Of a stretch of 64,000 nucleotides of DNA, positions 1 through 64,000 are shown one piece after another. The stretch spans positions 186,001-250,000 of the forward strand of contig NGFI01000002.1 in the NCBI GenBank assembly GCA_002215645.1, read 5' to 3'. How positions within the stretch are numbered: position 1 is the first letter of the stretch; the number at the start of each line of letters is the position of its first letter. This DNA comes from Gemmatimonadetes bacterium 2013_60CM_65_52. GTDB taxonomy: Bacteria > Gemmatimonadota > Gemmatimonadetes > Gemmatimonadales > Gemmatimonadaceae. The position numbers were made by a program, and so were the translations under genes. The notes under the pieces were generated by a model. That model did not search any database. It saw only the letters and a list, made by a program, of their open reading frames with translations, and was not told where the DNA came from.

Positions 1-145
1 GCACGAGGTCCGGAGGAGCGGCAGCGAGGCCCTCGAGCGCATCCACACCATTGACGTATTCGACCACGTCGTACAGGCCATCGAGTATCGCCTGTAACAG
101 CAACCGGTTGTCCGGGTTGTCCTCGACGACCGCCACCTTGTCCAT
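1..145 (-). CDS. Response regulator receiver domain, partial (C-terminus beyond window)
   Basis: Reading the minus strand from an ATG at 145 gives a typical receiver N-terminus: a hydrophobic strand, VAVVEDNPDNRLLL, then a helix and a second strand. The ED pair at residues 8-9 matches the acidic pocket that binds Mg2+ in CheY-like receivers. The phospho-acceptor Asp lies beyond the window edge. The ATG shares its A with the TGA stop of the upstream Hpt gene (TGATG), so the two are translationally coupled. Phosphotransfer between the Hpt protein and this receiver is a reasonable inference. Whether it carries an output domain cannot be seen. Confidence 0.75.
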   Translation of the reverse strand, partial: MDKVAVVEDNPDNRLLLQAILDGLYDVVEYVNGVDALEGLAAAPPDLV

Positions 146-534
146 CACGCCTCCGCGTTTCGCGCGTCCTCGAGCCAGCGTCGCACCCGCGAGTATTCAT
201 CGTCCAGCGCGCGCATGATCTCCGGCGCTCCCTCCGCGGAGCCTTGACGCGCGCGGCCCTCGCCGGCGGAGCAGAGCCGCTGCATGCGCAGCGCGCCAAG
301 CTGCCCGGAGCTCGACTTGAGGGAATGCAGCGCCATTTCGACGGACTTGGCGTCACCTGCGCCGATGCCCGCACGCGCCGCGTCCAGACGCTGGGGCGTC
401 GTCTCGAGGAAAATGGACACCATCTCTCTGAGCAGCTTGCCGCCGCCGAAGCGTCTCAGGCGGTCGAGTGACGCCTGGTCCATCGCCGGGAGATGCACGT
501 CATCGGAGTTGATGAAACTGTTCGAGTCGATCAT
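145..534 (-). CDS. Hpt (histidine phosphotransfer) domain protein
   Basis: A 129-residue protein from the ATG at 534, dominated by one Hpt domain. The motif LHSLKSSSGQLGA at about residues 69-81 matches the Hpt signature, with His70 as the expected phospho-acceptor followed by the usual K-S-S-S-x-x-L-G. It lacks a kinase catalytic domain, so it should relay phosphoryl groups between receivers. The frame stays open to 837, but that part lies antisense to the RCC1 gene end and looks non-coding, so I use the internal ATG. No good Shine-Dalgarno is visible; the ATG at 483 is an alternative start. It overlaps the downstream receiver gene by one base. Confidence 0.7.
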   Translation of the reverse strand: MIDSNSFINSDDVHLPAMDQASLDRLRRFGGGKLLREMVSIFLETTPQRLDAARAGIGAGDAKSVEMALHSLKSSSGQLGALRMQRLCSAGEGRARQGSAEGAPEIMRALDDEYSRVRRWLEDARNAEA

Positions 535-583
535 GCGCGATAACCATGCACCATCGGGCAATTCAGGTTGGGCACAAACGGGA

Positions 584-1837
584 TCAGGACGACGGGGCGA
601 GAACCGGAACGGGGAGGCTCTGCCTGTCACGAGTAAATCCATCGCCGAGCTGACCTTCGGAGCCGAGTCCCCAACAGAGTATCGACGTGTCGGTGCTGAT
701 TCCGCACGTGTGGTTTCCGGGGCCGGTGGTAATGGCGGAAAACTGGAGCTGCCCGAACACACCGATGGGCCGGCTGCTGCATTCGAGGGCGGCGGGACCG
801 CAGTGCTCACCGGGACGGGGCACTCCGAGCTGACCAAAGCTGTTGTTGCCCCAGCAGAGCGCCGCGCCGGTGACGGCGAGGCCGCAGGTCTGGATGATTC
901 CAGCCGTCACGGCGCTGAAGCTCTGTGTCGAGTGCACGGGCGTCGGCGTCATCGTCCCCTCCAACGACTCGAGACCGAGCTGAGCGAATCCGTTCGCCTC
1001 CCAACAATGCGTGGCGCCGCTACGCGTCACAGCGCAAATGGAAGATGACGCCACCGACACGTCAGTGACATCGATGATGCCGTCGATGCGATGCGGTGTC
1101 GAGCGCGTGTGGAAATAGTCGAACCCGCCGGAGGACGATTCCCACTCCGAGCCCCAGCACCAGAGCGTCGCGTCGATGGCGATGGCACAGCTTCGCAGGC
1201 GGCCCGACCGTACGCGAATGAACTTCTGGCTCGTCGCGATGGGCGCCGGAATGACGCTGGACGCCGTGTCTCCGCGCCCGAGCGCGCCCAGCGTTCCCTC
1301 ACCCCAGCAATACACGATGCCATTGGTGCGCACGGCACAGGTGTGCGTCACGCCCGCACCGACGTCGAGAAAGCGCGCGTCCGGAAGGACTGCGGACGGC
1401 CGAGGCACAAATACCTCACGCTCGACGCCGAGCTGGAACTGGACGTTCTCGCCCCAACAATAGAGTGCCCGGTCCACCGTAATGGCGCAGGTGTGGCGCT
1501 GTCCGGCGCTGACCGTGGCGAACCGCAGCGTCGAGGCGACCGCACGCGGCCCCGCTTCGCAGGGCGTCGCGCGGCGCGTGCAGAGACCGCGAGAAGTACC
1601 CACACCGAGCTGGCCGCTGGCATTGCCGCCCCAGCAATAGAGGCCGCCGCCGAGGCGAACGCCGCAGGTGTGCGCGGCGCCCGCGCTCACGGCAACCCAT
1701 CCACGGGACGTGACCGGGGGAATGATGGGCCGGTCCGCGTATACGAGCACCGTAGGCGCGGTTGGGCGCTCGCAGCCGCCCATCAGTACCACGCCCGCAA
1801 GGCCGGCGAAGCGCGCGATTCTCGACTGGGCATGCAT
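584..1837 (-). CDS. RCC1-repeat lipoprotein
   Basis: A 417-residue protein built of repeated units of the form HTCGV-x6-LYCWG-x-N-x2-GQLG, the signature of RCC1/beta-propeller repeats; about six or seven units are visible. Each unit carries a Cys pair (TC... and YCWG), suggesting disulfides between or within blades in an oxidising compartment. From the ATG at 1837 the N-terminus is short and basic, then hydrophobic, and ends in a lipobox (VLMGGC, Cys22), so a lipid-anchored envelope protein is expected. An ATG 12 codons upstream (1873) is possible but would lengthen the signal. Its partner is unknown. The Hpt and receiver genes follow on the same strand. Confidence 0.78.
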   Translation of the reverse strand: MHAQSRIARFAGLAGVVLMGGCERPTAPTVLVYADRPIIPPVTSRGWVAVSAGAAHTCGVRLGGGLYCWGGNASGQLGVGTSRGLCTRRATPCEAGPRAVASTLRFATVSAGQRHTCAITVDRALYCWGENVQFQLGVEREVFVPRPSAVLPDARFLDVGAGVTHTCAVRTNGIVYCWGEGTLGALGRGDTASSVIPAPIATSQKFIRVRSGRLRSCAIAIDATLWCWGSEWESSSGGFDYFHTRSTPHRIDGIIDVTDVSVASSSICAVTRSGATHCWEANGFAQLGLESLEGTMTPTPVHSTQSFSAVTAGIIQTCGLAVTGAALCWGNNSFGQLGVPRPGEHCGPAALECSSRPIGVFGQLQFSAITTGPGNHTCGISTDTSILCWGLGSEGQLGDGFTRDRQSLPVPVLAPSS

Positions 1838-1878
1838 CCGGCAGTAGGCTATACGAGAACCCCGACGGCGCAACCGGC

Positions 1879-1986
1879 GTGAGTGAAGATCAGAAACAAA
1901 CCGCCCGCGACATTCGCGTGGCCATCGTTTTCGGCATCGTCGCGGCGACGATCGAGCTCGGCGTGCTGCTCTACTTTTTTCGCTAG
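1879..1986 (+). CDS. Small single-pass membrane protein (35 aa)
   Basis: From a GTG at 1879 this encodes 35 residues: a charged head (SEDQKQTARD) followed by one hydrophobic segment of about 20 residues (IVFGIVAATIELGVLLYFF) and a terminal Arg. The pattern is that of a tiny bitopic inner-membrane protein. The frame is open further upstream, but that part is antisense to the RCC1 lipoprotein start. It lies 9 bases before the next gene on the same strand. No function can be assigned. The start and the gene itself rest on composition and position only. Confidence 0.45.
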   Translation: MSEDQKQTARDIRVAIVFGIVAATIELGVLLYFFR

Positions 1987-1995
1987 CGCGGCCAG

Positions 1996-3669
1996 ATGCA
2001 CGTCACCGTGCTGTTGTTGTCGATTCAGGCGCTGACACAGAGCGCGCCGCGGGCGGGTATCGCCGCGGCCGCAGACAGCGCGCGCGAGGTCGCGAGAGCA
2101 CACGCGGCCCAGGTCTCGTTCGAGCGAAGTCGCCGGTCGCTCCTGCCGCCCGGCCAGAGCAGCGGCGGGCGGTGCGACGTGCGGCTTGGCCGGTTCTGCT
2201 GGTGGTACGACGGTATCGCGCCACGCCTGCCCGCGGAGCGCGAGGCCCTCGTGCAACGGCGGCTCGAGTTGATCGCGACGCTCGACGACGCAGCGGCCAA
2301 ACATCCCGGCGACGACTGGCTGGCCGGGGCGCGCGTTCACTATCGAATCGATGGTCACAACGTGCCGGGCGCCGACTCGGTAGCGGCCCACTGCGCCGCG
2401 ACCGCCTGGTGGTGCTCGGCGCTCGCTGGATATGCCGCGCACACCCGCGGCGAAGCGATTCGCGCGGACTCCGCCTTTGCGGCATCCGCGCTGCGGATGC
2501 CGGAGGAGACGCGGTGCGCATGGCGCAACATCGCGGCGTTGCTTGGGGATGACGACCGCGATGCGTACGAGCACCTCGATTGCAACGCTCGCGCGGCGAT
2601 CGAACGGAGGTACTGGAAGCTCAGTCGGCCGCGCTGGTCGGCGGGCGCGAACGAGTGGAAGAACGAATTCAATGCGCGGCGCGTGATCGTCTGGCTGGGG
2701 GCGCGCTCCGCCACGCCGCACCTGCTCACGTGGGGCAGCGACGCCGAGGAGCTCGTGCTGCGTTATGGGTGGCCCACGGCGTGGAGCCGTGTGGAAACCT
2801 CGTCGATCGGCCTCTCCGATCCTTCGGTCATCGGCCACGATCCTTCGCCGAGCTTCGCATTCGCCCCCTCGGTCAGCGTCGCCGACTCGACATCGGATCT
2901 GGAACCGGGGTCATGGGAGCCGGACGAGACACATGCGCCCTCGCGCTATGCCCCCCTGCTCGTGCGACGCATGGGACGCGTCGCGGCACAGTTTGCCCGA
3001 TTCCGGAGGGGTGACAGCACCCTGATCGCGGTCGCATATGCCGCAGCCGACGATTCGTTGCGCTCGCCCTCCGTCATTGTCGGTGCGATGAACGCGGCCG
3101 ATTCCATCTCGCTCCGTCCAGCGGATACGACGCGCACGGCGCGTGGCAGCATCACGATGGCTGGGACGCCGCAGCTCGTCGGCGTGGACGTCGCAGACAC
3201 GGCCACGGGCCTCCTGTTGCGCAGCCGCCTCGGATTCCGAATCGCGCGCGATAGCGGGCGACTCGCGCTGTCGGACCTGCTCATGTATCGCGGTGCGGGG
3301 GACGATGCCTCCCTCGAGTCGGTGCTCCCGAGGGCAATTCCCGGCGACACCGTGATGCGCAACCTGCCGGTCGGCATATTCTGGGAGACGTACGGTCTTC
3401 CGGCCGACGGCGAGTCACTCGACGTCGCCGTGAGCATCGAGCGCGTAGACCGCGGATGGCTTCGGAGCACGCGCCAGAGGCTCGGTCTGACTCCGGAAGA
3501 CACGCCCATCCGGATGGTCTGGACTGAAGCCCGCCCCTCGGCGGGACGAGGGGTTTCCCTCGATCTGACCAATCTGGATGCGGGCCGATATCGAATCGTC
3601 GTCTCGCTCCGCGCCGGAGACGGCGCGACGGCCTCGACGATGCGCGAATTCGAGCTGCTCGGTTCCTGA
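1996..3669 (+). CDS. Exported protein with GWxTD-like region
   Basis: A 557-residue protein with a hydrophobic N-terminal signal (about residues 1-25). Residues about 170-300 hold helical TPR-like sequence, then a block in which AIERRYWKLS, NEWKNEFNARR and LVLRYGWPTAW occur in the order expected of the GWxTD domain, a poorly characterised domain of exported proteins. The C-terminal half is beta-rich and resembles the Ig-like tail of such proteins. I infer a periplasmic or envelope role; no catalytic motif is seen. It converges with the cytochrome gene and ends six bases from it. Confidence 0.7.
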   Translation: MHVTVLLLSIQALTQSAPRAGIAAAADSAREVARAHAAQVSFERSRRSLLPPGQSSGGRCDVRLGRFCWWYDGIAPRLPAEREALVQRRLELIATLDDAAAKHPGDDWLAGARVHYRIDGHNVPGADSVAAHCAATAWWCSALAGYAAHTRGEAIRADSAFAASALRMPEETRCAWRNIAALLGDDDRDAYEHLDCNARAAIERRYWKLSRPRWSAGANEWKNEFNARRVIVWLGARSATPHLLTWGSDAEELVLRYGWPTAWSRVETSSIGLSDPSVIGHDPSPSFAFAPSVSVADSTSDLEPGSWEPDETHAPSRYAPLLVRRMGRVAAQFARFRRGDSTLIAVAYAAADDSLRSPSVIVGAMNAADSISLRPADTTRTARGSITMAGTPQLVGVDVADTATGLLLRSRLGFRIARDSGRLALSDLLMYRGAGDDASLESVLPRAIPGDTVMRNLPVGIFWETYGLPADGESLDVAVSIERVDRGWLRSTRQRLGLTPEDTPIRMVWTEARPSAGRGVSLDLTNLDAGRYRIVVSLRAGDGATASTMREFELLGS

Positions 3670-3675
3670 GGGGCC

Positions 3676-4602
3676 TCAGCGCGCCCCGCGCGCCAGTGCA
3701 GAGACGGGAGGCGCGACCAACGACGCACCGGGATCGCGTCGCGGCAGCACCGGTATGCGCGCCGACGGTACGTGCCCTTTCGTGGCATAGGGCACGTCGG
3801 CGGGCGCGCCGCCAGAGGGCCAATCCAGCTCCTTGCCGGGGGAGTCGGGGCGCGGGTGAGAATTGACGAATGCCGCGACGTCGAATGCCTCCTGGTCCGA
3901 CAGGGAGCCCGGCTTGTCGAACGGCATGTTGTGTCGCACGAACGAGGCGGCGCGTTCGACACGCGCCATCGAGGCGCCAATGCTGAACGAGGCCTTCCCC
4001 CAGAGTGCTGGCACCGTGGCCACGCCGGCACCATCCACTCCATGGCATCGCGCGCACGTGGACGTGAAGATTGCCGCGCCGTGGACGCTGTCCCCCTTCA
4101 ACGCCGGCATCTTTGCCATGCCGAGACCGGCCACCTGGCCGCTCGCGGCGGGGCCGCGTGAGATGAACGCGAGGTATGCCACGATATCCACCATCTCGCG
4201 GCTCCGCGATGGCAATGCCTTGCCGGCGAGGCTCCGCGTGAAGCAGTAGTTCACGCGGTCCTCGAGCGGAACCACGGCGTCGGCGCGGTCCATGTACCTG
4301 GGAAATCGCGCGTGGACACCGGCGAGCGGCGCGGCGTTGGGGCGCAATCCGCGATCGAGGTGGCAGCTCGTGCAGCGGAGATTGCCGCCCGCGTATCTCG
4401 CGAGCGAGTCCGGCGTGTGCTCGAGAAGCGCCAGTCCCCTTCTGATGGAGGCGCCGAGTGGACCGTCGGGGAGGATGGTGTCCGGTCGTGCGGCGCGAGG
4501 GGGCGCAGCCGCTGGAGGCCGGGCACGAGCGCCGACGGAATCGACATCGCGGCCACATGCGAGGGCCGCGGCGAGAAGCGGGATGAGATGCCTGTGGACC
4601 AT
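3676..4602 (-). CDS. Dihaem cytochrome c, TsdA-like (thiosulfate dehydrogenase family)
   Basis: A 308-residue lipoprotein (lipobox around AALAC, Cys16) with two haem c sites: CTSCH at 77-81 and CARCH at 183-187. The region between them matches TsdA closely: a Pro/Arg-rich stretch (RFPRYMDRAD), then NYCFTRSLAGK, whose Cys120 sits where TsdA has the Cys that ligates the active-site haem, and a following SREM-x-DIVAYL helix. TsdA oxidises thiosulfate to tetrathionate, or runs in reverse, in the periplasm. The Cys ligand argues for this family over a plain class I cytochrome. Substrate direction cannot be told. It is divergent from the BamA-like gene. Confidence 0.75.
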   Translation of the reverse strand: MVHRHLIPLLAAALACGRDVDSVGARARPPAAAPPRAARPDTILPDGPLGASIRRGLALLEHTPDSLARYAGGNLRCTSCHLDRGLRPNAAPLAGVHARFPRYMDRADAVVPLEDRVNYCFTRSLAGKALPSRSREMVDIVAYLAFISRGPAASGQVAGLGMAKMPALKGDSVHGAAIFTSTCARCHGVDGAGVATVPALWGKASFSIGASMARVERAASFVRHNMPFDKPGSLSDQEAFDVAAFVNSHPRPDSPGKELDWPSGGAPADVPYATKGHVPSARIPVLPRRDPGASLVAPPVSALARGAR

Positions 4603-4629
4603 CGCAGGGGGTCGGCGGAGGGGGTGAGG

Positions 4630-6411
4630 GTGTGCCTCCCATCAAGCAGGCGCAAGGGGATTCTGAAACTCCCTCTTGTCAGTTGGTCCGGAATTTCCAA
4701 TGTTACAGCTGCCCCGGACGAGGCCCACCCTCGTCCCAACGCACTTTCATCGCCGCCTGCGGCTCCCACCGCCGATACGCTGCGCCTCGTCGTTCGACTT
4801 CTCGCGTGCTCGGCGTTGAGCACGTGTCTGTTCCCTGAGCCAGCGTCCGCATCCGCGGACTGCGCGGTCGTCGAATCGCGCTCGTCGCTCAGCTCACTGA
4901 GCGGCACCGTCATCACATCGGTAGACATCGTCAGCGACGGCCCGTCGCTTCCCGGGCTGACGTCGGCGTTCGGCCTGCTGCATCCCGTGTCGCAGGCGTC
5001 GATCATCCGGCGGCAGCTTCTCTTCGCGCCGGGCGATACGGTCGATACGCTGCTCGTCGGTGAGACGATGCGGCGACTTCGCGCGCAACGCCTCTTCGCG
5101 GACGCCGTGATTCTGGCGCGGCGCTGCGACCCGTCCGGCGGCGTCGCCCTGTCGGTCAACACGCGCGATACCTGGACGCTCCGTCCCACGGCGCGCATGA
5201 AGTCGCAGTCGCAACTGTCCTTCGGCATCGAGGAGCGAAATCTTCTTGGATCGGGACGCTCGATGTCGCTCACGCGCGAGATGACGTTGCGCGGCAACGG
5301 GGCGGCGTTCGCGCTCACCGATCCGTTCGTGTTCGGACAGGACGTGTCGGGCCATTTCCGCCTCTCGAACCTGGCGGGTGGACATGCGTTGCGGCTGGGC
5401 TTGCTCCGTCACGACTACAGCGTGTTCGATACCTGGCGTGCGGAGGGGAACTTCGCGCGCTCGTCGTATGGTGATACGATCATCGGCGAACGCGCGTTAC
5501 ACACCGTGAGCGCCATGACGCTCGTCGGGCGGCGCATCGACAACAATCCGACGTCGGTGCTGACGCTGCTGGCCGGTGCGGAGTTCGACAGCGCGGCGAG
5601 CATCTCGCCGTCGAAGCGCAAGAGTGCCGTGCCGGGACAGGCGCACGTCCGCAGCTTTCTTGGCGCCGACGTCGGGCTGATGCAGCGAACCGCGCAGTTC
5701 GACACCGCGAGCTGGATCGTTCCAGGCCGGGGCTTCCTGGACGTGCCGATGGGCTGGGAGGGTGAGGCCGTCATGGGCGGCGGCTACGAGCGCGACGCCC
5801 AGGCGGCCGCGCTCAAGGTCGACGGGTGGACCGGCCGCGTGTTCATCCCCGAGCGTGGTCAGATCCTGATGGTGGACGCGTGGGCGTCGATGTACTTCGG
5901 CCATGGCGTCGACCGCAACCAGATTGCGCGCGCCTCGCTCTCATGGTTCTCCGCCGCGAGCCGCGGACTCTGGGGCGTGCGGGTCACGGCGGAGGATCTG
6001 TACGAGCTCGATCCGGACCGCCGCGGACTGTCCCTCATGCCGCTCGCAGACTACACGACCCCCGTCCTGCGCTCGTATGCCGTCCGTGCACGCCATACCG
6101 TCGCCGGCTCGATCGATCGGGACGTTCGCCTATTCAACGTGGCCGCGTCGTCCGTGCTCAACGCGGGCGGCTTCATTGCGGGATCGTACCGCTGGGACGT
6201 GGACAACAATGGCGGCCGGCCGATTCAGGCGGGCGTGATCGGCGCGCGACTGCGTCTCCTTTCGGCGAACGGCGCCGTCTCGAGCACGCGCCTGGACATT
6301 GGATTCCCGGTGCTGCGCAACGAGGTCATCGCACGCAAGCCCTTCGTGGTCCTCACCTTTGGCTCGCTCTTCGACGTGAGCCGCCAGCGCGACGGCCGCC
6401 GGGTCTTCTAG
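4630..6411 (+). CDS. BamA/surface-antigen-like outer-membrane beta-barrel protein
   Basis: The protein has a signal-like segment (LRLVVRLLACSALSTC, coded near 4780), one POTRA-like block (residue spacing typical of strand-helix-helix-strand with FAPGDTVDT and LRAQRLFADAVI), then about 400 residues of alternating aromatic/polar strands. The barrel region contains GIEERNLLGSGRS and LTDPFVFG, phrases common in Omp85-like proteins. The role is probably insertion or secretion at the outer membrane. The start is uncertain: GTG at 4630 has GGAGGGGG just upstream but leaves about 50 residues before the signal, and no ATG, GTG or TTG lies nearer. A terminator follows at 6446. Confidence 0.68.
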   Translation: MCLPSSRRKGILKLPLVSWSGISNVTAAPDEAHPRPNALSSPPAAPTADTLRLVVRLLACSALSTCLFPEPASASADCAVVESRSSLSSLSGTVITSVDIVSDGPSLPGLTSAFGLLHPVSQASIIRRQLLFAPGDTVDTLLVGETMRRLRAQRLFADAVILARRCDPSGGVALSVNTRDTWTLRPTARMKSQSQLSFGIEERNLLGSGRSMSLTREMTLRGNGAAFALTDPFVFGQDVSGHFRLSNLAGGHALRLGLLRHDYSVFDTWRAEGNFARSSYGDTIIGERALHTVSAMTLVGRRIDNNPTSVLTLLAGAEFDSAASISPSKRKSAVPGQAHVRSFLGADVGLMQRTAQFDTASWIVPGRGFLDVPMGWEGEAVMGGGYERDAQAAALKVDGWTGRVFIPERGQILMVDAWASMYFGHGVDRNQIARASLSWFSAASRGLWGVRVTAEDLYELDPDRRGLSLMPLADYTTPVLRSYAVRARHTVAGSIDRDVRLFNVAASSVLNAGGFIAGSYRWDVDNNGGRPIQAGVIGARLRLLSANGAVSSTRLDIGFPVLRNEVIARKPFVVLTFGSLFDVSRQRDGRRVF

Positions 6412-6445
6412 GCCCGTGGTTGGCCCGTTACGGGGCGGGGGTGCC

Positions 6446-6496
6446 GGAACTCCCCTCCTGTAAGCGAAGTTAGGTCTGAGGGGAGTTTCCTGTTTT
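6446..6496 (+). terminator. Rho-independent terminator after the BamA-like gene
   Basis: Arms GGAACTCCCCTC (6446-6457) and GAGGGGAGTTTCC (6478-6490) pair with one bulged base across a 20-base loop. TGTTTTT follows on the plus strand. It separates the BamA-like gene from the ergothioneine operon, whose first start is about 30 bases further on. That short distance leaves open a leader or attenuation role for egtB. Confidence 0.7.
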
Positions 6497-6527
6497 TCTC
6501 ACCTCACGACCGCCCGAGAGACCTGCA

Positions 6528-7868
6528 ATGAGGGGCACTGTCACACCGGTGACGTCACCGATCGTCGCCAGCGCGCACGCACAACGGGCGATCGCATCGC
6601 TCGAGCGAGCGCGGCGTCACACGCTGATCATCATGTCGCCGCTCGACGACACCGACCTGGCGACGCAGCACGATCCGCTGATGAGCCCGATCGTGTGGGA
6701 CCTTGGACACATCGCGGCGTTCGAGCGCCTCTGGCTGCTCCGCAACATCGACGGCCCGATCGAGTTCGCCGAAATGCCGGGGACGTACGATCCGTTCGAG
6801 CATCCTCGTGCGACGCGCGGCGCGCTTCCGCTCCCCTCGCTCGACGAGCAACGAGCGGAGCTGGCCGGCGTTCGTGCGCTGGTCGAGGCTCGCCTGTGCG
6901 AGCTCTCCTTCGACGCGGAGTCGCCGTTGCTGCGCGATGCGTATGTGGTGAGCATGGTCGCGCAGCACGAGTGGCAGCATCAGGAGACGATTCTGCAGAC
7001 GCTGCAATTGAAGCAGGGCGCTCCATATCGTGCACCACGCGCTTGGGCACTGCCCTCGGCCGCGCGAACGTTTGCGCGTGGCGCAATGGTGCGATTCCCG
7101 GGCGGGCGCGTGCGCATCGGCACGGACGACCGCACACAGGCGTATGACAACGAGCGTCCGGCGCACGACGTCGAGCTCGCGCCATTCGACATCGACGTCA
7201 CGCCGGTGACGAATCTCGACTTCCTCGAGTTCGTGGAGCGCGCGGGATATGATACGCGCAAGCACTGGAGCGACGCGGGGTGGCAATGGCGCACCGACAC
7301 GGGCATTCGCGCGCCGAAGCACTGGACACGCGACGCACGGGGCGCGTGGACGGCGCGCACGATGGACCTCAACGAACCGCTCGACCCGCTGAAGCCGGTG
7401 TGTCACGTGTGTTACCACGAAGCGGACGCGTACGCGCGCTCAGTCGGCAAGCGTCTTCCCACCGAGCAGGAGTGGGAGGCAGCGGCGACGTGGAACGCGG
7501 AGACGGGACAGCAACAGTTCGCTCCATGGGGAGATGAGGCAGCCTCTCCAACGCTTGCGAACGTCGATCAGCTCGGGTTCGGCGCTGCGCGCGTAGGTGC
7601 ATATGCACGGAATGTGTCGCCCGTGGGCTGTTACGGAATGATCGGCGACGTCTGGGAGTGGACGTCCAGCGACTTCACGGGATATCCTCGCTTCGCGGCA
7701 TTCCCCTACGCGGAGTATTCCGAGGTGTTCTTCGGGTCCGAGTACAAGGTGTTGCGCGGAGGCTCGTGGGCGACGTCGGGCGACGTGGCGCGTGCGACGT
7801 TCCGCAATTGGGACTATCCCATTCGCCGCCAGATTTTCGCCGGCTTCCGGTGCGCGCGTGATGCATGA
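6528..7868 (+). CDS. egtB: EgtB, ergothioneine sulfoxide synthase
   Basis: A 446-residue non-haem iron enzyme that joins hercynine (trimethylhistidine) to a cysteine donor using O2, giving a sulfoxide. The N-terminal DinB-like domain carries the three-His iron site: His61 in DLGHIAAFE, and His147/His151 in HEWQHQE. The C-terminal part from about residue 190 is a formylglycine-generating-enzyme fold (RIGTDD, PVTNLDF, RLPTEQEWE, VWEWTSS, LRGGSW). Length fits EgtB. Its stop overlaps the egtD start, and egtA follows, so the donor is probably gamma-glutamylcysteine as in actinobacteria. The product is a cytosolic thione antioxidant. Confidence 0.93.
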   Translation: MRGTVTPVTSPIVASAHAQRAIASLERARRHTLIIMSPLDDTDLATQHDPLMSPIVWDLGHIAAFERLWLLRNIDGPIEFAEMPGTYDPFEHPRATRGALPLPSLDEQRAELAGVRALVEARLCELSFDAESPLLRDAYVVSMVAQHEWQHQETILQTLQLKQGAPYRAPRAWALPSAARTFARGAMVRFPGGRVRIGTDDRTQAYDNERPAHDVELAPFDIDVTPVTNLDFLEFVERAGYDTRKHWSDAGWQWRTDTGIRAPKHWTRDARGAWTARTMDLNEPLDPLKPVCHVCYHEADAYARSVGKRLPTEQEWEAAATWNAETGQQQFAPWGDEAASPTLANVDQLGFGAARVGAYARNVSPVGCYGMIGDVWEWTSSDFTGYPRFAAFPYAEYSEVFFGSEYKVLRGGSWATSGDVARATFRNWDYPIRRQIFAGFRCARDA

Positions 7869-8845
7869 TGCATGATGCACTGGCGGTTTCCACGGCGGTT
7901 GACGCGCCCACACCGGCGCGGACGCGCATGCTGGCGGACGTTCGCGACGGCCTGTTCCGACGCGGACAGAAGGAGCTTCCGCCCACATACTTCTACGACG
8001 CGCGCGGCTCGCGGCTGTTCGACGAGATCACGCGGCTCGAGGAGTACTATCCGACGCGCGCCGAGCGTGCGCTGCTCGAGACGCATGCCGACGCGATTGC
8101 GGAGCTGACGTCGCCGCGCGCGTTCGCCGAGCTCGGTGCGGGAACCGCGGAGAAGTCGCGCGTCCTGTTGCGGGCGATGCTGGCGCGCGGACCGGTGCAG
8201 TACCTGCCGATCGACGTGGACGGTCATACCCTCGACGAGACAGCGCGTGCGCTGCGCCGCGCCCTGCCGGCGCTCGAGGTCGCGCCGATCGTCGCCGACA
8301 TGCGCGACGACGTCAGCGCGGACGGGGCGCGACATCCCCTGCTCTACGGCTTTCTCGGCAGCACCATAGGCAACTTCGATACGCCGGCGGCGGTTGCGCT
8401 GCTCCAGAGCATTCGCACATCGCTGCGCCCGGGTGACCGGCTGCTCGTCGGGATGGATCTGGTCAAGGACACGCGCGTGCTGGAGGCGGCATACAACGAC
8501 GGCAAAGGGGTCACCCGCGAGTTCAACCTCAACGTGCTCCGCGTGCTCAATCGCGAGCTGGGAGCGGACTTCCCGCTCGAGGCCTTCGAGCACCGCGCGA
8601 TCTATGATGAGGCGCTCGCCAGAATCGAAATGCACCTCGACGTGCGACGCGACTGTACGGTGCGCGTGCCCGGAATCGGCTGTCTCGAGCTGGTGGCCGG
8701 CGAGTCGATTCGCACGGAAATCAGTTGCAAGTACGATCGTGCGTCGGCCACAGCACTGCTCGCGGCTGGCGGCTTTCAGCTCACAGAGTGGTTCGTCAGC
8801 GCGGCACCGGAATTCGCGCTTGCAGTGGCCGAGCCGGTGGAATGA
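7865..8845 (+). CDS. egtD: EgtD, L-histidine N-alpha-methyltransferase
   Basis: A 326-residue SAM-dependent enzyme that trimethylates histidine to hercynine, the first committed step to ergothioneine. Family hallmarks are YFYDARGSRLFDEIT at about 42-56, EYYPTRAE at 60-67, the SAM loop ELGAGTAEKSR at 89-99, GSTIGNF with Asn160 (histidine binding in the mycobacterial enzyme) and TEISCKY with Glu285/Ser287. The ATG overlaps the egtB stop (ATGCATGA) and a second Met follows at once. The last codons overlap egtA in the same way, so all three are coupled. Confidence 0.95.
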   Translation: MMHDALAVSTAVDAPTPARTRMLADVRDGLFRRGQKELPPTYFYDARGSRLFDEITRLEEYYPTRAERALLETHADAIAELTSPRAFAELGAGTAEKSRVLLRAMLARGPVQYLPIDVDGHTLDETARALRRALPALEVAPIVADMRDDVSADGARHPLLYGFLGSTIGNFDTPAAVALLQSIRTSLRPGDRLLVGMDLVKDTRVLEAAYNDGKGVTREFNLNVLRVLNRELGADFPLEAFEHRAIYDEALARIEMHLDVRRDCTVRVPGIGCLELVAGESIRTEISCKYDRASATALLAAGGFQLTEWFVSAAPEFALAVAEPVE

Positions 8846-10044
8846 TGGACGCGCGCGCCCGGTGCCGCTGGGTTGAAGAGATCGTGGCCGAGCGGTGCTT
8901 CAGGGCGGTTACCGGTCCACTGACTTTCGGCGCCGAGCTGGAGTTGCTTGCGTTCGATTCCGAGTCACATGCGATTTCGCCGATCTTTCCCGGCGCGAAC
9001 GGCCTGCGGGCCACGCTCGATCTCGCGCGCGAGGTCGGCAGTCGTCTTGGATGGGCGGAACATGTGTCCGACAAGGGCGTTCCCCGCTTTCGCGCTCAGC
9101 ATGGTGGCGCGCTGACGTTCGAGCCGGGCGGCCAACTGGAGTACGCGAGCGGCGTACATCTGAGCGTGGACGGCCTCCTGCGAGATCTCTGCGCCGTCGA
9201 GACGGTGTTGACGGAAGCGGGCGACGCCCGGGGCATGCTGCTCATGCCGGTTGGCGTCGATCCGTTCAACGGTCCCGACGCGGCGCCGTTGCAGCTCGAT
9301 GCTCCGCGCTATTCGCGTATGGCCCGCTATTTCGCATCCATCGGCATCGACGGCGCGCGCATGATGCGGCAGACGGCGAGCGTTCAGGTGAATGTCGGTG
9401 GCATTCCGGTTCGCGAACGGTGGGTGGCGGCAAACGCCATCGCACCATGGCTGGTCGCGTTGTTCGCGAACTCGTCACGCTACGCGGGAGTGGATACGGC
9501 TTGCGCGAGCTACCGATCGGAAACGTGGCGGGGCGTGGACGTCTCGCGCACCGGAGTGTTTGCGGGCGGTGATTCTGTCGGCGAGTATGCGCGTTTCGCG
9601 CTCGGAGCGCGCGCGTTTCTCGCGGACGATGCGGCGCCGCCATTCGGCGCGCTGCGCGACGACCAATTGTCCGACGAAACACTCGAAGCGCATCTCTCCA
9701 CGCTGTTTCCCGAGATGCGGCCGCGAGGATATCTGGAGATTCGCTCGCTCGACGCGATCGGTGCCCAGGCGCGCACGGTGGCCGTAGCCCTGATTGCGGG
9801 GAGCCTCGCGGACGAGACGGCTGCGCACGAGGTTGCCGAGCTGCTCGGGCCGCCCGATGAGGATCTGTTGCGCAGAGCCGGCCGCTACGGGAGGGAGGAC
9901 CCTCGCATTGCGGCCGCGACGCCCGACCTCATCGGGATCGCGGAGCGTGGCTGCCGGCGACTCGGCACTACCGTGATCTCCGAACGGTCGGTCGGCGCAT
10001 TGCGCGATGTCGACCTGGCGGTACGTTCTTCGGACGTCCCCTGA
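8842..10044 (+). CDS. egtA: EgtA-type glutamate-cysteine ligase (GCS2 family)
   Basis: About 400 residues from tandem ATGs at 8842/8845 inside the egtD stop region. GCS2-family features are TFGAELELLAFD near the N-terminus (Glu ligands for ATP-Mg), LTFEPGGQLEYAS (residues about 95-108), RMMRQTASVQVNVG and YLEIRSLDA. It joins glutamate to cysteine in an ATP-dependent step, making gamma-glutamylcysteine, the EgtB co-substrate in the mycobacterial pathway. The frame is open upstream to 8725 but that part lies within egtD. No egtC or egtE gene follows. Confidence 0.9.
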   Translation: MMDARARCRWVEEIVAERCFRAVTGPLTFGAELELLAFDSESHAISPIFPGANGLRATLDLAREVGSRLGWAEHVSDKGVPRFRAQHGGALTFEPGGQLEYASGVHLSVDGLLRDLCAVETVLTEAGDARGMLLMPVGVDPFNGPDAAPLQLDAPRYSRMARYFASIGIDGARMMRQTASVQVNVGGIPVRERWVAANAIAPWLVALFANSSRYAGVDTACASYRSETWRGVDVSRTGVFAGGDSVGEYARFALGARAFLADDAAPPFGALRDDQLSDETLEAHLSTLFPEMRPRGYLEIRSLDAIGAQARTVAVALIAGSLADETAAHEVAELLGPPDEDLLRRAGRYGREDPRIAAATPDLIGIAERGCRRLGTTVISERSVGALRDVDLAVRSSDVP

Positions 10045-10058
10045 TCCAACCTCCCTCC

Positions 10059-11432
10059 ATGAATTCGCACATGCGGCGCCTCACGTTTCTCGTCGCCGTC
10101 GCGGCGCTTCTGACGACGGTCCCGCGCGGCACTCTCCGCGCGCAAGACCCAGGCAAGATCCACCTCGACACCTTCGCGCTCGCCAACGGGTTGAAGGTGG
10201 TTCTCGCGCCGGATCACTCCACGCAGGTTGTCGCAGTGAACGTGTGGTACAACGCAGGCGCGAGAAACGAGCAGCGCGGCCGCACCGGGTTCGCGCATCT
10301 GTTCGAGCACATGATGTTTCAGGGCTCCGGGAACGTGAAGAAGGGCGATCACATGTCGCTGATCGAGCGCGCCGGTGGCCAGCTGAATGGCAGCACGCAG
10401 GATGACCGCACGAATTACTGGGAGGTGCTGCCGTCCAACCGTTACAGCCTCGGATTGTGGCTCGAGGCGGACCGCATGCGGTCGCTGGCTGTAACTCAAG
10501 CCAACTTCGAGAATCAGCGAGAGACGGTAAAGGAGGAGCGGCGGCTCCGAATCGACAACCAGCCGTACACTCCTTCGTTCCTGAAGGGCGTCACCAAGCC
10601 GTTCGACAGTACGACGTGCTTCGCGTACGGTCACGAGCTCGTGGGCTCGATGACCGATCTGAACGCGGCCAAAGTGGAGGACGTGAAGGCGTTCCACGAC
10701 CTGTACTATGCGCCGAACAACGCGACGCTCACCGTCGTCGGTGACTTCGAGCCGGACGAAGCGCGCGACCTCATTCGGCGCTATTTCTCCGACATCCCGC
10801 GCGTGAAGGACCCTCCGCCGGTCGTCTGCCAAACGGCTTTCGACGCGGGAGAACGGCGCGAGACCGTCGTGGACGACAAGGCCACGTTGCCGGCGGTCCT
10901 TCGCCTGTATCTGGTACCGGAGTACGCAAACCCGGATCACGCCGCGCTGGAGCTTCTCGCCACGATTCTCGGCGGCGGCGAGAGCTCGCGCATGAATCGA
11001 ACGATCGCGCGCGGCGCCAAGGCGGCGCTCGTGGTGCAGGTTGCGTTGGACGTGACTGGCCCACACCGCGGACCGAGCACGTTTGCCGCCATCGCCATCG
11101 CCAATCAGGGCGTCTCCACGGATTCTCTCGACAAGTTGATCGCGAAGGAGATCGCGCACGTCGCGGCGGATGGAGTTACCGGCGAGGAGCTCACCAAGGC
11201 GCGAAACACCCGCCGTGCCGGGGAGATCGTCGGACGGCAGCATGCGCTGACGGTCGCGGAGGCGATTCAGAGCGCGAACATGTTTCTGGGCAGCCCGGCT
11301 GCCGTGAACACGGACCTTCAGCGGTACCTGACGGTGACGCAGGACGACATCAAGCGCGTCGCGCGGAAATATCTGCGTGCCGAGAATTCCATCGTCATCC
11401 TCATTGCACCAAAAGAGGGCCCGCGCCCATGA
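10059..11432 (+). CDS. M16 family zinc peptidase, catalytic subunit
   Basis: A 457-residue secreted protein with a signal ending near residue 28 (TLRAQ). The inverted zinc motif HLFEH occupies residues 80-84, and the third ligand Glu lies in ETVKEER (about 159). The N-domain is followed by the usual inactive C-domain (ALLELLATILGGGESSRMN). M16B enzymes such as these work as heterodimers with a non-catalytic partner and degrade peptides in the periplasm. The next gene, overlapping by ATGA, is that partner. The start ATG lies 14 bases after egtA, so read-through from the egt operon is possible. Confidence 0.9.
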   Translation: MNSHMRRLTFLVAVAALLTTVPRGTLRAQDPGKIHLDTFALANGLKVVLAPDHSTQVVAVNVWYNAGARNEQRGRTGFAHLFEHMMFQGSGNVKKGDHMSLIERAGGQLNGSTQDDRTNYWEVLPSNRYSLGLWLEADRMRSLAVTQANFENQRETVKEERRLRIDNQPYTPSFLKGVTKPFDSTTCFAYGHELVGSMTDLNAAKVEDVKAFHDLYYAPNNATLTVVGDFEPDEARDLIRRYFSDIPRVKDPPPVVCQTAFDAGERRETVVDDKATLPAVLRLYLVPEYANPDHAALELLATILGGGESSRMNRTIARGAKAALVVQVALDVTGPHRGPSTFAAIAIANQGVSTDSLDKLIAKEIAHVAADGVTGEELTKARNTRRAGEIVGRQHALTVAEAIQSANMFLGSPAAVNTDLQRYLTVTQDDIKRVARKYLRAENSIVILIAPKEGPRP

Positions 11433-13510
11433 TTCGAGCCTCGTCATTGACGCGCATCGCCGCCGCGACACTCTTCGCGCTCCCCGCGATCGCAACCGCG
11501 CAGCAGCCCAAGTCGCCGCCCGCACCCGCGCCGGTCAAACCCGCCACCATTCCTCCATTTCAGGAAGCGACGCTGGCGAATGGACTGAGAATCCTCCTGG
11601 TGGAGAGCAAACGTCAGCCGGTCGTTTCCCTCGCACTCATGCTCCCCGCGGGAGATGCGTACGACCCCACCGGGCGAGAAGGTGTCGCAACCATCGTCGC
11701 CAGCGTGATCACCAAGGGCGCTGGATCGCGCACCGCCGATCAGGTATCCGCCGCCATTGAAGGCGTCGGCGGTTCCATCGGGGCCGTCTCGGGCACGGAC
11801 TTCCTTACCGTTCGTGCCAATGTGCTGGCCAACGATGCGCCGCTCGCCTTCGAGCTGCTCGGCGATGCCGTTGCCAGGCCGTCGTTCGAGACAAAGGAAG
11901 TCGAGCTCGCACGCACGCAGACGCTGTCGGCATTGCAGCTCGAGCAGTCGCAGCCATCCTCTCTGGCCAGCCGGTTCTTCGCCGCACAACTCTTTGGCTC
12001 GCATCCGTATGCGCGGCGCCCCACTGCGACATCGGTGCGAGCGCTCACGTCGGCCGACCTTCGCGCGTTTCAGCGCTCGCGTCTCGTGCCGGGTGGCGCT
12101 CTGCTGGTCGTTGCCGGCGACATCGGTTTGCAGCGCGCGCGCGAGCTCGCAGAGAAGGCGTTCGGCTCGTGGACGGGACGCCCGCCGACAGAAGTGACGC
12201 GACCGGCGCCGCCCACGAGAACGCGCACCGAGATCGTGCTCGTTCATCGGCCCGGCTCGGTGCAGAGCAACATCGTGGCGGGCAATCTCACGTATCGTCC
12301 ATCGAGTCCGGCGTACTATCCGCTCAGCGTTGCGAGCCGCATGCTCGGTGGCGGATCGGACGGGCGACTCTTCAAGATTCTGCGCGAGAAGAAAAGCTGG
12401 ACCTACGGCGCCTATTCGCAGCTCACGCGGAACCGCGACATCGGCACGTTCGAAGCGACAGCGGAGGTTCGCAACGCCGTCAGCGACTCCGCGCTCGTGG
12501 AGCTGCTCGGCCTCGTTCGCGACGTGGGGACGAGCGTCGCGCCCGCGGACGAAGTCGATGCGGCCAAGAGTGGGCTCGTGGGAAGCCTGCCGCTTCAGCT
12601 CGAGACGGCGCAGGGAGTGGCCGAGCAGGTCGGGCGGTACACGATGCTCGGCCTGCCGAAGGACTTCATCAGGACGCTGCGTCCGCGTCTTGCCTCGGTC
12701 ACGCCCGAGCAGCTGCGCTCCGCCGCGAAACAGTACATGCGCGCCGACCGCGCACTCATCGTCGTCGTGGGTGACGGCGCGCAGATCTACGAGAAGCTCG
12801 CGCGAATAGCGCCGACGCGAATCGTCAATGCGCAGGGCGAGACGATGACAGCGGCCGATCTCGTCACGAGAGCGACTGCCCTTCCGGTGGACGTCAGCAA
12901 GCTCGGCGAGCGCGCCGACAGCTTCTCGGTGCTCGTGCAGGGGAATCCGCTCGGCTACCAGAAGACGTCGCTGACTCGCACCCAGCAAGGCTTCGTCTAT
13001 CGGTCGTCGATGGTCATCGGACCCATCATGTCACAGAGCGCCGAGACCATCTTCGGCGCCGATCTGAAGCCTGTCTCCACCAAGGGTCGCGGCAAGGTAC
13101 AGGGGCAAGACCTCGCGGTGGACGTCGCGTACGCGAATGGGCGGGCGAAAGGCACCGGAATGACGCCGAGCGCCGCCGGCATGAAGACGGTCACCATCGA
13201 CACGACGATCGCGCCGGGCACGCTGGACGACAACATGATTACGGCAGTCATTCCAGGCCTTCCGTGGACGCCGACCGCAAAGTTCAGCGTGACGGCGCTC
13301 GACGCATCATCTGGCGCGTTCAACAACCTGACGCTCGCCGTTACCGGAACGGAAACGTTGACGGTTCCCGCCGGAACGTTTCCGGCCTATCGCGTCGAGC
13401 TGACCGGCCAGCAACAGCCACTCACCTTCTATGTGTCCACGACCGCGCCGCACCGGCTCGTGAAGATGACTATGACCGGCACGCCGCTGGAGTTCGTGCT
13501 CGTGAAGTAG
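11429..13510 (+). CDS. M16 family non-catalytic subunit with C-terminal extension
   Basis: A 693-residue secreted protein (signal ending at ATAQQ, about residue 25). The first 440 residues are an M16 repeat pair, but the zinc motif is replaced (GREGVATIVAS where HxxEH would be), so it is the inactive partner of the preceding peptidase. The conserved R/Y region of the C-domain (LREKKSWTYGAYSQL) is intact. Beyond about residue 460 lies a further 230-residue beta-rich domain with GTETLTVPAGTFPAYRVEL, resembling DUF3108-like lipid-binding or envelope domains. That fusion is less usual for M16B subunits. Confidence 0.85.
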   Translation: MIRASSLTRIAAATLFALPAIATAQQPKSPPAPAPVKPATIPPFQEATLANGLRILLVESKRQPVVSLALMLPAGDAYDPTGREGVATIVASVITKGAGSRTADQVSAAIEGVGGSIGAVSGTDFLTVRANVLANDAPLAFELLGDAVARPSFETKEVELARTQTLSALQLEQSQPSSLASRFFAAQLFGSHPYARRPTATSVRALTSADLRAFQRSRLVPGGALLVVAGDIGLQRARELAEKAFGSWTGRPPTEVTRPAPPTRTRTEIVLVHRPGSVQSNIVAGNLTYRPSSPAYYPLSVASRMLGGGSDGRLFKILREKKSWTYGAYSQLTRNRDIGTFEATAEVRNAVSDSALVELLGLVRDVGTSVAPADEVDAAKSGLVGSLPLQLETAQGVAEQVGRYTMLGLPKDFIRTLRPRLASVTPEQLRSAAKQYMRADRALIVVVGDGAQIYEKLARIAPTRIVNAQGETMTAADLVTRATALPVDVSKLGERADSFSVLVQGNPLGYQKTSLTRTQQGFVYRSSMVIGPIMSQSAETIFGADLKPVSTKGRGKVQGQDLAVDVAYANGRAKGTGMTPSAAGMKTVTIDTTIAPGTLDDNMITAVIPGLPWTPTAKFSVTALDASSGAFNNLTLAVTGTETLTVPAGTFPAYRVELTGQQQPLTFYVSTTAPHRLVKMTMTGTPLEFVLVK

Positions 13511-13526
13511 CCGAAGCGCACCGGAC

Positions 13527-14516
13527 ATGCTGATCATCAGCCAGCAGGAGGTGGTTGAGCTGCTGCCGATGGACGAGTGCATGGCCGTGATGGCCGATGC
13601 GCTCACGTCGCTCGCCCGTGGAGATGCACTTCTGCCCCTGCGCACGATGCTGCACCTCCCGCGCGATCTCGGCATCCTCGCAACGATGCCGGGCTACCTC
13701 GGAGATCCGGAGGCACTCGGCATCAAAGTGATCACGGTCTTCCCCGGCAACCACGACACGGAGTTCGATTCGCATCAGGGGGTCGTCCTCCTGTTCGAGA
13801 CTGGGCATGGCTCGCCGGTGGCGATGATGGATGCGAGCGCCGTGACGGCGATTCGCACCGCGGCCGTATCGGGAGTCGCCACGGGACTGCTCGCACGCAC
13901 GGGTGCAAAGGATCTCTGCATTCTCGGTTCGGGCGTGCAGGCGCGCACGCATCTGGCGGCAATGCTGTTCGCGCGTCGCATCGACCGCGTTCGCGTCTGG
14001 AGTCGCAACGCCGAGAACGCCCGGATCTTTGCACGTGACGCACATGAGCGACACGGCATCGTGGTCGAGGTGCATGGAGACGCGCGCAATGCGGTGGAGG
14101 GTTCGGACATCGTGTGCACGGTCACGGCTTCACGCGAGCCAGTGCTGTTCTCGGAATGGCTCAAACCGGGGGCGCACGTGAACGCCGTCGGCGCCTCGCT
14201 CAGGACGGCGCGTGAGCTCGACAGTGCCACGATGGCGCGCGCGAAGCTCTTCGTCGATCGACGAGAATCCGCGTTGAACGAGGCCGGCGACTTCCTGATT
14301 CCGCGCGGCGAGGGACTCTTCGGCGACGATCATATCCGCGCCGAGATTGGTGAAGTCCTCGCTGGTACGCACGGGGGACGTGCATCCGAGACGGAGATCA
14401 CCGTGTTCAAGTCGCTCGGACTCGCCGTGGAAGACGTCGCGGCGGCGCAGCACGTTCATTACCGGGCGCTCGAGCGCGGGCTCGGAACCACGGTGTTGCT
14501 CGGCGGACGGCGCTAG
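13527..14516 (+). CDS. Ornithine cyclodeaminase / mu-crystallin family protein
   Basis: A 329-residue NAD(P)-dependent enzyme of the OCD/CRYM family. The Rossmann motif LCILGSGVQARTHLAAM is at about residues 131-147. Family motifs LGIKVITVFPGN, MDASAVTAIRTAAVSG and SLGLAVEDVAAA are all present. Members act as ornithine cyclodeaminase, ketimine reductase, alanine dehydrogenase or opine-type enzymes, and sequence reading cannot say which. It lies 16 bases after the M16 gene and its stop TAG overlaps the stop of the convergent histidine kinase. Confidence 0.85.
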   Translation: MLIISQQEVVELLPMDECMAVMADALTSLARGDALLPLRTMLHLPRDLGILATMPGYLGDPEALGIKVITVFPGNHDTEFDSHQGVVLLFETGHGSPVAMMDASAVTAIRTAAVSGVATGLLARTGAKDLCILGSGVQARTHLAAMLFARRIDRVRVWSRNAENARIFARDAHERHGIVVEVHGDARNAVEGSDIVCTVTASREPVLFSEWLKPGAHVNAVGASLRTARELDSATMARAKLFVDRRESALNEAGDFLIPRGEGLFGDDHIRAEIGEVLAGTHGGRASETEITVFKSLGLAVEDVAAAQHVHYRALERGLGTTVLLGGRR

Positions 14517-16069
14517 GCGAGCTCGGAACCGAGATCGTCGACGTCGGCGGCGGGCAGGCGGAGGACGAAGATGCTGCCGCCTCCCGGCCGCTCCACGTAT
14601 TCCACGGATCCTCCCTGCCGCTCGGCCAGAGAGCGTGCAATCGACAGACCGAGTCCGGCATGTCCGCCATCCAGCGTGGCATCGGCCGGCCGATAGAATG
14701 CCTGAAAGATGCGCTCGCGCTCCGTGCGTGGGATACCGACGCCACGGTCGCCCACCGAGAGTACGATGGAGCCATTCTCCCGTTCCGCGCGGAGCTCGAC
14801 GCGCGCGCCTTTCGGCGAATGCCGCAAGGCGTTGTCGAGCAGATTGCCCACGATGCGCAACGTGTGGACGAAGTCAAAGTAGCCGAGCAGCGCGGGCGAT
14901 TCGAAGTCGATGCTGACGTCGATGGTGCGGCCGTTGCGAATGCCTTCTGCCTGGCGCAAGGCGGCGCCGATAAGATCCTCCACCGTGTTCAGCTCGGGCA
15001 CGAGCGTAGAACCGCCGGCGCGCATGCGCGACATCTCCAACAGGTCGCTGACGAGGCGCGCGAGACGATCCGCCTGCTCCACGATCGCCGCCGATGAGCG
15101 TTCCCAGCGCTCGATTCCGCTCTGCGCCAGAACCTTGATGGTCGTCAGTGGCGTGCGCAGGTCGTGCGAGACGGCGGCGAACACCTCGTCCTTTGCCTGC
15201 TGCGCTTCCTGCAACGCTTCCGAGTACGCCGCCTCGGAAATCAGGCGCTGTCGCTCGATGCCGAGGGCCGCATAGTAGGAGAGCGCGGCGAGGAGTCGCC
15301 GACGCGGACCATCGAGGACAAATGGCCGGTCCCCGCCTACGAGCAGGACGCCGATGTGCCGGTCTTCCGCACTGAGTGGCAGTGCCAGGGCGCGAGGACG
15401 CAGTGTGAGGTTCGCGGGCGTCCCGATGTCCGTGCTCACGTGCTCGCGGATGGTCCCGTCTCCATAGACGACCACGGGCCGGCCCGTCTCTCGCGCGCGC
15501 TCGATCGCTCGCTCGGCGACGTCGCCCGCGGTGATGTCGTCGGCGTGGGGATTCGTCGGCGACCGCACACCGCGCGCCGGAAGATCTCCCGGCAGGATTG
15601 CGCAGGACGTCGCGCCGATCGCGCGTTGGACCAGCGCAGTGATGGCATCGAATGCCTCCTTCGTGGACGCGTAACGCAGCGTCTCCGCACCGAGCCGAGA
15701 GAGGGCTTCGACTTCACTCGCACGTGCGCTCGCCGCATCGGCCTCCTGTCGTGCGCTCGCGAGCAACTGCGTGGTGACGAACGCCGTGGCCGCGAACGCC
15801 AGCAGCACGATGACGTCGAGCGGCTTCGGCACCGTCAGCTGGTTGTAGGGCTCCTGGAAGTAGTAATCGATGATGAGCGTGCTCACGACGGCCAGTGAGA
15901 TGCCGAGTGGACGGCCACCGGCAACCGAGCCACCGAGGACGACGAGCAGCATGGTCAAGACTATCTGCGCCTGGTCGGCGTCCTGGCGTATACGAAGCAG
16001 GCCGGCGACGACGGCGACGAGGATCAGACTCCACGTAATCCACGCACGTAGCGGCGCGCCCACGGTCAC
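14513..16069 (-). CDS. KdpD-like sensor histidine kinase
   Basis: A 518-residue kinase. Residues 12-105 form four transmembrane segments of the DUF4118 type found in KdpD, with the family phrase IDYYFQEPYNQLTV. A GAF-like region follows (about 125-275), then HisKA with SHDLRTPLTTIK (His302) and HATPase_c (NLLDNALRHSP, GDRGVGIP, GLGLSIARSLAE). The large N-terminal KdpD sensory and USP domains are missing, and no kdpFABC genes are in the window, so the K+ assignment is only by family. It overlaps the response-regulator gene by four bases, which marks a two-component pair. Confidence 0.88.
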   Translation of the reverse strand: MTVGAPLRAWITWSLILVAVVAGLLRIRQDADQAQIVLTMLLVVLGGSVAGGRPLGISLAVVSTLIIDYYFQEPYNQLTVPKPLDVIVLLAFAATAFVTTQLLASARQEADAASARASEVEALSRLGAETLRYASTKEAFDAITALVQRAIGATSCAILPGDLPARGVRSPTNPHADDITAGDVAERAIERARETGRPVVVYGDGTIREHVSTDIGTPANLTLRPRALALPLSAEDRHIGVLLVGGDRPFVLDGPRRRLLAALSYYAALGIERQRLISEAAYSEALQEAQQAKDEVFAAVSHDLRTPLTTIKVLAQSGIERWERSSAAIVEQADRLARLVSDLLEMSRMRAGGSTLVPELNTVEDLIGAALRQAEGIRNGRTIDVSIDFESPALLGYFDFVHTLRIVGNLLDNALRHSPKGARVELRAERENGSIVLSVGDRGVGIPRTERERIFQAFYRPADATLDGGHAGLGLSIARSLAERQGGSVEYVERPGGGSIFVLRLPAADVDDLGSELA

Positions 16070-16791
16070 GGTTCCAGCGCGGCGAACCGGTATCCGACGC
16101 CTGGTTCAGTGATGATGAGTCGCGGCGCCGCGGGCTCGCGCTCGATCTTGCGGCGCAGATTGGTGAGGTGCACACGCAGGTATTGCTGCGGATTGCCGAA
16201 CGACTTCGCCCACACCGCGTCGAAGATCTGCTGGTGCGTGAGCGTGCGACCCGCGTGGGCAGCGAACGTCTGCAGCAGTTGCCACTCGGTCCGCGTCAAT
16301 CGAATGAGCCGTCCATCACGTCGCACTTCGCGCAGCAGGAAGTCGATCGAGAGCCCGTCGCACTCGATCGCGCTCGGCGCCGCCACCAGCGCGAGCTGCG
16401 AGCGGCGCAGTTGTGCCTGCACCCTGGCGACAAGCTCGTCCAGACTGAACGGCTTGGTGACGTAGTCGTCGGCACCGATGGTCAGCAGGTTCACCTTCTC
16501 CTGTTCCGCGTGCCGTGCGGACAACACCACGATCGGCTTCGTGGACCACCGCCGAATCTCGCGGCAGACGTCAACGCCGGACATGTCGGGCAGCCCGAGA
16601 TCGAGGATGATGAGATCCGGGCGCGCACGCGACGCGAGGGCGAGTCCCTCCGTTCCGGTTCCCGCCGCCAGAAAGCGGTCGCACAGGTGTGCCATCGCAC
16701 TGGCCAGCGCTTGCCGGATATGGACTTCGTCGTCGATGACCAGAATGGCGCCCGCGCGAATCAGCGTGCGGGTCGAAGCGATGCTTGCCAT
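16066..16791 (-). CDS. KdpE/OmpR-type response regulator
   Basis: A 241-residue regulator from the ATG at 16791. Receiver residues are DDEVH (Asp20/21), Asp64 in LIILDLGLPDM, Thr/Ser at LSARH and Lys in VTKPFS. The C-terminal winged helix has RLTRTEWQLLQTF and the terminal LRRKIE...VGYRF of the OmpR/PhoB class. Its stop overlaps the start of the histidine kinase, so the pair is co-expressed with the regulator first. The frame extends far upstream to 17664, but that part is antisense to another gene. A 10-bp palindrome (CTCTCGAGAG, 16847-16856) lies 56 bases upstream and could be a binding site. Confidence 0.9.
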   Translation of the reverse strand: MASIASTRTLIRAGAILVIDDEVHIRQALASAMAHLCDRFLAAGTGTEGLALASRARPDLIILDLGLPDMSGVDVCREIRRWSTKPIVVLSARHAEQEKVNLLTIGADDYVTKPFSLDELVARVQAQLRRSQLALVAAPSAIECDGLSIDFLLREVRRDGRLIRLTRTEWQLLQTFAAHAGRTLTHQQIFDAVWAKSFGNPQQYLRVHLTNLRRKIEREPAAPRLIITEPGVGYRFAALEP

Positions 16792-16949
16792 TGTCGAAGC
16801 GTGTACGGCTCGCTGCACGAGTGTGCTGCGGAGCGCGTCGTCAACTCTCTCGAGAGGGGGCGCGGCCGTAAAGCCAGGGCGCTGACCCTTAGTGATTTCT
16901 TTGTGCGGCCCCATGCGCTCTCCCGCGCGGCGGTGGGTGGGCGTCGCCG

Positions 16950-17927
16950 CTATCCGTGCTTTCTTCTCGCGGTCGACGTCTGCTTCGCGCTCTTGGCGCT
17001 CAGACCGTGCGTTCCCCCACCAAATGAACGGTGGAGTATCGTCGCGGCGGACTGCAGCGATACATGGCCGACGGATGCAAAGTCCGTCCCTACGCCAATG
17101 GCGAAGCTCCAGGTGGGCGTCGCGCCGCTGATGCCCCGGCTCGCGTTCAGGGACAGTGAGCTCACATACGGCAGCGAGATGCTCACCCCTCCGCTCACGG
17201 ATGCGGCACGCCCATAGGCCGGATCCACGGACCCGATGTCCCCGTCCACACCCGCACTCATCGAGAATCGGTCGCTCGCCTGAAACGAGAGGCCCGCGTC
17301 GCCGTACTCGGACGACGTGCCGTTGAAACTCGACTGAATGGTGAAATCGGTCAACGAACGGCCGGCGCTGGCGTGCACGCCGAGCTTGTCGGTGAGCGAG
17401 AGGCCGCCGCCGAGGGTGATGGAGCTCCCGACGCTGCCGGCGCCGAAGCCGCTCGCTGTGTCGCCGACCGGGAGTGTGATCCCGACACCGAAGCTCAGAC
17501 TGGGAGACAGCGGCACGTCGAACGTGTGATCGGCGCCGATTTCGACCGGAATGTCTGTCAGACCGCTGGCGGTGGTGGTCTGCCTCGCCGCGGTAACGCT
17601 GGGCTGGGTGGAATGTGCAACTGTCGGCGTGACGCCGATGGAAAGCCATGGAAGCGCGCGCCACCTGACGATGGCACTCGTCGCTCGCTCCGAGCGACCG
17701 CCGTCATAGCTGAGTCCGCCGAAAGACACACCAGTTGTGATGGTCCGCGCTGGCTCTTCCTCGTCGTCACTGGTGCTGTCCGCGGCGGTCGAGTCCCGCC
17801 GAACAGCGGTGTCTCGCGAAGGCGCCTTTGGAACCTTGGTCGGCTGCTGCGCGGCCATCACGCCGCCGGCAAGGAACATGAGCGCCGCTATCGCAGCAGC
17901 AACGCGAAGACGAGCCGAGCGAGTCAT
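16950..17927 (-). CDS. Exported protein, beta-barrel-like, unknown function
   Basis: A 325-residue protein with a signal peptide (about residues 1-26, ending VMAAQQ), an acidic low-complexity linker (about 38-62, with DSTSDDEEEP) and then a long run of short alternating Gly/Ser/Thr strands (SFGVGITLPVGDT, SVSGGVSISLPYV) like an outer-membrane barrel. The tail is basic (SAKQTSTARRKHG). I do not recognise a family. It is transcribed on the minus strand behind a strong inverted repeat at 17957-18001. Confidence 0.6.
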   Translation of the reverse strand: MTRSARLRVAAAIAALMFLAGGVMAAQQPTKVPKAPSRDTAVRRDSTAADSTSDDEEEPARTITTGVSFGGLSYDGGRSERATSAIVRWRALPWLSIGVTPTVAHSTQPSVTAARQTTTASGLTDIPVEIGADHTFDVPLSPSLSFGVGITLPVGDTASGFGAGSVGSSITLGGGLSLTDKLGVHASAGRSLTDFTIQSSFNGTSSEYGDAGLSFQASDRFSMSAGVDGDIGSVDPAYGRAASVSGGVSISLPYVSSLSLNASRGISGATPTWSFAIGVGTDFASVGHVSLQSAATILHRSFGGGTHGLSAKSAKQTSTARRKHG

Positions 17928-17956
17928 AGGAGCGTGACCGTTGTCCAGGGTGGGCC

Positions 17957-18001
17957 GTCGGTTGAACGGACGTCACTTCTCTCTGAGTGACGTCCACCGA
18001 C
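17957..18001 (-). promoter_or_regulatory. Nested inverted repeat in the leader of the exported-protein gene
   Basis: GGACGTCACT (17968-17977) and AGTGACGTCC (17986-17995) form a perfect 10-bp stem around an 8-base loop. Outside it GTCGGT (17957-17962) pairs with ACCGAC (17996-18001), with a 5-base bulge on one side. No T tract follows on either strand, so a classical terminator is unlikely. It sits 30 bases before the start codon at 17927, downstream of a possible -10 (TATTAT on the minus strand, 18033-18028). A leader hairpin or repressor site is more likely. Confidence 0.5.
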
Positions 18002-18113
18002 CCGGACGGTCACGCAAAGAATTCACAATAATACATGTCGTCACGCACACAGTTCCTCGTGATCGCCGGCGAAGACACCGACGAGCCGGTAGACAGCGAA
18101 CGGTTTACGGGTG

Positions 18114-20444
18114 CTACGGCCCGCCGACGTTCACCTTGATCTGCACCGTTCGCGGGCGGCCAATCGATGGACCGCTCGTGAACGCGCCTTTCAGCACGTA
18201 CTGGTGATCGAACACGTTGTCGACGAACACTGATGTCCGCAGCGTCGTCGAACCGACGAGCCAATACGTTCCGACACTCGCATTCCAGATCAGGCTCGGC
18301 GCCACCTTGATTCGCGGGTTGAAGTCAAACAGGCCCGTTTCGTTCGCCGCTGCTTCGGGGTGGCCGTTCGTCAGACCCGAACCGAAAACGCTCGTCAGGC
18401 TCGCGTAGCCCCACCGCGGTGTGTACTCGCCGCTCGCGAGAATCGAAAGGCGCTGATCGTGATCCTGGTCGAACCAACCCTCGGGATATGCCGTCGGAAA
18501 GAATCCGCCCGTGACGGGACCGTGCGCGGAGGCGTGACTGAGCGCCGCGTTGATGTATCCCGCGAGCTCGCCCCCTGAATGGAGCTGGATCACTGACTCC
18601 ACGCCGGCAACCCGCACGCGCGCGACGTTCACGGTCGTCGTCACGGCGGTACCGGGCAGCGTATTGTCGTCCACCGCCGGCCCGTTGTCGCGGTAATAGC
18701 CGGCCAGCTTCGCCACGATGCCCGGCGCGAATCGGCGTACGACGTCGGCCTCCATGTAATGGTCGCGCTCGGGTATAGTCGGCAGACCGACTACTCCGCC
18801 TCCCGCTGCAGTCGCCAACACGTGAAAGTCCTCGACGTTCGATGGAACGAACAGTCGGCCGTAATAGAGCGACACCGACGTCGACGCGTCCGGAAAATAG
18901 ACGAGGCGAATGCGCGGACTGAGTTGATGCGCGTCCCCGGCAAGAGGAGCTACGTGATGATCGAGACGCATACCGGTGCGCACCTGCCACTGTGCCGATG
19001 GCGCGATGACGGTTTGTGCGTACGCGCCGACGTCGCCGCCACGAAGACGTGAGTCCACAGAAGGCCCGGGACGATCGAGCGAATCGCGGGTCTGAAAGGC
19101 CTCGCGGCCCGTGACGAGTGACGCATCAATGCCTGTCTTGAATGCGACATGCGCCGTCACCGGCAAACTGTAGTCCACTTTCATCCCGGTGGTGGACGCC
19201 GCCCGATCTTCGCGCACCGTGTACCGCCGAGTCGTGTCGGGAAAGAACAGGAACTGCGGGATGTCGCTGGGTCCGGGGATGTACCTCAGGCCACCTTGCC
19301 GGAGATAGATCCCTGCAAACAGCTCGCGCCGCTCAGCCGAATCCGCACTCGCATCGAAGCGGTGCAACCAACCCACGTTCGCGAAGCCGTTGGTGTCATG
19401 CTGGCGATCGTCGAGTCGCGCGCCACCCGACGAGTCGAACGGAACGGAGAGATTCGTCCTCGACGCGCTGAGCTCCACCGTGATCCGGTCACGATTCGAG
19501 GCGGTGTACTGCGCCTTGGCGAACGCGAACTCGTCGCGCCCTTCATTGTGAAAATTCAGCGATGTTCCTGTCGCCGGCACGTGCATCACGGGCTCGCGGC
19601 GCATGGCAGTCTCCTGACGCGAAGCCGAAACGAGAATGCCCAGTCTTCCATTACCCGAGCTCGCGACCAGCGCTTGTCCATTGCTCGCGTACGATCCCGC
19701 GTATGCCGAGAGCTCGGCGTGGAATCCCTCCGCGGGCGTCCGCGTCGCCACCTTCACCACCGCGATGTTCTTGTTGCCGTACTCCGCATCCCATCCGCCT
19801 GTCTGAAAGTCGATCCGATCGACAACCGCCGGGTCAAACAATTCGTTGAGACTGCCGGAGATGCCGGAAGGAACGGGGACGCCATCCACATAGTAGGTGT
19901 ACTCGCCATGCTGCCCGCGAATGTGTACCTCGCTCGTCGGCGCGCGGGCCGCGCCTGCGATGGCGGTCTGGAGGATCTGCGAGGTGGTCGCCGTGGGTGC
20001 GACATGCGCGCCGCGCTGCTGGAAGCTCTGGTCTCCCGTGCGGACATCCACCGCGACCGGCGTTGCAGCGGTTATTCGCACTCCTGTCAGCTGGTATGCG
20101 CTGCTCGCAACGAGTGACACGTTGACTTCGACGTCGCCCTCGATGATGAGGCGTCGCGTGACGGGACGATAGCCCACAAGCGTGACCGTGAGCTGATGAA
20201 CTCCCAGGATGCGAGATCTCACAGTGTACCGACCAACCGCATCCGCGGTCACGACGGCGACGAGGGAATCCGCGCGTGAAAGTCGTACGATCGCTCCGGC
20301 AAGTGGTGCACGCGTGTTGCTGTCCCGCACGACTCCGGATACCGCACCAACCGGTTGCTTAGCGCCCTGACCAGTGGCCGTTCGCTTCGTGGCAATCATC
20401 GCCACGAACGCGAGGATAAATGCGCGCCGAACCTCAGTTCTCAA
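18114..20444 (-). CDS. TonB-dependent outer-membrane receptor
   Basis: A 776-residue receptor. After a signal (ending about residue 26) comes a carboxypeptidase-regulatory-like domain (VSGVVRDSNTRAPLAGAIVRL, about 33-105), a plug domain (SQILQTAIAGAARAPTSEVHIRGQHGEYTYYVDGVP) and a full-size barrel ending in a terminal strand (RTVQIKVNVGGP). The start appears to be a TTG at 20444 inside the stop of the preceding regulator gene (TTGA), so translation is coupled. Being downstream of an MntR/DtxR-type regulator suggests metal or metal-chelate uptake; the substrate is not visible. It is shorter than siderophore receptors with extra N-terminal domains. Confidence 0.88.
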   Translation of the reverse strand: MRTEVRRAFILAFVAMIATKRTATGQGAKQPVGAVSGVVRDSNTRAPLAGAIVRLSRADSLVAVVTADAVGRYTVRSRILGVHQLTVTLVGYRPVTRRLIIEGDVEVNVSLVASSAYQLTGVRITAATPVAVDVRTGDQSFQQRGAHVAPTATTSQILQTAIAGAARAPTSEVHIRGQHGEYTYYVDGVPVPSGISGSLNELFDPAVVDRIDFQTGGWDAEYGNKNIAVVKVATRTPAEGFHAELSAYAGSYASNGQALVASSGNGRLGILVSASRQETAMRREPVMHVPATGTSLNFHNEGRDEFAFAKAQYTASNRDRITVELSASRTNLSVPFDSSGGARLDDRQHDTNGFANVGWLHRFDASADSAERRELFAGIYLRQGGLRYIPGPSDIPQFLFFPDTTRRYTVREDRAASTTGMKVDYSLPVTAHVAFKTGIDASLVTGREAFQTRDSLDRPGPSVDSRLRGGDVGAYAQTVIAPSAQWQVRTGMRLDHHVAPLAGDAHQLSPRIRLVYFPDASTSVSLYYGRLFVPSNVEDFHVLATAAGGGVVGLPTIPERDHYMEADVVRRFAPGIVAKLAGYYRDNGPAVDDNTLPGTAVTTTVNVARVRVAGVESVIQLHSGGELAGYINAALSHASAHGPVTGGFFPTAYPEGWFDQDHDQRLSILASGEYTPRWGYASLTSVFGSGLTNGHPEAAANETGLFDFNPRIKVAPSLIWNASVGTYWLVGSTTLRTSVFVDNVFDHQYVLKGAFTSGPSIGRPRTVQIKVNVGGP

Positions 20445-21115
20445 GAACCGCGTCCGCGACTCACGATCGGGTCGACGAACACCTGCTCGGCCGCATGCGG
20501 CGTGAGTCGCACCCGCTTGCCGCCCACCTTCACGACGAACGCTCCCTCGAATGGCTCCTGCTCGACGAATTCGATAGCAGTGCCAGGCGTGACGCCGATC
20601 TCGTGGAAGTGCCGCAGCAGCTCGGCGCTCGCGTCACTCACGCGTCGTACGACGAGGCGCGCCGGCTCCTGCTGCTGCGCGAGGGCACGATTCGACGTCG
20701 GCTCGATCGTGCCACCTCGCGTCGGAATGGGATCTCCGTGCGGGCACGTCGCGGGGTGGCCGAGCAGCGTGTCGATGCGCTCCTCGAACTCCTCACTGAT
20801 GTGGTGCTCGAGCCGCTCGGCCTCCTCGTGCACCGCGTCCCAGGAGTAGCCCATCGCCTGGACCAGATAGAGCTCGATCAGCCGATGATGACGAATGACC
20901 TCGAGCGCCATCTTCTCGCCGGCTCGGGTGAGCTTCACGCCCTGATATGGCGTGTGGGAGATGAGGCGGAGCTCGGCCAGGCGACGAAGCATCTTGCTGA
21001 CCGCCGGTGCGCTCACCTGGAGGGCTTCGGCCAGCTCCTGCGTGGCGACGTTCCCGCGCGCCGCGTGGGCCTTATAGATGGCCTTGACGTAGTCTTCGAC
21101 GGACGGGGACAGCAT
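20441..21115 (-). CDS. MntR/DtxR family metal-dependent repressor
   Basis: A 224-residue regulator with a winged helix (about 1-65; AEALQVSAPAVSKMLRRL is the recognition helix region), a metal-binding dimerisation domain (about 66-140) and a C-terminal FeoA/SH3-like domain (about 150-218). The ligand set looks manganese-type: Asp8, His77, Glu100, Glu103 and His104 align with MntR Asp8, His77, Glu99, Glu102 and His103. DtxR has Cys where Glu100 stands. MntR Glu11 is replaced by Lys11. The long C-terminal domain is more like DtxR/IdeR. Its own promoter carries a matching palindrome, so autoregulation is likely, and the TonB receptor is cotranscribed. Confidence 0.88.
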   Translation of the reverse strand: MLSPSVEDYVKAIYKAHAARGNVATQELAEALQVSAPAVSKMLRRLAELRLISHTPYQGVKLTRAGEKMALEVIRHHRLIELYLVQAMGYSWDAVHEEAERLEHHISEEFEERIDTLLGHPATCPHGDPIPTRGGTIEPTSNRALAQQQEPARLVVRRVSDASAELLRHFHEIGVTPGTAIEFVEQEPFEGAFVVKVGGKRVRLTPHAAEQVFVDPIVSRGRGS

Positions 21116-21135
21116 TCTGAAGGGGCTCGTTTTGT

Positions 21136-21176
21136 TTAACCAAGGTTAATAAATAAGCCATTCCTCGGTTAATCAA
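21136..21176 (-). promoter_or_regulatory. Promoter with palindromic operator upstream of the MntR/DtxR gene
   Basis: On the minus strand TTGATT (21176-21171) and TTTATT (21153-21148) are spaced by 17 bases, a good -35/-10 pair. Overlapping and following the -10 is TTAACC-AA-GGTTAA on the plus strand (21136-21149), a 6+6 inverted repeat. A further GGTTAA half-site lies at 21167-21172, touching the -35. A repressor bound here would block polymerase. The start codon at 21115 is about 21 bases past the operator. Confidence 0.65.
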
Positions 21177-21223
21177 GAGCCGGACGCCTTCGCCATCACA
21201 CTGAAGAGCCCTTCGCTCTCTCG

Positions 21224-22510
21224 TTATCGCGGCTCACTGAGCAGCTGCGCAACGACTCGATCTTCGTCGTCATATCGCCCTTCGCCGAAATGGTGGAACC
21301 TGATTCGTCCCTTGCGATCGGCGATGTAGACGCTCGGCCAGTACTCGTTTCGAAAGGCGCGCCAAACGGTGTAATTGGCATCGAGCGCTACGGGGTACGT
21401 GACGCCAAGACGTCGCACCGCATCCGCAACGTTGCCCGGAACACGCTCGTGCGCGAGCTCAGGTGTGTGGACGCCGACCACAATGACATCCTGGTCGCGG
21501 TACTTGGCGGCGAGAGCCTTGACGTGTGGCAATGCGTTCAGGCAGTTGTAGCAGGCGAACGTCCATACGTTCACGACCACGACTTTCCCGCGGAGTGCAT
21601 CGCCGGAGAGCGGGCGGTCAACCCCACCAGTGTTCAGCCAGCCGGTCGCGCCATCGAATGGCGGCAGCGGGCCCTCGTCAGGTGTTGGAATCGGCGCTTG
21701 CCCATGCGGGTCTGCGACCAATCCACTGATGGTCGCCTGCCGATCGGGGACGAGTCGACCGAGTACCACTTCCTCGGCGGACGCCGTCTGCGCAAGGCCA
21801 TGTCCGGCGAAGAGACGGGCGTCCCAGCCGAGTGCGACGACAAACGCCGTTCCGACAGCAGCCACTCCAAGTCCGCGCCGCACCCAAACGTCCCCAGTGC
21901 TGCCGGCGACGCGATGCAGAATGCGCAACGCCGCACCGCCAGCTACCACACCGCCAGCGAGGGCGACGGCGGCGCCTGCGCCAAATGTTGCAAACAGCGA
22001 CGCGGCGATTTCTGGGCGCGCCCCCGCGGCGGCGCCGGCCGCGACAAGGCCGAGGATGGGGCCGGCACACGGCGCCCAGAGCAGGCCTGTCGCGACACCC
22101 AGTATGAGTGCACGGCCTGGTCTGGCGGTCGCGGTAGTGTCATCGAGCCCGTCGTGTGCGACTCCGGATGACGCACCAGCTTCGAGGCGCGCCCCAAGAC
22201 GAACGATCGGGCGTGTCAGACGGCTTGCGAGCTGCGGCGACAGCAGGCTCGCGCCGGCGATGCCGAGCACGACCAACGCCGCGGTACGCCCGGCATCGGC
22301 GGCCGAGGCGACCCACGCAGCGCCAGCGGTCCCAATCCCCGCCACCGCGGCGAACGCAATCACCAGCCCAGCCAGCAGCGGGAGCGTCTCGGCGCGGAAT
22401 GGCTTGCCGCTTCGCGTAAACACAAAGGGCAGCACCGGTAGGATGCACGGACTCAGGATGGCGAGAAGCCCACCCGCAAAGACAGCGAGATACAACAACG
22501 CGACAGACAT
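21224..22510 (-). CDS. DipZ-like CcdA-thioredoxin fusion
   Basis: A 428-residue membrane protein. Residues 1-235 form a CcdA/DsbD-type channel with its two redox cysteines in SPCILP (Cys22) and WAPCAG (Cys148). After a linker, a periplasmic thioredoxin-like domain (about 285-425) carries FACYNC (Cys320, Cys323) and the cis-Pro region EYWPSVYI. Such DipZ proteins carry electrons from cytosolic thioredoxin across the inner membrane to extracytoplasmic thiols. It is the last gene of an operon with CcdA, a TlpA-like protein and an ECF sigma/anti-sigma pair. Confidence 0.9.
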   Translation of the reverse strand: MSVALLYLAVFAGGLLAILSPCILPVLPFVFTRSGKPFRAETLPLLAGLVIAFAAVAGIGTAGAAWVASAADAGRTAALVVLGIAGASLLSPQLASRLTRPIVRLGARLEAGASSGVAHDGLDDTTATARPGRALILGVATGLLWAPCAGPILGLVAAGAAAGARPEIAASLFATFGAGAAVALAGGVVAGGAALRILHRVAGSTGDVWVRRGLGVAAVGTAFVVALGWDARLFAGHGLAQTASAEEVVLGRLVPDRQATISGLVADPHGQAPIPTPDEGPLPPFDGATGWLNTGGVDRPLSGDALRGKVVVVNVWTFACYNCLNALPHVKALAAKYRDQDVIVVGVHTPELAHERVPGNVADAVRRLGVTYPVALDANYTVWRAFRNEYWPSVYIADRKGRIRFHHFGEGRYDDEDRVVAQLLSEPR

Positions 22511-22560
22511 TCAGCACCTCGGCAAACGATGATTCCCATAGCGGACCTTGAATGCACCTC

Positions 22561-22845
22561 TCATCGCCTCCACCCTGCCTGAACGAGGGCGTCCATGACT
22601 CGCGCCCGGAGCGCGATTGCATCGTCGTGCTCACGTCGCAGCGCGCGGATGCGGTCGATCAACGCACGCTCGAACCGTGCGTGCTCGCGACACAGCTCAC
22701 AGCGCGCCAGATGCGCGTCGATGGCCGCCATCGTCGGCGCGTCGAGGGCTCGGTCGAGATAGTCCCAGAGTGCGCGGACGGTTTCCTCGCAATCCAGCGA
22801 AAAGACAATCGGTCTGGTCGTTACGCCCTCTTCGCGATCTGTCAT
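22561..22845 (-). CDS. Zinc-binding (ZAS-type) anti-sigma factor
   Basis: A 94-residue soluble protein with Cys19, His45, Cys49 and Cys52 (HLARCELC), the CHCC pattern of zinc anti-sigma factors such as RsrA and ChrR. There is no transmembrane segment, so it should act in the cytosol by masking the sigma factor whose stop overlaps its start (ATGA). In RsrA the same cysteines form a disulfide on oxidation and release sigma. The flanking thiol-disulfide genes make a redox input plausible here, though that is inference. Confidence 0.82.
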   Translation of the reverse strand: MTDREEGVTTRPIVFSLDCEETVRALWDYLDRALDAPTMAAIDAHLARCELCREHARFERALIDRIRALRREHDDAIALRARVMDALVQAGWRR

Positions 22846-23447
22846 TGATCACTCCTCTCACTGGGCCGCCGCCCGACGCCGATGTCACGTGCGTGCTCGA
22901 TCAACCCAGCCTGCACCGCGCGCCGTGCCCGAAAGAGCCGCGAGCGGACAGTCCCGACTGGAACGCCTAAGACCGCTCCTGCCTCCTCATACGTCTGGCC
23001 CTCGATGTCGACGAGCACGAGCACACTTCGATGCGGCTCCGGCAATTTGTCAATCGCGCGGCCGATGGCTGGCCGAACGTCAATTTCATCGAAGAGGTTG
23101 CCCAATCCATCGCGAACGGCTCCGGCGTGAGCAATGACAGACGGCATGGCGTCCACGTCGCCCTCGTCCATCTCTACGATCACCACCCTCCTTTGGCACG
23201 ACTTCACGAACGCATTTCGGCAGATGGTGAACAACCACCGTCTCGGGTCGCTGCCCGGCACGAACGTGTGCCAGTGGCGGAACGCTCGAAGGTATGTCTC
23301 CTGCACCAGGTCGTCGGCGTCGGCGCGGCTGCGCGTCAGCGACAACGCGAAGCGTGCGACATCGGCGAGCCACGGCAGCGCCACGAGCTCGAACTGTGCC
23401 TCGTGCTCTCGTGAGGCGTTATCGGATCCGTCCGCGATCACTGACAC
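22842..23447 (-). CDS. ECF RNA polymerase sigma factor
   Basis: A 201-residue sigma factor. Region 2 spans about 25-95 (DADDLVQETYLRAFRHWHTF) and region 4 about 130-185 (LPEPHRSVLVLVDIEGQTYEEAGAVLGVPVGTVRSRLFRARR). The start is GTG at 23447, ten bases after the TlpA-like gene. It overlaps the zinc anti-sigma gene. A sigma/ZAS pair inside a CcdA/TlpA/DipZ operon suggests it controls thiol-redox genes, perhaps including this operon; no matching promoter pair could be fixed by eye. Confidence 0.92.
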   Translation of the reverse strand: MSVIADGSDNASREHEAQFELVALPWLADVARFALSLTRSRADADDLVQETYLRAFRHWHTFVPGSDPRRWLFTICRNAFVKSCQRRVVIVEMDEGDVDAMPSVIAHAGAVRDGLGNLFDEIDVRPAIGRAIDKLPEPHRSVLVLVDIEGQTYEEAGAVLGVPVGTVRSRLFRARRAVQAGLIEHARDIGVGRRPSERSDQ

Positions 23448-23456
23448 CGCCTCCGA

Positions 23457-24026
23457 TTACTTGCTCCCGCGCTCCATTCCGCTACTCATTGCGAACGCCT
23501 TGGACACGGCTGCCTCAATATCCTGCTCTTCACCCACGCCCGTGTAGACCACCTTGCCTTCCCCGTTCACCACAACGAGAAATGACGTATGGGGCGCCTT
23601 GTACGCCGCCACGGCCTTGCCGTCGCGATCGAACACGAACGTGCCGCCGATATGCTTGTCGGCAGCATACGCCTTCTGCTTCTCGGGCGTCTGATTGCTG
23701 CTGACGCCGACGGAAAGGAACGTCACACGGTCGCCGTACTTGTCACGAGCCGCCTGGAGCTGCGGTTCGAGCTTCTTGCAGACCGGGCACCACGTGGCCC
23801 AGAACTCCAGCACGACGGGCTTCTTGCCGACGAACTCCGAAAGATCGACCGCTTTACCGTCCAGCGATTCGACCGCGGCGCCAGGTGCCTTCGTTCCGAC
23901 CGCAATACCCGCAGATTGCGCGTGCGCAACGCCAGACGCGCCAAGCAGCGTGATCGAAAGGGCCGTTAGAACTGGCCGGAGCGGGAAGAGGGAGGCCTTC
24001 AGTGAACGGCTTGATGAGACAGACAT
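23457..24026 (-). CDS. TlpA-like periplasmic thioredoxin
   Basis: A 189-residue protein with a Sec signal (residues 1-36, cleaved after AHA) and a TlpA/ResA-type thioredoxin fold. The active site is WATWCPVCKK (Cys80, Cys83), preceded by VVLEF. The ATG at 24026 has AAAGGA just upstream and gives the signal its normal length; the frame is open 26 codons further but without a better start. The CPVC motif is typical of TlpA-like reductants for cytochrome c maturation or periplasmic disulfide reduction. The preceding CcdA is the obvious electron donor. Confidence 0.88.
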   Translation of the reverse strand: MSVSSSRSLKASLFPLRPVLTALSITLLGASGVAHAQSAGIAVGTKAPGAAVESLDGKAVDLSEFVGKKPVVLEFWATWCPVCKKLEPQLQAARDKYGDRVTFLSVGVSSNQTPEKQKAYAADKHIGGTFVFDRDGKAVAAYKAPHTSFLVVVNGEGKVVYTGVGEEQDIEAAVSKAFAMSSGMERGSK

Positions 24027-24054
24027 GGGGATCCTTTGAGGGAATCGTCGTGAG

Positions 24055-24768
24055 CTACGACAACAGCGTGCCCATTTGCACGAGGTAGTACTCAGCGACA
24101 CCAAACATCACGATTGCGAAGCCGCGCTTCACCCACACCATCCAGGCGCCCGCGCGCGGCAATCGCACGACGCCACCTGCTGCAAATCCCACAACGACCA
24201 GCAGCGAGCACATTCCAAGGGAGAACACGAATAGGTAGATGAATCCCAGAGCAGCGCTCCTCGTGAGGCTCACCCACGTCAGCAGCGTCGCCATGACAGG
24301 CGCGCCGCAGGGCGCGGCCACGAGTCCGGACGCTGCCCCCATTCCGAACACACTCGCAATACGGCCGCCGCCCTCGAGCGCCGCGGCGCGCCGCAGCAAA
24401 CCACGCGGCACCGGCACAGGTATCATTTCGAGCATCATGAATCCGAACACGACGAGCAAGTTGGCCAGCGCGAAGTACAGCCACGGGTTCGTGCTGATGG
24501 CTCCAAAGAGCTGGCCAGTGAGGCCGGCAATGAGGCCCAAGATCGCGTACGCCAGTGCAAGCCCGAAGACATAGGAGAACGTCAGCGATGCTGTTCGCCG
24601 ATTCGACGCCGTGTGGGTGGCCGACTGTCCCCCAACGATGGCTGCCGTGATCGGAATCATCGGATAGATGCATGGGGTGAGACTGGTCAGCACCCCTCCT
24701 ATGAATACGGCGCCAACCGCCATCACTGGATTCGTTACCAGCAGATTTGCTACGGGTCCAGGCTCCAC
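24055..24768 (-). CDS. CcdA-type transmembrane electron carrier
   Basis: A 237-residue protein with six predicted membrane helices and the two conserved cysteines in LTPCIYPMIP (Cys33) and AAPCGAP (Cys154). The family passes reducing power from thioredoxin through the inner membrane. The TPCIYPMIP motif and the C-terminal helix resemble the DsbD central domain. The start is GTG at 24768, without the periplasmic alpha domain or the C-terminal thioredoxin domain of DsbD; the TlpA-like gene immediately downstream can supply the latter. It leads the operon and is divergent from a second ECF sigma operon across 180 bases. Confidence 0.88.
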   Translation of the reverse strand: MEPGPVANLLVTNPVMAVGAVFIGGVLTSLTPCIYPMIPITAAIVGGQSATHTASNRRTASLTFSYVFGLALAYAILGLIAGLTGQLFGAISTNPWLYFALANLLVVFGFMMLEMIPVPVPRGLLRRAAALEGGGRIASVFGMGAASGLVAAPCGAPVMATLLTWVSLTRSAALGFIYLFVFSLGMCSLLVVVGFAAGGVVRLPRAGAWMVWVKRGFAIVMFGVAEYYLVQMGTLLS

Positions 24769-24948
24769 GATCGGGATTCGAGGTGAACGGATGTCGTCAG
24801 GATGGTTGCCGTCGTCATGCCAGCACGGCTAGTTGGGCACAGGTAGTCCAGCGACTGGTATCGAGTTCCATCTGCCGCCACGCCTCAACGACGCGTTTCT
24901 CCGAGACCGATCAACCGTATTGTCAGTCTCGTTGTCCCACGGACACGA

Positions 24949-25536
24949 ATGGAAGCGGAACGTACGATTTCCCCTGAGCGAGCCGACCAGCTCGCGGCCC
25001 AACGGGCGCTCATCGATCGCGCGCGCCGGGGTGACGCATCCGCGCACCGCGCGCTGTATGAATCACACGTCGACCGGGTGTACCGGCTCGCATTTCGGCT
25101 CACCGGCCGCGACGAGCTCGCACGGGAGATGACGCAAGACACCTTCGTTCGTGCCTTCGCCGGGATCGAGGGGTTTCGAGGAGACTCGTCGTTCTCGACA
25201 TGGCTGCATTCCATCACCGTGTCGGTGACGCTGAACGAGTTGAGGCGACAGAAGCGCGCCAGGGCGCGCGACGCGCCATTGGAGGAAGCGATGACGATAG
25301 GAAGTACGGCACCACTCTCCGACCCGATTCTGCGGGAACGTCTCGCGGCTGCGGTGGCGGCGCTTCCCGAGGGATGCCGGACCGTGTTCATGATGCATGA
25401 CGCAGAAGGCTTCACGCACGAAGAGATCGCCGAGGCCCTCGGCGTTACGGCCGGCACGTCGAAGGCGCAGCTCTCACGCGGTCGCGCGAAGCTTCGCCTG
25501 GCGCTGGCAGACTTGGCGGAGGCATGGCAGACATGA
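24949..25536 (+). CDS. ECF RNA polymerase sigma factor (RpoE-like) of the HEAT-repeat operon
   Basis: A 195-residue sigma factor with region 2 (about 35-100; ELAREMTQDTFVRAFAGIEGFRGDSSFSTWLHSIT) and region 4 (about 130-180; LPEGCRTVFMMHDAEGFTHEEIAEALGVTAGTSKAQLSRGR). The start ATG is 180 bases from the divergent CcdA gene. It heads a run of five genes with overlaps or gaps of at most about 11 bases: itself, a membrane anti-sigma-like protein and three HEAT-repeat proteins. No clear promoter was seen in the 180-base gap. Confidence 0.92.
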   Translation: MEAERTISPERADQLAAQRALIDRARRGDASAHRALYESHVDRVYRLAFRLTGRDELAREMTQDTFVRAFAGIEGFRGDSSFSTWLHSITVSVTLNELRRQKRARARDAPLEEAMTIGSTAPLSDPILRERLAAAVAALPEGCRTVFMMHDAEGFTHEEIAEALGVTAGTSKAQLSRGRAKLRLALADLAEAWQT

Positions 25537-26255
25537 GTGATCGCGATCGTCCGCTGAGCGGACATCAGTACGATTTCGGCAGCGAGGCCGATGAGGCCCT
25601 TCCGGTCGATCCATCGTTCGAGCGGTGGATTGCCGACGTCGCCCCGGCACTCAATGATCCACCAGCCACTCCACGGCGCGAGATGTGGCAGGCAATCGAG
25701 TCCGCGGGTAAACACGCGCCCGCCGCGGTGATTCCGCTGCGCGCCCGGCGCTGGCTCTGGCCCACCGCGATCGCGGCCGCGCTGGTGCTCGGCGTTGGAA
25801 TCGATCGTGTGGTGCTTCGCGGGCGAGCGCCCGAACGGGCTGCGCAGACAGTCGCAACGCAGCCAACTCCGCGGGCGGACTCCGTGAACCCCGTGCGGCT
25901 CTATCGCCTCGCCGCCGTGCAGACGCTCACACAGGCGGAGGTGCTGCTCACCTCGTACCACGATGGTGACGCCGCGTCGCGCGATCCACAGCGCGTGCGG
26001 GAGCTCACGTCGTGGGGCCGCAAGGTGTTGAGCAACACGCGGCTGCTCATCGACTCTCCCGCGGGCGACGACCCGCAGCTTCGTCCGCTGCTCGAGGACC
26101 TCGAGCTCGTCCTGGTGCAGATCATCAGGCTGTCTGGCGCACCGCTCGACGCGGCCGAGCGCGCGTTGATCGACGGCGCCCTCAAGAATCGCGATCTCCT
26201 TCCACGAATCCGTACCGCGGTTCCCGCCGGCACCGGCGCGCCCGCTACCGAATGA
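25533..26255 (+). CDS. Probable membrane anti-sigma factor
   Basis: About 240 residues with one transmembrane segment (WLWPTAIAAALVLGVGI, near residue 78) between an acidic/polar cytosolic N-terminus and a helical extracytoplasmic C-terminus (about 100-240). No zinc motif is present. The position behind an ECF sigma gene with ATGA overlap and the single-TM layout match anti-sigma factors, but I recognise no conserved sigma-binding signature, so this is context-based. GGAGG at 25518-25522 suits the ATG at 25533; an in-frame ATG at 25524 is closer to it than usual. Confidence 0.68.
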   Translation: MSDRDRPLSGHQYDFGSEADEALPVDPSFERWIADVAPALNDPPATPRREMWQAIESAGKHAPAAVIPLRARRWLWPTAIAAALVLGVGIDRVVLRGRAPERAAQTVATQPTPRADSVNPVRLYRLAAVQTLTQAEVLLTSYHDGDAASRDPQRVRELTSWGRKVLSNTRLLIDSPAGDDPQLRPLLEDLELVLVQIIRLSGAPLDAAERALIDGALKNRDLLPRIRTAVPAGTGAPATE

Positions 26256-26266
26256 TGAGGACTTAT

Positions 26267-27646
26267 ATGACGACCCCGCGCATTCTGCTCCGCTTCGGCG
26301 GCGCCGTCTTCTGCATCCTGTTCCTCGCCGGCGCTCGAGCTCCAGGTATTCCTTCGCACGCTGTCTCGCTCGTGCCCGATACGAGCGCGCGCCGCGAGGA
26401 CGAGAAGGATCCCGCGGATTCGCTCTATCGCGCGGCACGCCAGGCGCTCAACGACAACGACTATCGAAAAGCAGAGCGTCTTTTCGCGAGCATCACCAGC
26501 AGATTTCCGCGCTCGACCTATGCCGGCGACGCACTGTACTGGCGCGCGTTCGCCCTCTACAAGCTCGGCGCCGAATCCGACCTGCGTGAGGCGGTCAAGT
26601 CGCTGGATACGCAGCGGAGCCACTACGGCAACGCGCGAACGGCCAACGAGGCTCAGCAGCTTGCCGTGCGCATTCGCGGTGCGCTCGCCAAACGCGGCGA
26701 CGTCTCCAGTGCCGAGGCCGTCACGGCGCTCGCGTCCGGAACCACCAAGTGTTCGCGGACGGGAGACGCAGAAGAAAAGGACGACTTTCGCGCCGAGGTG
26801 ATGAATACCCTGCTCCAGATGGACGCTCAGAGCGCGGTACCGATCATCAAGGAGGTGCTCGCGCAGCGCGATGCATGCTCCACGGCATTGCGCAAGAAGG
26901 CGGTCTTTCTGCTCTCGCAGAAGCAGACGAGCGAAACCGAGGGGCTGATGATGGATGCCGTGAAGAACGACCCCAGCAGCACGGTGCGCGAGGAGGCGGT
27001 GTTCTGGCTTGGACAGGTCCGGACCGACAAGGCCGCGTCACTCCTGGAGAACATCGCCCTGACGGCGACGGACACTCGGCTCCGTGAAAAGGCGATCTTC
27101 GCGCTCAACGAGCAGAACTCGTCGCGGAGCTTCACCGTCATCCGAAAGCTTGCCGAAAGCGCTGAAACGCCCTCACGTGTGCGCGAGCAGGCGATCTTCT
27201 GGCTCGGTCAGCGGCAGTCGGCGGAGAACGCCGAGTTCCTGCGCGGCCTCTTTGGACGAATGAGCGGAAATGACGACCTGCGCAAGCAGGTGCTCTTCTC
27301 GCTCTCGCAGATGCATGGCGTCGGGAACGACCGCTGGCTGCTCGGCGTCGCCCTGGATCGCAATCAGAGCGACGACGTACGCAAACACGCCCTCTGGACT
27401 GCCGGCCAGGCTGGCATCCCGGCGTCGGATCTCGTAGCGCTCTACGACAAGCTCACGGACCGACCGCTCAAGGAGCAGCTCATCTGGGTGCTCTCCGATT
27501 CGCGCGACCGGGCCGCGTCGGACAAGCTCGTGGACATCGCTCAGCACGACAAGGATGCCGAGATGCGCAAGAAAGCGATCTTCTGGCTTGGGCAGAAGAA
27601 CGACCCGCGTATCCGGCAGATTCTCATCGACATTCTCAAAGGGTGA
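26267..27646 (+). CDS. Secreted TPR plus HEAT-repeat protein
   Basis: About 459 residues with a signal peptide (LLRFGGAVFCILFLAGARA), a TPR/YbgF-like start (SLYRAARQALNDNDYRKAERLF) and then about eight HEAT-like repeats. Each repeat carries a helix of the form R-x-x-A-I/V-F-W-L-G-Q: VREEAVFWLGQ, VREQAIFWLGQ, MRKKAIFWLGQ, with weaker LRKQVLFSLSQ and VRKHALWTAGQ. The ATG at 26267 has GAGG six bases upstream; tandem ATGs at 26252/26255 overlap the previous stop and are an alternative. Function is unknown. The repeats suggest a binding scaffold in the periplasm. Confidence 0.8.
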   Translation: MTTPRILLRFGGAVFCILFLAGARAPGIPSHAVSLVPDTSARREDEKDPADSLYRAARQALNDNDYRKAERLFASITSRFPRSTYAGDALYWRAFALYKLGAESDLREAVKSLDTQRSHYGNARTANEAQQLAVRIRGALAKRGDVSSAEAVTALASGTTKCSRTGDAEEKDDFRAEVMNTLLQMDAQSAVPIIKEVLAQRDACSTALRKKAVFLLSQKQTSETEGLMMDAVKNDPSSTVREEAVFWLGQVRTDKAASLLENIALTATDTRLREKAIFALNEQNSSRSFTVIRKLAESAETPSRVREQAIFWLGQRQSAENAEFLRGLFGRMSGNDDLRKQVLFSLSQMHGVGNDRWLLGVALDRNQSDDVRKHALWTAGQAGIPASDLVALYDKLTDRPLKEQLIWVLSDSRDRAASDKLVDIAQHDKDAEMRKKAIFWLGQKNDPRIRQILIDILKG

Positions 27647-27651
27647 GTGCC

Positions 27652-28821
27652 ATGTCACGTGTCGGATTCGGGCTCGTGCTCACAGCCATTGTCGTCGCCA
27701 TCCCGGCGACCGCACAATCCTCGCTCGCGTCGCGCGTCGCGCAGTCGTCTGACGGTGTCGTCCGCCTCGAGTACGCGTCCCGGCCAGGCGTGTGCGGCAA
27801 TGGGCGGGATGTGGTGGCATATCGGCACGCGATCTTCGGCCGTTCATTCGAGTCATGGGGCTCGTGGAGCGGTGTCGCGTGCGTCGCCGGACCGTTGCGC
27901 GTCAGCATGGCGGTTTCGCACGGCGCGCCCACTCGGCTTCGCACGCAGGTCGGCGGCACGTGGCCCGTCACCGAGGAGCACGTCACCGATCTGGGAATCG
28001 TGTCGTCGCGCGAAGCGTCGGTGTACTTCCTTTCGCACGTGCCGGCCCTCGAGCGCGAGTCGGGGCGCGACCGCATCCTTCTGCCCGCGGTCCTCGCAGC
28101 CGATGCCGCAGTTATTGCGCCGCTCCTCGCTCTCGCGCGCGACCACGATCGCACGGACCGAACGCGCCGACAGGCCATTCAATGGCTCGTTCTCGTCGGA
28201 GAAGACGACGGCGTTTCCGCGGTACTCGGGTTGTCGCGCGACTCGTCGGTGGAGATACGCCGCGAGGCGCTCTTCTGGCTCGGGCAGAGCGGAGATCCCA
28301 TCGCAATTCGCCGATTGCACCAGGTCATCGAGGACAAGTCAGAGGACACGCGCGTGAGATCACACGCGATCTTCTCCCTTGGCAACAGCGATCACACCGA
28401 CGCACGAGAGTTCCAGTATCTGCGCTCCGTGTATCCGCGTCTCGGTGACGATCGACTGAGCGACGCCGTATTCCAGGCGATGGCACAGGACGATGCCGGA
28501 GGCGCATGGCTCGTGCAGCGCGCGCGCGACTCCGAGGAGCCGGTAGAGTTGCGGAAGAAAGCGTTGTTCTGGGCGGGCCAACGAGATGCGACGCGCACAG
28601 CCGATCTCGTGACCGTCTATCGTGAGAGTCGCGAATCGTCGCTCCGTGAGCACGCCATTTTCGTCCTCTCGCAGCGGGGGGACGACGCCGCCACGGAGGC
28701 ACTCATGAAGATCGCCCGGGACGATGACGACCGCCGTATGCGCGGCAAGGCGCTCTTCTGGCTCGCGCAGAAGAACGATCCGCGCGTGACGAAGCTGATC
28801 TCCGACATTCTGGTGAAGTGA
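27652..28821 (+). CDS. Secreted HEAT-repeat protein with N-terminal RPGVCG domain
   Basis: A 389-residue protein with a signal (ending near ATAQS). Residues about 30-130 form a domain with RPGVCGNG (Cys48) and a second Cys77, which may form a disulfide. Residues 150-389 hold about six repeats carrying the F-W-L-G-Q helix (IRREALFWLGQ, LRKKALFWAGQ, LREHAIFVLSQ, MRGKALFWLAQ). The first domain is shared with the next protein and not with the preceding one. A GTG at 27643 overlapping the previous stop is a possible earlier start. No enzymatic motif is seen. Confidence 0.8.
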   Translation: MSRVGFGLVLTAIVVAIPATAQSSLASRVAQSSDGVVRLEYASRPGVCGNGRDVVAYRHAIFGRSFESWGSWSGVACVAGPLRVSMAVSHGAPTRLRTQVGGTWPVTEEHVTDLGIVSSREASVYFLSHVPALERESGRDRILLPAVLAADAAVIAPLLALARDHDRTDRTRRQAIQWLVLVGEDDGVSAVLGLSRDSSVEIRREALFWLGQSGDPIAIRRLHQVIEDKSEDTRVRSHAIFSLGNSDHTDAREFQYLRSVYPRLGDDRLSDAVFQAMAQDDAGGAWLVQRARDSEEPVELRKKALFWAGQRDATRTADLVTVYRESRESSLREHAIFVLSQRGDDAATEALMKIARDDDDRRMRGKALFWLAQKNDPRVTKLISDILVK

Positions 28822-28822
28822 G

Positions 28823-29584
28823 ATGCGCTCCGCGCTCCTGGCATTCGCCACAATCGCACAGACGACGCTCGCCGCCGGCGGTGGCGCCCAAACAATAAGC
28901 GAGCGCGTTGCAGCGGTGCGCGATGGCGCCGTGACCTTTCGCTTTGCTGCGAGGCCCGGCGTCTGCGGCGACGGAAGCCACTACGTCCGCCTCGGCCACT
29001 CGACATTCGGCTCATATGGCGGCCGGCACATGGGGACTTGCGAGCCTGGCCCCGTGGAAGTGCGCCTTACGCAGCGCGAGGGCAGAACGGAGCGTGTGGA
29101 GTCGTGGGTCGGTGCACCGCGCGATCGACAGTCTCACGATCTCGGCACGGTGCCGTCGACTGAAGCGGCGCGGTTTCTCACCGATCTCGCGCGGACCGGC
29201 GACGCGGACGCCAGCGTCGGAGCCATCATTCCGGCTGTCCTCGCAGACAGTGCGGTCGTGTGGCCAGCGCTGCTGGCCGTCGTGCGCGATGAGCGAACGC
29301 GGTCGCAGCATGTCCGGAAGGACGCCGCATTCTGGTTGTCGCGCTTTGCAGCGAGCGCATCGGCTGGTCGCCCGAACGAGCTCGATGACGACGAGCACGC
29401 GGATGACCTCAAGTCGCATGCGGTGTTCGTGCTCTCACAGCTTCCCAGAGAAGAGGCAGTTCCTGCGCTGCTCGATGTGGCGCGCTCGAATTCGGATCGA
29501 CACGTGCGGAGTCAGGCACTGTTCTGGCTCGGGCAGACCGGAGATCGACGGGCCCTCGACCTGTTCGAGTCGCTCCTCCGTTAA
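28823..29584 (+). CDS. Short secreted HEAT-repeat protein, paralogue of the preceding one
   Basis: A 253-residue protein with a signal peptide and the same N-terminal domain as its neighbour (RPGVCGDG with Cys48, second Cys73, and SHDLGTVPSTEAARFL aligning with TDLGIVSSREASVYFL). It has about three HEAT units (VRKDAAFWLSR, LKSHAVFVLSQ, VRSQALFWLGQ). It looks like a duplicated and shortened copy. The ATG lies one base after the previous stop, and this gene ends the operon. It converges with the plug-domain protein 60 bases away. Confidence 0.8.
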   Translation: MRSALLAFATIAQTTLAAGGGAQTISERVAAVRDGAVTFRFAARPGVCGDGSHYVRLGHSTFGSYGGRHMGTCEPGPVEVRLTQREGRTERVESWVGAPRDRQSHDLGTVPSTEAARFLTDLARTGDADASVGAIIPAVLADSAVVWPALLAVVRDERTRSQHVRKDAAFWLSRFAASASAGRPNELDDDEHADDLKSHAVFVLSQLPREEAVPALLDVARSNSDRHVRSQALFWLGQTGDRRALDLFESLLR

Positions 29585-29644
29585 CCGGTCTGTCGGAGAG
29601 ACATCAACCGGAGTCACGACTGGCGCGTCCCTCTCGTGAACGCG

Positions 29645-32026
29645 TTACTTCAGCCAGAACGCCAACGTACCGCACACTGTGCGCGTCGAGCGCAGTTCCG
29701 GCGGTGTCGTGCCCACTCCATGGTAGAGCTCCACACCCCTCAGGTCGCGCGGGTTTATCTGCGCCACGTTGAACGACTCCGGGACTTCGGTGCCGTCCAC
29801 GAACACCGCAACCCCCTTGCACGGAGTACCCTGGAGCGTGATCGCGCCGCGATCGACGCTGATGAAGGCGCCCAACGCGAACTTGCCCACGAACACGGCG
29901 ACGCCGGGCAAGGTCTCGAGCAACTGCTCTGTCGTGCGAGCGTTGCGTGCAGCGATCTGCTCCTCCGTAATGAAGCTCCCGTGCCCGGCCGCCCTGCGCC
30001 TGGCAAAGCCGCCGAGGTCCGCGCTCCCGGGCGCCGACACCGTAATCCCTGAAAGCTCCTGGACATGCCCCATCACCACGTCGCGCGTGGTGCGAAGACC
30101 AAACTCCACATTCACCTGGGTCAGCGGAGCCGACCACCCCACACGCCTCGTACGCAGGAGGAACGTTCCCGAATCCAGGCTGCCGAAAGAAAATCGGCCA
30201 ACGGAATCCGTCCGCGCCGCACTGACACCGACCAGATCGACGTCGACATCCTTCATCAGAGTTCCCGACTCGTCTCGAACCACGCCGTCCACCGCCCCAA
30301 GACCGTCAGCAGTCGCCAAGTGCATGGAGCGATGAGTAGTGAGCGTGACGACGGCGAGATCCTGGCCTGGCTCGATGCGAATCGTCTGCGGTGATGCCAC
30401 GAGGTTTTCACGCGCAGCGCTCAGCACGACGTCGTGATAGCGCGGCAGTCCGCAGAGGCGGAAGCGGCCATCTGCATCGGTGAGGATCGAGAGCGTCGGT
30501 CCCTGCCCAAGAACTCCGACGCCGGTGACGACGCGCGCGGTTGTCAGCCATCGCGCCACCACGCGAGCATCGCCAACCCCTCGGTGCTCGGCGTCTTCCA
30601 CTCGCCCCTGCACTGCGCCGAGCGTGTCGCTCATGGCACAGACGCGCGCGAGTGCCTTGCGCACGGCCGGCATGCGGATGTCGGCGGTGGACGTGGAGTC
30701 GCCGAGCTGGAGGCGTGCGGCCGTCGGGACGTCTAGGCCGAGCGCTTCGAGCTGGGGTGAGCGCGCCACGAGCTCGTACTCGCCGGGCAACACGTCGGCA
30801 ATCGAGAAGGCACCGGTGGAGTCGGCAGTCGCTGCGTAGTTCGTGCCGACGAGCACGAGCCCCACACCGGCGACCGGGCGCCCGGTCTCGTCCTCACGCA
30901 CGTGGCCCTCGAGCCGCGCCGCGGGTCCGCGCCACACCTCGGTTTCACCGACGCGCGCGCGCATGACCGCTCCACCGATGTTCCACACGTCGGCGATGGA
31001 GTCGCGGGACACCGCTCGGCCGCTGAGCGATCGGACCGACGCCTGAAAGCCTTTGACCGTGATTACGCGCGGTGCGCGAATCACCCAGCTGGAGACGATC
31101 AACCCACCATCGGGAATCCGGTTCAGTATGAGTGACGCGCCCGCGCCAGCCTCACGTACCGCGTCCGACACGCCAACGTAGGAGACGTCGATGCTTCGGA
31201 GCTCGACAGGCGAGCGCGCGAGCCACAGCACCGCCTCCACGTCGACGCGTCCGCGCTCGGTTCTTGTCGGCCGGAATCCGAGGCCAATGATTGATGTATC
31301 TCGGGGCGACGCGACGATGCGCGCGCAGTGGCTCACGAGAAACGACTCGGACAGCAGCACGTCGGCATCAGGCGCACGAAAGACGACGCTACCATCATCG
31401 GCTTCCACATAGCCGCGCGCCGCGTACTCGTCCGGCGACAGCGGGCTGACATAGGGCCGCGTGCTGGCACCCGTTTGCCGCCGCACACGAAGGGCGAGTT
31501 GACGTTGGCTCTTCGCGTCTACGACGCGCTCGAAGCTGGCCATCGTGAGGATGGGCGCGAGCGTGGATCGCGTGAGCACGGTGGCGAGAAGGCTCTTCCG
31601 CGCCTCCTCCCACAGTGCGAGAGGTGCGGAGCCGCCGTCATCCAACGCTCGGCACTCGCTTCGGTCCGACACGTTCATCGCCATGAGCGAGACGGCTCGC
31701 TGCGTCAGCGCGAGCACTACCGGCACATTCGCGGACGGTCCTATGACAAATGGGCCGAAGTCATCCGGACGAAAGCCGATCCGCAGTACGCGGACGCCAT
31801 AGGTGCCGGGTGCCGCGATGCGGAGCACAAAGCGGCCATCGGCTCGTGACAGCGTGCGCGTCGACTCCCTGCGTACAGAGTCGGTCAAGACCACGATCGC
31901 GCCAGGAACTCCCCGGCTCGAATCCGCAGTGACGATGCGGCCGTTAATCGACTGTGCGCGGACTCCCGTCGGCAGGATTGCGCCCAACAGCACGGCGAGA
32001 ACGCTCGGGACTCTTAGGTGTGCCAC
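29645..32026 (-). CDS. Multi-domain carboxypeptidase-regulatory protein with C-terminal TonB plug, no barrel
   Basis: A 793-residue exported protein from a GTG at 32026 with GGAGG five bases upstream; the frame is open 42 codons further but lacks such a site. After a signal (ending GVRAQS) come three or four carboxypeptidase-regulatory-like domains (INGRIVTADSSRGVPGAIV, LEGHVREDETGRPVAGVGLVL, VQGRVEDAEHRGVGDARV, VDGVVRDESGTLMKDVDVDL). The last 110 residues are a TonB plug (RNARTTEQLLETLPGV, GVELYHG) and the protein then stops. Without a barrel it cannot be a transporter alone. An outer-membrane accessory or signalling role is inferred. Confidence 0.75.
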   Translation of the reverse strand: MAHLRVPSVLAVLLGAILPTGVRAQSINGRIVTADSSRGVPGAIVVLTDSVRRESTRTLSRADGRFVLRIAAPGTYGVRVLRIGFRPDDFGPFVIGPSANVPVVLALTQRAVSLMAMNVSDRSECRALDDGGSAPLALWEEARKSLLATVLTRSTLAPILTMASFERVVDAKSQRQLALRVRRQTGASTRPYVSPLSPDEYAARGYVEADDGSVVFRAPDADVLLSESFLVSHCARIVASPRDTSIIGLGFRPTRTERGRVDVEAVLWLARSPVELRSIDVSYVGVSDAVREAGAGASLILNRIPDGGLIVSSWVIRAPRVITVKGFQASVRSLSGRAVSRDSIADVWNIGGAVMRARVGETEVWRGPAARLEGHVREDETGRPVAGVGLVLVGTNYAATADSTGAFSIADVLPGEYELVARSPQLEALGLDVPTAARLQLGDSTSTADIRMPAVRKALARVCAMSDTLGAVQGRVEDAEHRGVGDARVVARWLTTARVVTGVGVLGQGPTLSILTDADGRFRLCGLPRYHDVVLSAARENLVASPQTIRIEPGQDLAVVTLTTHRSMHLATADGLGAVDGVVRDESGTLMKDVDVDLVGVSAARTDSVGRFSFGSLDSGTFLLRTRRVGWSAPLTQVNVEFGLRTTRDVVMGHVQELSGITVSAPGSADLGGFARRRAAGHGSFITEEQIAARNARTTEQLLETLPGVAVFVGKFALGAFISVDRGAITLQGTPCKGVAVFVDGTEVPESFNVAQINPRDLRGVELYHGVGTTPPELRSTRTVCGTLAFWLK

Positions 32027-32166
32027 GCTGCCTCCGCAGTGCCGTTGAACGTACCGGCTATCGCTCGGTGCGGAAGTAGACGCGGCACGCAGAACATACG
32101 CCTGCGGCAGAAAAAGCGAAGCGCCGCAGCGATGTCTCTCGCTACGACGCAAGCGGTTCCCAAAAA

Positions 32167-32240
<74 letters not shown>

Positions 32241-32363
32241 CAACCCGATGGAGCAATGAAAGTTAGCCATGCCCAGGGGTAGGGTCAACTGAATCAGAGG
32301 TCACCACGCTGAGACTCTCCGCCGCGGACGCCCAGGCGCTCGACTCTCAGAGTGGGAGCAGTT

Positions 32364-32708
32364 CTACTCGTCGAACGGCTTCCCCGGACGATCATCCTCC
32401 GCATCATCGTCCCCATCATAGTCGTCATCGAGGTCTTCGTCCTCGTCGTCCTCATCGTCGTCGAGGTCGTCGTCGTCCTCATCATCCTCGTCGTCGTCAT
32501 CATCCTCATCGTCCTCATCGAGATCGTCGTCGTCGAGATCGTCGTCGTCGTCGAGATCATCCTCGTCGTCGTCGAGGTCATCATCGTCCTCGTCGTCGTC
32601 GAGATCCTCCCCGTCGAGATCGTCGTCGTCTTCGCTCGCGAGCGAGAGCGGATCGATGGCGGCCATGGCTGGTCCGATCGACTCCGACATCTCGAACATG
32701 TCCGGCAT
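32364..32708 (-). CDS. Extremely acidic Asp/Glu-rich protein (114 aa)
   Basis: From the ATG at 32708 (GGAG eight bases upstream) the protein has a normal 25-residue start (MPDMFEMSESIGPAMAAID...) and then about 80 residues almost entirely Asp, Glu and Leu, ending DRPGKPFDE. The DNA is a GAC/GAT/GAG-rich near-repeat. No fold is expected for the tail, which would be a polyanionic disordered segment. A role in binding cations or basic proteins is only a guess. It sits 37 bases after typA on the same strand and may be cotranscribed. Confidence 0.6.
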   Translation of the reverse strand: MPDMFEMSESIGPAMAAIDPLSLASEDDDDLDGEDLDDDEDDDDLDDDEDDLDDDDDLDDDDLDEDDEDDDDDEDDEDDDDLDDDEDDEDEDLDDDYDGDDDAEDDRPGKPFDE

Positions 32709-32745
32709 TGCAGTGCTCTCCAATCAGGTGTGGGGGAAGACGGCG

Positions 32746-34581
32746 CTACAGTGCGGCCCGCTCGCGCTTGGCTTCGCGTGAAATCTTCTTGCGATCGCTC
32801 TGACCCAGCATGCGCTTCCTCAATCTGATCGACTTCGGCGTGATCTCGATCAGCTCATCGTCCTCGATATACTCAAGCGCGCCTTCCAGCGTCAACTCCC
32901 GCGGCGGTTCCAGACGCACGTTTTCGTCCGTGCTCGTCGTCCGCATGTTCGTGAGCTTCTTCTCCTTGGTCGGATTCACGTCCATGTCCCCCGGACGCGA
33001 GTTCTCGCCCACGATCATGCCCTCGTACACCGCCTCACCCGGCGCCACGAACAACGTGGACCGCTCCTGCAACGCCGCCAGGGCGAATGCGACGATCGTG
33101 CCGTTCTCCATCGAGACGAGCGTTCCTCGTGACCGAGTCGCCAGCGGACCCGCCCAGGCCCCGTACTCGAGAAACCTATGATGCATGATGCCGGTGCCGC
33201 GCGTGTCAGTCAAAAACTCCGACCGGTACCCGAATAGCCCGCGCGCCGGAATTCGATACAGGAGCCGCACCAACCCCTGCCCCGGATTCTTCATCTCGAT
33301 CATCTCGCCGCGCCGCGGGCCGAGCTTCTCGATCACCGCGCCCAGGAACTCCTCGGGGACGTCGATGGCAAGCTCCTCGTACGGCTCCAGCTTTTCCCCG
33401 GCGAGACCGGTCCGCAGGATCACGCGCGGCCGCGACACCTGAAATTCGAAGCCCTCGCGCCGCATGGTCTCCATCAGAATGGAGAGATGCAGCTCGCCGC
33501 GGCCGCTCACGGTCCACGTGTCGGTGGAATCGGTGTCCTCCACGCGCAGCGCAACGTTGCGCTCGAGCTCCTTGTACAGCCGCTCACGAAGCTGCCGCGA
33601 CGTGACGAACTTGCCGTCCTTGCCCGCGAACGGCGAATTGTTGACGAGGAAGTCCACGCTGATGGTGGGCTCCTCGACGGCAATGCCGGCCAGCCGCTCG
33701 GGATGCTCGACGTCGGTGACGGTGAGGCCGATCTCGACGCCCTCGAGCCCCGCCAACGAGACGATCTCGCCGGCCGGCGCATCCTGCACCTCGATGCGCT
33801 CCAGCCCCTCGTACACATAGAGCTTGGTCACTTTGGCCTGCTCCACCTTCTGGCTCGTGTCCATGGGCAGCAGCAGCACCTGGTCGCCTACGTGCACGAT
33901 ACCGCGCTCGATCCGCCCGATGCCGAGCCGGCCGAGGTATGGCGAGAAGTCGATCGTGGAGATGAGCATCTGGAACGGCGACGCGGCATCACTCGGCGGC
34001 GGCGGCACCTTGGCCACGATGGTGTCGAACAGGGGCGCGAGGTCCACGGCCGTGACCTCCATGTCCATCGTCGCCACACCCTCGCGCGCCGACGCGTAGA
34101 CGACCGGCATGTCGAGCTGTGCCTCGTCGGCCTCGAGCTCGATGAAGAGATCGAGCACCTCGTCGTGCACGCGCATAGGGTCCGCGCCCGGCCGGTCGAT
34201 CTTGTTGATCACCACGATGGGCGTGCGGCCGAGCTCCAGCGCCTTGCGCAGGACGAACCGCGTCTGCGGCATGGGGCCGTCGAAGGCGTCGACCACGAGG
34301 AGCACGCCGTCGACCATGCGCAGAATGCGCTCGACCTCACCGCCGAAATCGGCGTGACCCGGCGTGTCGACGACGTTGATCTTGGTGCCCTTCCACCGGA
34401 TGGACGTGTTCTTCGCGAGAATGGTGATCCCGCGCTCACGCTCCAGCGGATTGGAATCCATCACGCGCTCGGCGACCACCTGGTTCTCGCGGAAGGCGCC
34501 CGCCTGGCGGAGCATCTTGTCCACGAGCGTGGTCTTGCCGTGATCGACGTGCGCAATGATGGCGATGTTCCGAATCTGCAT
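32746..34581 (-). CDS. typA: TypA/BipA ribosome-associated GTPase
   Basis: A 611-residue translational GTPase. G1 is AHVDHGKTT (10-18), switch II is [11 protein letters not shown] and G4 is NKIDRPGA. Domain II, the EF-G-like domains and the C-terminal TypA-specific domain ([25 protein letters not shown]) are all present; length matches the family. TypA binds the 70S ribosome and helps large-subunit assembly at low temperature or under stress. The ATG at 34581 is chosen because the alternative GTG seven codons earlier adds only a short tail with no homology. Confidence 0.96.
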
Positions 34582-34702
34582 AGCCTGGAAATATACCAGC
34601 ACTGGGGAACCGCAAACAAGCTCGGGCGTGAACCCACTTGCCTGTGGGACCGGACTGCGACAGAGTAGTGACGTACACCTATACCCAGGCAGGAGGTGTC
34701 CG

Positions 34703-34909
34703 ATGCACCAGCAGCACGACCCCGATCTCGTCCAGTATCCACACGGGCGCGGCTACGGCCACGACTACATGCGAGGCGGGGAAGTTCTTGGCGGATACGG
34801 ATACTCGATGCGGGAGGAGTACGAAGCCCCCCGCGGCGAGTTGGGCGCCGGCGCGAACACCGAGTCGGCGAGTGACTCCGACGCACCGCCGGAATCGCGA
34901 CGAACCTAG
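34703..34909 (+). CDS. Small Gly/Tyr-rich orphan protein (68 aa)
   Basis: A 68-residue hydrophilic protein with an ATG at 34703 behind a near-perfect Shine-Dalgarno, AGGAGGTG (34691-34698). It begins with His/Gln/Asp residues, has a central Gly/Tyr stretch (GRGYGHDYMRGGEVLGGYGYS) and ends in an acidic/Ser tail. There is no signal peptide or membrane segment. A strong terminator follows at 34925. The gene is therefore a single-gene transcript between two minus-strand genes. I do not recognise it. Confidence 0.6.
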   Translation: MHQQHDPDLVQYPHGRGYGHDYMRGGEVLGGYGYSMREEYEAPRGELGAGANTESASDSDAPPESRRT

Positions 34910-34924
34910 GCATCGGCAAGACCG

Positions 34925-34955
34925 GCGGGACCCCACCAGGGTCCCGCTCGTGTTT
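34925..34955 (+). terminator. Rho-independent terminator of the small orphan gene
   Basis: GCGGGACCC (34925-34933) and GGGTCCCGC (34939-34947) form a perfect 9-bp stem with loop CACCA, followed by TCGTGTTTT. It lies 15 bases past the stop of the 68-residue gene. The same hairpin would be read from the pilT side as well, but the T tract is on the plus strand. Confidence 0.85.
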
Positions 34956-34967
34956 TGCCGCCAGACG

Positions 34968-36569
34968 CTACCTGCGCGCTGGTGGTTGCGGAGCCGCTGG
35001 CTTCTCCTTCGGCGCCTCGGCGTCGGCGAAGGACGTGTCGATGCCGCGCCCCTTGAGCGCCGCGGCAAACGCCGTTTTCTCCACGCACTTCTGATAGGCC
35101 TCCGCCGGCTCCGCCTGGCCGGAATCCACGAGATCCATCAGCGCATCGTTCAACGTCACCATGCCGAGGCGTTTGGACGTCTGCATCACCGAGGGGATCT
35201 GGAACGTCTTTCCTTCGCGGATGAGGTTCGTGATCGCCGGGATGCTGAGCAGCACCTCGCGCGCCGCCACACGGCCGCCGCCGATCTTCTTGCAGAGCGT
35301 CTGCGAGATGACACCCTTGAGCGATTCGGAGAGCATGACGCGGATCTGCGCCTGCCGGTCCGCCGGAAACTGATCGATGATGCGATCGATAGTGCTGGCC
35401 GCGGTGGTCGTGTGCAGCGTGCCGAACACGAGGTGCCCCGTCTCCGCCGTCTCGATCGCAATGGACACGGTCTCCAGGTCGCGGAGCTCGCCCACGAGGA
35501 TGATGTCGGGATCCTCGCGGAGCGCGGCGCGCAGCGCGCTCTTGAACGACTGCGTGTGCACGCCCACCTGCCGCTGCGTGATGATGCACTTCTTGTTGGG
35601 GTGCACGAACTCGATCGGATCCTCGATCGTGATGACGTGATCCGAGCGTGACCGGTTCACGAGATCGATGAGCGAGCAAAGCGTCGTCGACTTGCCGGAT
35701 CCGGTCGGTCCGGTGACGAGCACCAGGCCCTTGTTGAGCTGACAGAGCTTACGCACCTCGGGGCTGATGCCCATCTCCTCGACCGTGACGACCTTCGCCG
35801 GAATCTGGCGAAATACCGCGGCGGGGCCCCGCCGATCGCGCAGCGCGTTGGCACGAAAGCGGGCAAGCCCGGGAATCTCGTACGCGTAGTCGGTGTCGTT
35901 CGTCGACGCGTATTCCTCGCGGTTGCGCTCCGGCATGATGGATCGAAGCATCTCCTCGACCTCTTCCGGTTCCAGCGCGGGCTGATCCATGCGCGTCATT
36001 TCGCCGTGTTGCCGGATGAGCGGCGGTTCGCCGCAGCGCAGATGCAGATCGGACGCGCCCCGCTGGACCGTCGTGCGGAGCAGCGCATCGAGCATCGCGC
36101 GCGCCCGTTCGCTGCCCTCGAAGCTCGAGATGGCGTCTCCCGGCGAGCCGACTGACGTCCCGCGCGACGGCGTCGGAGTGGACGGCGGCGGTGCAGGCGG
36201 CACGGGCGCCTCGGCCTCCGCGGGTGTCGCGACGCGAAGATGGCTCGACCGCCGCTCGCGCTCACCCAGCTCGTCGACGGTGACCCGTGCGCGCCACCGC
36301 GTGCCTTCGCGCGCGGTCCGCACGGCGAATGCGCCGTCATCCGACGTGTAGGAGAACTCCGTTGGCCGTCCCGCATCCAGCGACGCCCTTGCGTCCGGCG
36401 GCGCGATCTCGCGCAGCAAGGCGACGACCTGCGGGCCGGTGAGCGGCGTCTTGGTCACCGGACGCGGCGCCCCACCGATCTCCAGCTCCGCGCGCTCTTC
36501 CTCGTCGAGCCGAAGCGCCGTTGCGCGCTGGCTCATCATGACGGACAACAGTCGATCGAGTTGAGCCAT
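34968..36569 (-). CDS. pilT: PilT twitching-motility ATPase with duplicated N-terminal domain
   Basis: A 533-residue protein, longer than the usual 345-370. Residues about 155-510 are a normal PilT: N-domain GASDLHLRCGEPPLIR, Walker A GPTGSGKST (287-295), acidic box EDPIEFVH, Walker B DIILVGELRD, His box TGHLVFGTLHT and the PilT motif AITNLIREGK. Residues 1-105 repeat the N-domain in degenerate form (LLSVMMSQRATALRL, FSYTSDDGAFAVRT). A Pro-rich linker (120-140) joins them. PilT retracts type IV pili from the cytosolic face of the inner membrane. No other pil genes are in the window. Confidence 0.9.
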   Translation of the reverse strand: MAQLDRLLSVMMSQRATALRLDEEERAELEIGGAPRPVTKTPLTGPQVVALLREIAPPDARASLDAGRPTEFSYTSDDGAFAVRTAREGTRWRARVTVDELGERERRSSHLRVATPAEAEAPVPPAPPPSTPTPSRGTSVGSPGDAISSFEGSERARAMLDALLRTTVQRGASDLHLRCGEPPLIRQHGEMTRMDQPALEPEEVEEMLRSIMPERNREEYASTNDTDYAYEIPGLARFRANALRDRRGPAAVFRQIPAKVVTVEEMGISPEVRKLCQLNKGLVLVTGPTGSGKSTTLCSLIDLVNRSRSDHVITIEDPIEFVHPNKKCIITQRQVGVHTQSFKSALRAALREDPDIILVGELRDLETVSIAIETAETGHLVFGTLHTTTAASTIDRIIDQFPADRQAQIRVMLSESLKGVISQTLCKKIGGGRVAAREVLLSIPAITNLIREGKTFQIPSVMQTSKRLGMVTLNDALMDLVDSGQAEPAEAYQKCVEKTAFAAALKGRGIDTSFADAEAPKEKPAAPQPPARR

Positions 36570-36572
36570 GCG

Positions 36573-37034
36573 TCAGGTGCTCGGCTTGGCGAAGGCGATG
36601 TGCGCGGTGCCGACGATGTGGAGCCGGTCGGCGGAGAACAACAGGAGAAAGTGCAAGGGATTCGTATTGAGAAAGTCCATGAGGCGCGGCCTGTCGGAAC
36701 GCACCTCCGGGAAGATCGAGCCGGTCAGCGTGCCAGCGCGCGTGAGTGTCAGCGTGATGTTCATGCCCACCAGCCCGGTTTCGGCCGCGTCGTCGCGGTC
36801 CGGAAGCTCGGTCGTGACGACGGCGATTTGCGACTTCTGCACGAGCACGAGCTCGCCCGACGCGAGCGCCAACGGAAGAAACGGATCGGGCTCGTTCAGG
36901 ACGTCGAACGGCTCCTCGGGGCCCGCTCGATAGCGCGCGAACGCCTGAAGAAAGACATCACCCGCCAGTTTGTCGCCGGACGCCAGCGTGAGCTCGACGC
37001 GACGCCGGACCTTTTCGATACGATAGTCGCTCAT
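36573..37034 (-). CDS. Conserved-looking cytosolic protein of unknown function (153 aa)
   Basis: A 153-residue protein without signal or membrane segment. It starts with beta-rich sequence (RRVELTLASGDKLAGDVFL), has an acidic middle and ends with DFLNTNPLHFLLLFSADRLHIVGTAHI, which reads like a small sensory or PilZ-like beta barrel; PilZ key residues (RxxxR, DxSxxG) are not visible. It precedes pilT by three bases on the same strand, so a link to pilus control is possible by context only. Confidence 0.6.
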   Translation of the reverse strand: MSDYRIEKVRRRVELTLASGDKLAGDVFLQAFARYRAGPEEPFDVLNEPDPFLPLALASGELVLVQKSQIAVVTTELPDRDDAAETGLVGMNITLTLTRAGTLTGSIFPEVRSDRPRLMDFLNTNPLHFLLLFSADRLHIVGTAHIAFAKPST

Positions 37035-37119
37035 GGTGCAGGAGTGTCGGCGTCAGCCAGCGCGCAGTCAAGCGCGTCCACAGTGGCGTCGGGCGCGCGA
37101 ACCTCGTTACGTTCCCGCC

Positions 37120-38448
37120 GTGCTGGCACGTGTGTTGGCCATCGTCGCGTTGCTCGCCCTGAACGGATTCTTCGTCGCGGCGGAGTTCTCTGTCGTCCGG
37201 TCCCGCCGCTCGCGTCTCGAGGCGATGGCGCGCGCCGGCGACACAAAGGCGAGACTGGTGTTGCGTGCGTCCGGCCGGCTTGCCCGGCTCCTCTCGGCAA
37301 GTCAGTTCGGCATAACTCTCTCCAGTATCGGCATCGGCGCCTTGGCGGAGGAGGCCCTCTCCGCCCGCTTTGCCCAGGCCTTCACCTACCTGCCTCTCCC
37401 CCTCCAGCTCGGCGCCCGGGCTGGATTCGGAACGGCGTGCGCCCTGGCCGTCGTGACGTACGGGCACGTGGTGTTCGGCGAGCTCGCGCCGCGCGGCGCC
37501 ACCATCAACAATCCCGAGCGGATGTCCCGCTGGCTCGTGCCGCCGCTCGTGGCCTTTGCGTGGCTGACCCAGCCGTTCACATGGCTGCTCAGCCGCTCAG
37601 CCGAGCTGGTGCTGCGCCCCTTCGGCCTCCGTCCCGGGGATCCGGAGGAGAACGTCCACTCGGCCGACGAGCTACGCATCATCGTGGAGCAGAGCCAGGA
37701 GGGCGGAGTCCTCGAGCGGCAGGACGCCGCACTGATCGAGGGCGTGTTCGAGTTCTCCGAGAAGAACGCGCGGGAAGTGATGACTCCACGCACGGCCATC
37801 GACGCGCTCGATCTCGAGACGTCGCTCGACGACGCGCTCGCCCACGTGATCGAGACGCAACGGTCCCGCTACCCCGTGTACGACGAGTCCATCGACAACA
37901 TCGTCGGACTCGTGCTCGCGAAGGATCTGCTGCCCATTGCGCGCGACCGCCCGCGATCGTTCACGGTGCAGGGCATCATGCGACCCGTCCACGTCGTGCC
38001 TGGCTCGCGGGAGGTGGAAGAAGTCCTCGCGGACTTCAAGCGTCTCAAGGTCCACATGGCGGTGGTTCTCGACGAGTACGGCGGCACGGCAGGCATCGTG
38101 ACCATGGAGGACCTGCTCGAGGAAATCGTCGGGGAGATCCTGGACGAGCACGACGAGGCCGAACAACCCCTTCCCGCCTCGCCGAACGCCGACGTCCTCC
38201 TGCCCGGCTCGACGAACGTCAGGGAGCTCAACGAGCGCTTCGGACTCGACGTTCCCGAGGGCGAGTTCACCACCGTCGGCGGCTACATCTTCGGCGCCCT
38301 CGGCCGCGTCCCCGTGCCGGGCGATCGCGTGACCGCGTCGCACGCCGTATTCACGGTCCGCTCGATGGCCGGCCGGCGCATCGAAACGTTGGCCGTGGAC
38401 CTCCACTCGGTGGGCGACCGGCGCGAAGCGCTCCGCAGCGGTCAGTGA
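37120..38448 (+). CDS. CorC/HlyC family CNNM-CBS membrane protein
   Basis: A 442-residue protein. DUF21/CNNM region (about 1-170): [39 protein letters not shown] and VVFGELAPR are family signatures, with three or four membrane spans. Two CBS domains follow (about 190-320; [58 protein letters not shown]), then a CorC_HlyC domain (350-430). Family members are linked to Mg2+/Co2+ homeostasis. The start is taken as GTG at 37120, just before the hydrophobic segment; the upstream ORF part is basic and unlikely. Confidence 0.88.
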
Positions 38449-39353
38449 TGTTGCCCGATACGCGAGGCGATCTTCGCGCATAGGGCGATTGCCTCCATCA
38501 TGCTCGAGGGATCGGCGATGCCCTTCCCCGCAATGTCGAGGGCCGTTCCGTGATCCGGCGAGGTGCGCGGAAAAGGAAGGCCGAGCGTGACGTTCACCGC
38601 CGAGCCGAACGAGGCCACCTTGATGGCGGTCATTCCGACGTCGTGATACGGCGCGATGACGGCGTCGAACGCGCCGCGCATGGCGCGCACGAACACCGTG
38701 TCGGCGGGAAACGGGCCGGCGATGTCCGCGGCGCGAGCCGCGGGCCCGAGCACCGCGTCATCCTCGCTGCCGAATCGGCCGCCGTCGCCGGCGTGCGGAT
38801 TGAGCGCGCAGAGCGCAATACGTGGAGACTCGATGGAGAACCACTCGCGGAGGCCGTCACGCGTGACGGACGCGGCCGTCGCAATCGCCTCCGCGGTCAC
38901 CGCCGTGGGAACGTCGCGCAACGCGAGGTGCGTCGTCGCAAGCACGACGCGCAGCGGATTCGTCGTGCCAGGCGCCGGCCGCGACGCGGCGAGCATCATG
39001 GCGACCTTTCGCCCCGTGCGCGCGGCAAAGAGCTCGGTATGGCCCGGAAAGTCGAAGCCTCCCGCGAGGAGGGCGCGCTTGTCCAGCGGCGCCGTCACGA
39101 CACCGTCCACGTCGCCGCGCATCGCCAGCTCGATGGCGCGATCCACCGCCTGACCCGCCAGGCGGCCCGCATGTGCGGCTGGTGAGCCGCGCTTCCACAC
39201 TCCCACCGCCTCATCGACCGCGACGCCGGTTCCTTCCGCCCCGACGATCACGAGGTCCGCGCCCGCGTCGCGCGCGCGTGCCGCCGCAACGATCTCAGGA
39301 CCAATGCCGCGGGGATCGCCGAGCGTGACGGCGAGCCGGGCGCGCGAGCGCAT
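38442..39353 (-). CDS. pdxA: 4-hydroxythreonine-4-phosphate dehydrogenase (PdxA)
   Basis: A 303-residue enzyme of de novo pyridoxal 5'-phosphate synthesis (deoxyxylulose 5-phosphate dependent route). It oxidises 4-phosphohydroxythreonine with NAD. Family motifs are GDPRGIGPE at 12-20, VTAPLDKRAL, FPGHTELFA, ALNPHAGDGGRFG, APYHDVGMTAIK and TSPDHGTALDIAGKG; the three metal His residues of the family fall in these. Slightly shorter than E. coli PdxA (329). It lies 11 bases after surA on the same strand, as in the classic surA-pdxA order, and overlaps the CorC gene end. Confidence 0.95.
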   Translation of the reverse strand: MRSRARLAVTLGDPRGIGPEIVAAARARDAGADLVIVGAEGTGVAVDEAVGVWKRGSPAAHAGRLAGQAVDRAIELAMRGDVDGVVTAPLDKRALLAGGFDFPGHTELFAARTGRKVAMMLAASRPAPGTTNPLRVVLATTHLALRDVPTAVTAEAIATAASVTRDGLREWFSIESPRIALCALNPHAGDGGRFGSEDDAVLGPAARAADIAGPFPADTVFVRAMRGAFDAVIAPYHDVGMTAIKVASFGSAVNVTLGLPFPRTSPDHGTALDIAGKGIADPSSMMEAIALCAKIASRIGQHH

Positions 39354-39364
39354 CGGCGTGCGTG

Positions 39365-40759
39365 TCAGGGCGTAGTCGGCGGCGGCGCCATGACCAGAGC
39401 GTCGTCGCGGATGGAGACGTAGGTTCCCTTGCGCAGCGACTCCATCAGCCGGTGCACACCGCCTTCTTCCGCGAGCCGCGCACGGAATTTCTCCTTGACG
39501 TCGGCCAGGGTGAGCTCGCCGCCCTCTTCCATCGCGACGATCTGCGCAACCACGAACTTCGTGGGCACGTTCGCGTTGCCGGGAATCGGGAAGACGACGA
39601 CGTCGCGCGGCGCCTTGCCGCCGAACCCTTGTTGGTACGGCGTGGGCAACTGCGCCCGGGGATACGGCGTGAGCAGTGACGTCTCCTCGCCGCTCTTGAA
39701 GTCGTGGTGTGCCTTCGCGAGCGAATCGAACGGTGCGCCAGCACGCAACGCGAGGGCGACGCTATCGGCCTCGCGCTGCGCGGCCGCCACGTCGAGCGAA
39801 TCGATCTTCGGCGAGATGAGGATGTGCCGCGCCTTCACCTCGGACGGACTCGCACGGTCGACGCGGATGATGTGATAGCCGAACGCCGTCTCGACGACCG
39901 GACTCAGCTGTCCGGGCGGGAGCGAGAACATCCAGCGGTCGAACTCCGGCACCATCTTGCCGCGCCGGTTCCACCCGAGATCTCCGCCGTTGTCCTTGGT
40001 GCCCGGATCCGCCGATTCGCGCTTGGCGAGCTTCTCGAATTCCGCGCCGTTGTTCAACTCCACCAGCAGTGATTCCGCGCGGGCGCGCGCCGCCTCGCGC
40101 GATTTCGGCGAGGGATGCGGCGCCACGATGATCTGCTTCCACGCCACCGTGGACTCGCGCCTCGGCAGCGTCGCCTTGTTGCGCTCGAAGGATTCGGCGA
40201 CCTCGGCGTCGGTGATGTTGGCCTGCGCGATCTTGCCCTCTTCACGCAGCTTGCGGATGGTGCGCGTGATGGTCTCGTTGCGCTTGATCTCGTCCGTCAG
40301 AAAGCGGCGGTATTCCTCCGGCGTGCCATAGCCCGCCTTGCCGAGCTCCGAGCGGAACTCCGCGTCGCTCGAGAAGCGCTTGCGGATGTCCTTGAATTGC
40401 TTGTCGACGGTGCTGGTGACGTCCGCATCCGGGACTTCGATCTTGACATCCTTGGCCTTCTGGAGCAGCAGCTCCTCGTCCACGAGCTCGTTGACGATCG
40501 CCTTGACGAAAGTGCGGAAGGCGGCGCTGTCCGTGGGCACGGTGATGCCGCTCTGGCGCTTCTGGATGATCCGCTCCTGTAGGCCGGACTGCGTAATGAC
40601 GACGTCGCCGACGACCGCGACGATCCGGTCCAGGGGGAGCGGACGCGCCTGCGCATCGCTTTTCTGAAGAGCCAGCGGCGCGGCGGGCGCCTGGGCGTGG
40701 AGGCCGAAGGGGGCGAGGACGAGGAGCGCCGAGGCGGCGGATCGGGCAGAGAGACGCAT
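39365..40759 (-). CDS. surA: SurA-like periplasmic peptidyl-prolyl isomerase
   Basis: A 464-residue chaperone/isomerase. A signal peptide (about 1-23, FGLHAQ) precedes the SurA N-domain (DRIVAVVGDVVITQSGLQERI; FVKAIVNELVDEELLLQKA) and two parvulin modules. The first is intact (GGDLGWNRRGKMVPEFDRWMF...FGYHIIRVD); the second, near KARHILISPK, is degenerate. It escorts outer-membrane proteins through the periplasm. The ATG at 40759 gives a proper signal; the frame is open 14 codons more without need. It is coupled to pdxA as in enterobacteria, giving confidence in the name. Confidence 0.88.
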   Translation of the reverse strand: MRLSARSAASALLVLAPFGLHAQAPAAPLALQKSDAQARPLPLDRIVAVVGDVVITQSGLQERIIQKRQSGITVPTDSAAFRTFVKAIVNELVDEELLLQKAKDVKIEVPDADVTSTVDKQFKDIRKRFSSDAEFRSELGKAGYGTPEEYRRFLTDEIKRNETITRTIRKLREEGKIAQANITDAEVAESFERNKATLPRRESTVAWKQIIVAPHPSPKSREAARARAESLLVELNNGAEFEKLAKRESADPGTKDNGGDLGWNRRGKMVPEFDRWMFSLPPGQLSPVVETAFGYHIIRVDRASPSEVKARHILISPKIDSLDVAAAQREADSVALALRAGAPFDSLAKAHHDFKSGEETSLLTPYPRAQLPTPYQQGFGGKAPRDVVVFPIPGNANVPTKFVVAQIVAMEEGGELTLADVKEKFRARLAEEGGVHRLMESLRKGTYVSIRDDALVMAPPPTTP

Positions 40760-41159
40760 GGCGCAGAAGTATAAGGATGTGGTGGTGGGGTCGCGCACCA
40801 AGTTGGTACCCGCTCGATGCGATGGCGTTTCCGCGGATTTCTAGCGAGATAGGCAAGTGCACTGGCGTTGCATTCTGCCATAATTACCGCACCATGCAAG
40901 TGTGCATAGTATTGCAACATCTGTCAAACGTACTAGGACATCGAGGCCACATTTACCGAGATGACTGATTCGTCCGACATGAGAGCGGACATATTGTCGT
41001 CATATTGACCGCGCCTACGGTGGCCCCGGCATTGCTTTGACACCTCGCATCGCAGACCAGTAGTTGCGTCTCGCCAGCAACGAGACCGGCCGCTTGGCGA
41101 GGGTGCCAACGGTGTACCGCTCTTCTCTCTCTCCGAGCCCAGCGCTCGAGGACCTCCGT
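40760..41159. other. Intergenic region with divergent promoters and repeated motif
   Basis: A 400-base stretch without a supported gene, less GC-rich than its surroundings. It should hold the surA promoter (minus) and the lipoprotein promoter (plus). TTGACA at 41037-41042 is a good -35 with a weak -10 (GTAGTT, 41060-41065), about 95 bases before the lipoprotein start. GCAAGTG-N8-TTGCA (40853-40872) and GCAAGTG-N9-TTGCA (40896-40916) form an imperfect direct repeat, and ATGCA-AGTG-TGCAT (40894-40907) is an inverted repeat within it. Confidence 0.45.
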
Positions 41160-41825
41160 ATGCGCAAGCCGATGCTGGCACGCTCCACTGCCGCGCGACT
41201 CGCCCTGCTCTGCACCGTGGCGGTACTGCTCGGTGCGTGCGGGGAGAGTAACACCGCGCCGAGCGCTCGCCGGTCGACCACCCCCGAAGCCACGTCGATG
41301 TTCGTGCCCGACGCGGCGAGCAAGGCGCTCTTCGGTGTGGCCGATGGTACGTACGTCGTCACGTTCGACCCGAAAAAGGACCAGGCGTTCTACCTGGGAC
41401 CCAATCACCTCAACATGCCGGCGAACTCCGTCTGCAATCTGTTGACGTCGGGTTACGGATCGCAGTACTGGGATGCCCCCTGCACGCCGCAGACACAGCA
41501 TGTGACGCTCACCGTCACCATCAAGAACGCCGCGTCGGACCACCCGTCGGTGGAGTTCCAGCCCGCGATGCGGTTCAACCCCGCCAAGGTCGTGCAGTTG
41601 TTCATGTACGTCCCGAACGCAACGCTGCAGGACGCCTCGAACTGGCTGATGCTGTACTGCCCAACGGGCTCCGCCACGTGCGTCGACGAGTCCAAGACCG
41701 ATCCGAGCCTCACGTCATACGTGGATCGCTCGGCAAACGTCGTGTTCCGCCGGATCAAGCACTTCAGTGGCTACGTCATCACTGGGTACACTGATACGCC
41801 GCCGGACGACCTCGTCCTTCCCTGA
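41160..41825 (+). CDS. Lipoprotein of unknown function (221 aa)
   Basis: A 221-residue lipoprotein with lipobox VLLGAC (Cys27) followed by GESNTAPSARR. The mature part is beta-rich with several Cys and aromatic residues (NSVCNLLTSGYG, LMLYCPTGSATC) and ends RIKHFSGYVITGYT. The ATG at 41160 follows GAGGAC; the frame is open upstream with no better site. No family is recognised; exported proteins ending in an HFSGY motif are common in this style of genome. A small ORF and a terminator follow. Confidence 0.65.
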   Translation: MRKPMLARSTAARLALLCTVAVLLGACGESNTAPSARRSTTPEATSMFVPDAASKALFGVADGTYVVTFDPKKDQAFYLGPNHLNMPANSVCNLLTSGYGSQYWDAPCTPQTQHVTLTVTIKNAASDHPSVEFQPAMRFNPAKVVQLFMYVPNATLQDASNWLMLYCPTGSATCVDESKTDPSLTSYVDRSANVVFRRIKHFSGYVITGYTDTPPDDLVLP

Positions 41826-41876
41826 CTCATCGGACCGTATGGCGCCACCAAGGCGCCCCACCACGTGGAGACTCCA

Positions 41877-41963
41877 ATGCAACAGGTAAAACTCACCACG
41901 CAGAGGGCCGATGACGCGCGGATCGTGCTGCGGACATCCGGCTACATCATCGCCTCTAGCTGA
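41877..41963 (+). CDS. Possible 28-residue peptide ORF
   Basis: ATG at 41877 behind GGAG (five to eight bases upstream) opens a 28-codon frame beginning MQQVKLTTQ and ending TSGYIIASS, TGA at 41963, eight bases before a strong terminator. The end resembles the C-terminus of the preceding lipoprotein (FSGYVITGY), so it may be a gene remnant as easily as a real peptide. There is no membrane segment or leader motif. Confidence 0.35.
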   Translation: MQQVKLTTQRADDARIVLRTSGYIIASS

Positions 41964-41970
41964 GCTCTTA

Positions 41971-42006
41971 GACGGCCGGCCCCACACGGGACCGGCCGTC
42001 GCTCTT
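41971..42006 (+). terminator. Rho-independent terminator after the lipoprotein/peptide unit
   Basis: GACGGCCGGCCCC (41971-41983) pairs with GGGACCGGCCGTC (41988-42000) across loop ACAC with a single mismatch, giving a 13-bp GC-rich stem. The T tract is short (GCTCTTT). It insulates the lipoprotein transcript from the megaprotein gene starting at 42084. Confidence 0.72.
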
Positions 42007-42083
42007 TGGGACGGGGTTGCGGTTTCGCGGCCCCGGCGTCACTTCAATACGAGCTTCGAGTGTCGCCTACCGCAGTAACATCG

Positions 42084-45000
42084 ATGACCGACAGTAGCGC
42101 GCCGACGCGCCACCTGAGACTTCTGGATGCGCCCGCGAGGGGCGCCACCACGAGTACGCTCATCGAGGAGGCACGAGCGCTGGACAAGCTCGGCCACCGC
42201 GCTGAAGCCCGCGCGCTGTACGAGGCCGCGCTCCGCTCGCTCGCCGCCCCGTCGCCATCGATGGCGTCGATGTTGATGCGGTGGATCGCGCGGACGTACG
42301 AGGTGGACGCCGATTACCGCGCCGCCGAGGACTGCGCCACCGCGGCGGTGGCCGCCGCCGAGGTCGCAGAGGACCGCAACGCGCTCGGCCACGCGCTCAA
42401 CGTGCTCGCTGCCGTCCGCTGGCGGCAAGGCGACCTCGATCACGCCGCACAGCTTTTCCAGGAAGCGCTCGAGCGCGGCACCACGACCACCGACCCGCGG
42501 CTCCAGGTGGACGTGATGACCAACCTCGGCACGATGGCGGGCATTCGCGGAGACTTCCGCGAGGCGCTCCGTTTCTTCCAGGAGGCATTGTCGCACGGAC
42601 GCCTCCACTCGCTTCTCGACAACATCGTCATCGCGCTCAACAACCTCGGCATCACCAACATGGCGCTCGGCCGGCACGATGCGGCGGAGGATACGTTCGC
42701 CGAAGCGCTGACGATCGCCGATGCCCTGGGCGGTATGTCGACGCGCGTGCAACTCGAGGTGAACATCGCGGCGCTGCAGATCGAGAAGCACAACTTCGAG
42801 GAGGCCAAGCGCCGCTGCGACCGCGCGATGGCGCTGGCCGGCCACCTCGACGACGCGCGCGCCAACGGCGAGGCATCCAAGATCTACGGCGTCATCGCGC
42901 GCGAAACGGGCGACCTCGCGGCCGCGGAAAAGCACCTGGCAGCGGCGCGCGACATGGCGAGTGCCGCGAAGGACCTTGCTCTGGAGGGCAGCGCGAACCG
43001 CGAGCTGGCGGAGCTGTATGGGCGCCTTGGCCGCAACCGCGAGACGCTCCAGGCGCTGAACCGCGCCCATGGCTGTTTCACGCAGCTGCGGTCGCGGCAC
43101 GAGCTCGCCGACGTCGGCCGCCGCATGGCGCGCCTCGAGGGCGACTTCCTGGACGTCGTGCGCAAGTGGGGCGAGTCCATCGAATCCAAGGACCAGCATA
43201 CGCAGGGTCATTGCGAGCGCGTCGCCGATCTCGCGGGGGCGCTCGCGGCGCGCGCGGGACTCGACGAGCCCTCGCTGTTCTGGTTCCGCATCGGCGCACT
43301 GCTGCACGACGTGGGCAAACTGATCGTGCCCGCCGAAGTGCTGAACAAGCCCGGCAAGCTCACCGAGGAGGAGTGGGCACTCGTACGACAGCATCCCGCG
43401 GCCGGCGAGCAGCTCCTCGCCGACGTGCAGTTCCCCTGGGACGTGGCGCCGATGGTGCGCAGCCACCACGAGCGGTGGGATGGACACGGCTACCCCGACG
43501 GTCTCACGGGCGAGCGCATTCCGTTGCCCGCGCGCATTCTCTGTATCGCGGACGTATACGACGCGCTCACCACGCAGCGCAGCTACAAGCGCGCCTTCAC
43601 GCAGATCGAGGCCATCGAGATCATGCGGCGCGAGGTCGGACGTCAATTCGATCCCGCGCTGTTCGCGCGTTTCGAGGAGCTCGTGCGCCGCGGCACGGTG
43701 AACGCGCCCTCCGCCGCGCAGCGCGGCACACCGATGCGAAAGTCCGGCACCCAGCCGAAGGTCACCATCTCCGAGGAAGACGATCTCACGGGCGCGCTCG
43801 TGCGGCGGGCGTTCGTGGATGTGACGTCGGCGGTGCTCGCCGAGCGCAGGCGGGGTGGAGCGATCGTCTCGCTGCTCGTGATCGACGTGGACCAGTTCAA
43901 GAACGTGAACGACACGTACGGCCACCTCGCCGGCGACGACGCGCTTCGGCTGGTCGCCGGCATCATGCGCGACGCGGCGCGCCCCGGGCAATACGTCGGC
44001 CGGTATGCGGGTGACGAGTTCGTCATGCTGCTGCCCGGCCTCGACACCGACAGCGCGGGTGTCATCGCGGAAGAAATCCGCCGCTCGGTCGCAACGATGA
44101 GCATTCCGCTCCGCGAGGGCCCCGACCAGCGGATGTCCGTGACCCTTTCCATAGGCGTGGCCGCCGCGCCGGACCACGGAGATTCGTTCGAGGCGTTGTT
44201 TACAACGGCGGACCGCGCCCTCTTCGAGTCCAAGCGCGAGGGGCGCGATCGGGTGACACTCGCCGGCGCGTCGAAGAGCGCAACGCCACAGTTGCTCTTC
44301 AACCGCTTCGTGGGGCGCGCCCGGGAGATGCGCTCGCTGGTGACCGCGCTCGACAACAGCGTGCACGGACAGCCTCAGACGCGCGTGCTCACCGGCGAGG
44401 CGGGCGTGGGCAAGTCGTCGCTCGTGCGCCAGCTCCTGCCCGAAGCGCGGCTGCGCGGCACCGCGGTGGTGACGGGACGCGCGCTCGAGAGCGAGACGCG
44501 GATGCCGTTCGGTCCATGGAAGGAATTGCTCGCCGGCATCCACGAGCTGGGACTGGCCCCGACTCGCTCGTGGCCGCTACTGTCACGCCTCGTTCCGTCA
44601 CTGCGCGAGACGGGGCGCGCTTCCACCACGGAGCCGAATGCGGAGTCCGTGCAGGCGACGCTCGTCCGCCAGGAGATCGTCGCGTTCCTGCGTGCTGCCA
44701 GCGAAGCGCGGCCGCTTCTGCTCGTGCTCGAGGACATGCACTGGAGCGACACGGCGAGCTGGGATACGCTCGAATTTCTCCTCGCGCAGTTGACGACGGA
44801 ACGGATCTGCATCGCGTGCACCGTGCGCATGGAGGAGGCTGCGTACGGGCCCGTGCGCGAGCGCCGGCAGCGCCTCACCCGCGACGAGCGTGTTCGCGAG
44901 CTCCGGCTCGAGCGGCTCACGCCGCCGGAAGTCGCCGAGTGGCTCCAGAGCGCCCTGCACCGCACCGAGCTGGGCGACGACCTGCTGGACTTCGTGTTGC

Positions 45001-46895
45001 GTCACACCGAAGGGAATCCGTTCCTCGTCGTCCAACTGCTTCGCACGATGGCCGAGGAGGGCGTGTTCCGCTATTCGGGCGACTCGTGGGAGTGGACGAT
45101 TCCGGCGACCCTCGTGCTGCCGGCGGGCATGACGGACCTCGTTGGCCGGCGCCTCTCTCGTCTCCCACCCGAAGCGATGAAAGTGCTGGTGACCGCCGCG
45201 GCTCTCGGCCGCACGTTCACGCTGCCGCTGTTGACGGAGACGTCCGGCGCGAAGGCGGATGCCGTGCTCGACGCGGTGGACGCGGCCTTGGCAACGTCGG
45301 TCCTGGAGCCGACGGGCGACGACGACGACACGTATCAGTTCGCGCATGCGCTGCTCGTGGACGCGGTGCTCAAGTCGGTGAGCCCCGCGCGGCGACGTCT
45401 GACGCACGAGCGCATTGCCGAGATTCTCGTCAGGCGGAATCCGGACGACGTGGACCGGATCGCGGCGCACTACGCCAGCAGCTCCAACAGCGGCGAAGCC
45501 TATGCGTGGTGCTTGCGGGCGGCATCGCGCGCGATGGGTCTCTACGCACTCGAGGAGGCGTCCGACTTTCTCCAGCGCGCGCTGGCGCATGCGCGCACGG
45601 ATGAGGAGCGCGTGGCCGTCCACGAGGAAATGGCGCGGGCTGCGGAGCATTCGGGACGTTGGGCCGACGTGGAGCGTTCGTGCGACGCGATTCTCGCGTC
45701 GTCCACGATCGCCGCGGACGAGACGCGCGCGCTGCACGTGCGGCTGCGCCGCCTGCAAGCCAGGGTGCGCCTCGGCCAGGGCGCCGGCGATACCGCCGCG
45801 GAATGTCGCGCGCTGCTCGTGGTGGCCGAGCGCGTCGGGGCGCTCTCCAACATCGTGCAGGCAAGATCCCTTCTCGTCCAGATTCTCGGACGGGCAGGAG
45901 AGCTGGAGCAGGCGACGCGCATCGCCGAGGAATCACTCCGCATTGCCGAAGCCGCGGGGGACGACGCGCTCTATGACGAGGCGCTGCATCGTCTCGCGGT
46001 CACACTGTTCGAGTCACGCCTCGACGACGCCATCGCGCATCTCCTGCGGCTCATCGAGCGTGCGCGCCTGCGCGGCGACAAGGTCATGGTGGCGCGCGCC
46101 TTCCTGACGCTCGGCGTCGCGCGCATGCGTTCGAGCGACGACCCGGCCGCTGGCGAGGCGTTCCACTCCTCGCTCGTGACGGCGCGTGAGGCAGGTGCGC
46201 TGGACTTCGCCGCGACGGCATCGATGAACCTCGGCGTCATCGGGCTGCGCGGCGGCGACCTCGCCTCGGCGCGCGACGCGCTCACGGACGCGCTCCGTCT
46301 GTACACCACGTTGCGGAACAACACCAACCGCACGGCGGCCTTGTACAATCTCGCGAATCTCGAGCGCGAGCGCGGTGACGCGGAGATCGCGCTGTCGCTC
46401 TACAAGGAGACGGCAGCGCTGGCGAATCAGCTCGGTGCGGAAGACATCGCCATCGGCGCGTACGCCGGCGGTGGACTGGCGGCGCTCAAGCTCGGTGATA
46501 CGTCCACCGCGCAGGGATCGCTCGACTCAGCCTACGAGGCGCTCGGCCAGCGTCACGATTGGTGGTTCCAGGGGCGCGAGCTGTTCGAGTCGTTGGTGAT
46601 TCGCATGCATGCGAGCCGCGGTGAGTACAACGACGCCGTGCGGCGGTTTCACGCCGCCATCGAGCGGCTCGAGGCCATCGACGTGTACGCGGCCGCGTGG
46701 CTTGCGGGCGACTGCGCCGCCGACGTCGCCCAGCATGACGACAGCCTGTGGTCCACCATCGAGCGCCTTGGCGCGCATCCCACGGTGCAGCAGTTCATGC
46801 TGCTCTCGGCGCGATTTACCGCGTTGCGCGATATGTCAGAGCGCCTTGGCTCCGCCCATATGCGAACTGGCGACGGTACGGCACTTGGACTGTAG
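42084..46895 (+). CDS. TPR / HD-GYP / GGDEF / STAND ATPase / TPR megaprotein
   Basis: A 1,603-residue cytosolic protein. Residues 25-360: TPR repeats (LGTMAGIRGDFREALRFFQEAL). About 370-540: complete HD-GYP domain with HTQGHCERV, HDVGK (near 407) and HHERWDGHGYPDG (near 460), the pattern of c-di-GMP phosphodiesterases. About 570-735: GGDEF domain whose active loop reads YAGDEF (near 641); AGDEF variants can be active, and the usual RxxD inhibitory site is absent (RPGQ). About 750-1100: STAND/AAA16-type ATPase with FVGRAREM, GEAGVGKSS (near 770) and LLLVLEDMHWSD (near 882). About 1130-1590: more TPRs. No DNA-binding domain and no membrane segment. Start ATG 42084 lies past the terminator; the upstream frame is rejected. 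Confidence 0.88.
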   Translation: MTDSSAPTRHLRLLDAPARGATTSTLIEEARALDKLGHRAEARALYEAALRSLAAPSPSMASMLMRWIARTYEVDADYRAAEDCATAAVAAAEVAEDRNALGHALNVLAAVRWRQGDLDHAAQLFQEALERGTTTTDPRLQVDVMTNLGTMAGIRGDFREALRFFQEALSHGRLHSLLDNIVIALNNLGITNMALGRHDAAEDTFAEALTIADALGGMSTRVQLEVNIAALQIEKHNFEEAKRRCDRAMALAGHLDDARANGEASKIYGVIARETGDLAAAEKHLAAARDMASAAKDLALEGSANRELAELYGRLGRNRETLQALNRAHGCFTQLRSRHELADVGRRMARLEGDFLDVVRKWGESIESKDQHTQGHCERVADLAGALAARAGLDEPSLFWFRIGALLHDVGKLIVPAEVLNKPGKLTEEEWALVRQHPAAGEQLLADVQFPWDVAPMVRSHHERWDGHGYPDGLTGERIPLPARILCIADVYDALTTQRSYKRAFTQIEAIEIMRREVGRQFDPALFARFEELVRRGTVNAPSAAQRGTPMRKSGTQPKVTISEEDDLTGALVRRAFVDVTSAVLAERRRGGAIVSLLVIDVDQFKNVNDTYGHLAGDDALRLVAGIMRDAARPGQYVGRYAGDEFVMLLPGLDTDSAGVIAEEIRRSVATMSIPLREGPDQRMSVTLSIGVAAAPDHGDSFEALFTTADRALFESKREGRDRVTLAGASKSATPQLLFNRFVGRAREMRSLVTALDNSVHGQPQTRVLTGEAGVGKSSLVRQLLPEARLRGTAVVTGRALESETRMPFGPWKELLAGIHELGLAPTRSWPLLSRLVPSLRETGRASTTEPNAESVQATLVRQEIVAFLRAASEARPLLLVLEDMHWSDTASWDTLEFLLAQLTTERICIACTVRMEEAAYGPVRERRQRLTRDERVRELRLERLTPPEVAEWLQSALHRTELGDDLLDFVLRHTEGNPFLVVQLLRTMAEEGVFRYSGDSWEWTIPATLVLPAGMTDLVGRRLSRLPPEAMKVLVTAAALGRTFTLPLLTETSGAKADAVLDAVDAALATSVLEPTGDDDDTYQFAHALLVDAVLKSVSPARRRLTHERIAEILVRRNPDDVDRIAAHYASSSNSGEAYAWCLRAASRAMGLYALEEASDFLQRALAHARTDEERVAVHEEMARAAEHSGRWADVERSCDAILASSTIAADETRALHVRLRRLQARVRLGQGAGDTAAECRALLVVAERVGALSNIVQARSLLVQILGRAGELEQATRIAEESLRIAEAAGDDALYDEALHRLAVTLFESRLDDAIAHLLRLIERARLRGDKVMVARAFLTLGVARMRSSDDPAAGEAFHSSLVTAREAGALDFAATASMNLGVIGLRGGDLASARDALTDALRLYTTLRNNTNRTAALYNLANLERERGDAEIALSLYKETAALANQLGAEDIAIGAYAGGGLAALKLGDTSTAQGSLDSAYEALGQRHDWWFQGRELFESLVIRMHASRGEYNDAVRRFHAAIERLEAIDVYAAAWLAGDCAADVAQHDDSLWSTIERLGAHPTVQQFMLLSARFTALRDMSERLGSAHMRTGDGTALGL

Positions 46896-46960
46896 GACGG
46901 TAGGTCGGTAACGGCGGGTTCCCGTCTTCCGACCTACCGACCTACCGACCTACCGACCTA
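46896..46960. repeat. CCGACCTA tandem repeat and bidirectional hairpin between convergent genes
   Basis: Four exact copies of CCGACCTA run from 46929 to 46960. The first one and a half pair with GACGGTAGGTCGG at 46896-46908, giving a 13-bp stem with one mismatch and a 20-base loop. Genes converge here: the megaprotein stops at 46895 and the parvulin stop (46958-46960) lies in the last repeat unit. It probably terminates one or both, though T tracts are absent. Extra copies may arise by slippage. Confidence 0.6.
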
Positions 46961-48427
46961 CGGCCTCGCCGGCGCCGCGCCTTTGGGCGCCTGCATCGGC
47001 TGCGGCGCGCCTGGCAGCGGCACCGCCGACTTCGGCTGTCCGGCCGTGCGCGACGAATCAGCCTGCGCACGGAGCTGTGTAGCGCGCTCCACCGCGCGAT
47101 CGATGCCCGCCGCGTTGACCTTGGCTTCGTACTTGTTCAGCAGGACGATCACGAGGGGCACAGGAATGGGAAGCGGCTGCGCCTGTCCATTCATCACGCG
47201 GTCCATGTAGGCCTCGACGCGTGCGGCCGCGAGGCGCTCGCGCGCATCGGGCGTCTTCGCGGAATCAACGAGCGACTTGGGGTCGACTCCCAGAGCGGTC
47301 CAGCTCTGCGCGACGGCCTGCGCGAAATCGGTGTGGAGCTGATTGATCTCCTCGGGCTTCACCACGACCTTCGCGCTGTCGGCGCGCCGGAGCAGGACGT
47401 CGCGCTGCGCCATGTTCGTCGCGTAGATGCCGACGAGCGAATCGGGCGCGGACTGGATCTGCTGCATCAGGCGGCCGCTCTGCGGCGACGCGGCCATGAC
47501 GAGGGCGAGTCGGCCCGCCGTGAGCGTGCCTCCATTGTACGTCGCGATGACGTGGGTATCTCCACGCTTCGCGAGAGGATCCTTGGCGATCTCCTTCACC
47601 GAGGTCGCCGCGTCCTTGGCGAGGGTGATCTTCGCGTTGGCCTGCATCTGCGCGATGTAGGTGCTCTCCGCCACCTGGCGGCTGCGTCCACTCGCCTGCA
47701 CCAGAAACTCCGGCTTCGCGCGCGTCCAGGTGTTTCGCTGGATGATGTGATAGCCGAACTGCGTTTCGACCAGCGGAGAGATCTCGCCCGGCTTGAGCTT
47801 CGCCAGCGCGTCGGAGAACGGCTTGACCATCATCCCGCGCGGAAACACGCCCAGGTCGCCGCCCTTCTGGGCCGAGGCGTCCTTGCTGTACTTCTTCGCC
47901 ATGTCGGCGAAGTTGGCGTCGGTCACCTGCGGCCGCACCGCGGCGGCCGCCTTGCGCACGGAATCCTTCGCGGCCGGCGTCGCATTGTCGGGGAACTTGA
48001 AGAGGATGTGTCGCGCGGAGTACAGGTCGCCCGCACCGGAGGTGTACGCCGTCTCGGACCCCGAATCCACCGGCATCTTCGTGGCGACCTGCTCCATGAA
48101 CCGCTGGAGGCGCGTGTTCTCGAGCATCGCCGCGGTCGCCGAATCGATCGCCTTCGGATCGTTCAGCGAATCGTTGCGGCCGGCAGCCAGACCGAGGAGC
48201 TGGTAGGGGATCCAGAGGTCGCGCGCCACCAGCGTTGCGACCTCACGGTTGACCGGAAGCCCGATCTTCGATTTGCCGATGAGGTCCCCCAGCCGGACGA
48301 CGGACAGCTCCTGCGAGCCCGCCTTCGCGGCGACGTCGACATGCGCGGTGAATGCCTGACTGAGGCCTTCGCAGGCCGCGAGCGTCGAGCCACTGAGAGC
48401 GAGCACGAGAAGCGAAGCGTGTTTCAT
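46958..48427 (-). CDS. Parvulin-type peptidyl-prolyl isomerase lipoprotein
   Basis: A 489-residue lipoprotein (lipobox LAAC, Cys19) with one parvulin domain at about 140-240: ARHILFKFPD, KGGDLGVFPRGMM and VETQFGYHIIQR. Flanking helical regions resemble the chaperone parts of PrsA/PpiC proteins, and the tail is Pro/Ala-rich (QPMQAPKGAAPARP). It should assist folding of exported proteins at the membrane surface. It follows mfd on the same strand 27 bases away. The repeat described at 46929 overlaps its stop. Confidence 0.85.
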   Translation of the reverse strand: MKHASLLVLALSGSTLAACEGLSQAFTAHVDVAAKAGSQELSVVRLGDLIGKSKIGLPVNREVATLVARDLWIPYQLLGLAAGRNDSLNDPKAIDSATAAMLENTRLQRFMEQVATKMPVDSGSETAYTSGAGDLYSARHILFKFPDNATPAAKDSVRKAAAAVRPQVTDANFADMAKKYSKDASAQKGGDLGVFPRGMMVKPFSDALAKLKPGEISPLVETQFGYHIIQRNTWTRAKPEFLVQASGRSRQVAESTYIAQMQANAKITLAKDAATSVKEIAKDPLAKRGDTHVIATYNGGTLTAGRLALVMAASPQSGRLMQQIQSAPDSLVGIYATNMAQRDVLLRRADSAKVVVKPEEINQLHTDFAQAVAQSWTALGVDPKSLVDSAKTPDARERLAAARVEAYMDRVMNGQAQPLPIPVPLVIVLLNKYEAKVNAAGIDRAVERATQLRAQADSSRTAGQPKSAVPLPGAPQPMQAPKGAAPARP

Positions 48428-48454
48428 GAGAGAACGTCGGGAAGATGAGCGGGG

Positions 48455-51400
48455 TCAGACGACCGCGCGCAGAGCGCGCACGAGCCCGTCGAGGAGCGGG
48501 GAGCCCCCGAGCCGAGTGAGCTTGAGTGAAAGGGGGTGCGCGCGGCGCACCTCTGCCTGAAACTGTACCTCGTGGAACGCCGCGGAGAGTCCCTTCATGC
48601 GCGGGACCGCAGAATCCCTAAAGGTAATACGGGCTTCGTCGCCACGCACCAGGATGCCCTCGATGCCCAGGAGCCCGCCCAGAATGCGAAGCAGGCCCAT
48701 GGCGAGCATGGCCTCGGCGGGTGGCGGCATCACGCCAAAACGGTCGCGCATCTCGGCGCGGAGCGCCTGGATTTCCTCGGGCGTCTCGAAGCGCGCCAGC
48801 CGCTTGTAGACGTCCAGCTTTGCTTCCTGCGACTCGATGTAGTCGTCCGGAATGTGGGCCGGAATGTCCATGGACACGTCCGCCGGCCGCGGAGCAGGCG
48901 CGCTGTCGCCGCGCATGAGGCGCTCCACGGTTTCGTCCAGCATGCGGAGATACAGGTCGAACCCAACGGCATGGACGTACCCGGTCTGTTCCGCGCCAAG
49001 CAGGTTGCCTGCGCCGCGCATCTCCATGTCCTTGAGCGCGATCTTGTAGCCCGCGCCAAGCTCCGTGTGGTGCTCGAGTACCTGGAGGCGACGCTCGGCA
49101 TCCGGATCCACCGAGTCCGGCACGAGGAGATAGCAGTAGGCGCGCCGGTGCGAGCGCCCCACGCGGCCGCGGAGCTGATAGAGTTGTGCAAGGCCCAGGT
49201 GGTCGGCGCGATTGACGAACATCGTGTTCGCGTTCGGCACGTCGAGGCCGCTCTCGACGATGAGCGTGGAGACGAGGACGTCGATGTCGCCGTTGACGAA
49301 GCGGTGCATGATGTCCTCGAGCTGCCGCTCCTTCATCTGTCCATGCGCAACCGCTACGCGAGCTCGTGGCACGATGCGCCGGATCATGTCCGCGTGCGCC
49401 ACGATGGTCTCGATGCGATTGTGGACGAAGAACACCTGCCCACCGCGATCGAGCTCGCGCGCGATGCCTTCCTCGAGGAGCCCGTCGTCCATCGGCTCGA
49501 CGAACGTGAGGACTGGTGACCGGTCGCGCGGCGGCGTCTGCATCAGCGTCATGTCGCGAAGGCCCGCGAGCGACAGATGCAGCGTGCGCGGAATCGGTGT
49601 CGCGGTGAGCGTGAGGACGTCCGTCTCGAGCTTCAGTTGCTTGAGGCGCTCCTTGTGCTTCACGCCGAACCGATGCTCCTCGTCCACGATGATGATGCCC
49701 AGCTCGTTGAACTTCACGTCGGCGCTGAGCAGCCGGTGAGTGCCAATGACGACGTCGATCTTCTTCTCCGCCAGTGCGGCGAGCGATTCGGTCTGCTCCT
49801 TTGCGGTCTGAAAGCGACTCAACACCGCGATGCGTACGGGAAAGTCGGCGAGCCGCTCGGTGAACGTTCTCGCGTGCTGGTCGGCCAGAATGGTCGTGGG
49901 CACGAGCACCGCCACCTGCCGGCCACTCTGCACCGCCTTGAACGCCGCGCGCACCGCAATCTCCGTCTTGCCGTATCCGACGTCGCCGACGAGCAGGCGG
50001 TCCATGGGACGCACGCTCTCCATGTCCTGCTTTACGTCGGTCGTGGCCTTGCGCTGATCGGGCGTGTCCTCGAAGAGGAAGCTGCTCTCGAGCTGTCGTT
50101 GCCACGCGGTATCCGGAACGTGCGGCGGCCGCGACGCCACCTTGCGGCGCGCATAGAGATCGAGGAGCTCGAGCGTCATCTCCTGAATGGCCGCGCGCGT
50201 GCGGTCGCGCTGCTGCGCCCACCGCTTTCCGCCAAGCCTGTGCAAGCGAGGTGGAGGAGCGTCCTCGCTGACGTCGTCGGCGGAACGGTAACGCTCGAGC
50301 TGGTCGATACGGTACAACGGCACGTTGAGCCGGTCGCCGCCCTCGTACTCGACGACCGCGACCTCGACGGTGCTCTGGCCGACGAAGATCGTCTCGATGC
50401 CGCGATAGATGCCGACGCCGTGCTCCAGATGGACGACGATGTCGCCCGGTTTGAGCGCGAGAGAGTCCCGGCTTCCGCTGACGTAACGCCGACTGCGCCG
50501 GACACGACGCTCGCGACGAAAGATTTCATGGTCGGTGAGAATGCGCAGGCCGGCATCGCGATCGCCGGCGGGAACGAGCCACCCTCCGCCCAGCGCACCG
50601 ACGACGAGCGCGGCAGGCGAGAGGTCGCGCACGCCTTCATTGAGCAGCTCGTCCAGGCGCTCGCATTGTCCTTCGTTGTCGCAGAGGATGACCGTGGGAA
50701 GTCCGTCACGCACCAGCCGACGCAGGCGCTTGATGTCGCGGTCGATGGGCTCCGGAGATCGCAGCGGGAACGTGACGTCGGCCTCTTCCGCCGTCGGATC
50801 CACGAGACGGATCCGCCCCAGAGACGCCAGCGTCGCCGTGGCCTTCTCAGGTGAATCGAACAACACGTCGCGCGCTTCGACGTCCTCGCCGCGCCGCCGA
50901 GCGAGATCGAGGTGGTGTGCGGCTTCGTCCCACGTGCGGCGCAGCTCGGGGACGACGTGCGTACCTGTCGGGTAGACGAGCAGCGTATCGGGAGGGAAGA
51001 GCGCGGACACGGAAAGGCGCTCGCCGACCGGCGTCTCCTCGCTGACGTGATCGGCCACCGGCAACACCACCGCGAGATCGACCTCGCGCGTGGACCGCTG
51101 CGACGTGAGGTCGAAGTGGCGCAGGTCCACGACCTCGTCGCCCCAGAACTCCAGGCGCACGGGATCGCTCATGCCAAACGAGTAGACGTCGAGAATGCCG
51201 CCGCGCAAAGAGAATTGCGCGACGTCCTCGACCATGGGTACACGCTCGAAGCCAATGCGCTCGAGATGTTCGACGAGGTCCTTCGGGCGACGGACGTCGC
51301 CCTTTCGCATCTCGATGCGGAGGTCCGCGAGCGAACCGGGAAGTCGCGTGCGCTCCAGCAGCGCACGTGGAGTCGTGAGCAAGACGCGAATCTCACCGCG

Positions 51401-51736
51401 CCCGAGGCGCTCGAGCGTTTCGACGCGTTCACCAGCGACCTCGACGTGCGGCTCCGCTTCGCCGAAGCCTTCACGTGGCGGATAAAGCGCTACGGGCGCC
51501 TCGTCGAGCAGCGTGTGCAGATCGGCCAGCATTCGTTCAGCGAGCGGCACACCGTCGGCCACCACGACGAGAAAGCGCGTGGGCAGACGCCTCGTGAGCG
51601 CGGCGATGAATGCCGCGTCCGAGGAACCTGGCAGTCCTGCCACGCGAAGCTCATGCGACGGAACGGGGAGTGTATTGAACACGCGCGCGAAAGCCGGCAG
51701 GCGTTCGATCGCGTCGAGCAGACTCGGAAGTGACAC
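48455..51736 (-). CDS. mfd: Transcription-repair coupling factor (Mfd)
   Basis: A 1,093-residue DNA translocase that frees stalled RNA polymerase and recruits UvrA. Domain order: UvrB-homology region (1-330; ARYPP-like LYPPREGFGEAEP), RNA polymerase-interacting domain (near 440-500; GDIVVHLEHGVGIYRGI), superfamily 2 helicase (Walker A GDVGYGKTE, DEEH box IIIVDEEHRFG, motif III TATPIPRTLHLSL, motif VI QLRGRVGRSHR) and a C-terminal TRCF domain (RFGVMPPPAEAML). Length is normal. The start is GTG at 51736, one base inside the stop of the BatA-like gene. Confidence 0.96.
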   Translation of the reverse strand: MSLPSLLDAIERLPAFARVFNTLPVPSHELRVAGLPGSSDAAFIAALTRRLPTRFLVVVADGVPLAERMLADLHTLLDEAPVALYPPREGFGEAEPHVEVAGERVETLERLGRGEIRVLLTTPRALLERTRLPGSLADLRIEMRKGDVRRPKDLVEHLERIGFERVPMVEDVAQFSLRGGILDVYSFGMSDPVRLEFWGDEVVDLRHFDLTSQRSTREVDLAVVLPVADHVSEETPVGERLSVSALFPPDTLLVYPTGTHVVPELRRTWDEAAHHLDLARRRGEDVEARDVLFDSPEKATATLASLGRIRLVDPTAEEADVTFPLRSPEPIDRDIKRLRRLVRDGLPTVILCDNEGQCERLDELLNEGVRDLSPAALVVGALGGGWLVPAGDRDAGLRILTDHEIFRRERRVRRSRRYVSGSRDSLALKPGDIVVHLEHGVGIYRGIETIFVGQSTVEVAVVEYEGGDRLNVPLYRIDQLERYRSADDVSEDAPPPRLHRLGGKRWAQQRDRTRAAIQEMTLELLDLYARRKVASRPPHVPDTAWQRQLESSFLFEDTPDQRKATTDVKQDMESVRPMDRLLVGDVGYGKTEIAVRAAFKAVQSGRQVAVLVPTTILADQHARTFTERLADFPVRIAVLSRFQTAKEQTESLAALAEKKIDVVIGTHRLLSADVKFNELGIIIVDEEHRFGVKHKERLKQLKLETDVLTLTATPIPRTLHLSLAGLRDMTLMQTPPRDRSPVLTFVEPMDDGLLEEGIARELDRGGQVFFVHNRIETIVAHADMIRRIVPRARVAVAHGQMKERQLEDIMHRFVNGDIDVLVSTLIVESGLDVPNANTMFVNRADHLGLAQLYQLRGRVGRSHRRAYCYLLVPDSVDPDAERRLQVLEHHTELGAGYKIALKDMEMRGAGNLLGAEQTGYVHAVGFDLYLRMLDETVERLMRGDSAPAPRPADVSMDIPAHIPDDYIESQEAKLDVYKRLARFETPEEIQALRAEMRDRFGVMPPPAEAMLAMGLLRILGGLLGIEGILVRGDEARITFRDSAVPRMKGLSAAFHEVQFQAEVRRAHPLSLKLTRLGGSPLLDGLVRALRAVV

Positions 51737-53547
51737 TACGCGGCAGTGATGCGGGGTGAACGGAGGGCTGCGGTCTCAGCGGCGAGAAGCAGCAATGCGA
51801 TGATGAGCAAGGGCCCGAGCGCGGGCCGCGACGTACCGGAGGACCAAGCCTGTCTCACCCAGCGCGCTTGATCGCTTGTCGCCATGCCGGTGCGGCCGGC
51901 CAGGCGGGCGCCGAGGCGCTCGGCGGACTCGCGCGCGAGCACCGACTCGTTCGCCGGCGAATTCACGACGAGCGCGCCGATCCGGCGCGAGCCTCGGCGA
52001 ACGAACCATACGCCACGTTCAGCCGGCGCCGCGATGCGTTCGCCGGTCACTGCGCGAATCCCGCCGGATGCATTCTCAATGGCATCCGCACCGGCTGGCA
52101 GCCTGACGATGGCGCCGGGCCGCGCGACGACGGGCACCGAGACGTCTGCGCCAGGTGCGCCGAGTCGCAGGGCAAGGACGTCGGCAAGCCAGGGCACGAA
52201 GCTCGCGCGCACCGGAAAGCTGGTCGCGGACGGATCGAGCGCGGATGCGGTGAGCACGTAGCCCGGGCCGGCGACGATCCACGGCTCACCTCCCGCGGTG
52301 GCGAGCGTGTCGGATGATGCCGTGCCCGCGCGCGTCAGACGAAGTCGCGTGCTCACCTCGACACCCTCCATCCGGTCGCCTCGCGCGATGTTCAGCGATT
52401 TGTCGGCGAGACCAAAACGCCACGGGACGCCGAGCTTGGCGAGCGATCTGTTAGCCGCGCCAAGACGCACTGGGTCGGTGGGCGGCAGCAGCAATGCTGG
52501 AAGCGACGACGCTGCATCGGCGGACACGATCGCAACATCGCCCCCTCTGGCCGCGCGCCCGTCCGCGATGAGCGAGCCGACGGCGGCGGCCACGAATGTT
52601 CCCGCAGACGCATCGACCGTTACCGCCGGCGGCGCTCCAATCCACACGGCGGCCCATCGAACATCGTCGGCGGCATAGTCATCGGGCTCGAGCTCGATGC
52701 GCAGCGCCTGCCATCCGCGCTCCGGTGGCGCGACGTGCACCTGGAGCGGCTCGCCGCGCGCCGCCGTCCCGCGCGCGATCGTGCGGGATCCGATGACGAA
52801 TCGATAACCCACCGAGTCGGCGGCATCAACGCGCGCCGTGATGGTACCGCGAGGTGTCCACCGCACGGGCTCCGCGTCGAGCGACAGAACCGCGCGATTC
52901 CGCGGCGGCGCTCCGCCCGGTACGTAAACGGCGGCCGCAACGTCGGCGCGCGCCGTGAACCGCCAAGCGGTCGCCTGCCCGTCAGTCGCCACCGCGACCA
53001 TTCGCGACGGAAGCGCACTGCCCTTTACCGCCGCAGCCGCGCGACGAAAGGCCAGTGGGAGATCGCCGGCGTCCTCGGACGGAGTGATTCGCGCCACTTC
53101 CGCGAGGAGCACATCGCTCGATCCGCCGCGAACGCGCCCATCCGCCGTGACGAGCCACAGCCGATCGCCCGGCGTGGCCGCCCGCAACAGCTTGCGCGCG
53201 GCAGCGCGCAGGTGCGAGAAGACAGGCGTTCCGCCCGCGACCGCCGTGGTGGACAGTGAGTTGTCGAGCACAACGGCGAGCGCGCTTGGGCCATGGCCGA
53301 CACCGAGCGATGGCACGAAGGGGCGCGCCGCCGCCAGCGCCAGCGCGAGCACGAGCAGCACGCGCAACAGCATGAGCAGAAGATTCCGGAGACGCAGGGA
53401 GCGGCTGTGCTCACGCTCGGCGCGCGCGAGATATCTCGCCGCCGGGAAGTCCACACGGGTTGCAATGCGCTTGCGCAACAGGTGCAGCAGCAGCGGAACT
53501 GCGGCAGCCGCGCCCAACAGCAAGTAAAAGGGAGCGAGGAAGCTCAC
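51736..53547 (-). CDS. BatA-like membrane protein with VWA-type region
   Basis: A 603-residue protein. The first 60 residues are the BatA N-terminal membrane domain (FLAPFYLLLGAAAAVPLLLHLLRKR...FPAARYL), then a second membrane helix (LLRVLLVLALALAAARPFV) and a VWA-like region with VVLDNSLST in place of the usual DxSxS metal-ion site. The long middle is beta-rich and extracytoplasmic, and a last helix (LGPLLIIALLLLAAE) closes the protein. It overlaps the DUF58 gene by ATGA, the standard pairing in MoxR-linked clusters. No MoxR ATPase gene is adjacent. Confidence 0.82.
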   Translation of the reverse strand: MSFLAPFYLLLGAAAAVPLLLHLLRKRIATRVDFPAARYLARAEREHSRSLRLRNLLLMLLRVLLVLALALAAARPFVPSLGVGHGPSALAVVLDNSLSTTAVAGGTPVFSHLRAAARKLLRAATPGDRLWLVTADGRVRGGSSDVLLAEVARITPSEDAGDLPLAFRRAAAAVKGSALPSRMVAVATDGQATAWRFTARADVAAAVYVPGGAPPRNRAVLSLDAEPVRWTPRGTITARVDAADSVGYRFVIGSRTIARGTAARGEPLQVHVAPPERGWQALRIELEPDDYAADDVRWAAVWIGAPPAVTVDASAGTFVAAAVGSLIADGRAARGGDVAIVSADAASSLPALLLPPTDPVRLGAANRSLAKLGVPWRFGLADKSLNIARGDRMEGVEVSTRLRLTRAGTASSDTLATAGGEPWIVAGPGYVLTASALDPSATSFPVRASFVPWLADVLALRLGAPGADVSVPVVARPGAIVRLPAGADAIENASGGIRAVTGERIAAPAERGVWFVRRGSRRIGALVVNSPANESVLARESAERLGARLAGRTGMATSDQARWVRQAWSSGTSRPALGPLLIIALLLLAAETAALRSPRITAA

Positions 53548-54446
53548 GGCCGCTGGCGCGCGTCGAGTGCTCGTCGCAGCGGCACGGCATAAGGCTGATC
53601 CGTGACGACCAACTCATATGATGCGCCCATCGCGGACAACGCCTGCCGCCATTCCGCAATCACTTCGGTAACCGTGTCGCCGTACGCAGTGCGTACGTCC
53701 GCGGAGGATGCCGGTACCGACAGCAATGATTCGGGATCGGTGAAGTTCGCTTCGCCGGCGAGCTGGAATTCGCGCTCCGCCGGGTCCATGACGTGCAGTA
53801 CGACGACGTCGTGGCCGGCCGCGCGCAGGCCGCGCAGCGCGGCGAGCACCGGCCCTTCGTCCACGAGCAGATCGCTGACGAGCACCATCATGCCGCGCCG
53901 CGTGACGAGCCGCGCCGCCTGCGACAATGCGGTTGCCAGGTCGGAGGCCCTTCCGCCACCGGGGTCGGCGAGCGCGGCAACGATGCGCCGCCACTGCGTG
54001 GTTCGCGCGCGCGGCGGCACGCTGGTGCGCACCGCGTCGTCGAAGCGAATGAGTCCCACCGCATCGCGCTGCCGCAACAATAGGAGGGCGAGCGCCGCCA
54101 CGAGCTGCTCGGCGTAGCCGCGCTTGGTGATCAGCGTCGGCGCCGAGCGCCACGCCATGGAGCGGCTGACGTCGAGGACGAGCGTTGCGCGAAGGTTCGT
54201 CTCCTCCTCGTACTGCTTCACGACCCACCGGTCGGAGCGCGCCGCGATCTTCCAATCGACGAAGCGCAGGTCGTCCCCAGGCTGATAGGGACGAAAATCG
54301 GCGAACTCCACCGAGAACCCCTTGCGAGGTGACCGGTGCAGTCCGCTGAGGAAGCCATCGACGATCCATCGGGCGACGACTTCTATGTGGCCGAGCGACG
54401 CAAGAGCGGCCGGGTCGAGCAGATCAGCGCGGAGCGACGACTCCAT
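53544..54446 (-). CDS. DUF58 domain protein
   Basis: A 300-residue protein with the DUF58 hallmark [30 protein letters not shown]-type block (about 45-75) and a following VWA-like fold with [11 protein letters not shown], i.e. an intact DxSxS site. Proteins of this family act with MoxR ATPases and BatA-like partners, often in envelope assembly or metal insertion. The ATG at 54446 is used because the upstream 47 codons are unlike protein. It is divergent from lepA by 101 bases. Confidence 0.85.
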
Positions 54447-54511
54447 TGGTACGGGTGAAGGTAATGAGTGGACAGCGGAGACCGAATGACCCGGGCGTCC
54501 GGTCCGCCATC

Positions 54512-54517
54512 TATATT
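54512..54517 (+). promoter_or_regulatory. lepA: Possible -10 element upstream of lepA
   Basis: TATATT at 54512-54517 lies 30 bases before the lepA GTG and stands out in GC-rich sequence. No good -35 is found 17 bases upstream (ACCCGG), so this is a weak call. It would drive the long lepA-to-ftsE gene run. Confidence 0.3.
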
Positions 54518-54547
54518 GAAAGGCTACCTTCGTACAGGCCTTGCTCC

Positions 54548-56344
54548 GTGAAGCTCGACCACATCCGCAATTTCTGCATCGTCGCACATATCGACCACGG
54601 GAAGTCCACGCTGGCCGACCGGCTCATCGAGGAGACCGGGATGCTGCAGAAGCGGGAGATGAAGGCGCAGGTCCTCGATACGCTCGACCTGGAGCGCGAG
54701 CGCGGCATCACGATCAAGTTGAACGCCGTGCGCATGTCGTATAAGGCGCGGAACGGCCAGGAGTACGAGCTCAACCTCATCGATACGCCCGGACACGTCG
54801 ATTTCACGTACGAGGTTTCGCGGTCGCTGGCGGCCTGTGAAGGCGCCATCCTCGTCGTCGATGCATCCCAGGGCATTCAGGCGCAGACGCTCTCGAATCT
54901 GTTCCTCGCGCTCGACGCGGGCCTCGAGATCATTCCGATCCTGAACAAGATCGATCTGCCCGGCGCGGAGCCCGAGCGCCGCAAGCAGGAGTTGCACGAT
55001 CTGCTCGGAGCGGATCCGGACGACATCCTGCTCGTGAGCGCAAAGGAAGGCATCGGCATTCCGGAGCTGCTCGAAAAGGTCGTGGAACGGGTGCCGGCGC
55101 CTCGGGGCGACGAAAATGCCCCGCTGCGCGCGCTCATCTACGACTCGTATTACGACAAGTACAGAGGCGCCATTCCGTCCGTGCGCGTCGTGGACGGCGT
55201 CATCCGCAAGGGCACGCACATCACCTTTGGTGTCAGCGAGGCCGTCTACGAAGTCGGCGAAGTCGGGTACAACCAGCTCCGCCAGGTGCCCACCGACCAA
55301 CTCGGCCCGGGAGAAGTCGGCTACGTCGTCGCCAGCGTCCGGTCAGTGAGCGAGACGCGGGCGGGCGACACGATCTTCGACGCGGACAATCACGCCGCAG
55401 AGCCGCTGCCCGGATACCAGGCTGTGCGCTCGTTCGTGTTCGCGGGCCTCTATCCGACGGACACGCAGCAGTACGAGACCCTCCGCGACGCGCTCGAGAA
55501 GCTGAAGTTGAACGACGCGTCGCTCAACTATGAGCCCGAAACGTCCACGGCGCTCGGCTTCGGCTTCCGCGCCGGTTTTCTCGGCCTGTTGCACATGGAG
55601 ATCGTGCAGGAGCGCCTCGAGCGCGAGTTCGATCTGGACCTCGTCACCACGGTGCCGAGCGTCGAGTACAAGGTGTACCGGACGGACGGGACGATGGAGC
55701 TCATCGAGAATCCGTCACTCATGCCGAACACCGCGGTCATCGACTACGTCGAGGAGCCGTACGTGAAGGCACGCATCATGGCTCCCGCCGAGTACATCGG
55801 GCCGATCATGACGCTCGGTACGGAACGGCGTGGCGTCTACAAGAACATGACCTACCTCGACACGGCGCGCGTCGAGTTCGACTGGGAGTTTCCGCTCGCG
55901 GAGATCATCCTCGACTTCTTCGATCGCCTGAAGACGATCAGCCGCGGCTATGCGTCGCTCGACTACGAGATGCTCGAGTATCGCCGGAGCGATCTCGTGC
56001 GGCTGGACATGATGATCAACGGCGATCCCATCGACGCCTTCAGCGTGATCATCCACGAGGACAAGGCGTACGAATGGGGGCGCAAGATTGCCGACAAGCT
56101 CAAGGAGCTCATCCCGAGGCAACTCTTCGAGGTGGCCATTCAGGCCGCGATCGGGACCAAGGTGATCGCGCGCACGACGGTGAAGGCGCTGCGCAAGGAC
56201 GTGCTCGCGAAGTGCTACGGCGGCGACATCACGCGAAAGCGCAAGCTCCTGGAGAAGCAGAAGGAAGGCAAGAAGCGGATGAAGAACGTGGGATCTGTCG
56301 AGATTCCGCAGGAGGCCTTCCTCGCCGTCCTCCAGGTGGATTAG
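54548..56344 (+). CDS. lepA: Elongation factor 4 (LepA)
   Basis: A 598-residue translational GTPase, the usual length. G1 is AHIDHGKST (13-21), switch [19 protein letters not shown]4 NKIDLPGA and SAKEG for G5. EF-G-like domains follow ([16 protein letters not shown]) and the LepA-specific C-terminus contains [23 protein letters not shown]. LepA back-translocates ribosomes and aids subunit biogenesis. The GTG at 54548 aligns with the family start ([17 protein letters not shown]); the 34 upstream codons are discarded. Confidence 0.96.
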
Positions 56345-56358
56345 CTCCGCAAGGCTGC

Positions 56359-57357
56359 GTGCCGTCGTCGCTCGTCATCCAGACGTCGTTTCTCGGAGAC
56401 GTCGTCCTCACGACGCCACTGCTCGTGCAGCTTGCGCGTCGCGGACCGGTGGACGTGGTGACTACTCCGGAGTCCGCGCCGTTGCTCGCGAATCATCCGG
56501 CGGTCCGCGCGCTCATCGTCTACGACAAGCGCGGTGCCGACGGCGGCTTGGGAGGCTTTGTCCGCATCGCGCGGGCACTGCGTCGCGAGCGGTACGACGC
56601 CGCCTTTCTCGCGCAGGGGTCGCTGCGCAGTGGCGCGCTGGCATTCGTCGCGGGCATTCCGTCGCGATTCGGGTTCCGTACGTCGGCGGGACGGTGGTTC
56701 TACACGAAGCGCGTGGATTACCGCGAGGATCTGCACCATGCCGCGCGGCTGCTCATGCTCGCACGTCCAAACGGGCGCGAGCCAGCCGCTGAGGAGCTGC
56801 AACCTTCCCTGTTCCCCGGTGAGGCAGAGCGTCGTCGCGTCGATACGCTGCTCGGCGGAACTGGGGAACCGTTCATCGCGCTCGCGCCGGGAAGCGTGTG
56901 GGCCACCAAACGATGGCCGTATTATGCGGAGCTCGCGGCCCTGTTGCGGCCGCACGCGAGGATTGTCGTCGTCGGAGGTGGCGGCGATGCGACCCTGGGC
57001 GAAGCTATTTCGGCGGCCGTCCCCGACGCTGTCGATACGACGGGCCAGCTTTCCCTGCTCGCCTCGGCGGAGCTCATCGCGCGCGCCTCGGTGCTGGTGA
57101 CGAACGACTCGGCGCCGCAGCATCTCGCGTCGGCCATGGCTACGCCGACGGTGTCCATCTTCGGACCCACCGTGCCCGAATTCGGTTTTGGGCCGTTGTC
57201 GCCGGCGTCCATCGTCGTCGGAAAATCCGATCTCGCCTGCCGCCCGTGTGACCGCCATGGCCCCGCGCGTTGCCCGCTCGGACATCATCACTGCATGCGT
57301 CACGTGTCGGCCCGTGAGGTGGCGGACGCCGTGCTCGCGCTTTCGGCTGGCCGGTAG
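56359..57357 (+). CDS. Glycosyltransferase family 9, heptosyltransferase-like
   Basis: A 332-residue enzyme from GTG at 56359 (AAGG upstream), 15 bases after lepA. The N-terminal Rossmann half starts SSLVIQTSFLGDVVLTTPLL as in WaaF/RfaF; the C-terminal half has FIALAPGSVWATKRWP, VTNDSAPQHLASAMATPTVSIFGPT and a Cys cluster CRPCDRHGPARCPLGHHHCM typical of WaaF. It should add heptose to the lipopolysaccharide core on the cytosolic side; exact donor and site are not provable from this. Confidence 0.88.
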   Translation: MPSSLVIQTSFLGDVVLTTPLLVQLARRGPVDVVTTPESAPLLANHPAVRALIVYDKRGADGGLGGFVRIARALRRERYDAAFLAQGSLRSGALAFVAGIPSRFGFRTSAGRWFYTKRVDYREDLHHAARLLMLARPNGREPAAEELQPSLFPGEAERRRVDTLLGGTGEPFIALAPGSVWATKRWPYYAELAALLRPHARIVVVGGGGDATLGEAISAAVPDAVDTTGQLSLLASAELIARASVLVTNDSAPQHLASAMATPTVSIFGPTVPEFGFGPLSPASIVVGKSDLACRPCDRHGPARCPLGHHHCMRHVSAREVADAVLALSAGR

Positions 57358-57390
57358 CGCAGCCTCCCCTCTCTTCCTACGTTCACCCCC

Positions 57391-58392
57391 ATGAGCGCAG
57401 ATCGAACGCAATACATCGTCGGTGTGGACCTCGGCGGGACGAACATCGTTGCCGGCGCACTGACGGCCGACGGCTCGCGCCAGTTCGCGATGCGCAGCAT
57501 CCCGACCAACCCCGGGGTGGGCGACGAAGGCGTCGTGGACCGGATCGTCGGCCTCGTGCAAAGTGTCATTCTCGACACCATCGAACAGGCGAATGCGACG
57601 CATCGCGATTTCATCGGCATCGGTGTCGGCGCACCGGGCCCGTTGGACCGTGAGCGAGGCATCGTCGTCATCGCACCGAATCTCGGCTGGAAGAATTTTC
57701 CGCTGCGCGATCGCATTCATGACCGGCTCAATCTTCCGACGACGCTCGACAACGACGCGAATTGCGCCACGTTCGGTGAATGGTGGCACGGTGCGGCGCG
57801 CGGTGGCCGCGACGTGGTGGGCCTCACGATCGGAACGGGCATCGGCGGCGGGTTGATCCTGAACGGCACCTTGTTCCACGGTGCATCCGACGTCGCCGGC
57901 GAAGTGGGTCACACGACCATCGATCTCAACGGCCGCCACTGCAAGTGTGGCAATTACGGCTGTCTCGAGGCGTACGCGTCGGCGCCCGCCATCGCCATTC
58001 GCGCTCGCGAAGTGCTGGTCCGCGAGGAGGGAGAGTCCAGCATCCCCTCGATGGTGAACGGGGACTTCGATGCGATCACCGCGCAGATCGTGTACGATGC
58101 CGCAAAGGACGGCGATCCGGTGGCCAACGAGATCGTGCGCGACACGGCACGCTATCTCGGCGTCGGTGTTGCCAATCTGCTCAACATCTTCAATCCCGAC
58201 ATCGTCGTGATCGCGGGTGGTGTCACCGCCGCCGGCGATGCGTTGTTCGTTCCGCTGCGTGCCGAAGTGCGCCGGCGCGCGTTCCGTCCCGCGGTGCAGG
58301 CCGTACGCATCGTCGCGGGTGAGCTGTCCGGCACGGCGGGCGTCGTGGGCGCGGTCGCGAGCTTCAAGCAGCAACATCTGGGCGGAGTGTGA
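57391..58392 (+). CDS. ROK family sugar kinase (glucokinase-like)
   Basis: A 333-residue kinase. ATP-binding loop VGVDLGGTNI (10-19), catalytic NDAN (Asp122), GTGIGGGLI for phosphate 2, and the ROK zinc signature: His174 in EVGHTTI with Cys184, Cys186 and Cys191 in CKCGNYGCLE. No DNA-binding domain, so an enzyme and not a repressor. The E-x-G-H motif fits glucokinase. It shares its last bases with the next gene (GTGTGA), a PfkB kinase. Confidence 0.9.
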   Translation: MSADRTQYIVGVDLGGTNIVAGALTADGSRQFAMRSIPTNPGVGDEGVVDRIVGLVQSVILDTIEQANATHRDFIGIGVGAPGPLDRERGIVVIAPNLGWKNFPLRDRIHDRLNLPTTLDNDANCATFGEWWHGAARGGRDVVGLTIGTGIGGGLILNGTLFHGASDVAGEVGHTTIDLNGRHCKCGNYGCLEAYASAPAIAIRAREVLVREEGESSIPSMVNGDFDAITAQIVYDAAKDGDPVANEIVRDTARYLGVGVANLLNIFNPDIVVIAGGVTAAGDALFVPLRAEVRRRAFRPAVQAVRIVAGELSGTAGVVGAVASFKQQHLGGV

Positions 58393-59429
58393 TCCTGCGT
58401 GCGGGCATCGGCGCGGCACGACATGGGGCGCCGCGCAAGAAGCGTGTCGGCGTCATCGGCACGTTCGTGTGGGACGTGATCCACGGCCGCGACGCGCGCG
58501 CCGTTCCCGTCGAGGAATGGGGCGGCATTACGTACACACTCGCCGGCCTCGACGCCGCGCTCACCGACGAGTGGGAGATCGTTCCCATCATGAAGGTCGG
58601 GCACGACCTGTCCGCGCGCGCCACGCAGTTCGTGCGGTCATTGCGCCGCATTGCGCCCGATGCGGCGCTCGTCGAGGTCCCGTATGCGGGCCACCGCGTG
58701 AACCTCTACTATCAGGACGACGAGCACCGCACGGAATTCCTTTCGGGCAACATCCCGGGCTGGAGCTGGGTCGGCCTCAAGCCGTTGCTCGACGACGCGC
58801 GGCTCGACGCGCTGTACATCAACTTCCTGAGCGGTTGGGAGTTGGACCTTCCAACGGCGCAGATGGTGCGGCATCACTTTGCCGGCCCCATACACGGCGA
58901 CCTGCACATGAAGGTGATGGCGGTGCAGCCCGATGGCCGCCGGACACCTCAGGCGATTCCCAATGTGGCCGAGTGGTGCGGCTGCTTCGACTTCCTCCAG
59001 ATGAACGAGGAGGAGATGGCGACGATCGCGCCGGATCCGATGAGTTTGTCCGCGACGGCGATGGCGGCCGGCGTTTCCTGCCTGTTGGTGACGTTGGGAA
59101 AGCGCGGTGCGATCTATGTGGTTTCACCGGGCTTCGAAACGATATGTGATCTTCCCCCTCGCACGGGATTGATCACGGGACCCCGCGGAGCGACGGGTGA
59201 GCTCGGTGCGGTGCGCACGGGTTTGGTGCCCGCGGTGCATGTGGACGACTCGGGCGACCCGACCGGCTGTGGCGACGTTTACGGCGCGACCTATTTCTCT
59301 CGGATGGTTGTTGGTGATAAGTTAGCGGACGCGATGAACGCGGCCGCTCGGGCCGCGGCCCGGAACGTCGGACACCGGGGCGCCACCGGACTCGCGAATC
59401 ACCTGCGCGGAGAACTCAGCCTCACGTGA
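58389..59429 (+). CDS. PfkB family carbohydrate kinase
   Basis: A 346-residue kinase of the ribokinase/PfkB class. The C-terminal signature DPTGCGDVYGATY supplies the anion hole and catalytic Asp; VTLGKRGAIYV is the preceding family strand. The N-terminus carries GTFVWDVI and GGITYTLAG instead of the usual GGxxxNxA. Substrate unknown. Start GTG 58389 overlaps the ROK stop; it ends in a GTGA overlap with the STAS-ATPase gene. Some basic N-terminal residues precede the fold, so a later start is possible. Confidence 0.82.
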   Translation: MILRAGIGAARHGAPRKKRVGVIGTFVWDVIHGRDARAVPVEEWGGITYTLAGLDAALTDEWEIVPIMKVGHDLSARATQFVRSLRRIAPDAALVEVPYAGHRVNLYYQDDEHRTEFLSGNIPGWSWVGLKPLLDDARLDALYINFLSGWELDLPTAQMVRHHFAGPIHGDLHMKVMAVQPDGRRTPQAIPNVAEWCGCFDFLQMNEEEMATIAPDPMSLSATAMAAGVSCLLVTLGKRGAIYVVSPGFETICDLPPRTGLITGPRGATGELGAVRTGLVPAVHVDDSGDPTGCGDVYGATYFSRMVVGDKLADAMNAAARAAARNVGHRGATGLANHLRGELSLT

Positions 59430-60319
59430 CCAGCGTCATCACCGTGCCCCAATCGCTTGATGACCGGACCTTCGAGCAAGTGGTGGAGCAACTCGCGGCG
59501 GTTCCTGCCGACGCGAAGGTGCTCGTGGACGCCAGGCATACGCGGTGGTCGTCGCCCTACGGCCTTACCGCCCTGCTGACGCTCGGGCAATCACGCGCGG
59601 AGAAGGCTGGCTTTGCGGTGCCGGAGGCCGAGGAGACCGCCTCGTACTGGGCGCGTGCCGGTTTCTTTCGCCATGCCGAGGAGTTGTTCGAGCTTTCCGG
59701 CTCGGTGCCCAAGGCAAAGAGCGGCGAGTCCAGCGTGTTGCTCGAGGTGACGTCCGTGGCGAATAGCGACGACGTGCACACGGTCGTCGGCCGCATCCAG
59801 CAAAAGGCGCAGAAGATGCTGGCGACGGAGCTGCACATCGAGTCGCGCGCGACGGTCGGGTTCGCGATGACGCTCTCGGAGATCTGTCAGAACATCGTGG
59901 AGCACGCGGGGCGCGGCGGCTGGGTTGCCGTGCAGGCATATACGTATCGACAGCGGCCGCCACATCGGCGTTTGATCGTCATCGCGGTATGCGACGCCGG
60001 GCTCGGGTTTCGCCAGTCGCTCGAGAGTCTGCCGGGCCGCGTGCGCGACGAACGGTGGGACGACGCCGCCGCGCTCGAGGAAGCCGTGATCCGCGGCGGA
60101 AGCCGTTTTCGTGATCCAGGTCGCGGTCAGGGGCTGGCCGGCGTAAGAAAATATATCGGGCGCTGGGACGGGAAGCTGACGGTCCGCAGCGGCACTGCAA
60201 GAATTGCCATCGTGCCGAGTTGGGACGAAGACGTTCCGCTCGAGGAGAAGCTGGCTCCGTTTCCAGGAGCGCAGGTTCAGGTCATCATTCCCGAGCGGGT
60301 CTCCGGGAGCCCGCGCTGA
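59426..60319 (+). CDS. STAS-like plus HATPase fusion (anti-sigma regulatory type)
   Basis: A 297-residue soluble protein. Residues 1-90 resemble a STAS domain (VLVDARHTRWSSPYGLTALLTLGQSR). Residues about 130-290 are a histidine-kinase-like ATPase: N box EICQNIVEHA (Glu152, Asn156), G1 DAGLGF (190-195) and G2 GRGQGLAGV (232-240). There is no His-phosphorylation domain, so it resembles RsbW/SpoIIAB-type serine kinases of partner-switching systems. It overlaps PfkB by GTGA and the next STAS-like gene by one base (TGATG). Confidence 0.8.
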   Translation: MTSVITVPQSLDDRTFEQVVEQLAAVPADAKVLVDARHTRWSSPYGLTALLTLGQSRAEKAGFAVPEAEETASYWARAGFFRHAEELFELSGSVPKAKSGESSVLLEVTSVANSDDVHTVVGRIQQKAQKMLATELHIESRATVGFAMTLSEICQNIVEHAGRGGWVAVQAYTYRQRPPHRRLIVIAVCDAGLGFRQSLESLPGRVRDERWDDAAALEEAVIRGGSRFRDPGRGQGLAGVRKYIGRWDGKLTVRSGTARIAIVPSWDEDVPLEEKLAPFPGAQVQVIIPERVSGSPR

Positions 60320-60885
60320 TGAATCACATCGACGTGAGCACCGTGCTCCGACAGACGCTGTCGTGCGAGCTCTACTCCAATCTCGTCACGCGCCCCACGG
60401 GAGCCGCCGTGCGGACGCAGATCGAGGCACTCGTGGCGGATACACTCGACCATTCGCTGACGGTCATCGACTTCTCGCACGTCGGCATGATCGATTTCTC
60501 CTGCGCGGATGAAGTCGTCGCCAAGCTCCTGCTGCAGTACGTGGCAGAGGACCCCGACGCGCGCGAGGCGTACTTCCTGTTCCGAGGCGTGACCGACGAT
60601 CACTGGGACGCCATCGAGACGGTGCTCGAGCGTCACAGTCTCGCGCTCGTGCTGGAGACCGACGACGGCGCGCACGTCATGGGACAGGTGAACGATGGTG
60701 AGCGCATGGCCTGGGAGAAGGTGTACGAGCTGGGACGTGCCGTGCCTGCCGACATCGCCATCGCGCTCGGCGCGGGAACCTCGGAGGCGGAGCGGGTCCT
60801 CGAGATCCTGCACCGCCGGCGGCTCGTCATGCGGCTCGACGATGGTTACGTCGCCGTCGGCGGCCTCGGCGAGACGGATGCCTGA
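60319..60885 (+). CDS. STAS-like domain protein (188 aa)
   Basis: The first ~110 residues look like a STAS/DUF4325 fold: TVIDFSHVGMIDFSCADEVVAKLLLQY places a Ser where antagonists of the SpoIIAA type are phosphorylated. The remainder (120-188) is a helical, winged-helix-like tail (AERVLEILHRRRLVMRLDDGYVAVG). It could be the substrate or partner of the ATPase encoded by the overlapping gene. The ATG shares the stop of that gene (TGATG). Confidence 0.72.
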   Translation: MNHIDVSTVLRQTLSCELYSNLVTRPTGAAVRTQIEALVADTLDHSLTVIDFSHVGMIDFSCADEVVAKLLLQYVAEDPDAREAYFLFRGVTDDHWDAIETVLERHSLALVLETDDGAHVMGQVNDGERMAWEKVYELGRAVPADIAIALGAGTSEAERVLEILHRRRLVMRLDDGYVAVGGLGETDA

Positions 60886-61186
60886 CGACAGTCGCAATCG
60901 GATGCTCCGGGTCGCGTCGTTCGTTGGAACGCGCGTCGCGGACTCCGAGCGCGGCCCGCAGGTGCGCCTGAATCCCGACGACGCGCGCGCGCGGTTGCTC
61001 GTGGACGGAGAGCTTGCGTGGGTGCAGGGTCCGCGGCGCCAGGAGCTCGCCACGGTCGTCATCGACCTGACGATGAAGCGCGGCGACATCGGCCTGCGCG
61101 ACGTGGCGGGCGCCGCGCCCTCGGAGCTCGTGCGCGTCGTGAAGCCCGACCTGGATTCGCATACGCGCCGCGGCTTGTTCGCCTGA
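60878..61186 (+). CDS. Small unknown protein (102 aa) in the STAS-ATPase cluster
   Basis: A 102-residue soluble, beta-rich protein (VRLNPDDARARLLVDGELAWVQ, VVIDLTMKRGDIGLRDVAG). It starts eight bases inside the STAS-like gene and belongs to the same operon. No known family is recognised; a small nucleotide- or cofactor-binding beta barrel is possible but unproved. Retained because of the overlap, codon pattern and lack of a competing frame. Confidence 0.6.
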   Translation: MPDDSRNRMLRVASFVGTRVADSERGPQVRLNPDDARARLLVDGELAWVQGPRRQELATVVIDLTMKRGDIGLRDVAGAAPSELVRVVKPDLDSHTRRGLFA

Positions 61187-61210
61187 GTCCGCGCCCTTCC
61201 GAGAGTCCCA

Positions 61211-62374
61211 GTGGCCGCTCCGCGACGTCCGCGCCAACACAGCTTGCCGACGCAGGTCCTCCATGCGGGCGAGGAGCCGCACGACACCGATGCTCCCGTC
61301 GTCACGCCGCTGTATCAGAGCGTCAACTTCATCTCCGAGATTGGGCGGAGTGACTCCGTCCGTTACCCGCGGTACGGCAACACGCCCAACGCGGAGATCG
61401 TGCAAAAGCGTCTCGCCGCACTCGAAAAGGCGGAGAGCGGCCTCCTGCTCGCGAGCGGCATGGGCGCGACCGCGTGCGCGATGCTCGCGCTGCTCCGCCC
61501 TGGCGATCATCTGCTCGCCTGCCGCTGGATCTACGGCGGCACGCGGCGGCTGCTGACGGAAGAATTCGCATCGCTCGGCATCGACGTCACGCTCGTGGAT
61601 CCGGAGGAGCCGCGCGCGTGGCGGCGCCGCTTGCGCAAGGAGACACGCGCCATCTTCCTCGAGTCGCCGGTCAATCCCACCTGCCGCGTGATCGATCTGC
61701 GGCCGGTGAGCTATGTGACGCAGGAAAACGGCATCGCGCTCGTCGTGGACTCGACGTTCGCCAGCCCGGTGAACTTCCGTCCGCTGGAGCACGGCGCCGA
61801 CGTCGTCATTCACTCGGCGACGAAGTTCCTTAATGGTCACCATGACGTCGTTGGCGGTGCAGTCCTCGGTACGGCTCCCTACATCGAAGAGGTGCGCCAG
61901 AAGATGATCATGTGGGGCCAGGCGCCCGACCCCTTCGCGTGCTGGCTGCTCGAGCGCGGTCTGAAGACGCTCGACGTTCGGGTGCAACGGCAGAACCACA
62001 ACGCAATGCGGATCGCGAAATGGTGCGCCGAGCGCCGCGAGGTGCGAGCGGTGAGCTATCCCGGGCTGCCCGATCATCCTGACCACGAGATCGCTCAGGC
62101 TCACTTGAGCGGATTCGGGGGGATGCTTGGCATCGAGCTGACAGGGGGCGGACGCGGGGCCGACCGCTTCATCCGCAAGCTGCGGCTCATCCGCCATGCC
62201 CCCAGCCTCGGAGGGGTCGATTCCCTCGTGAGCGAGCCGCGGCACTCCTCTCACACCGATCTCGCGGCCGATGAGCGCGCCAAGCTCGGCATTCCCGATG
62301 GATTCCTCCGCCTCAGCATTGGTCTTGAAGATGCGGACGATCTCATCGCGGATATCGAGCAGGCTCTGCACTGA
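61211..62374 (+). CDS. Cys/Met metabolism PLP-dependent enzyme (cystathionine gamma-synthase family)
   Basis: A 387-residue fold-type I PLP enzyme from GTG at 61211. Features: YPRYGNTPN (about 52-60), ASGMGATACAMLAL (81-94), VVDSTFASP and the Schiff-base Lys205 in HSATKFLNGH. LSIGLEDADDLIADI closes the protein as usual. Members include cystathionine gamma-synthase, gamma-lyase, beta-lyase and O-acyl-homoserine sulfhydrylase; I cannot separate these by reading. Ends in a one-base overlap with the AI-2E gene. Confidence 0.85.
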   Translation: MAAPRRPRQHSLPTQVLHAGEEPHDTDAPVVTPLYQSVNFISEIGRSDSVRYPRYGNTPNAEIVQKRLAALEKAESGLLLASGMGATACAMLALLRPGDHLLACRWIYGGTRRLLTEEFASLGIDVTLVDPEEPRAWRRRLRKETRAIFLESPVNPTCRVIDLRPVSYVTQENGIALVVDSTFASPVNFRPLEHGADVVIHSATKFLNGHHDVVGGAVLGTAPYIEEVRQKMIMWGQAPDPFACWLLERGLKTLDVRVQRQNHNAMRIAKWCAERREVRAVSYPGLPDHPDHEIAQAHLSGFGGMLGIELTGGGRGADRFIRKLRLIRHAPSLGGVDSLVSEPRHSSHTDLAADERAKLGIPDGFLRLSIGLEDADDLIADIEQALH

Positions 62375-63519
62375 TGGCCCAGATCATACTTCCTGATAGC
62401 CTCGCGGAACGCGAGCGACGCCGGATCGAGCGACGCCAGAACGCCGCCATCGCGGAGCTGACGCTCCCCGAGGTGCGTCGGATTCTCATCACGACGCTGC
62501 TCGGCGCCGCCGTCCTGTCGCTGTTCCTCTGGATGGTGAAGTCGGTGGTCATTGCCGCGGTGCTCGGCGTGATCATCGGCTTCTACCTGCGGCCATTGCA
62601 TCTGTACCTCGTGGAGAAGACCGGGCGCCCCAGCCTTTCCGGGATCCTCACCTTGCTGGGGGTCCTCCTGCCCGTGATGGCCGTGCTCGTGTACAGCTAC
62701 GAGGAGATGGCCGATGTGGTGGCGTATGCCAGCACGCATCAGGAGTTCATCGTGCGCAAGGTGGACGCCGCCATGCAGCGCATTCCATTCCTCGGCACGG
62801 CGCGCGCCGGCGACATGCTTGGACGCTCCGTTGCCGACGCGACGGCGTATGGCACGCGGCTGCCGCTTCTCATCCGCGCCGCCCTGAAAGACTTCACCAT
62901 TTCGGCGACGATCTTTCTTTTCACCGCGTACTACATCCTGCTCGAGGCCGAATCGCTCGGAGCCTATTTCGCGAGCAAGATTCCGCCGCGGTACGAACGC
63001 CTGCGCCAGGCGCTCGAGGTGAACGTGCGCGGCGTGCTCTATGGAGCGATCTACTCCACGCTGCTCACCCAGACGCTCAAGTCGCTGATCATCCTGGCGA
63101 TGAATCTGGCCTTCCGCGTCCCCTTGGCGGGCGCGCTCGCCGTCGTGTCGTTCATCATCGGCTTCTTCCCGATCGTGGGTTCGTGGAGCGTCTACGTGCC
63201 CGTCGCCATCTGGCTGGTGATCTTCCGTGACGCGGTGGGCTCGGCGCTCGCCATGATCGCGATCGGCACCATCGTCAACACGGTGTTCATTTCCACCTAC
63301 CTGCGGCCAAAGATCGCGGCAGAGCGGTCCGGTGTGCTAAACTTCTACTGGATGCTCGTGGCCCTCATCACCGGCGTCTACACGTTCGGCCTCGCGGGCA
63401 TCCTGCTCGGTCCCATCCTCATCGGTCTGCTGAAGGCCATCATCGACACGGTCACCGCGGGCTCCTCCTGGAAACTGCTCGAGAGCGCAGAGCCGGACAT
63501 CGTCTCTTCGGCTGAATGA
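62374..63519 (+). CDS. AI-2E family transporter
   Basis: A 381-residue membrane protein with about seven or eight transmembrane helices (FLWMVKSVVIAAVLGVIIGF; GILTLLGVLLPVMAVLVYS; FTISATIFLFTAYYI; and more). The C-terminal signature regions FFPIVGSWSVYVPVAIWL and LAGILLGPILIGLLKAI fit the AI-2E/PerM family. Members export small molecules or Na+; the quorum-signal role of TqsA is not general. The N-terminal 30 residues are charged and cytosolic. Overlaps the preceding stop by one base. Confidence 0.88.
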   Translation: MAQIILPDSLAERERRRIERRQNAAIAELTLPEVRRILITTLLGAAVLSLFLWMVKSVVIAAVLGVIIGFYLRPLHLYLVEKTGRPSLSGILTLLGVLLPVMAVLVYSYEEMADVVAYASTHQEFIVRKVDAAMQRIPFLGTARAGDMLGRSVADATAYGTRLPLLIRAALKDFTISATIFLFTAYYILLEAESLGAYFASKIPPRYERLRQALEVNVRGVLYGAIYSTLLTQTLKSLIILAMNLAFRVPLAGALAVVSFIIGFFPIVGSWSVYVPVAIWLVIFRDAVGSALAMIAIGTIVNTVFISTYLRPKIAAERSGVLNFYWMLVALITGVYTFGLAGILLGPILIGLLKAIIDTVTAGSSWKLLESAEPDIVSSAE

Positions 63520-64000
63520 TCCGTTTCTCGCACGTCACGAAAACCTATCCACGCACCGGAACGGCCGTCGACGACGTGTCGCTGCACGTGGCGCGGGGCG
63601 AGTTCGTGTTCTTCACGGGCCCGAGCGGCGCGGGCAAGACCACGCTGCTGAAGATGGTGTACCTCGACGAACGGCCGACGACTGGAGAGGTGCGCGTGAG
63701 CGGCACCAGCTCGCGCATCGCCCGCGGACGAGACGTGGCGACGCTGCGCCGCAAGCTCGGCATCGTGTTTCAGGACTTCCGCCTCCTCGAGAACCGCACG
63801 GCCGAACAGAACGTGGCCTTCGCGCTGGAGGTCACGGGCGCGTCCCCGTCGGCCATTCCATCCAAGGTGGCGCGAGTGCTCGCCGAGGTCGGTCTCGCCG
63901 GCAAGGGCACCGCGTATCCACCCGAGCTATCCGGCGGTGAGCAGCAGCGTGTCGCCATTGCACGCGCCCTCGTGAACGATCCATTCGTCCTCATCGCAGA
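63516..64000 (+). CDS. ftsE: FtsE, cell-division ABC ATPase (partial, runs off the window)
   Basis: 161 codons are visible. Start ATG at 63516 overlaps the AI-2E stop (ATGA). Begins MIRFSHVTKTYP as FtsE does; Walker A GPSGAGKTT (35-43), Q-loop VFQDFRLL (Gln86) and ABC signature LSGGEQQRVAIARAL (138-152). The FRLL stretch is typical of FtsE and not of MacB/LolD. With FtsX it activates peptidoglycan hydrolases at the septum; ftsX should follow beyond the window. Confidence 0.9.
   Translation, partial: MIRFSHVTKTYPRTGTAVDDVSLHVARGEFVFFTGPSGAGKTTLLKMVYLDERPTTGEVRVSGTSSRIARGRDVATLRRKLGIVFQDFRLLENRTAEQNVAFALEVTGASPSAIPSKVARVLAEVGLAGKGTAYPPELSGGEQQRVAIARALVNDPFVLIA

Follow-up and report, generated by a model that had tools for sequence, protein, structure and literature searches.

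The window analysed here, a stretch of 64,000 nucleotides of Gemmatimonadota DNA, carries three successive genes on one strand: a lipoprotein gene (F1), a short open reading frame whose product ends in SGYIIASS (the SGY peptide), and, 120 bp further on, a gene for a large multidomain protein, which we refer to as the receptor. Table 1 lists these genes and their features. On either side of the cassette lie genes that, on reading their sequences, we take to encode two SurA/PpiC-like peptidyl-prolyl isomerases and Mfd. A first-pass annotation had covered the receptor gene only; it missed the linked F1 gene, which sits immediately upstream of the region described, and the gene for the SGY peptide, both of which suggest what the receptor might sense.

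Table 1. Features of the cassette and its flanks, in window coordinates
Feature	Position	Strand	Remarks
Flanking genes of cassette	39365-40801, 46958-48427, 48455-51736	-	sequence reading
F1 lipoprotein gene	41160-41825	+	221 aa from ATG 41160; ORF reaches back to TTG 41064
SGY peptide ORF	41877-41963	+	28 aa: MQQVKLTTQRADDARIVLRTSGYIIASS; GTGGAG upstream of ATG
Hairpin, terminator-like, weak T tract	41971-42000	+	just past peptide stop
TPR-HD-GYP-GGDEF-STAND-TPR protein (receptor)	42084-46895	+	1603 aa from ATG; other start TTG 42006
N-terminal TPR array, candidate peptide-binding region	42156-43118	+	aa 25-345; Pfam TPR_12
HD-GYP phosphodiesterase domain (putative)	43143-43688	+	aa 354-535
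GGDEF domain, AGDEF loop, without RxxD	43770-44264	+	aa 563-727
STAND ATPase core and the helical/winged segment after it	44301-45323	+	aa 740-1080
C-terminal TPR superhelix	45351-46853	+	aa 1090-1590

The receptor had been described as one soluble polypeptide in which HD-GYP, GGDEF and STAND modules are held between two TPR arrays, and this description is borne out by the order of its Pfam matches, which run from N to C as TPR_12 (six stretches), HD_5 (residues 366-526, E 4e-42), GGDEF (566-723, E 3e-38), AAA_16 (741-909, E 1e-26) and MalT-like TPR. Pfam and hydropathy also agree with the earlier statement that DNA-binding and membrane domains are missing: there is no DNA-binding domain among the matches, and no transmembrane helix, the highest Kyte-Doolittle average over 19 residues being 1.32. 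The motifs on which the description was built all occur, in the same order, in the 1603-residue frame: HDVGK (408-412) and HHERWDGHGYPDG (461-473) in the HD-GYP domain, YAGDEF (641-646) in the GGDEF loop, and GEAGVGKSS (771-779, with Walker A at 771-778) and LEDMHWSD (882-889, with Walker B residues E883 and D884) in the STAND core. A GxP-type motif (GNP, 977-979) follows the NTPase core and is itself followed by the TPR superhelix, which completes the set of sequence features expected of a STAND protein. The GGDEF domain likewise has its metal- and GTP-binding residues and a [GA]GDEF loop, and lacks the RxxD inhibitory site, a common but not obligatory feature, as previously noted (the position reads RPGQ). 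Residues 545-1603 were modelled with AlphaFold on 41 aligned sequences (mean pLDDT 89.7); the closest counterpart of the model in the PDB is 6mfv, a STAND-TPR structure (E 2.6e-15), with many GGDEF structures next in line. A TOMM kinase/cyclase model aligns to residues 742-1290 of the receptor.

A chance reading frame is excluded by 51 distinct collinear fused proteins, all from the window's own family, in which the catalytic residues are nearly invariant against a mean column identity of 0.57-0.76 in the catalytic domains. The HD-GYP domain of the receptor has the HD dyad and the HHExxDGxGYPxxxxxxxI signature and retains metal ligands H376, H408, D409, H437, H461, H462 and D490, that is, seven of the eight ligands of PmGH; the eighth position, E185 in PmGH, is H372. 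Across the 51 fused homologs, the equivalents of PmGH H189, H221, D222, H250, H276, H277, D305, D183 and K225 are kept in 49 to 51 rows, with at most one exception among the rows that cover each ligand position, while the E185 position is Tyr in 30 and His in 10, which points to the subgroup that is predicted to be binuclear (PMC4159591). By sequence, the closest solved HD-GYP structure is 5z7c, a 3'3'-cGAMP-specific phosphodiesterase, so that c-di-GMP is only a candidate substrate of the domain. In the GGDEF domain, D601, N609, D618, D644 and E645 are present in all 51 homologs, and D618, which we take to be the guanine-contact Asp at the position of PleD D344, argues for a predicted conversion of GTP to c-di-GMP. 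In V. cholerae VCA0965 an AGDEF loop is functional (PMC3974145). The STAND core keeps the Walker A lysine K777 in 51 of 51 homologs, the Walker B aspartate D884 in 50, and the G and P of the GNP motif in 51 and 46, respectively. The receptor is probably a STAND-controlled c-di-GMP enzyme, and the earlier proposal of a nucleotide-gated switch fits both the predicted anatomy and the invariance of K777.

How widespread is this arrangement? Strong matches to the receptor occur in 66 of the 148 genomes sampled from the window's family (35 genera), with the full architecture in about 11 genera and tandem copies in some genomes. Among 298 phylum genomes, with the best few candidates scored in each, the matches at E 1e-100 from outside the family cover the TPR-HD-GYP part only, and two other families (f2 and f5) have GGDEF-STAND-HEAT proteins without HD-GYP. 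Acidobacteria have GGDEF-STAND, GGDEF-STAND-TPR and Pkinase-GGDEF-STAND-TPR proteins, none with HD-GYP; kinases or wHTH domains take the place of the enzymes beside STAND-TPR in a Myxococcales-centred phylum sample, and in a Chloroflexi-centred sample the STAND part alone was matched. Some 200-250 genomes were sampled for each of these other phyla, making absence there provisional. The domain-architecture search that the first-pass annotation had called for, across Gemmatimonadota and beyond, thus reveals a fusion that is widespread within one family rather than a one-off, and parts of it elsewhere. Its view that the arrangement is unlike common regulators stands for the whole protein, which resembles no c-di-GMP architecture in the literature searched; the GGDEF-STAND portion also exists elsewhere without HD-GYP.

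The window's genome itself encodes a second full paralog, one TPR-HD-GYP gene and one GGDEF-STAND-TPR gene. In trees, 15 solo GGDEF-STAND genes form one supported clade nested among the fused proteins, and four genes that combine HD-GYP with a degenerate GGDEF domain form another. This nesting is most simply read as fission after fusion, and the trees suggest one fusion followed by later fissions, some of which would have yielded pseudo-enzymes: 11 of the 15 solo GGDEF-STAND genes have lost the Walker A lysine and have a GGDEF site that is mostly degenerate. For the solo TPR-HD-GYP genes a single origin is weakly rejected (p-AU 0.044), making secondary loss in the window's genus likely, though not firmly so. 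Several individual loci deserve mention. In the pseudo-enzyme clade (solo GGDEF-STAND-TPR genes, L167-L176 and L144), Thr or Ser replaces the Walker A Lys in 11 of 15, and the Walker B region, the GNP motif and the adjacent F1 gene are mostly kept. The four genes of the other nested clade (L160-L163) encode TPR-HD-GYP with a degenerate GGDEF and no STAND module. In a tandem copy at L147:10486-15294, FD replaces HD and the metal-binding region is divergent, although the GGDEF and Walker sites are intact; it is likely a dead HD-GYP adjoining an intact paralog. The C-terminal TPR array is missing from two relatives of the second paralog (L203 and L204), which have F1 on their downstream side. An automatic TPR-HD-GYP label for L202 was rejected, this being a fused gene cut by the end of its contig.

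F1 comprises a signal sequence, the lipobox LLGAC, a predicted ZU5/GAIN-like domain and the motif HFSGY, followed by VITGYTDTPPDDLVLP. In the alignment of 11 sequences from which we built the family profile (A1), HFSGY is nearly invariant, and HFS.[YFW] is found in 99 of 125 distinct F1-like matches. The AF2 model has a pLDDT of 73 overall and about 90 across much of the domain. Its top Foldseek matches (4d8o, 3ud2, 6m3q and 8oek), which are ankyrin ZU5 and BAI2 GAIN domains, are modest (E 1.1e-3, query TM 0.43) despite a probability of 1.00; Pfam ZU5 exceeds its cut-off in two F1 homologs (L186 and L189), with no match in the window's F1. HFSGY occupies residues 202-206 and leads into the last predicted strand (205-209), and 26 F1 chains end 7-10 residues past HF (for example HF/SGYIVAMD), leaving the kind of tail that the small peptides carry. 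PIDD cleaves itself at HF/S after its ZU5 domain, and CARD8 and NLRP1 do so at SF/S (PMC3210808). With the ZU5/FIIND domains of these proteins and with GAIN domains, F1 shares an HF/S-like motif before the last strand and, as far as its modest structure matches go, may share the fold; it differs in being a bacterial lipoprotein in which no UPA, death or GPCR part is seen. Given the PIDD-like motif and the predicted fold, self-cleavage of F1 at HF/S is a reasonable prediction by analogy, and F1 suggests a bacterial parallel to the HF/S self-cleaving ZU5/GAIN domains.

At homologous loci, ORFs of 27-83 aa occupy the same place as the SGY peptide, with unrelated front parts and the same type of ending (SGYIIASS, SGYIVASS, SGYTVASS, SGYIIAVG, AGYTVLAD, QGYIVTAD). 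Of 2202 small ORFs in the neighbourhood of F1 or receptor genes, 34 (17 distinct) carry such a tail, against 0 of 22,134 elsewhere (Fisher 1.7e-18, a value to be read in the knowledge that the motif was set after examples had been seen and that orthologs are not independent). One of the 17, SGYVVVE at L111, has no F1 gene adjoining and may be a chance match. In codon alignments with one pair per peptide group, the last 10 codons have accumulated 17 synonymous and 3 nonsynonymous changes, compared to 41 and 67 in the rest of the ORFs (p 1.3e-4). Because changes in the tail are mostly synonymous, it appears to be translated and under selection. Peptides at L106-L109 and L114-L116 have hydrophobic N-termini; by eye, no obvious signal sequence is present in those of the window, L198, L295 and L300/303/305. 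A search of the remaining homolog loci in the window's genome gave no separate SGY peptide ORF, only the tails of F1. Strong hairpins of unrelated sequence stand behind most of the homologous peptide stops, suggesting an F1-peptide unit apart from the receptor gene; in the window this unit probably ends at the hairpin listed in Table 1. A sigma-70 promoter scan of the locus found nothing, and Rfam returned no match, hence no known c-di-GMP riboswitch, between 36000 and 52000.

The association between F1 and receptor homologs is non-random. In the 4.2 Mb genome of the window, a profile search recovers six F1 genes, and all six adjoin receptor homologs: both full paralogs, the TPR-HD-GYP gene, the GGDEF-STAND gene and two TPR-only genes. 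Among the 83 F1 matches listed from 395 genomes of the phylum, 60 directly adjoin homologs and 68 lie in the same cluster, including clusters in families other than the window's; 15 are away from recognised homologs or at contig ends. F1, encoded on the same strand, precedes most genes with an HD-GYP domain and follows the GGDEF-STAND solo genes. A rough estimate that ignores shared ancestry puts the probability of this linkage arising by chance at 3e-14 for the genome and far lower for the phylum. Since TPR-only and TPR-HD-GYP homologs likewise have adjoining F1 genes, the N-terminal TPR array is the candidate peptide-binding region. At L300, L303 and L305, F1 and SGY peptide occur as pairs with no recognised TPR or STAND homolog in the stretch fetched; a receptor of another type is possible there.

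The layout recalls the RRNPP systems of Firmicutes (Rap-Phr, NprR, PlcR-PapR, PrgX, Rgg), for which the criteria are a receptor of 250-500 aa and, within 400 bp, a pro-peptide of 10-100 aa with a variable pro-region and a conserved C-terminal stretch of 4-10 residues (PMC10075063). Here, too, the predicted receptor has TPRs, is cytoplasmic and lacks transmembrane helices, and the adjacent 28-residue peptide with its constrained tail matches the pro-peptide description. However, the receptor contains predicted c-di-GMP enzymes and a STAND ATPase and, with its 1603 aa, falls outside the length range; phylum (Gemmatimonadota) and output differ, a ZU5/GAIN-like lipoprotein carries the same tail, and the window's peptide has no clear export signal. 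On grounds of length, phylum, output and export signal we do not file the cassette under RRNPP, although by analogy it may work like one.

As for the receptor alone, effector-STAND-TPR proteins are a known design that includes the class III cyclase-STAND-TPR proteins, soluble adenylyl cyclase among them, and the MalT/LAL regulators. The receptor shares their N-terminal output, AAA_16/STAND core and C-terminal TPRs, but its output is a TPR-HD-GYP-GGDEF block that places opposing c-di-GMP enzymes in one chain. In the Acidobacteria proteins and those of f2 and f5, GGDEF directly precedes STAND, as it does here, yet they have neither HD-GYP nor N-terminal TPRs and are only about 28-29% identical over GGDEF-STAND. 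GGDEF-EAL and GGDEF-HD-GYP bifunctional enzymes also combine synthesis and degradation; we know of none with a STAND ATPase or TPR arrays. Neither the cassette nor a protein that combines HD-GYP, GGDEF and STAND is described in the literature searched, which covered few subscription journals; in it we find no STAND-gated c-di-GMP enzyme and only incidental matches for AAA_16 with GGDEF. BcsE, put forward as a STAND-GGDEF precedent by a text search, was rejected because it is a degenerate REC-GGDEF protein. The receptor by itself is a novel form of effector-STAND-TPR signalling; the cassette, if confirmed, would be more.

What might the cassette do? Our leading interpretation, to which we assign a probability of roughly 0.4, is a peptide-gated c-di-GMP switch that resembles RRNPP systems in layout while not being a member. 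It draws directly on the architecture, the three conserved active sites, the F1 linkage, selection on the peptide tail and the predicted ZU5/GAIN-like fold, from which we infer enzyme activity, autocleavage, export and re-import, peptide binding, and STAND gating and its direction. The cassette would consist of an exported ZU5/GAIN-like lipoprotein, a peptide ending in SGYIIASS and a cytoplasmic receptor-enzyme. F1 would cleave itself at HF/S, or the small pro-peptide would be trimmed, to give SGY plus about five residues; this product would enter the cytoplasm and settle on one of the receptor's two TPR superhelices, in all likelihood that at the N terminus. Nucleotide exchange and oligomerisation of the STAND module would follow, bringing GGDEF domains together so that c-di-GMP is made, altering HD-GYP hydrolysis, or both, and the level of the signal would set that of c-di-GMP through the balance of the two enzymes. 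Several observations speak against peptide gating: the peptides named above that have no obvious signal sequence, the failure to find separate SGY peptides at other loci of the genome, the GGDEF-STAND solo genes that have F1 downstream but no N-terminal TPRs, so that either TPR array might be the binding site, the 15 F1 genes away from recognised homologs or at contig ends, the modest structure matches of F1, and the expected placement of F1 outside the inner membrane when the receptor is cytoplasmic. Physiological signals are known for few c-di-GMP enzymes. Should the linkage mean what it seems to, SGYIIASS is a concrete ligand candidate for a STAND receptor, and TPR-type peptide signalling, so far described for Firmicutes, would extend to a little-studied phylum with c-di-GMP as output. 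Tentatively, this diderm phylum could have a form of peptide communication that belongs to a new class, with self-cleaving F1 and pro-peptides releasing SGY-type octapeptides that TPR proteins read, several receptor-signal pairs to a genome; that such octapeptide readers act by making and degrading c-di-GMP under the control of a STAND ATPase is a conjecture we hold just as cautiously.

The main rival to peptide gating is that some other cytoplasmic ligand acts on the STAND-TPR half of a bifunctional c-di-GMP switch, F1 and the peptide being outputs or co-regulated surface parts. We consider this somewhat less probable than a peptide-gated switch, and give similarly limited credence to the associated idea that the TPR arrays bind protein partners. 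It sits well with the generality of effector-STAND-TPR syntax, which joins kinases and wHTH domains in the Myxococcales-centred sample and gives Pkinase-GGDEF-STAND-TPR in Acidobacteria, with the lipoprotein as a plausible surface target of c-di-GMP control, and with the terminator-like hairpin between the F1-peptide unit and the receptor gene, which means that one operon is not required. It leaves unexplained, though, why an ORF of 28-70 aa should keep only its last eight residues and why F1 lies beside TPR-only homologs that have no enzyme domains. Alternatively, the SGY tail might be a structural beta strand, with the peptide supplying, or competing for, the last strand of F1 in the manner of donor-strand exchange, in an envelope assembly run by the adjacent regulators. 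The lead of HFSGY into that strand, the motif common to both kinds of tail, and the position of peptide ORFs shortly downstream of F1 even where no receptor is recognised (L300, L303, L305) are in keeping with such a role, which we nevertheless judge unlikely: some peptides lack an export signal, peptide tails such as AGYTVLAD are unlike the F1 tail at the same locus (SGYIVAMD), and no reason is offered for the linkage to TPR proteins.

Two further scenarios concern the receptor itself. Its function could be one-sided, HD-GYP hydrolysing c-di-GMP and GGDEF only binding GTP or c-di-GMP allosterically under STAND control, as might be the case where GGDEF has lost several residues and HD-GYP and Walker A are intact (L135, L136, L137, L155 and L157, all of one lineage, and L159). 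Most members, including the window's receptor, have a complete GGDEF site, and the tandem copy at L147 lost HD-GYP but kept GGDEF and STAND, so we think a one-sided function improbable. Still less do we favour a role in conflict or defence, in which a STAND-type protein would signal by way of cyclic dinucleotides. Avs defence proteins have STAND folds, with Avs3 among the structure matches of the receptor, and rare GGDEF fusions are found in predicted conflict systems (PMC7159879); yet the PADLOC match is to a generic TPR only, and the gene belongs to a conserved family spread over many genera.

We also note that in two genomes of the Acidobacteria-centred sample (G825 and G862), GGDEF-STAND genes lie near exopolysaccharide-type genes: at L250 near what we read from sequence as a nucleotide-sugar dehydrogenase, and at L252 two genes upstream of a presumed cellulose-synthase-like glycosyltransferase. 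The window's own genome has about 9 HD-GYP, about 11 GGDEF, 3 EAL and 1 PilZ matches, a c-di-GMP repertoire that is large for a single recognised PilZ domain.
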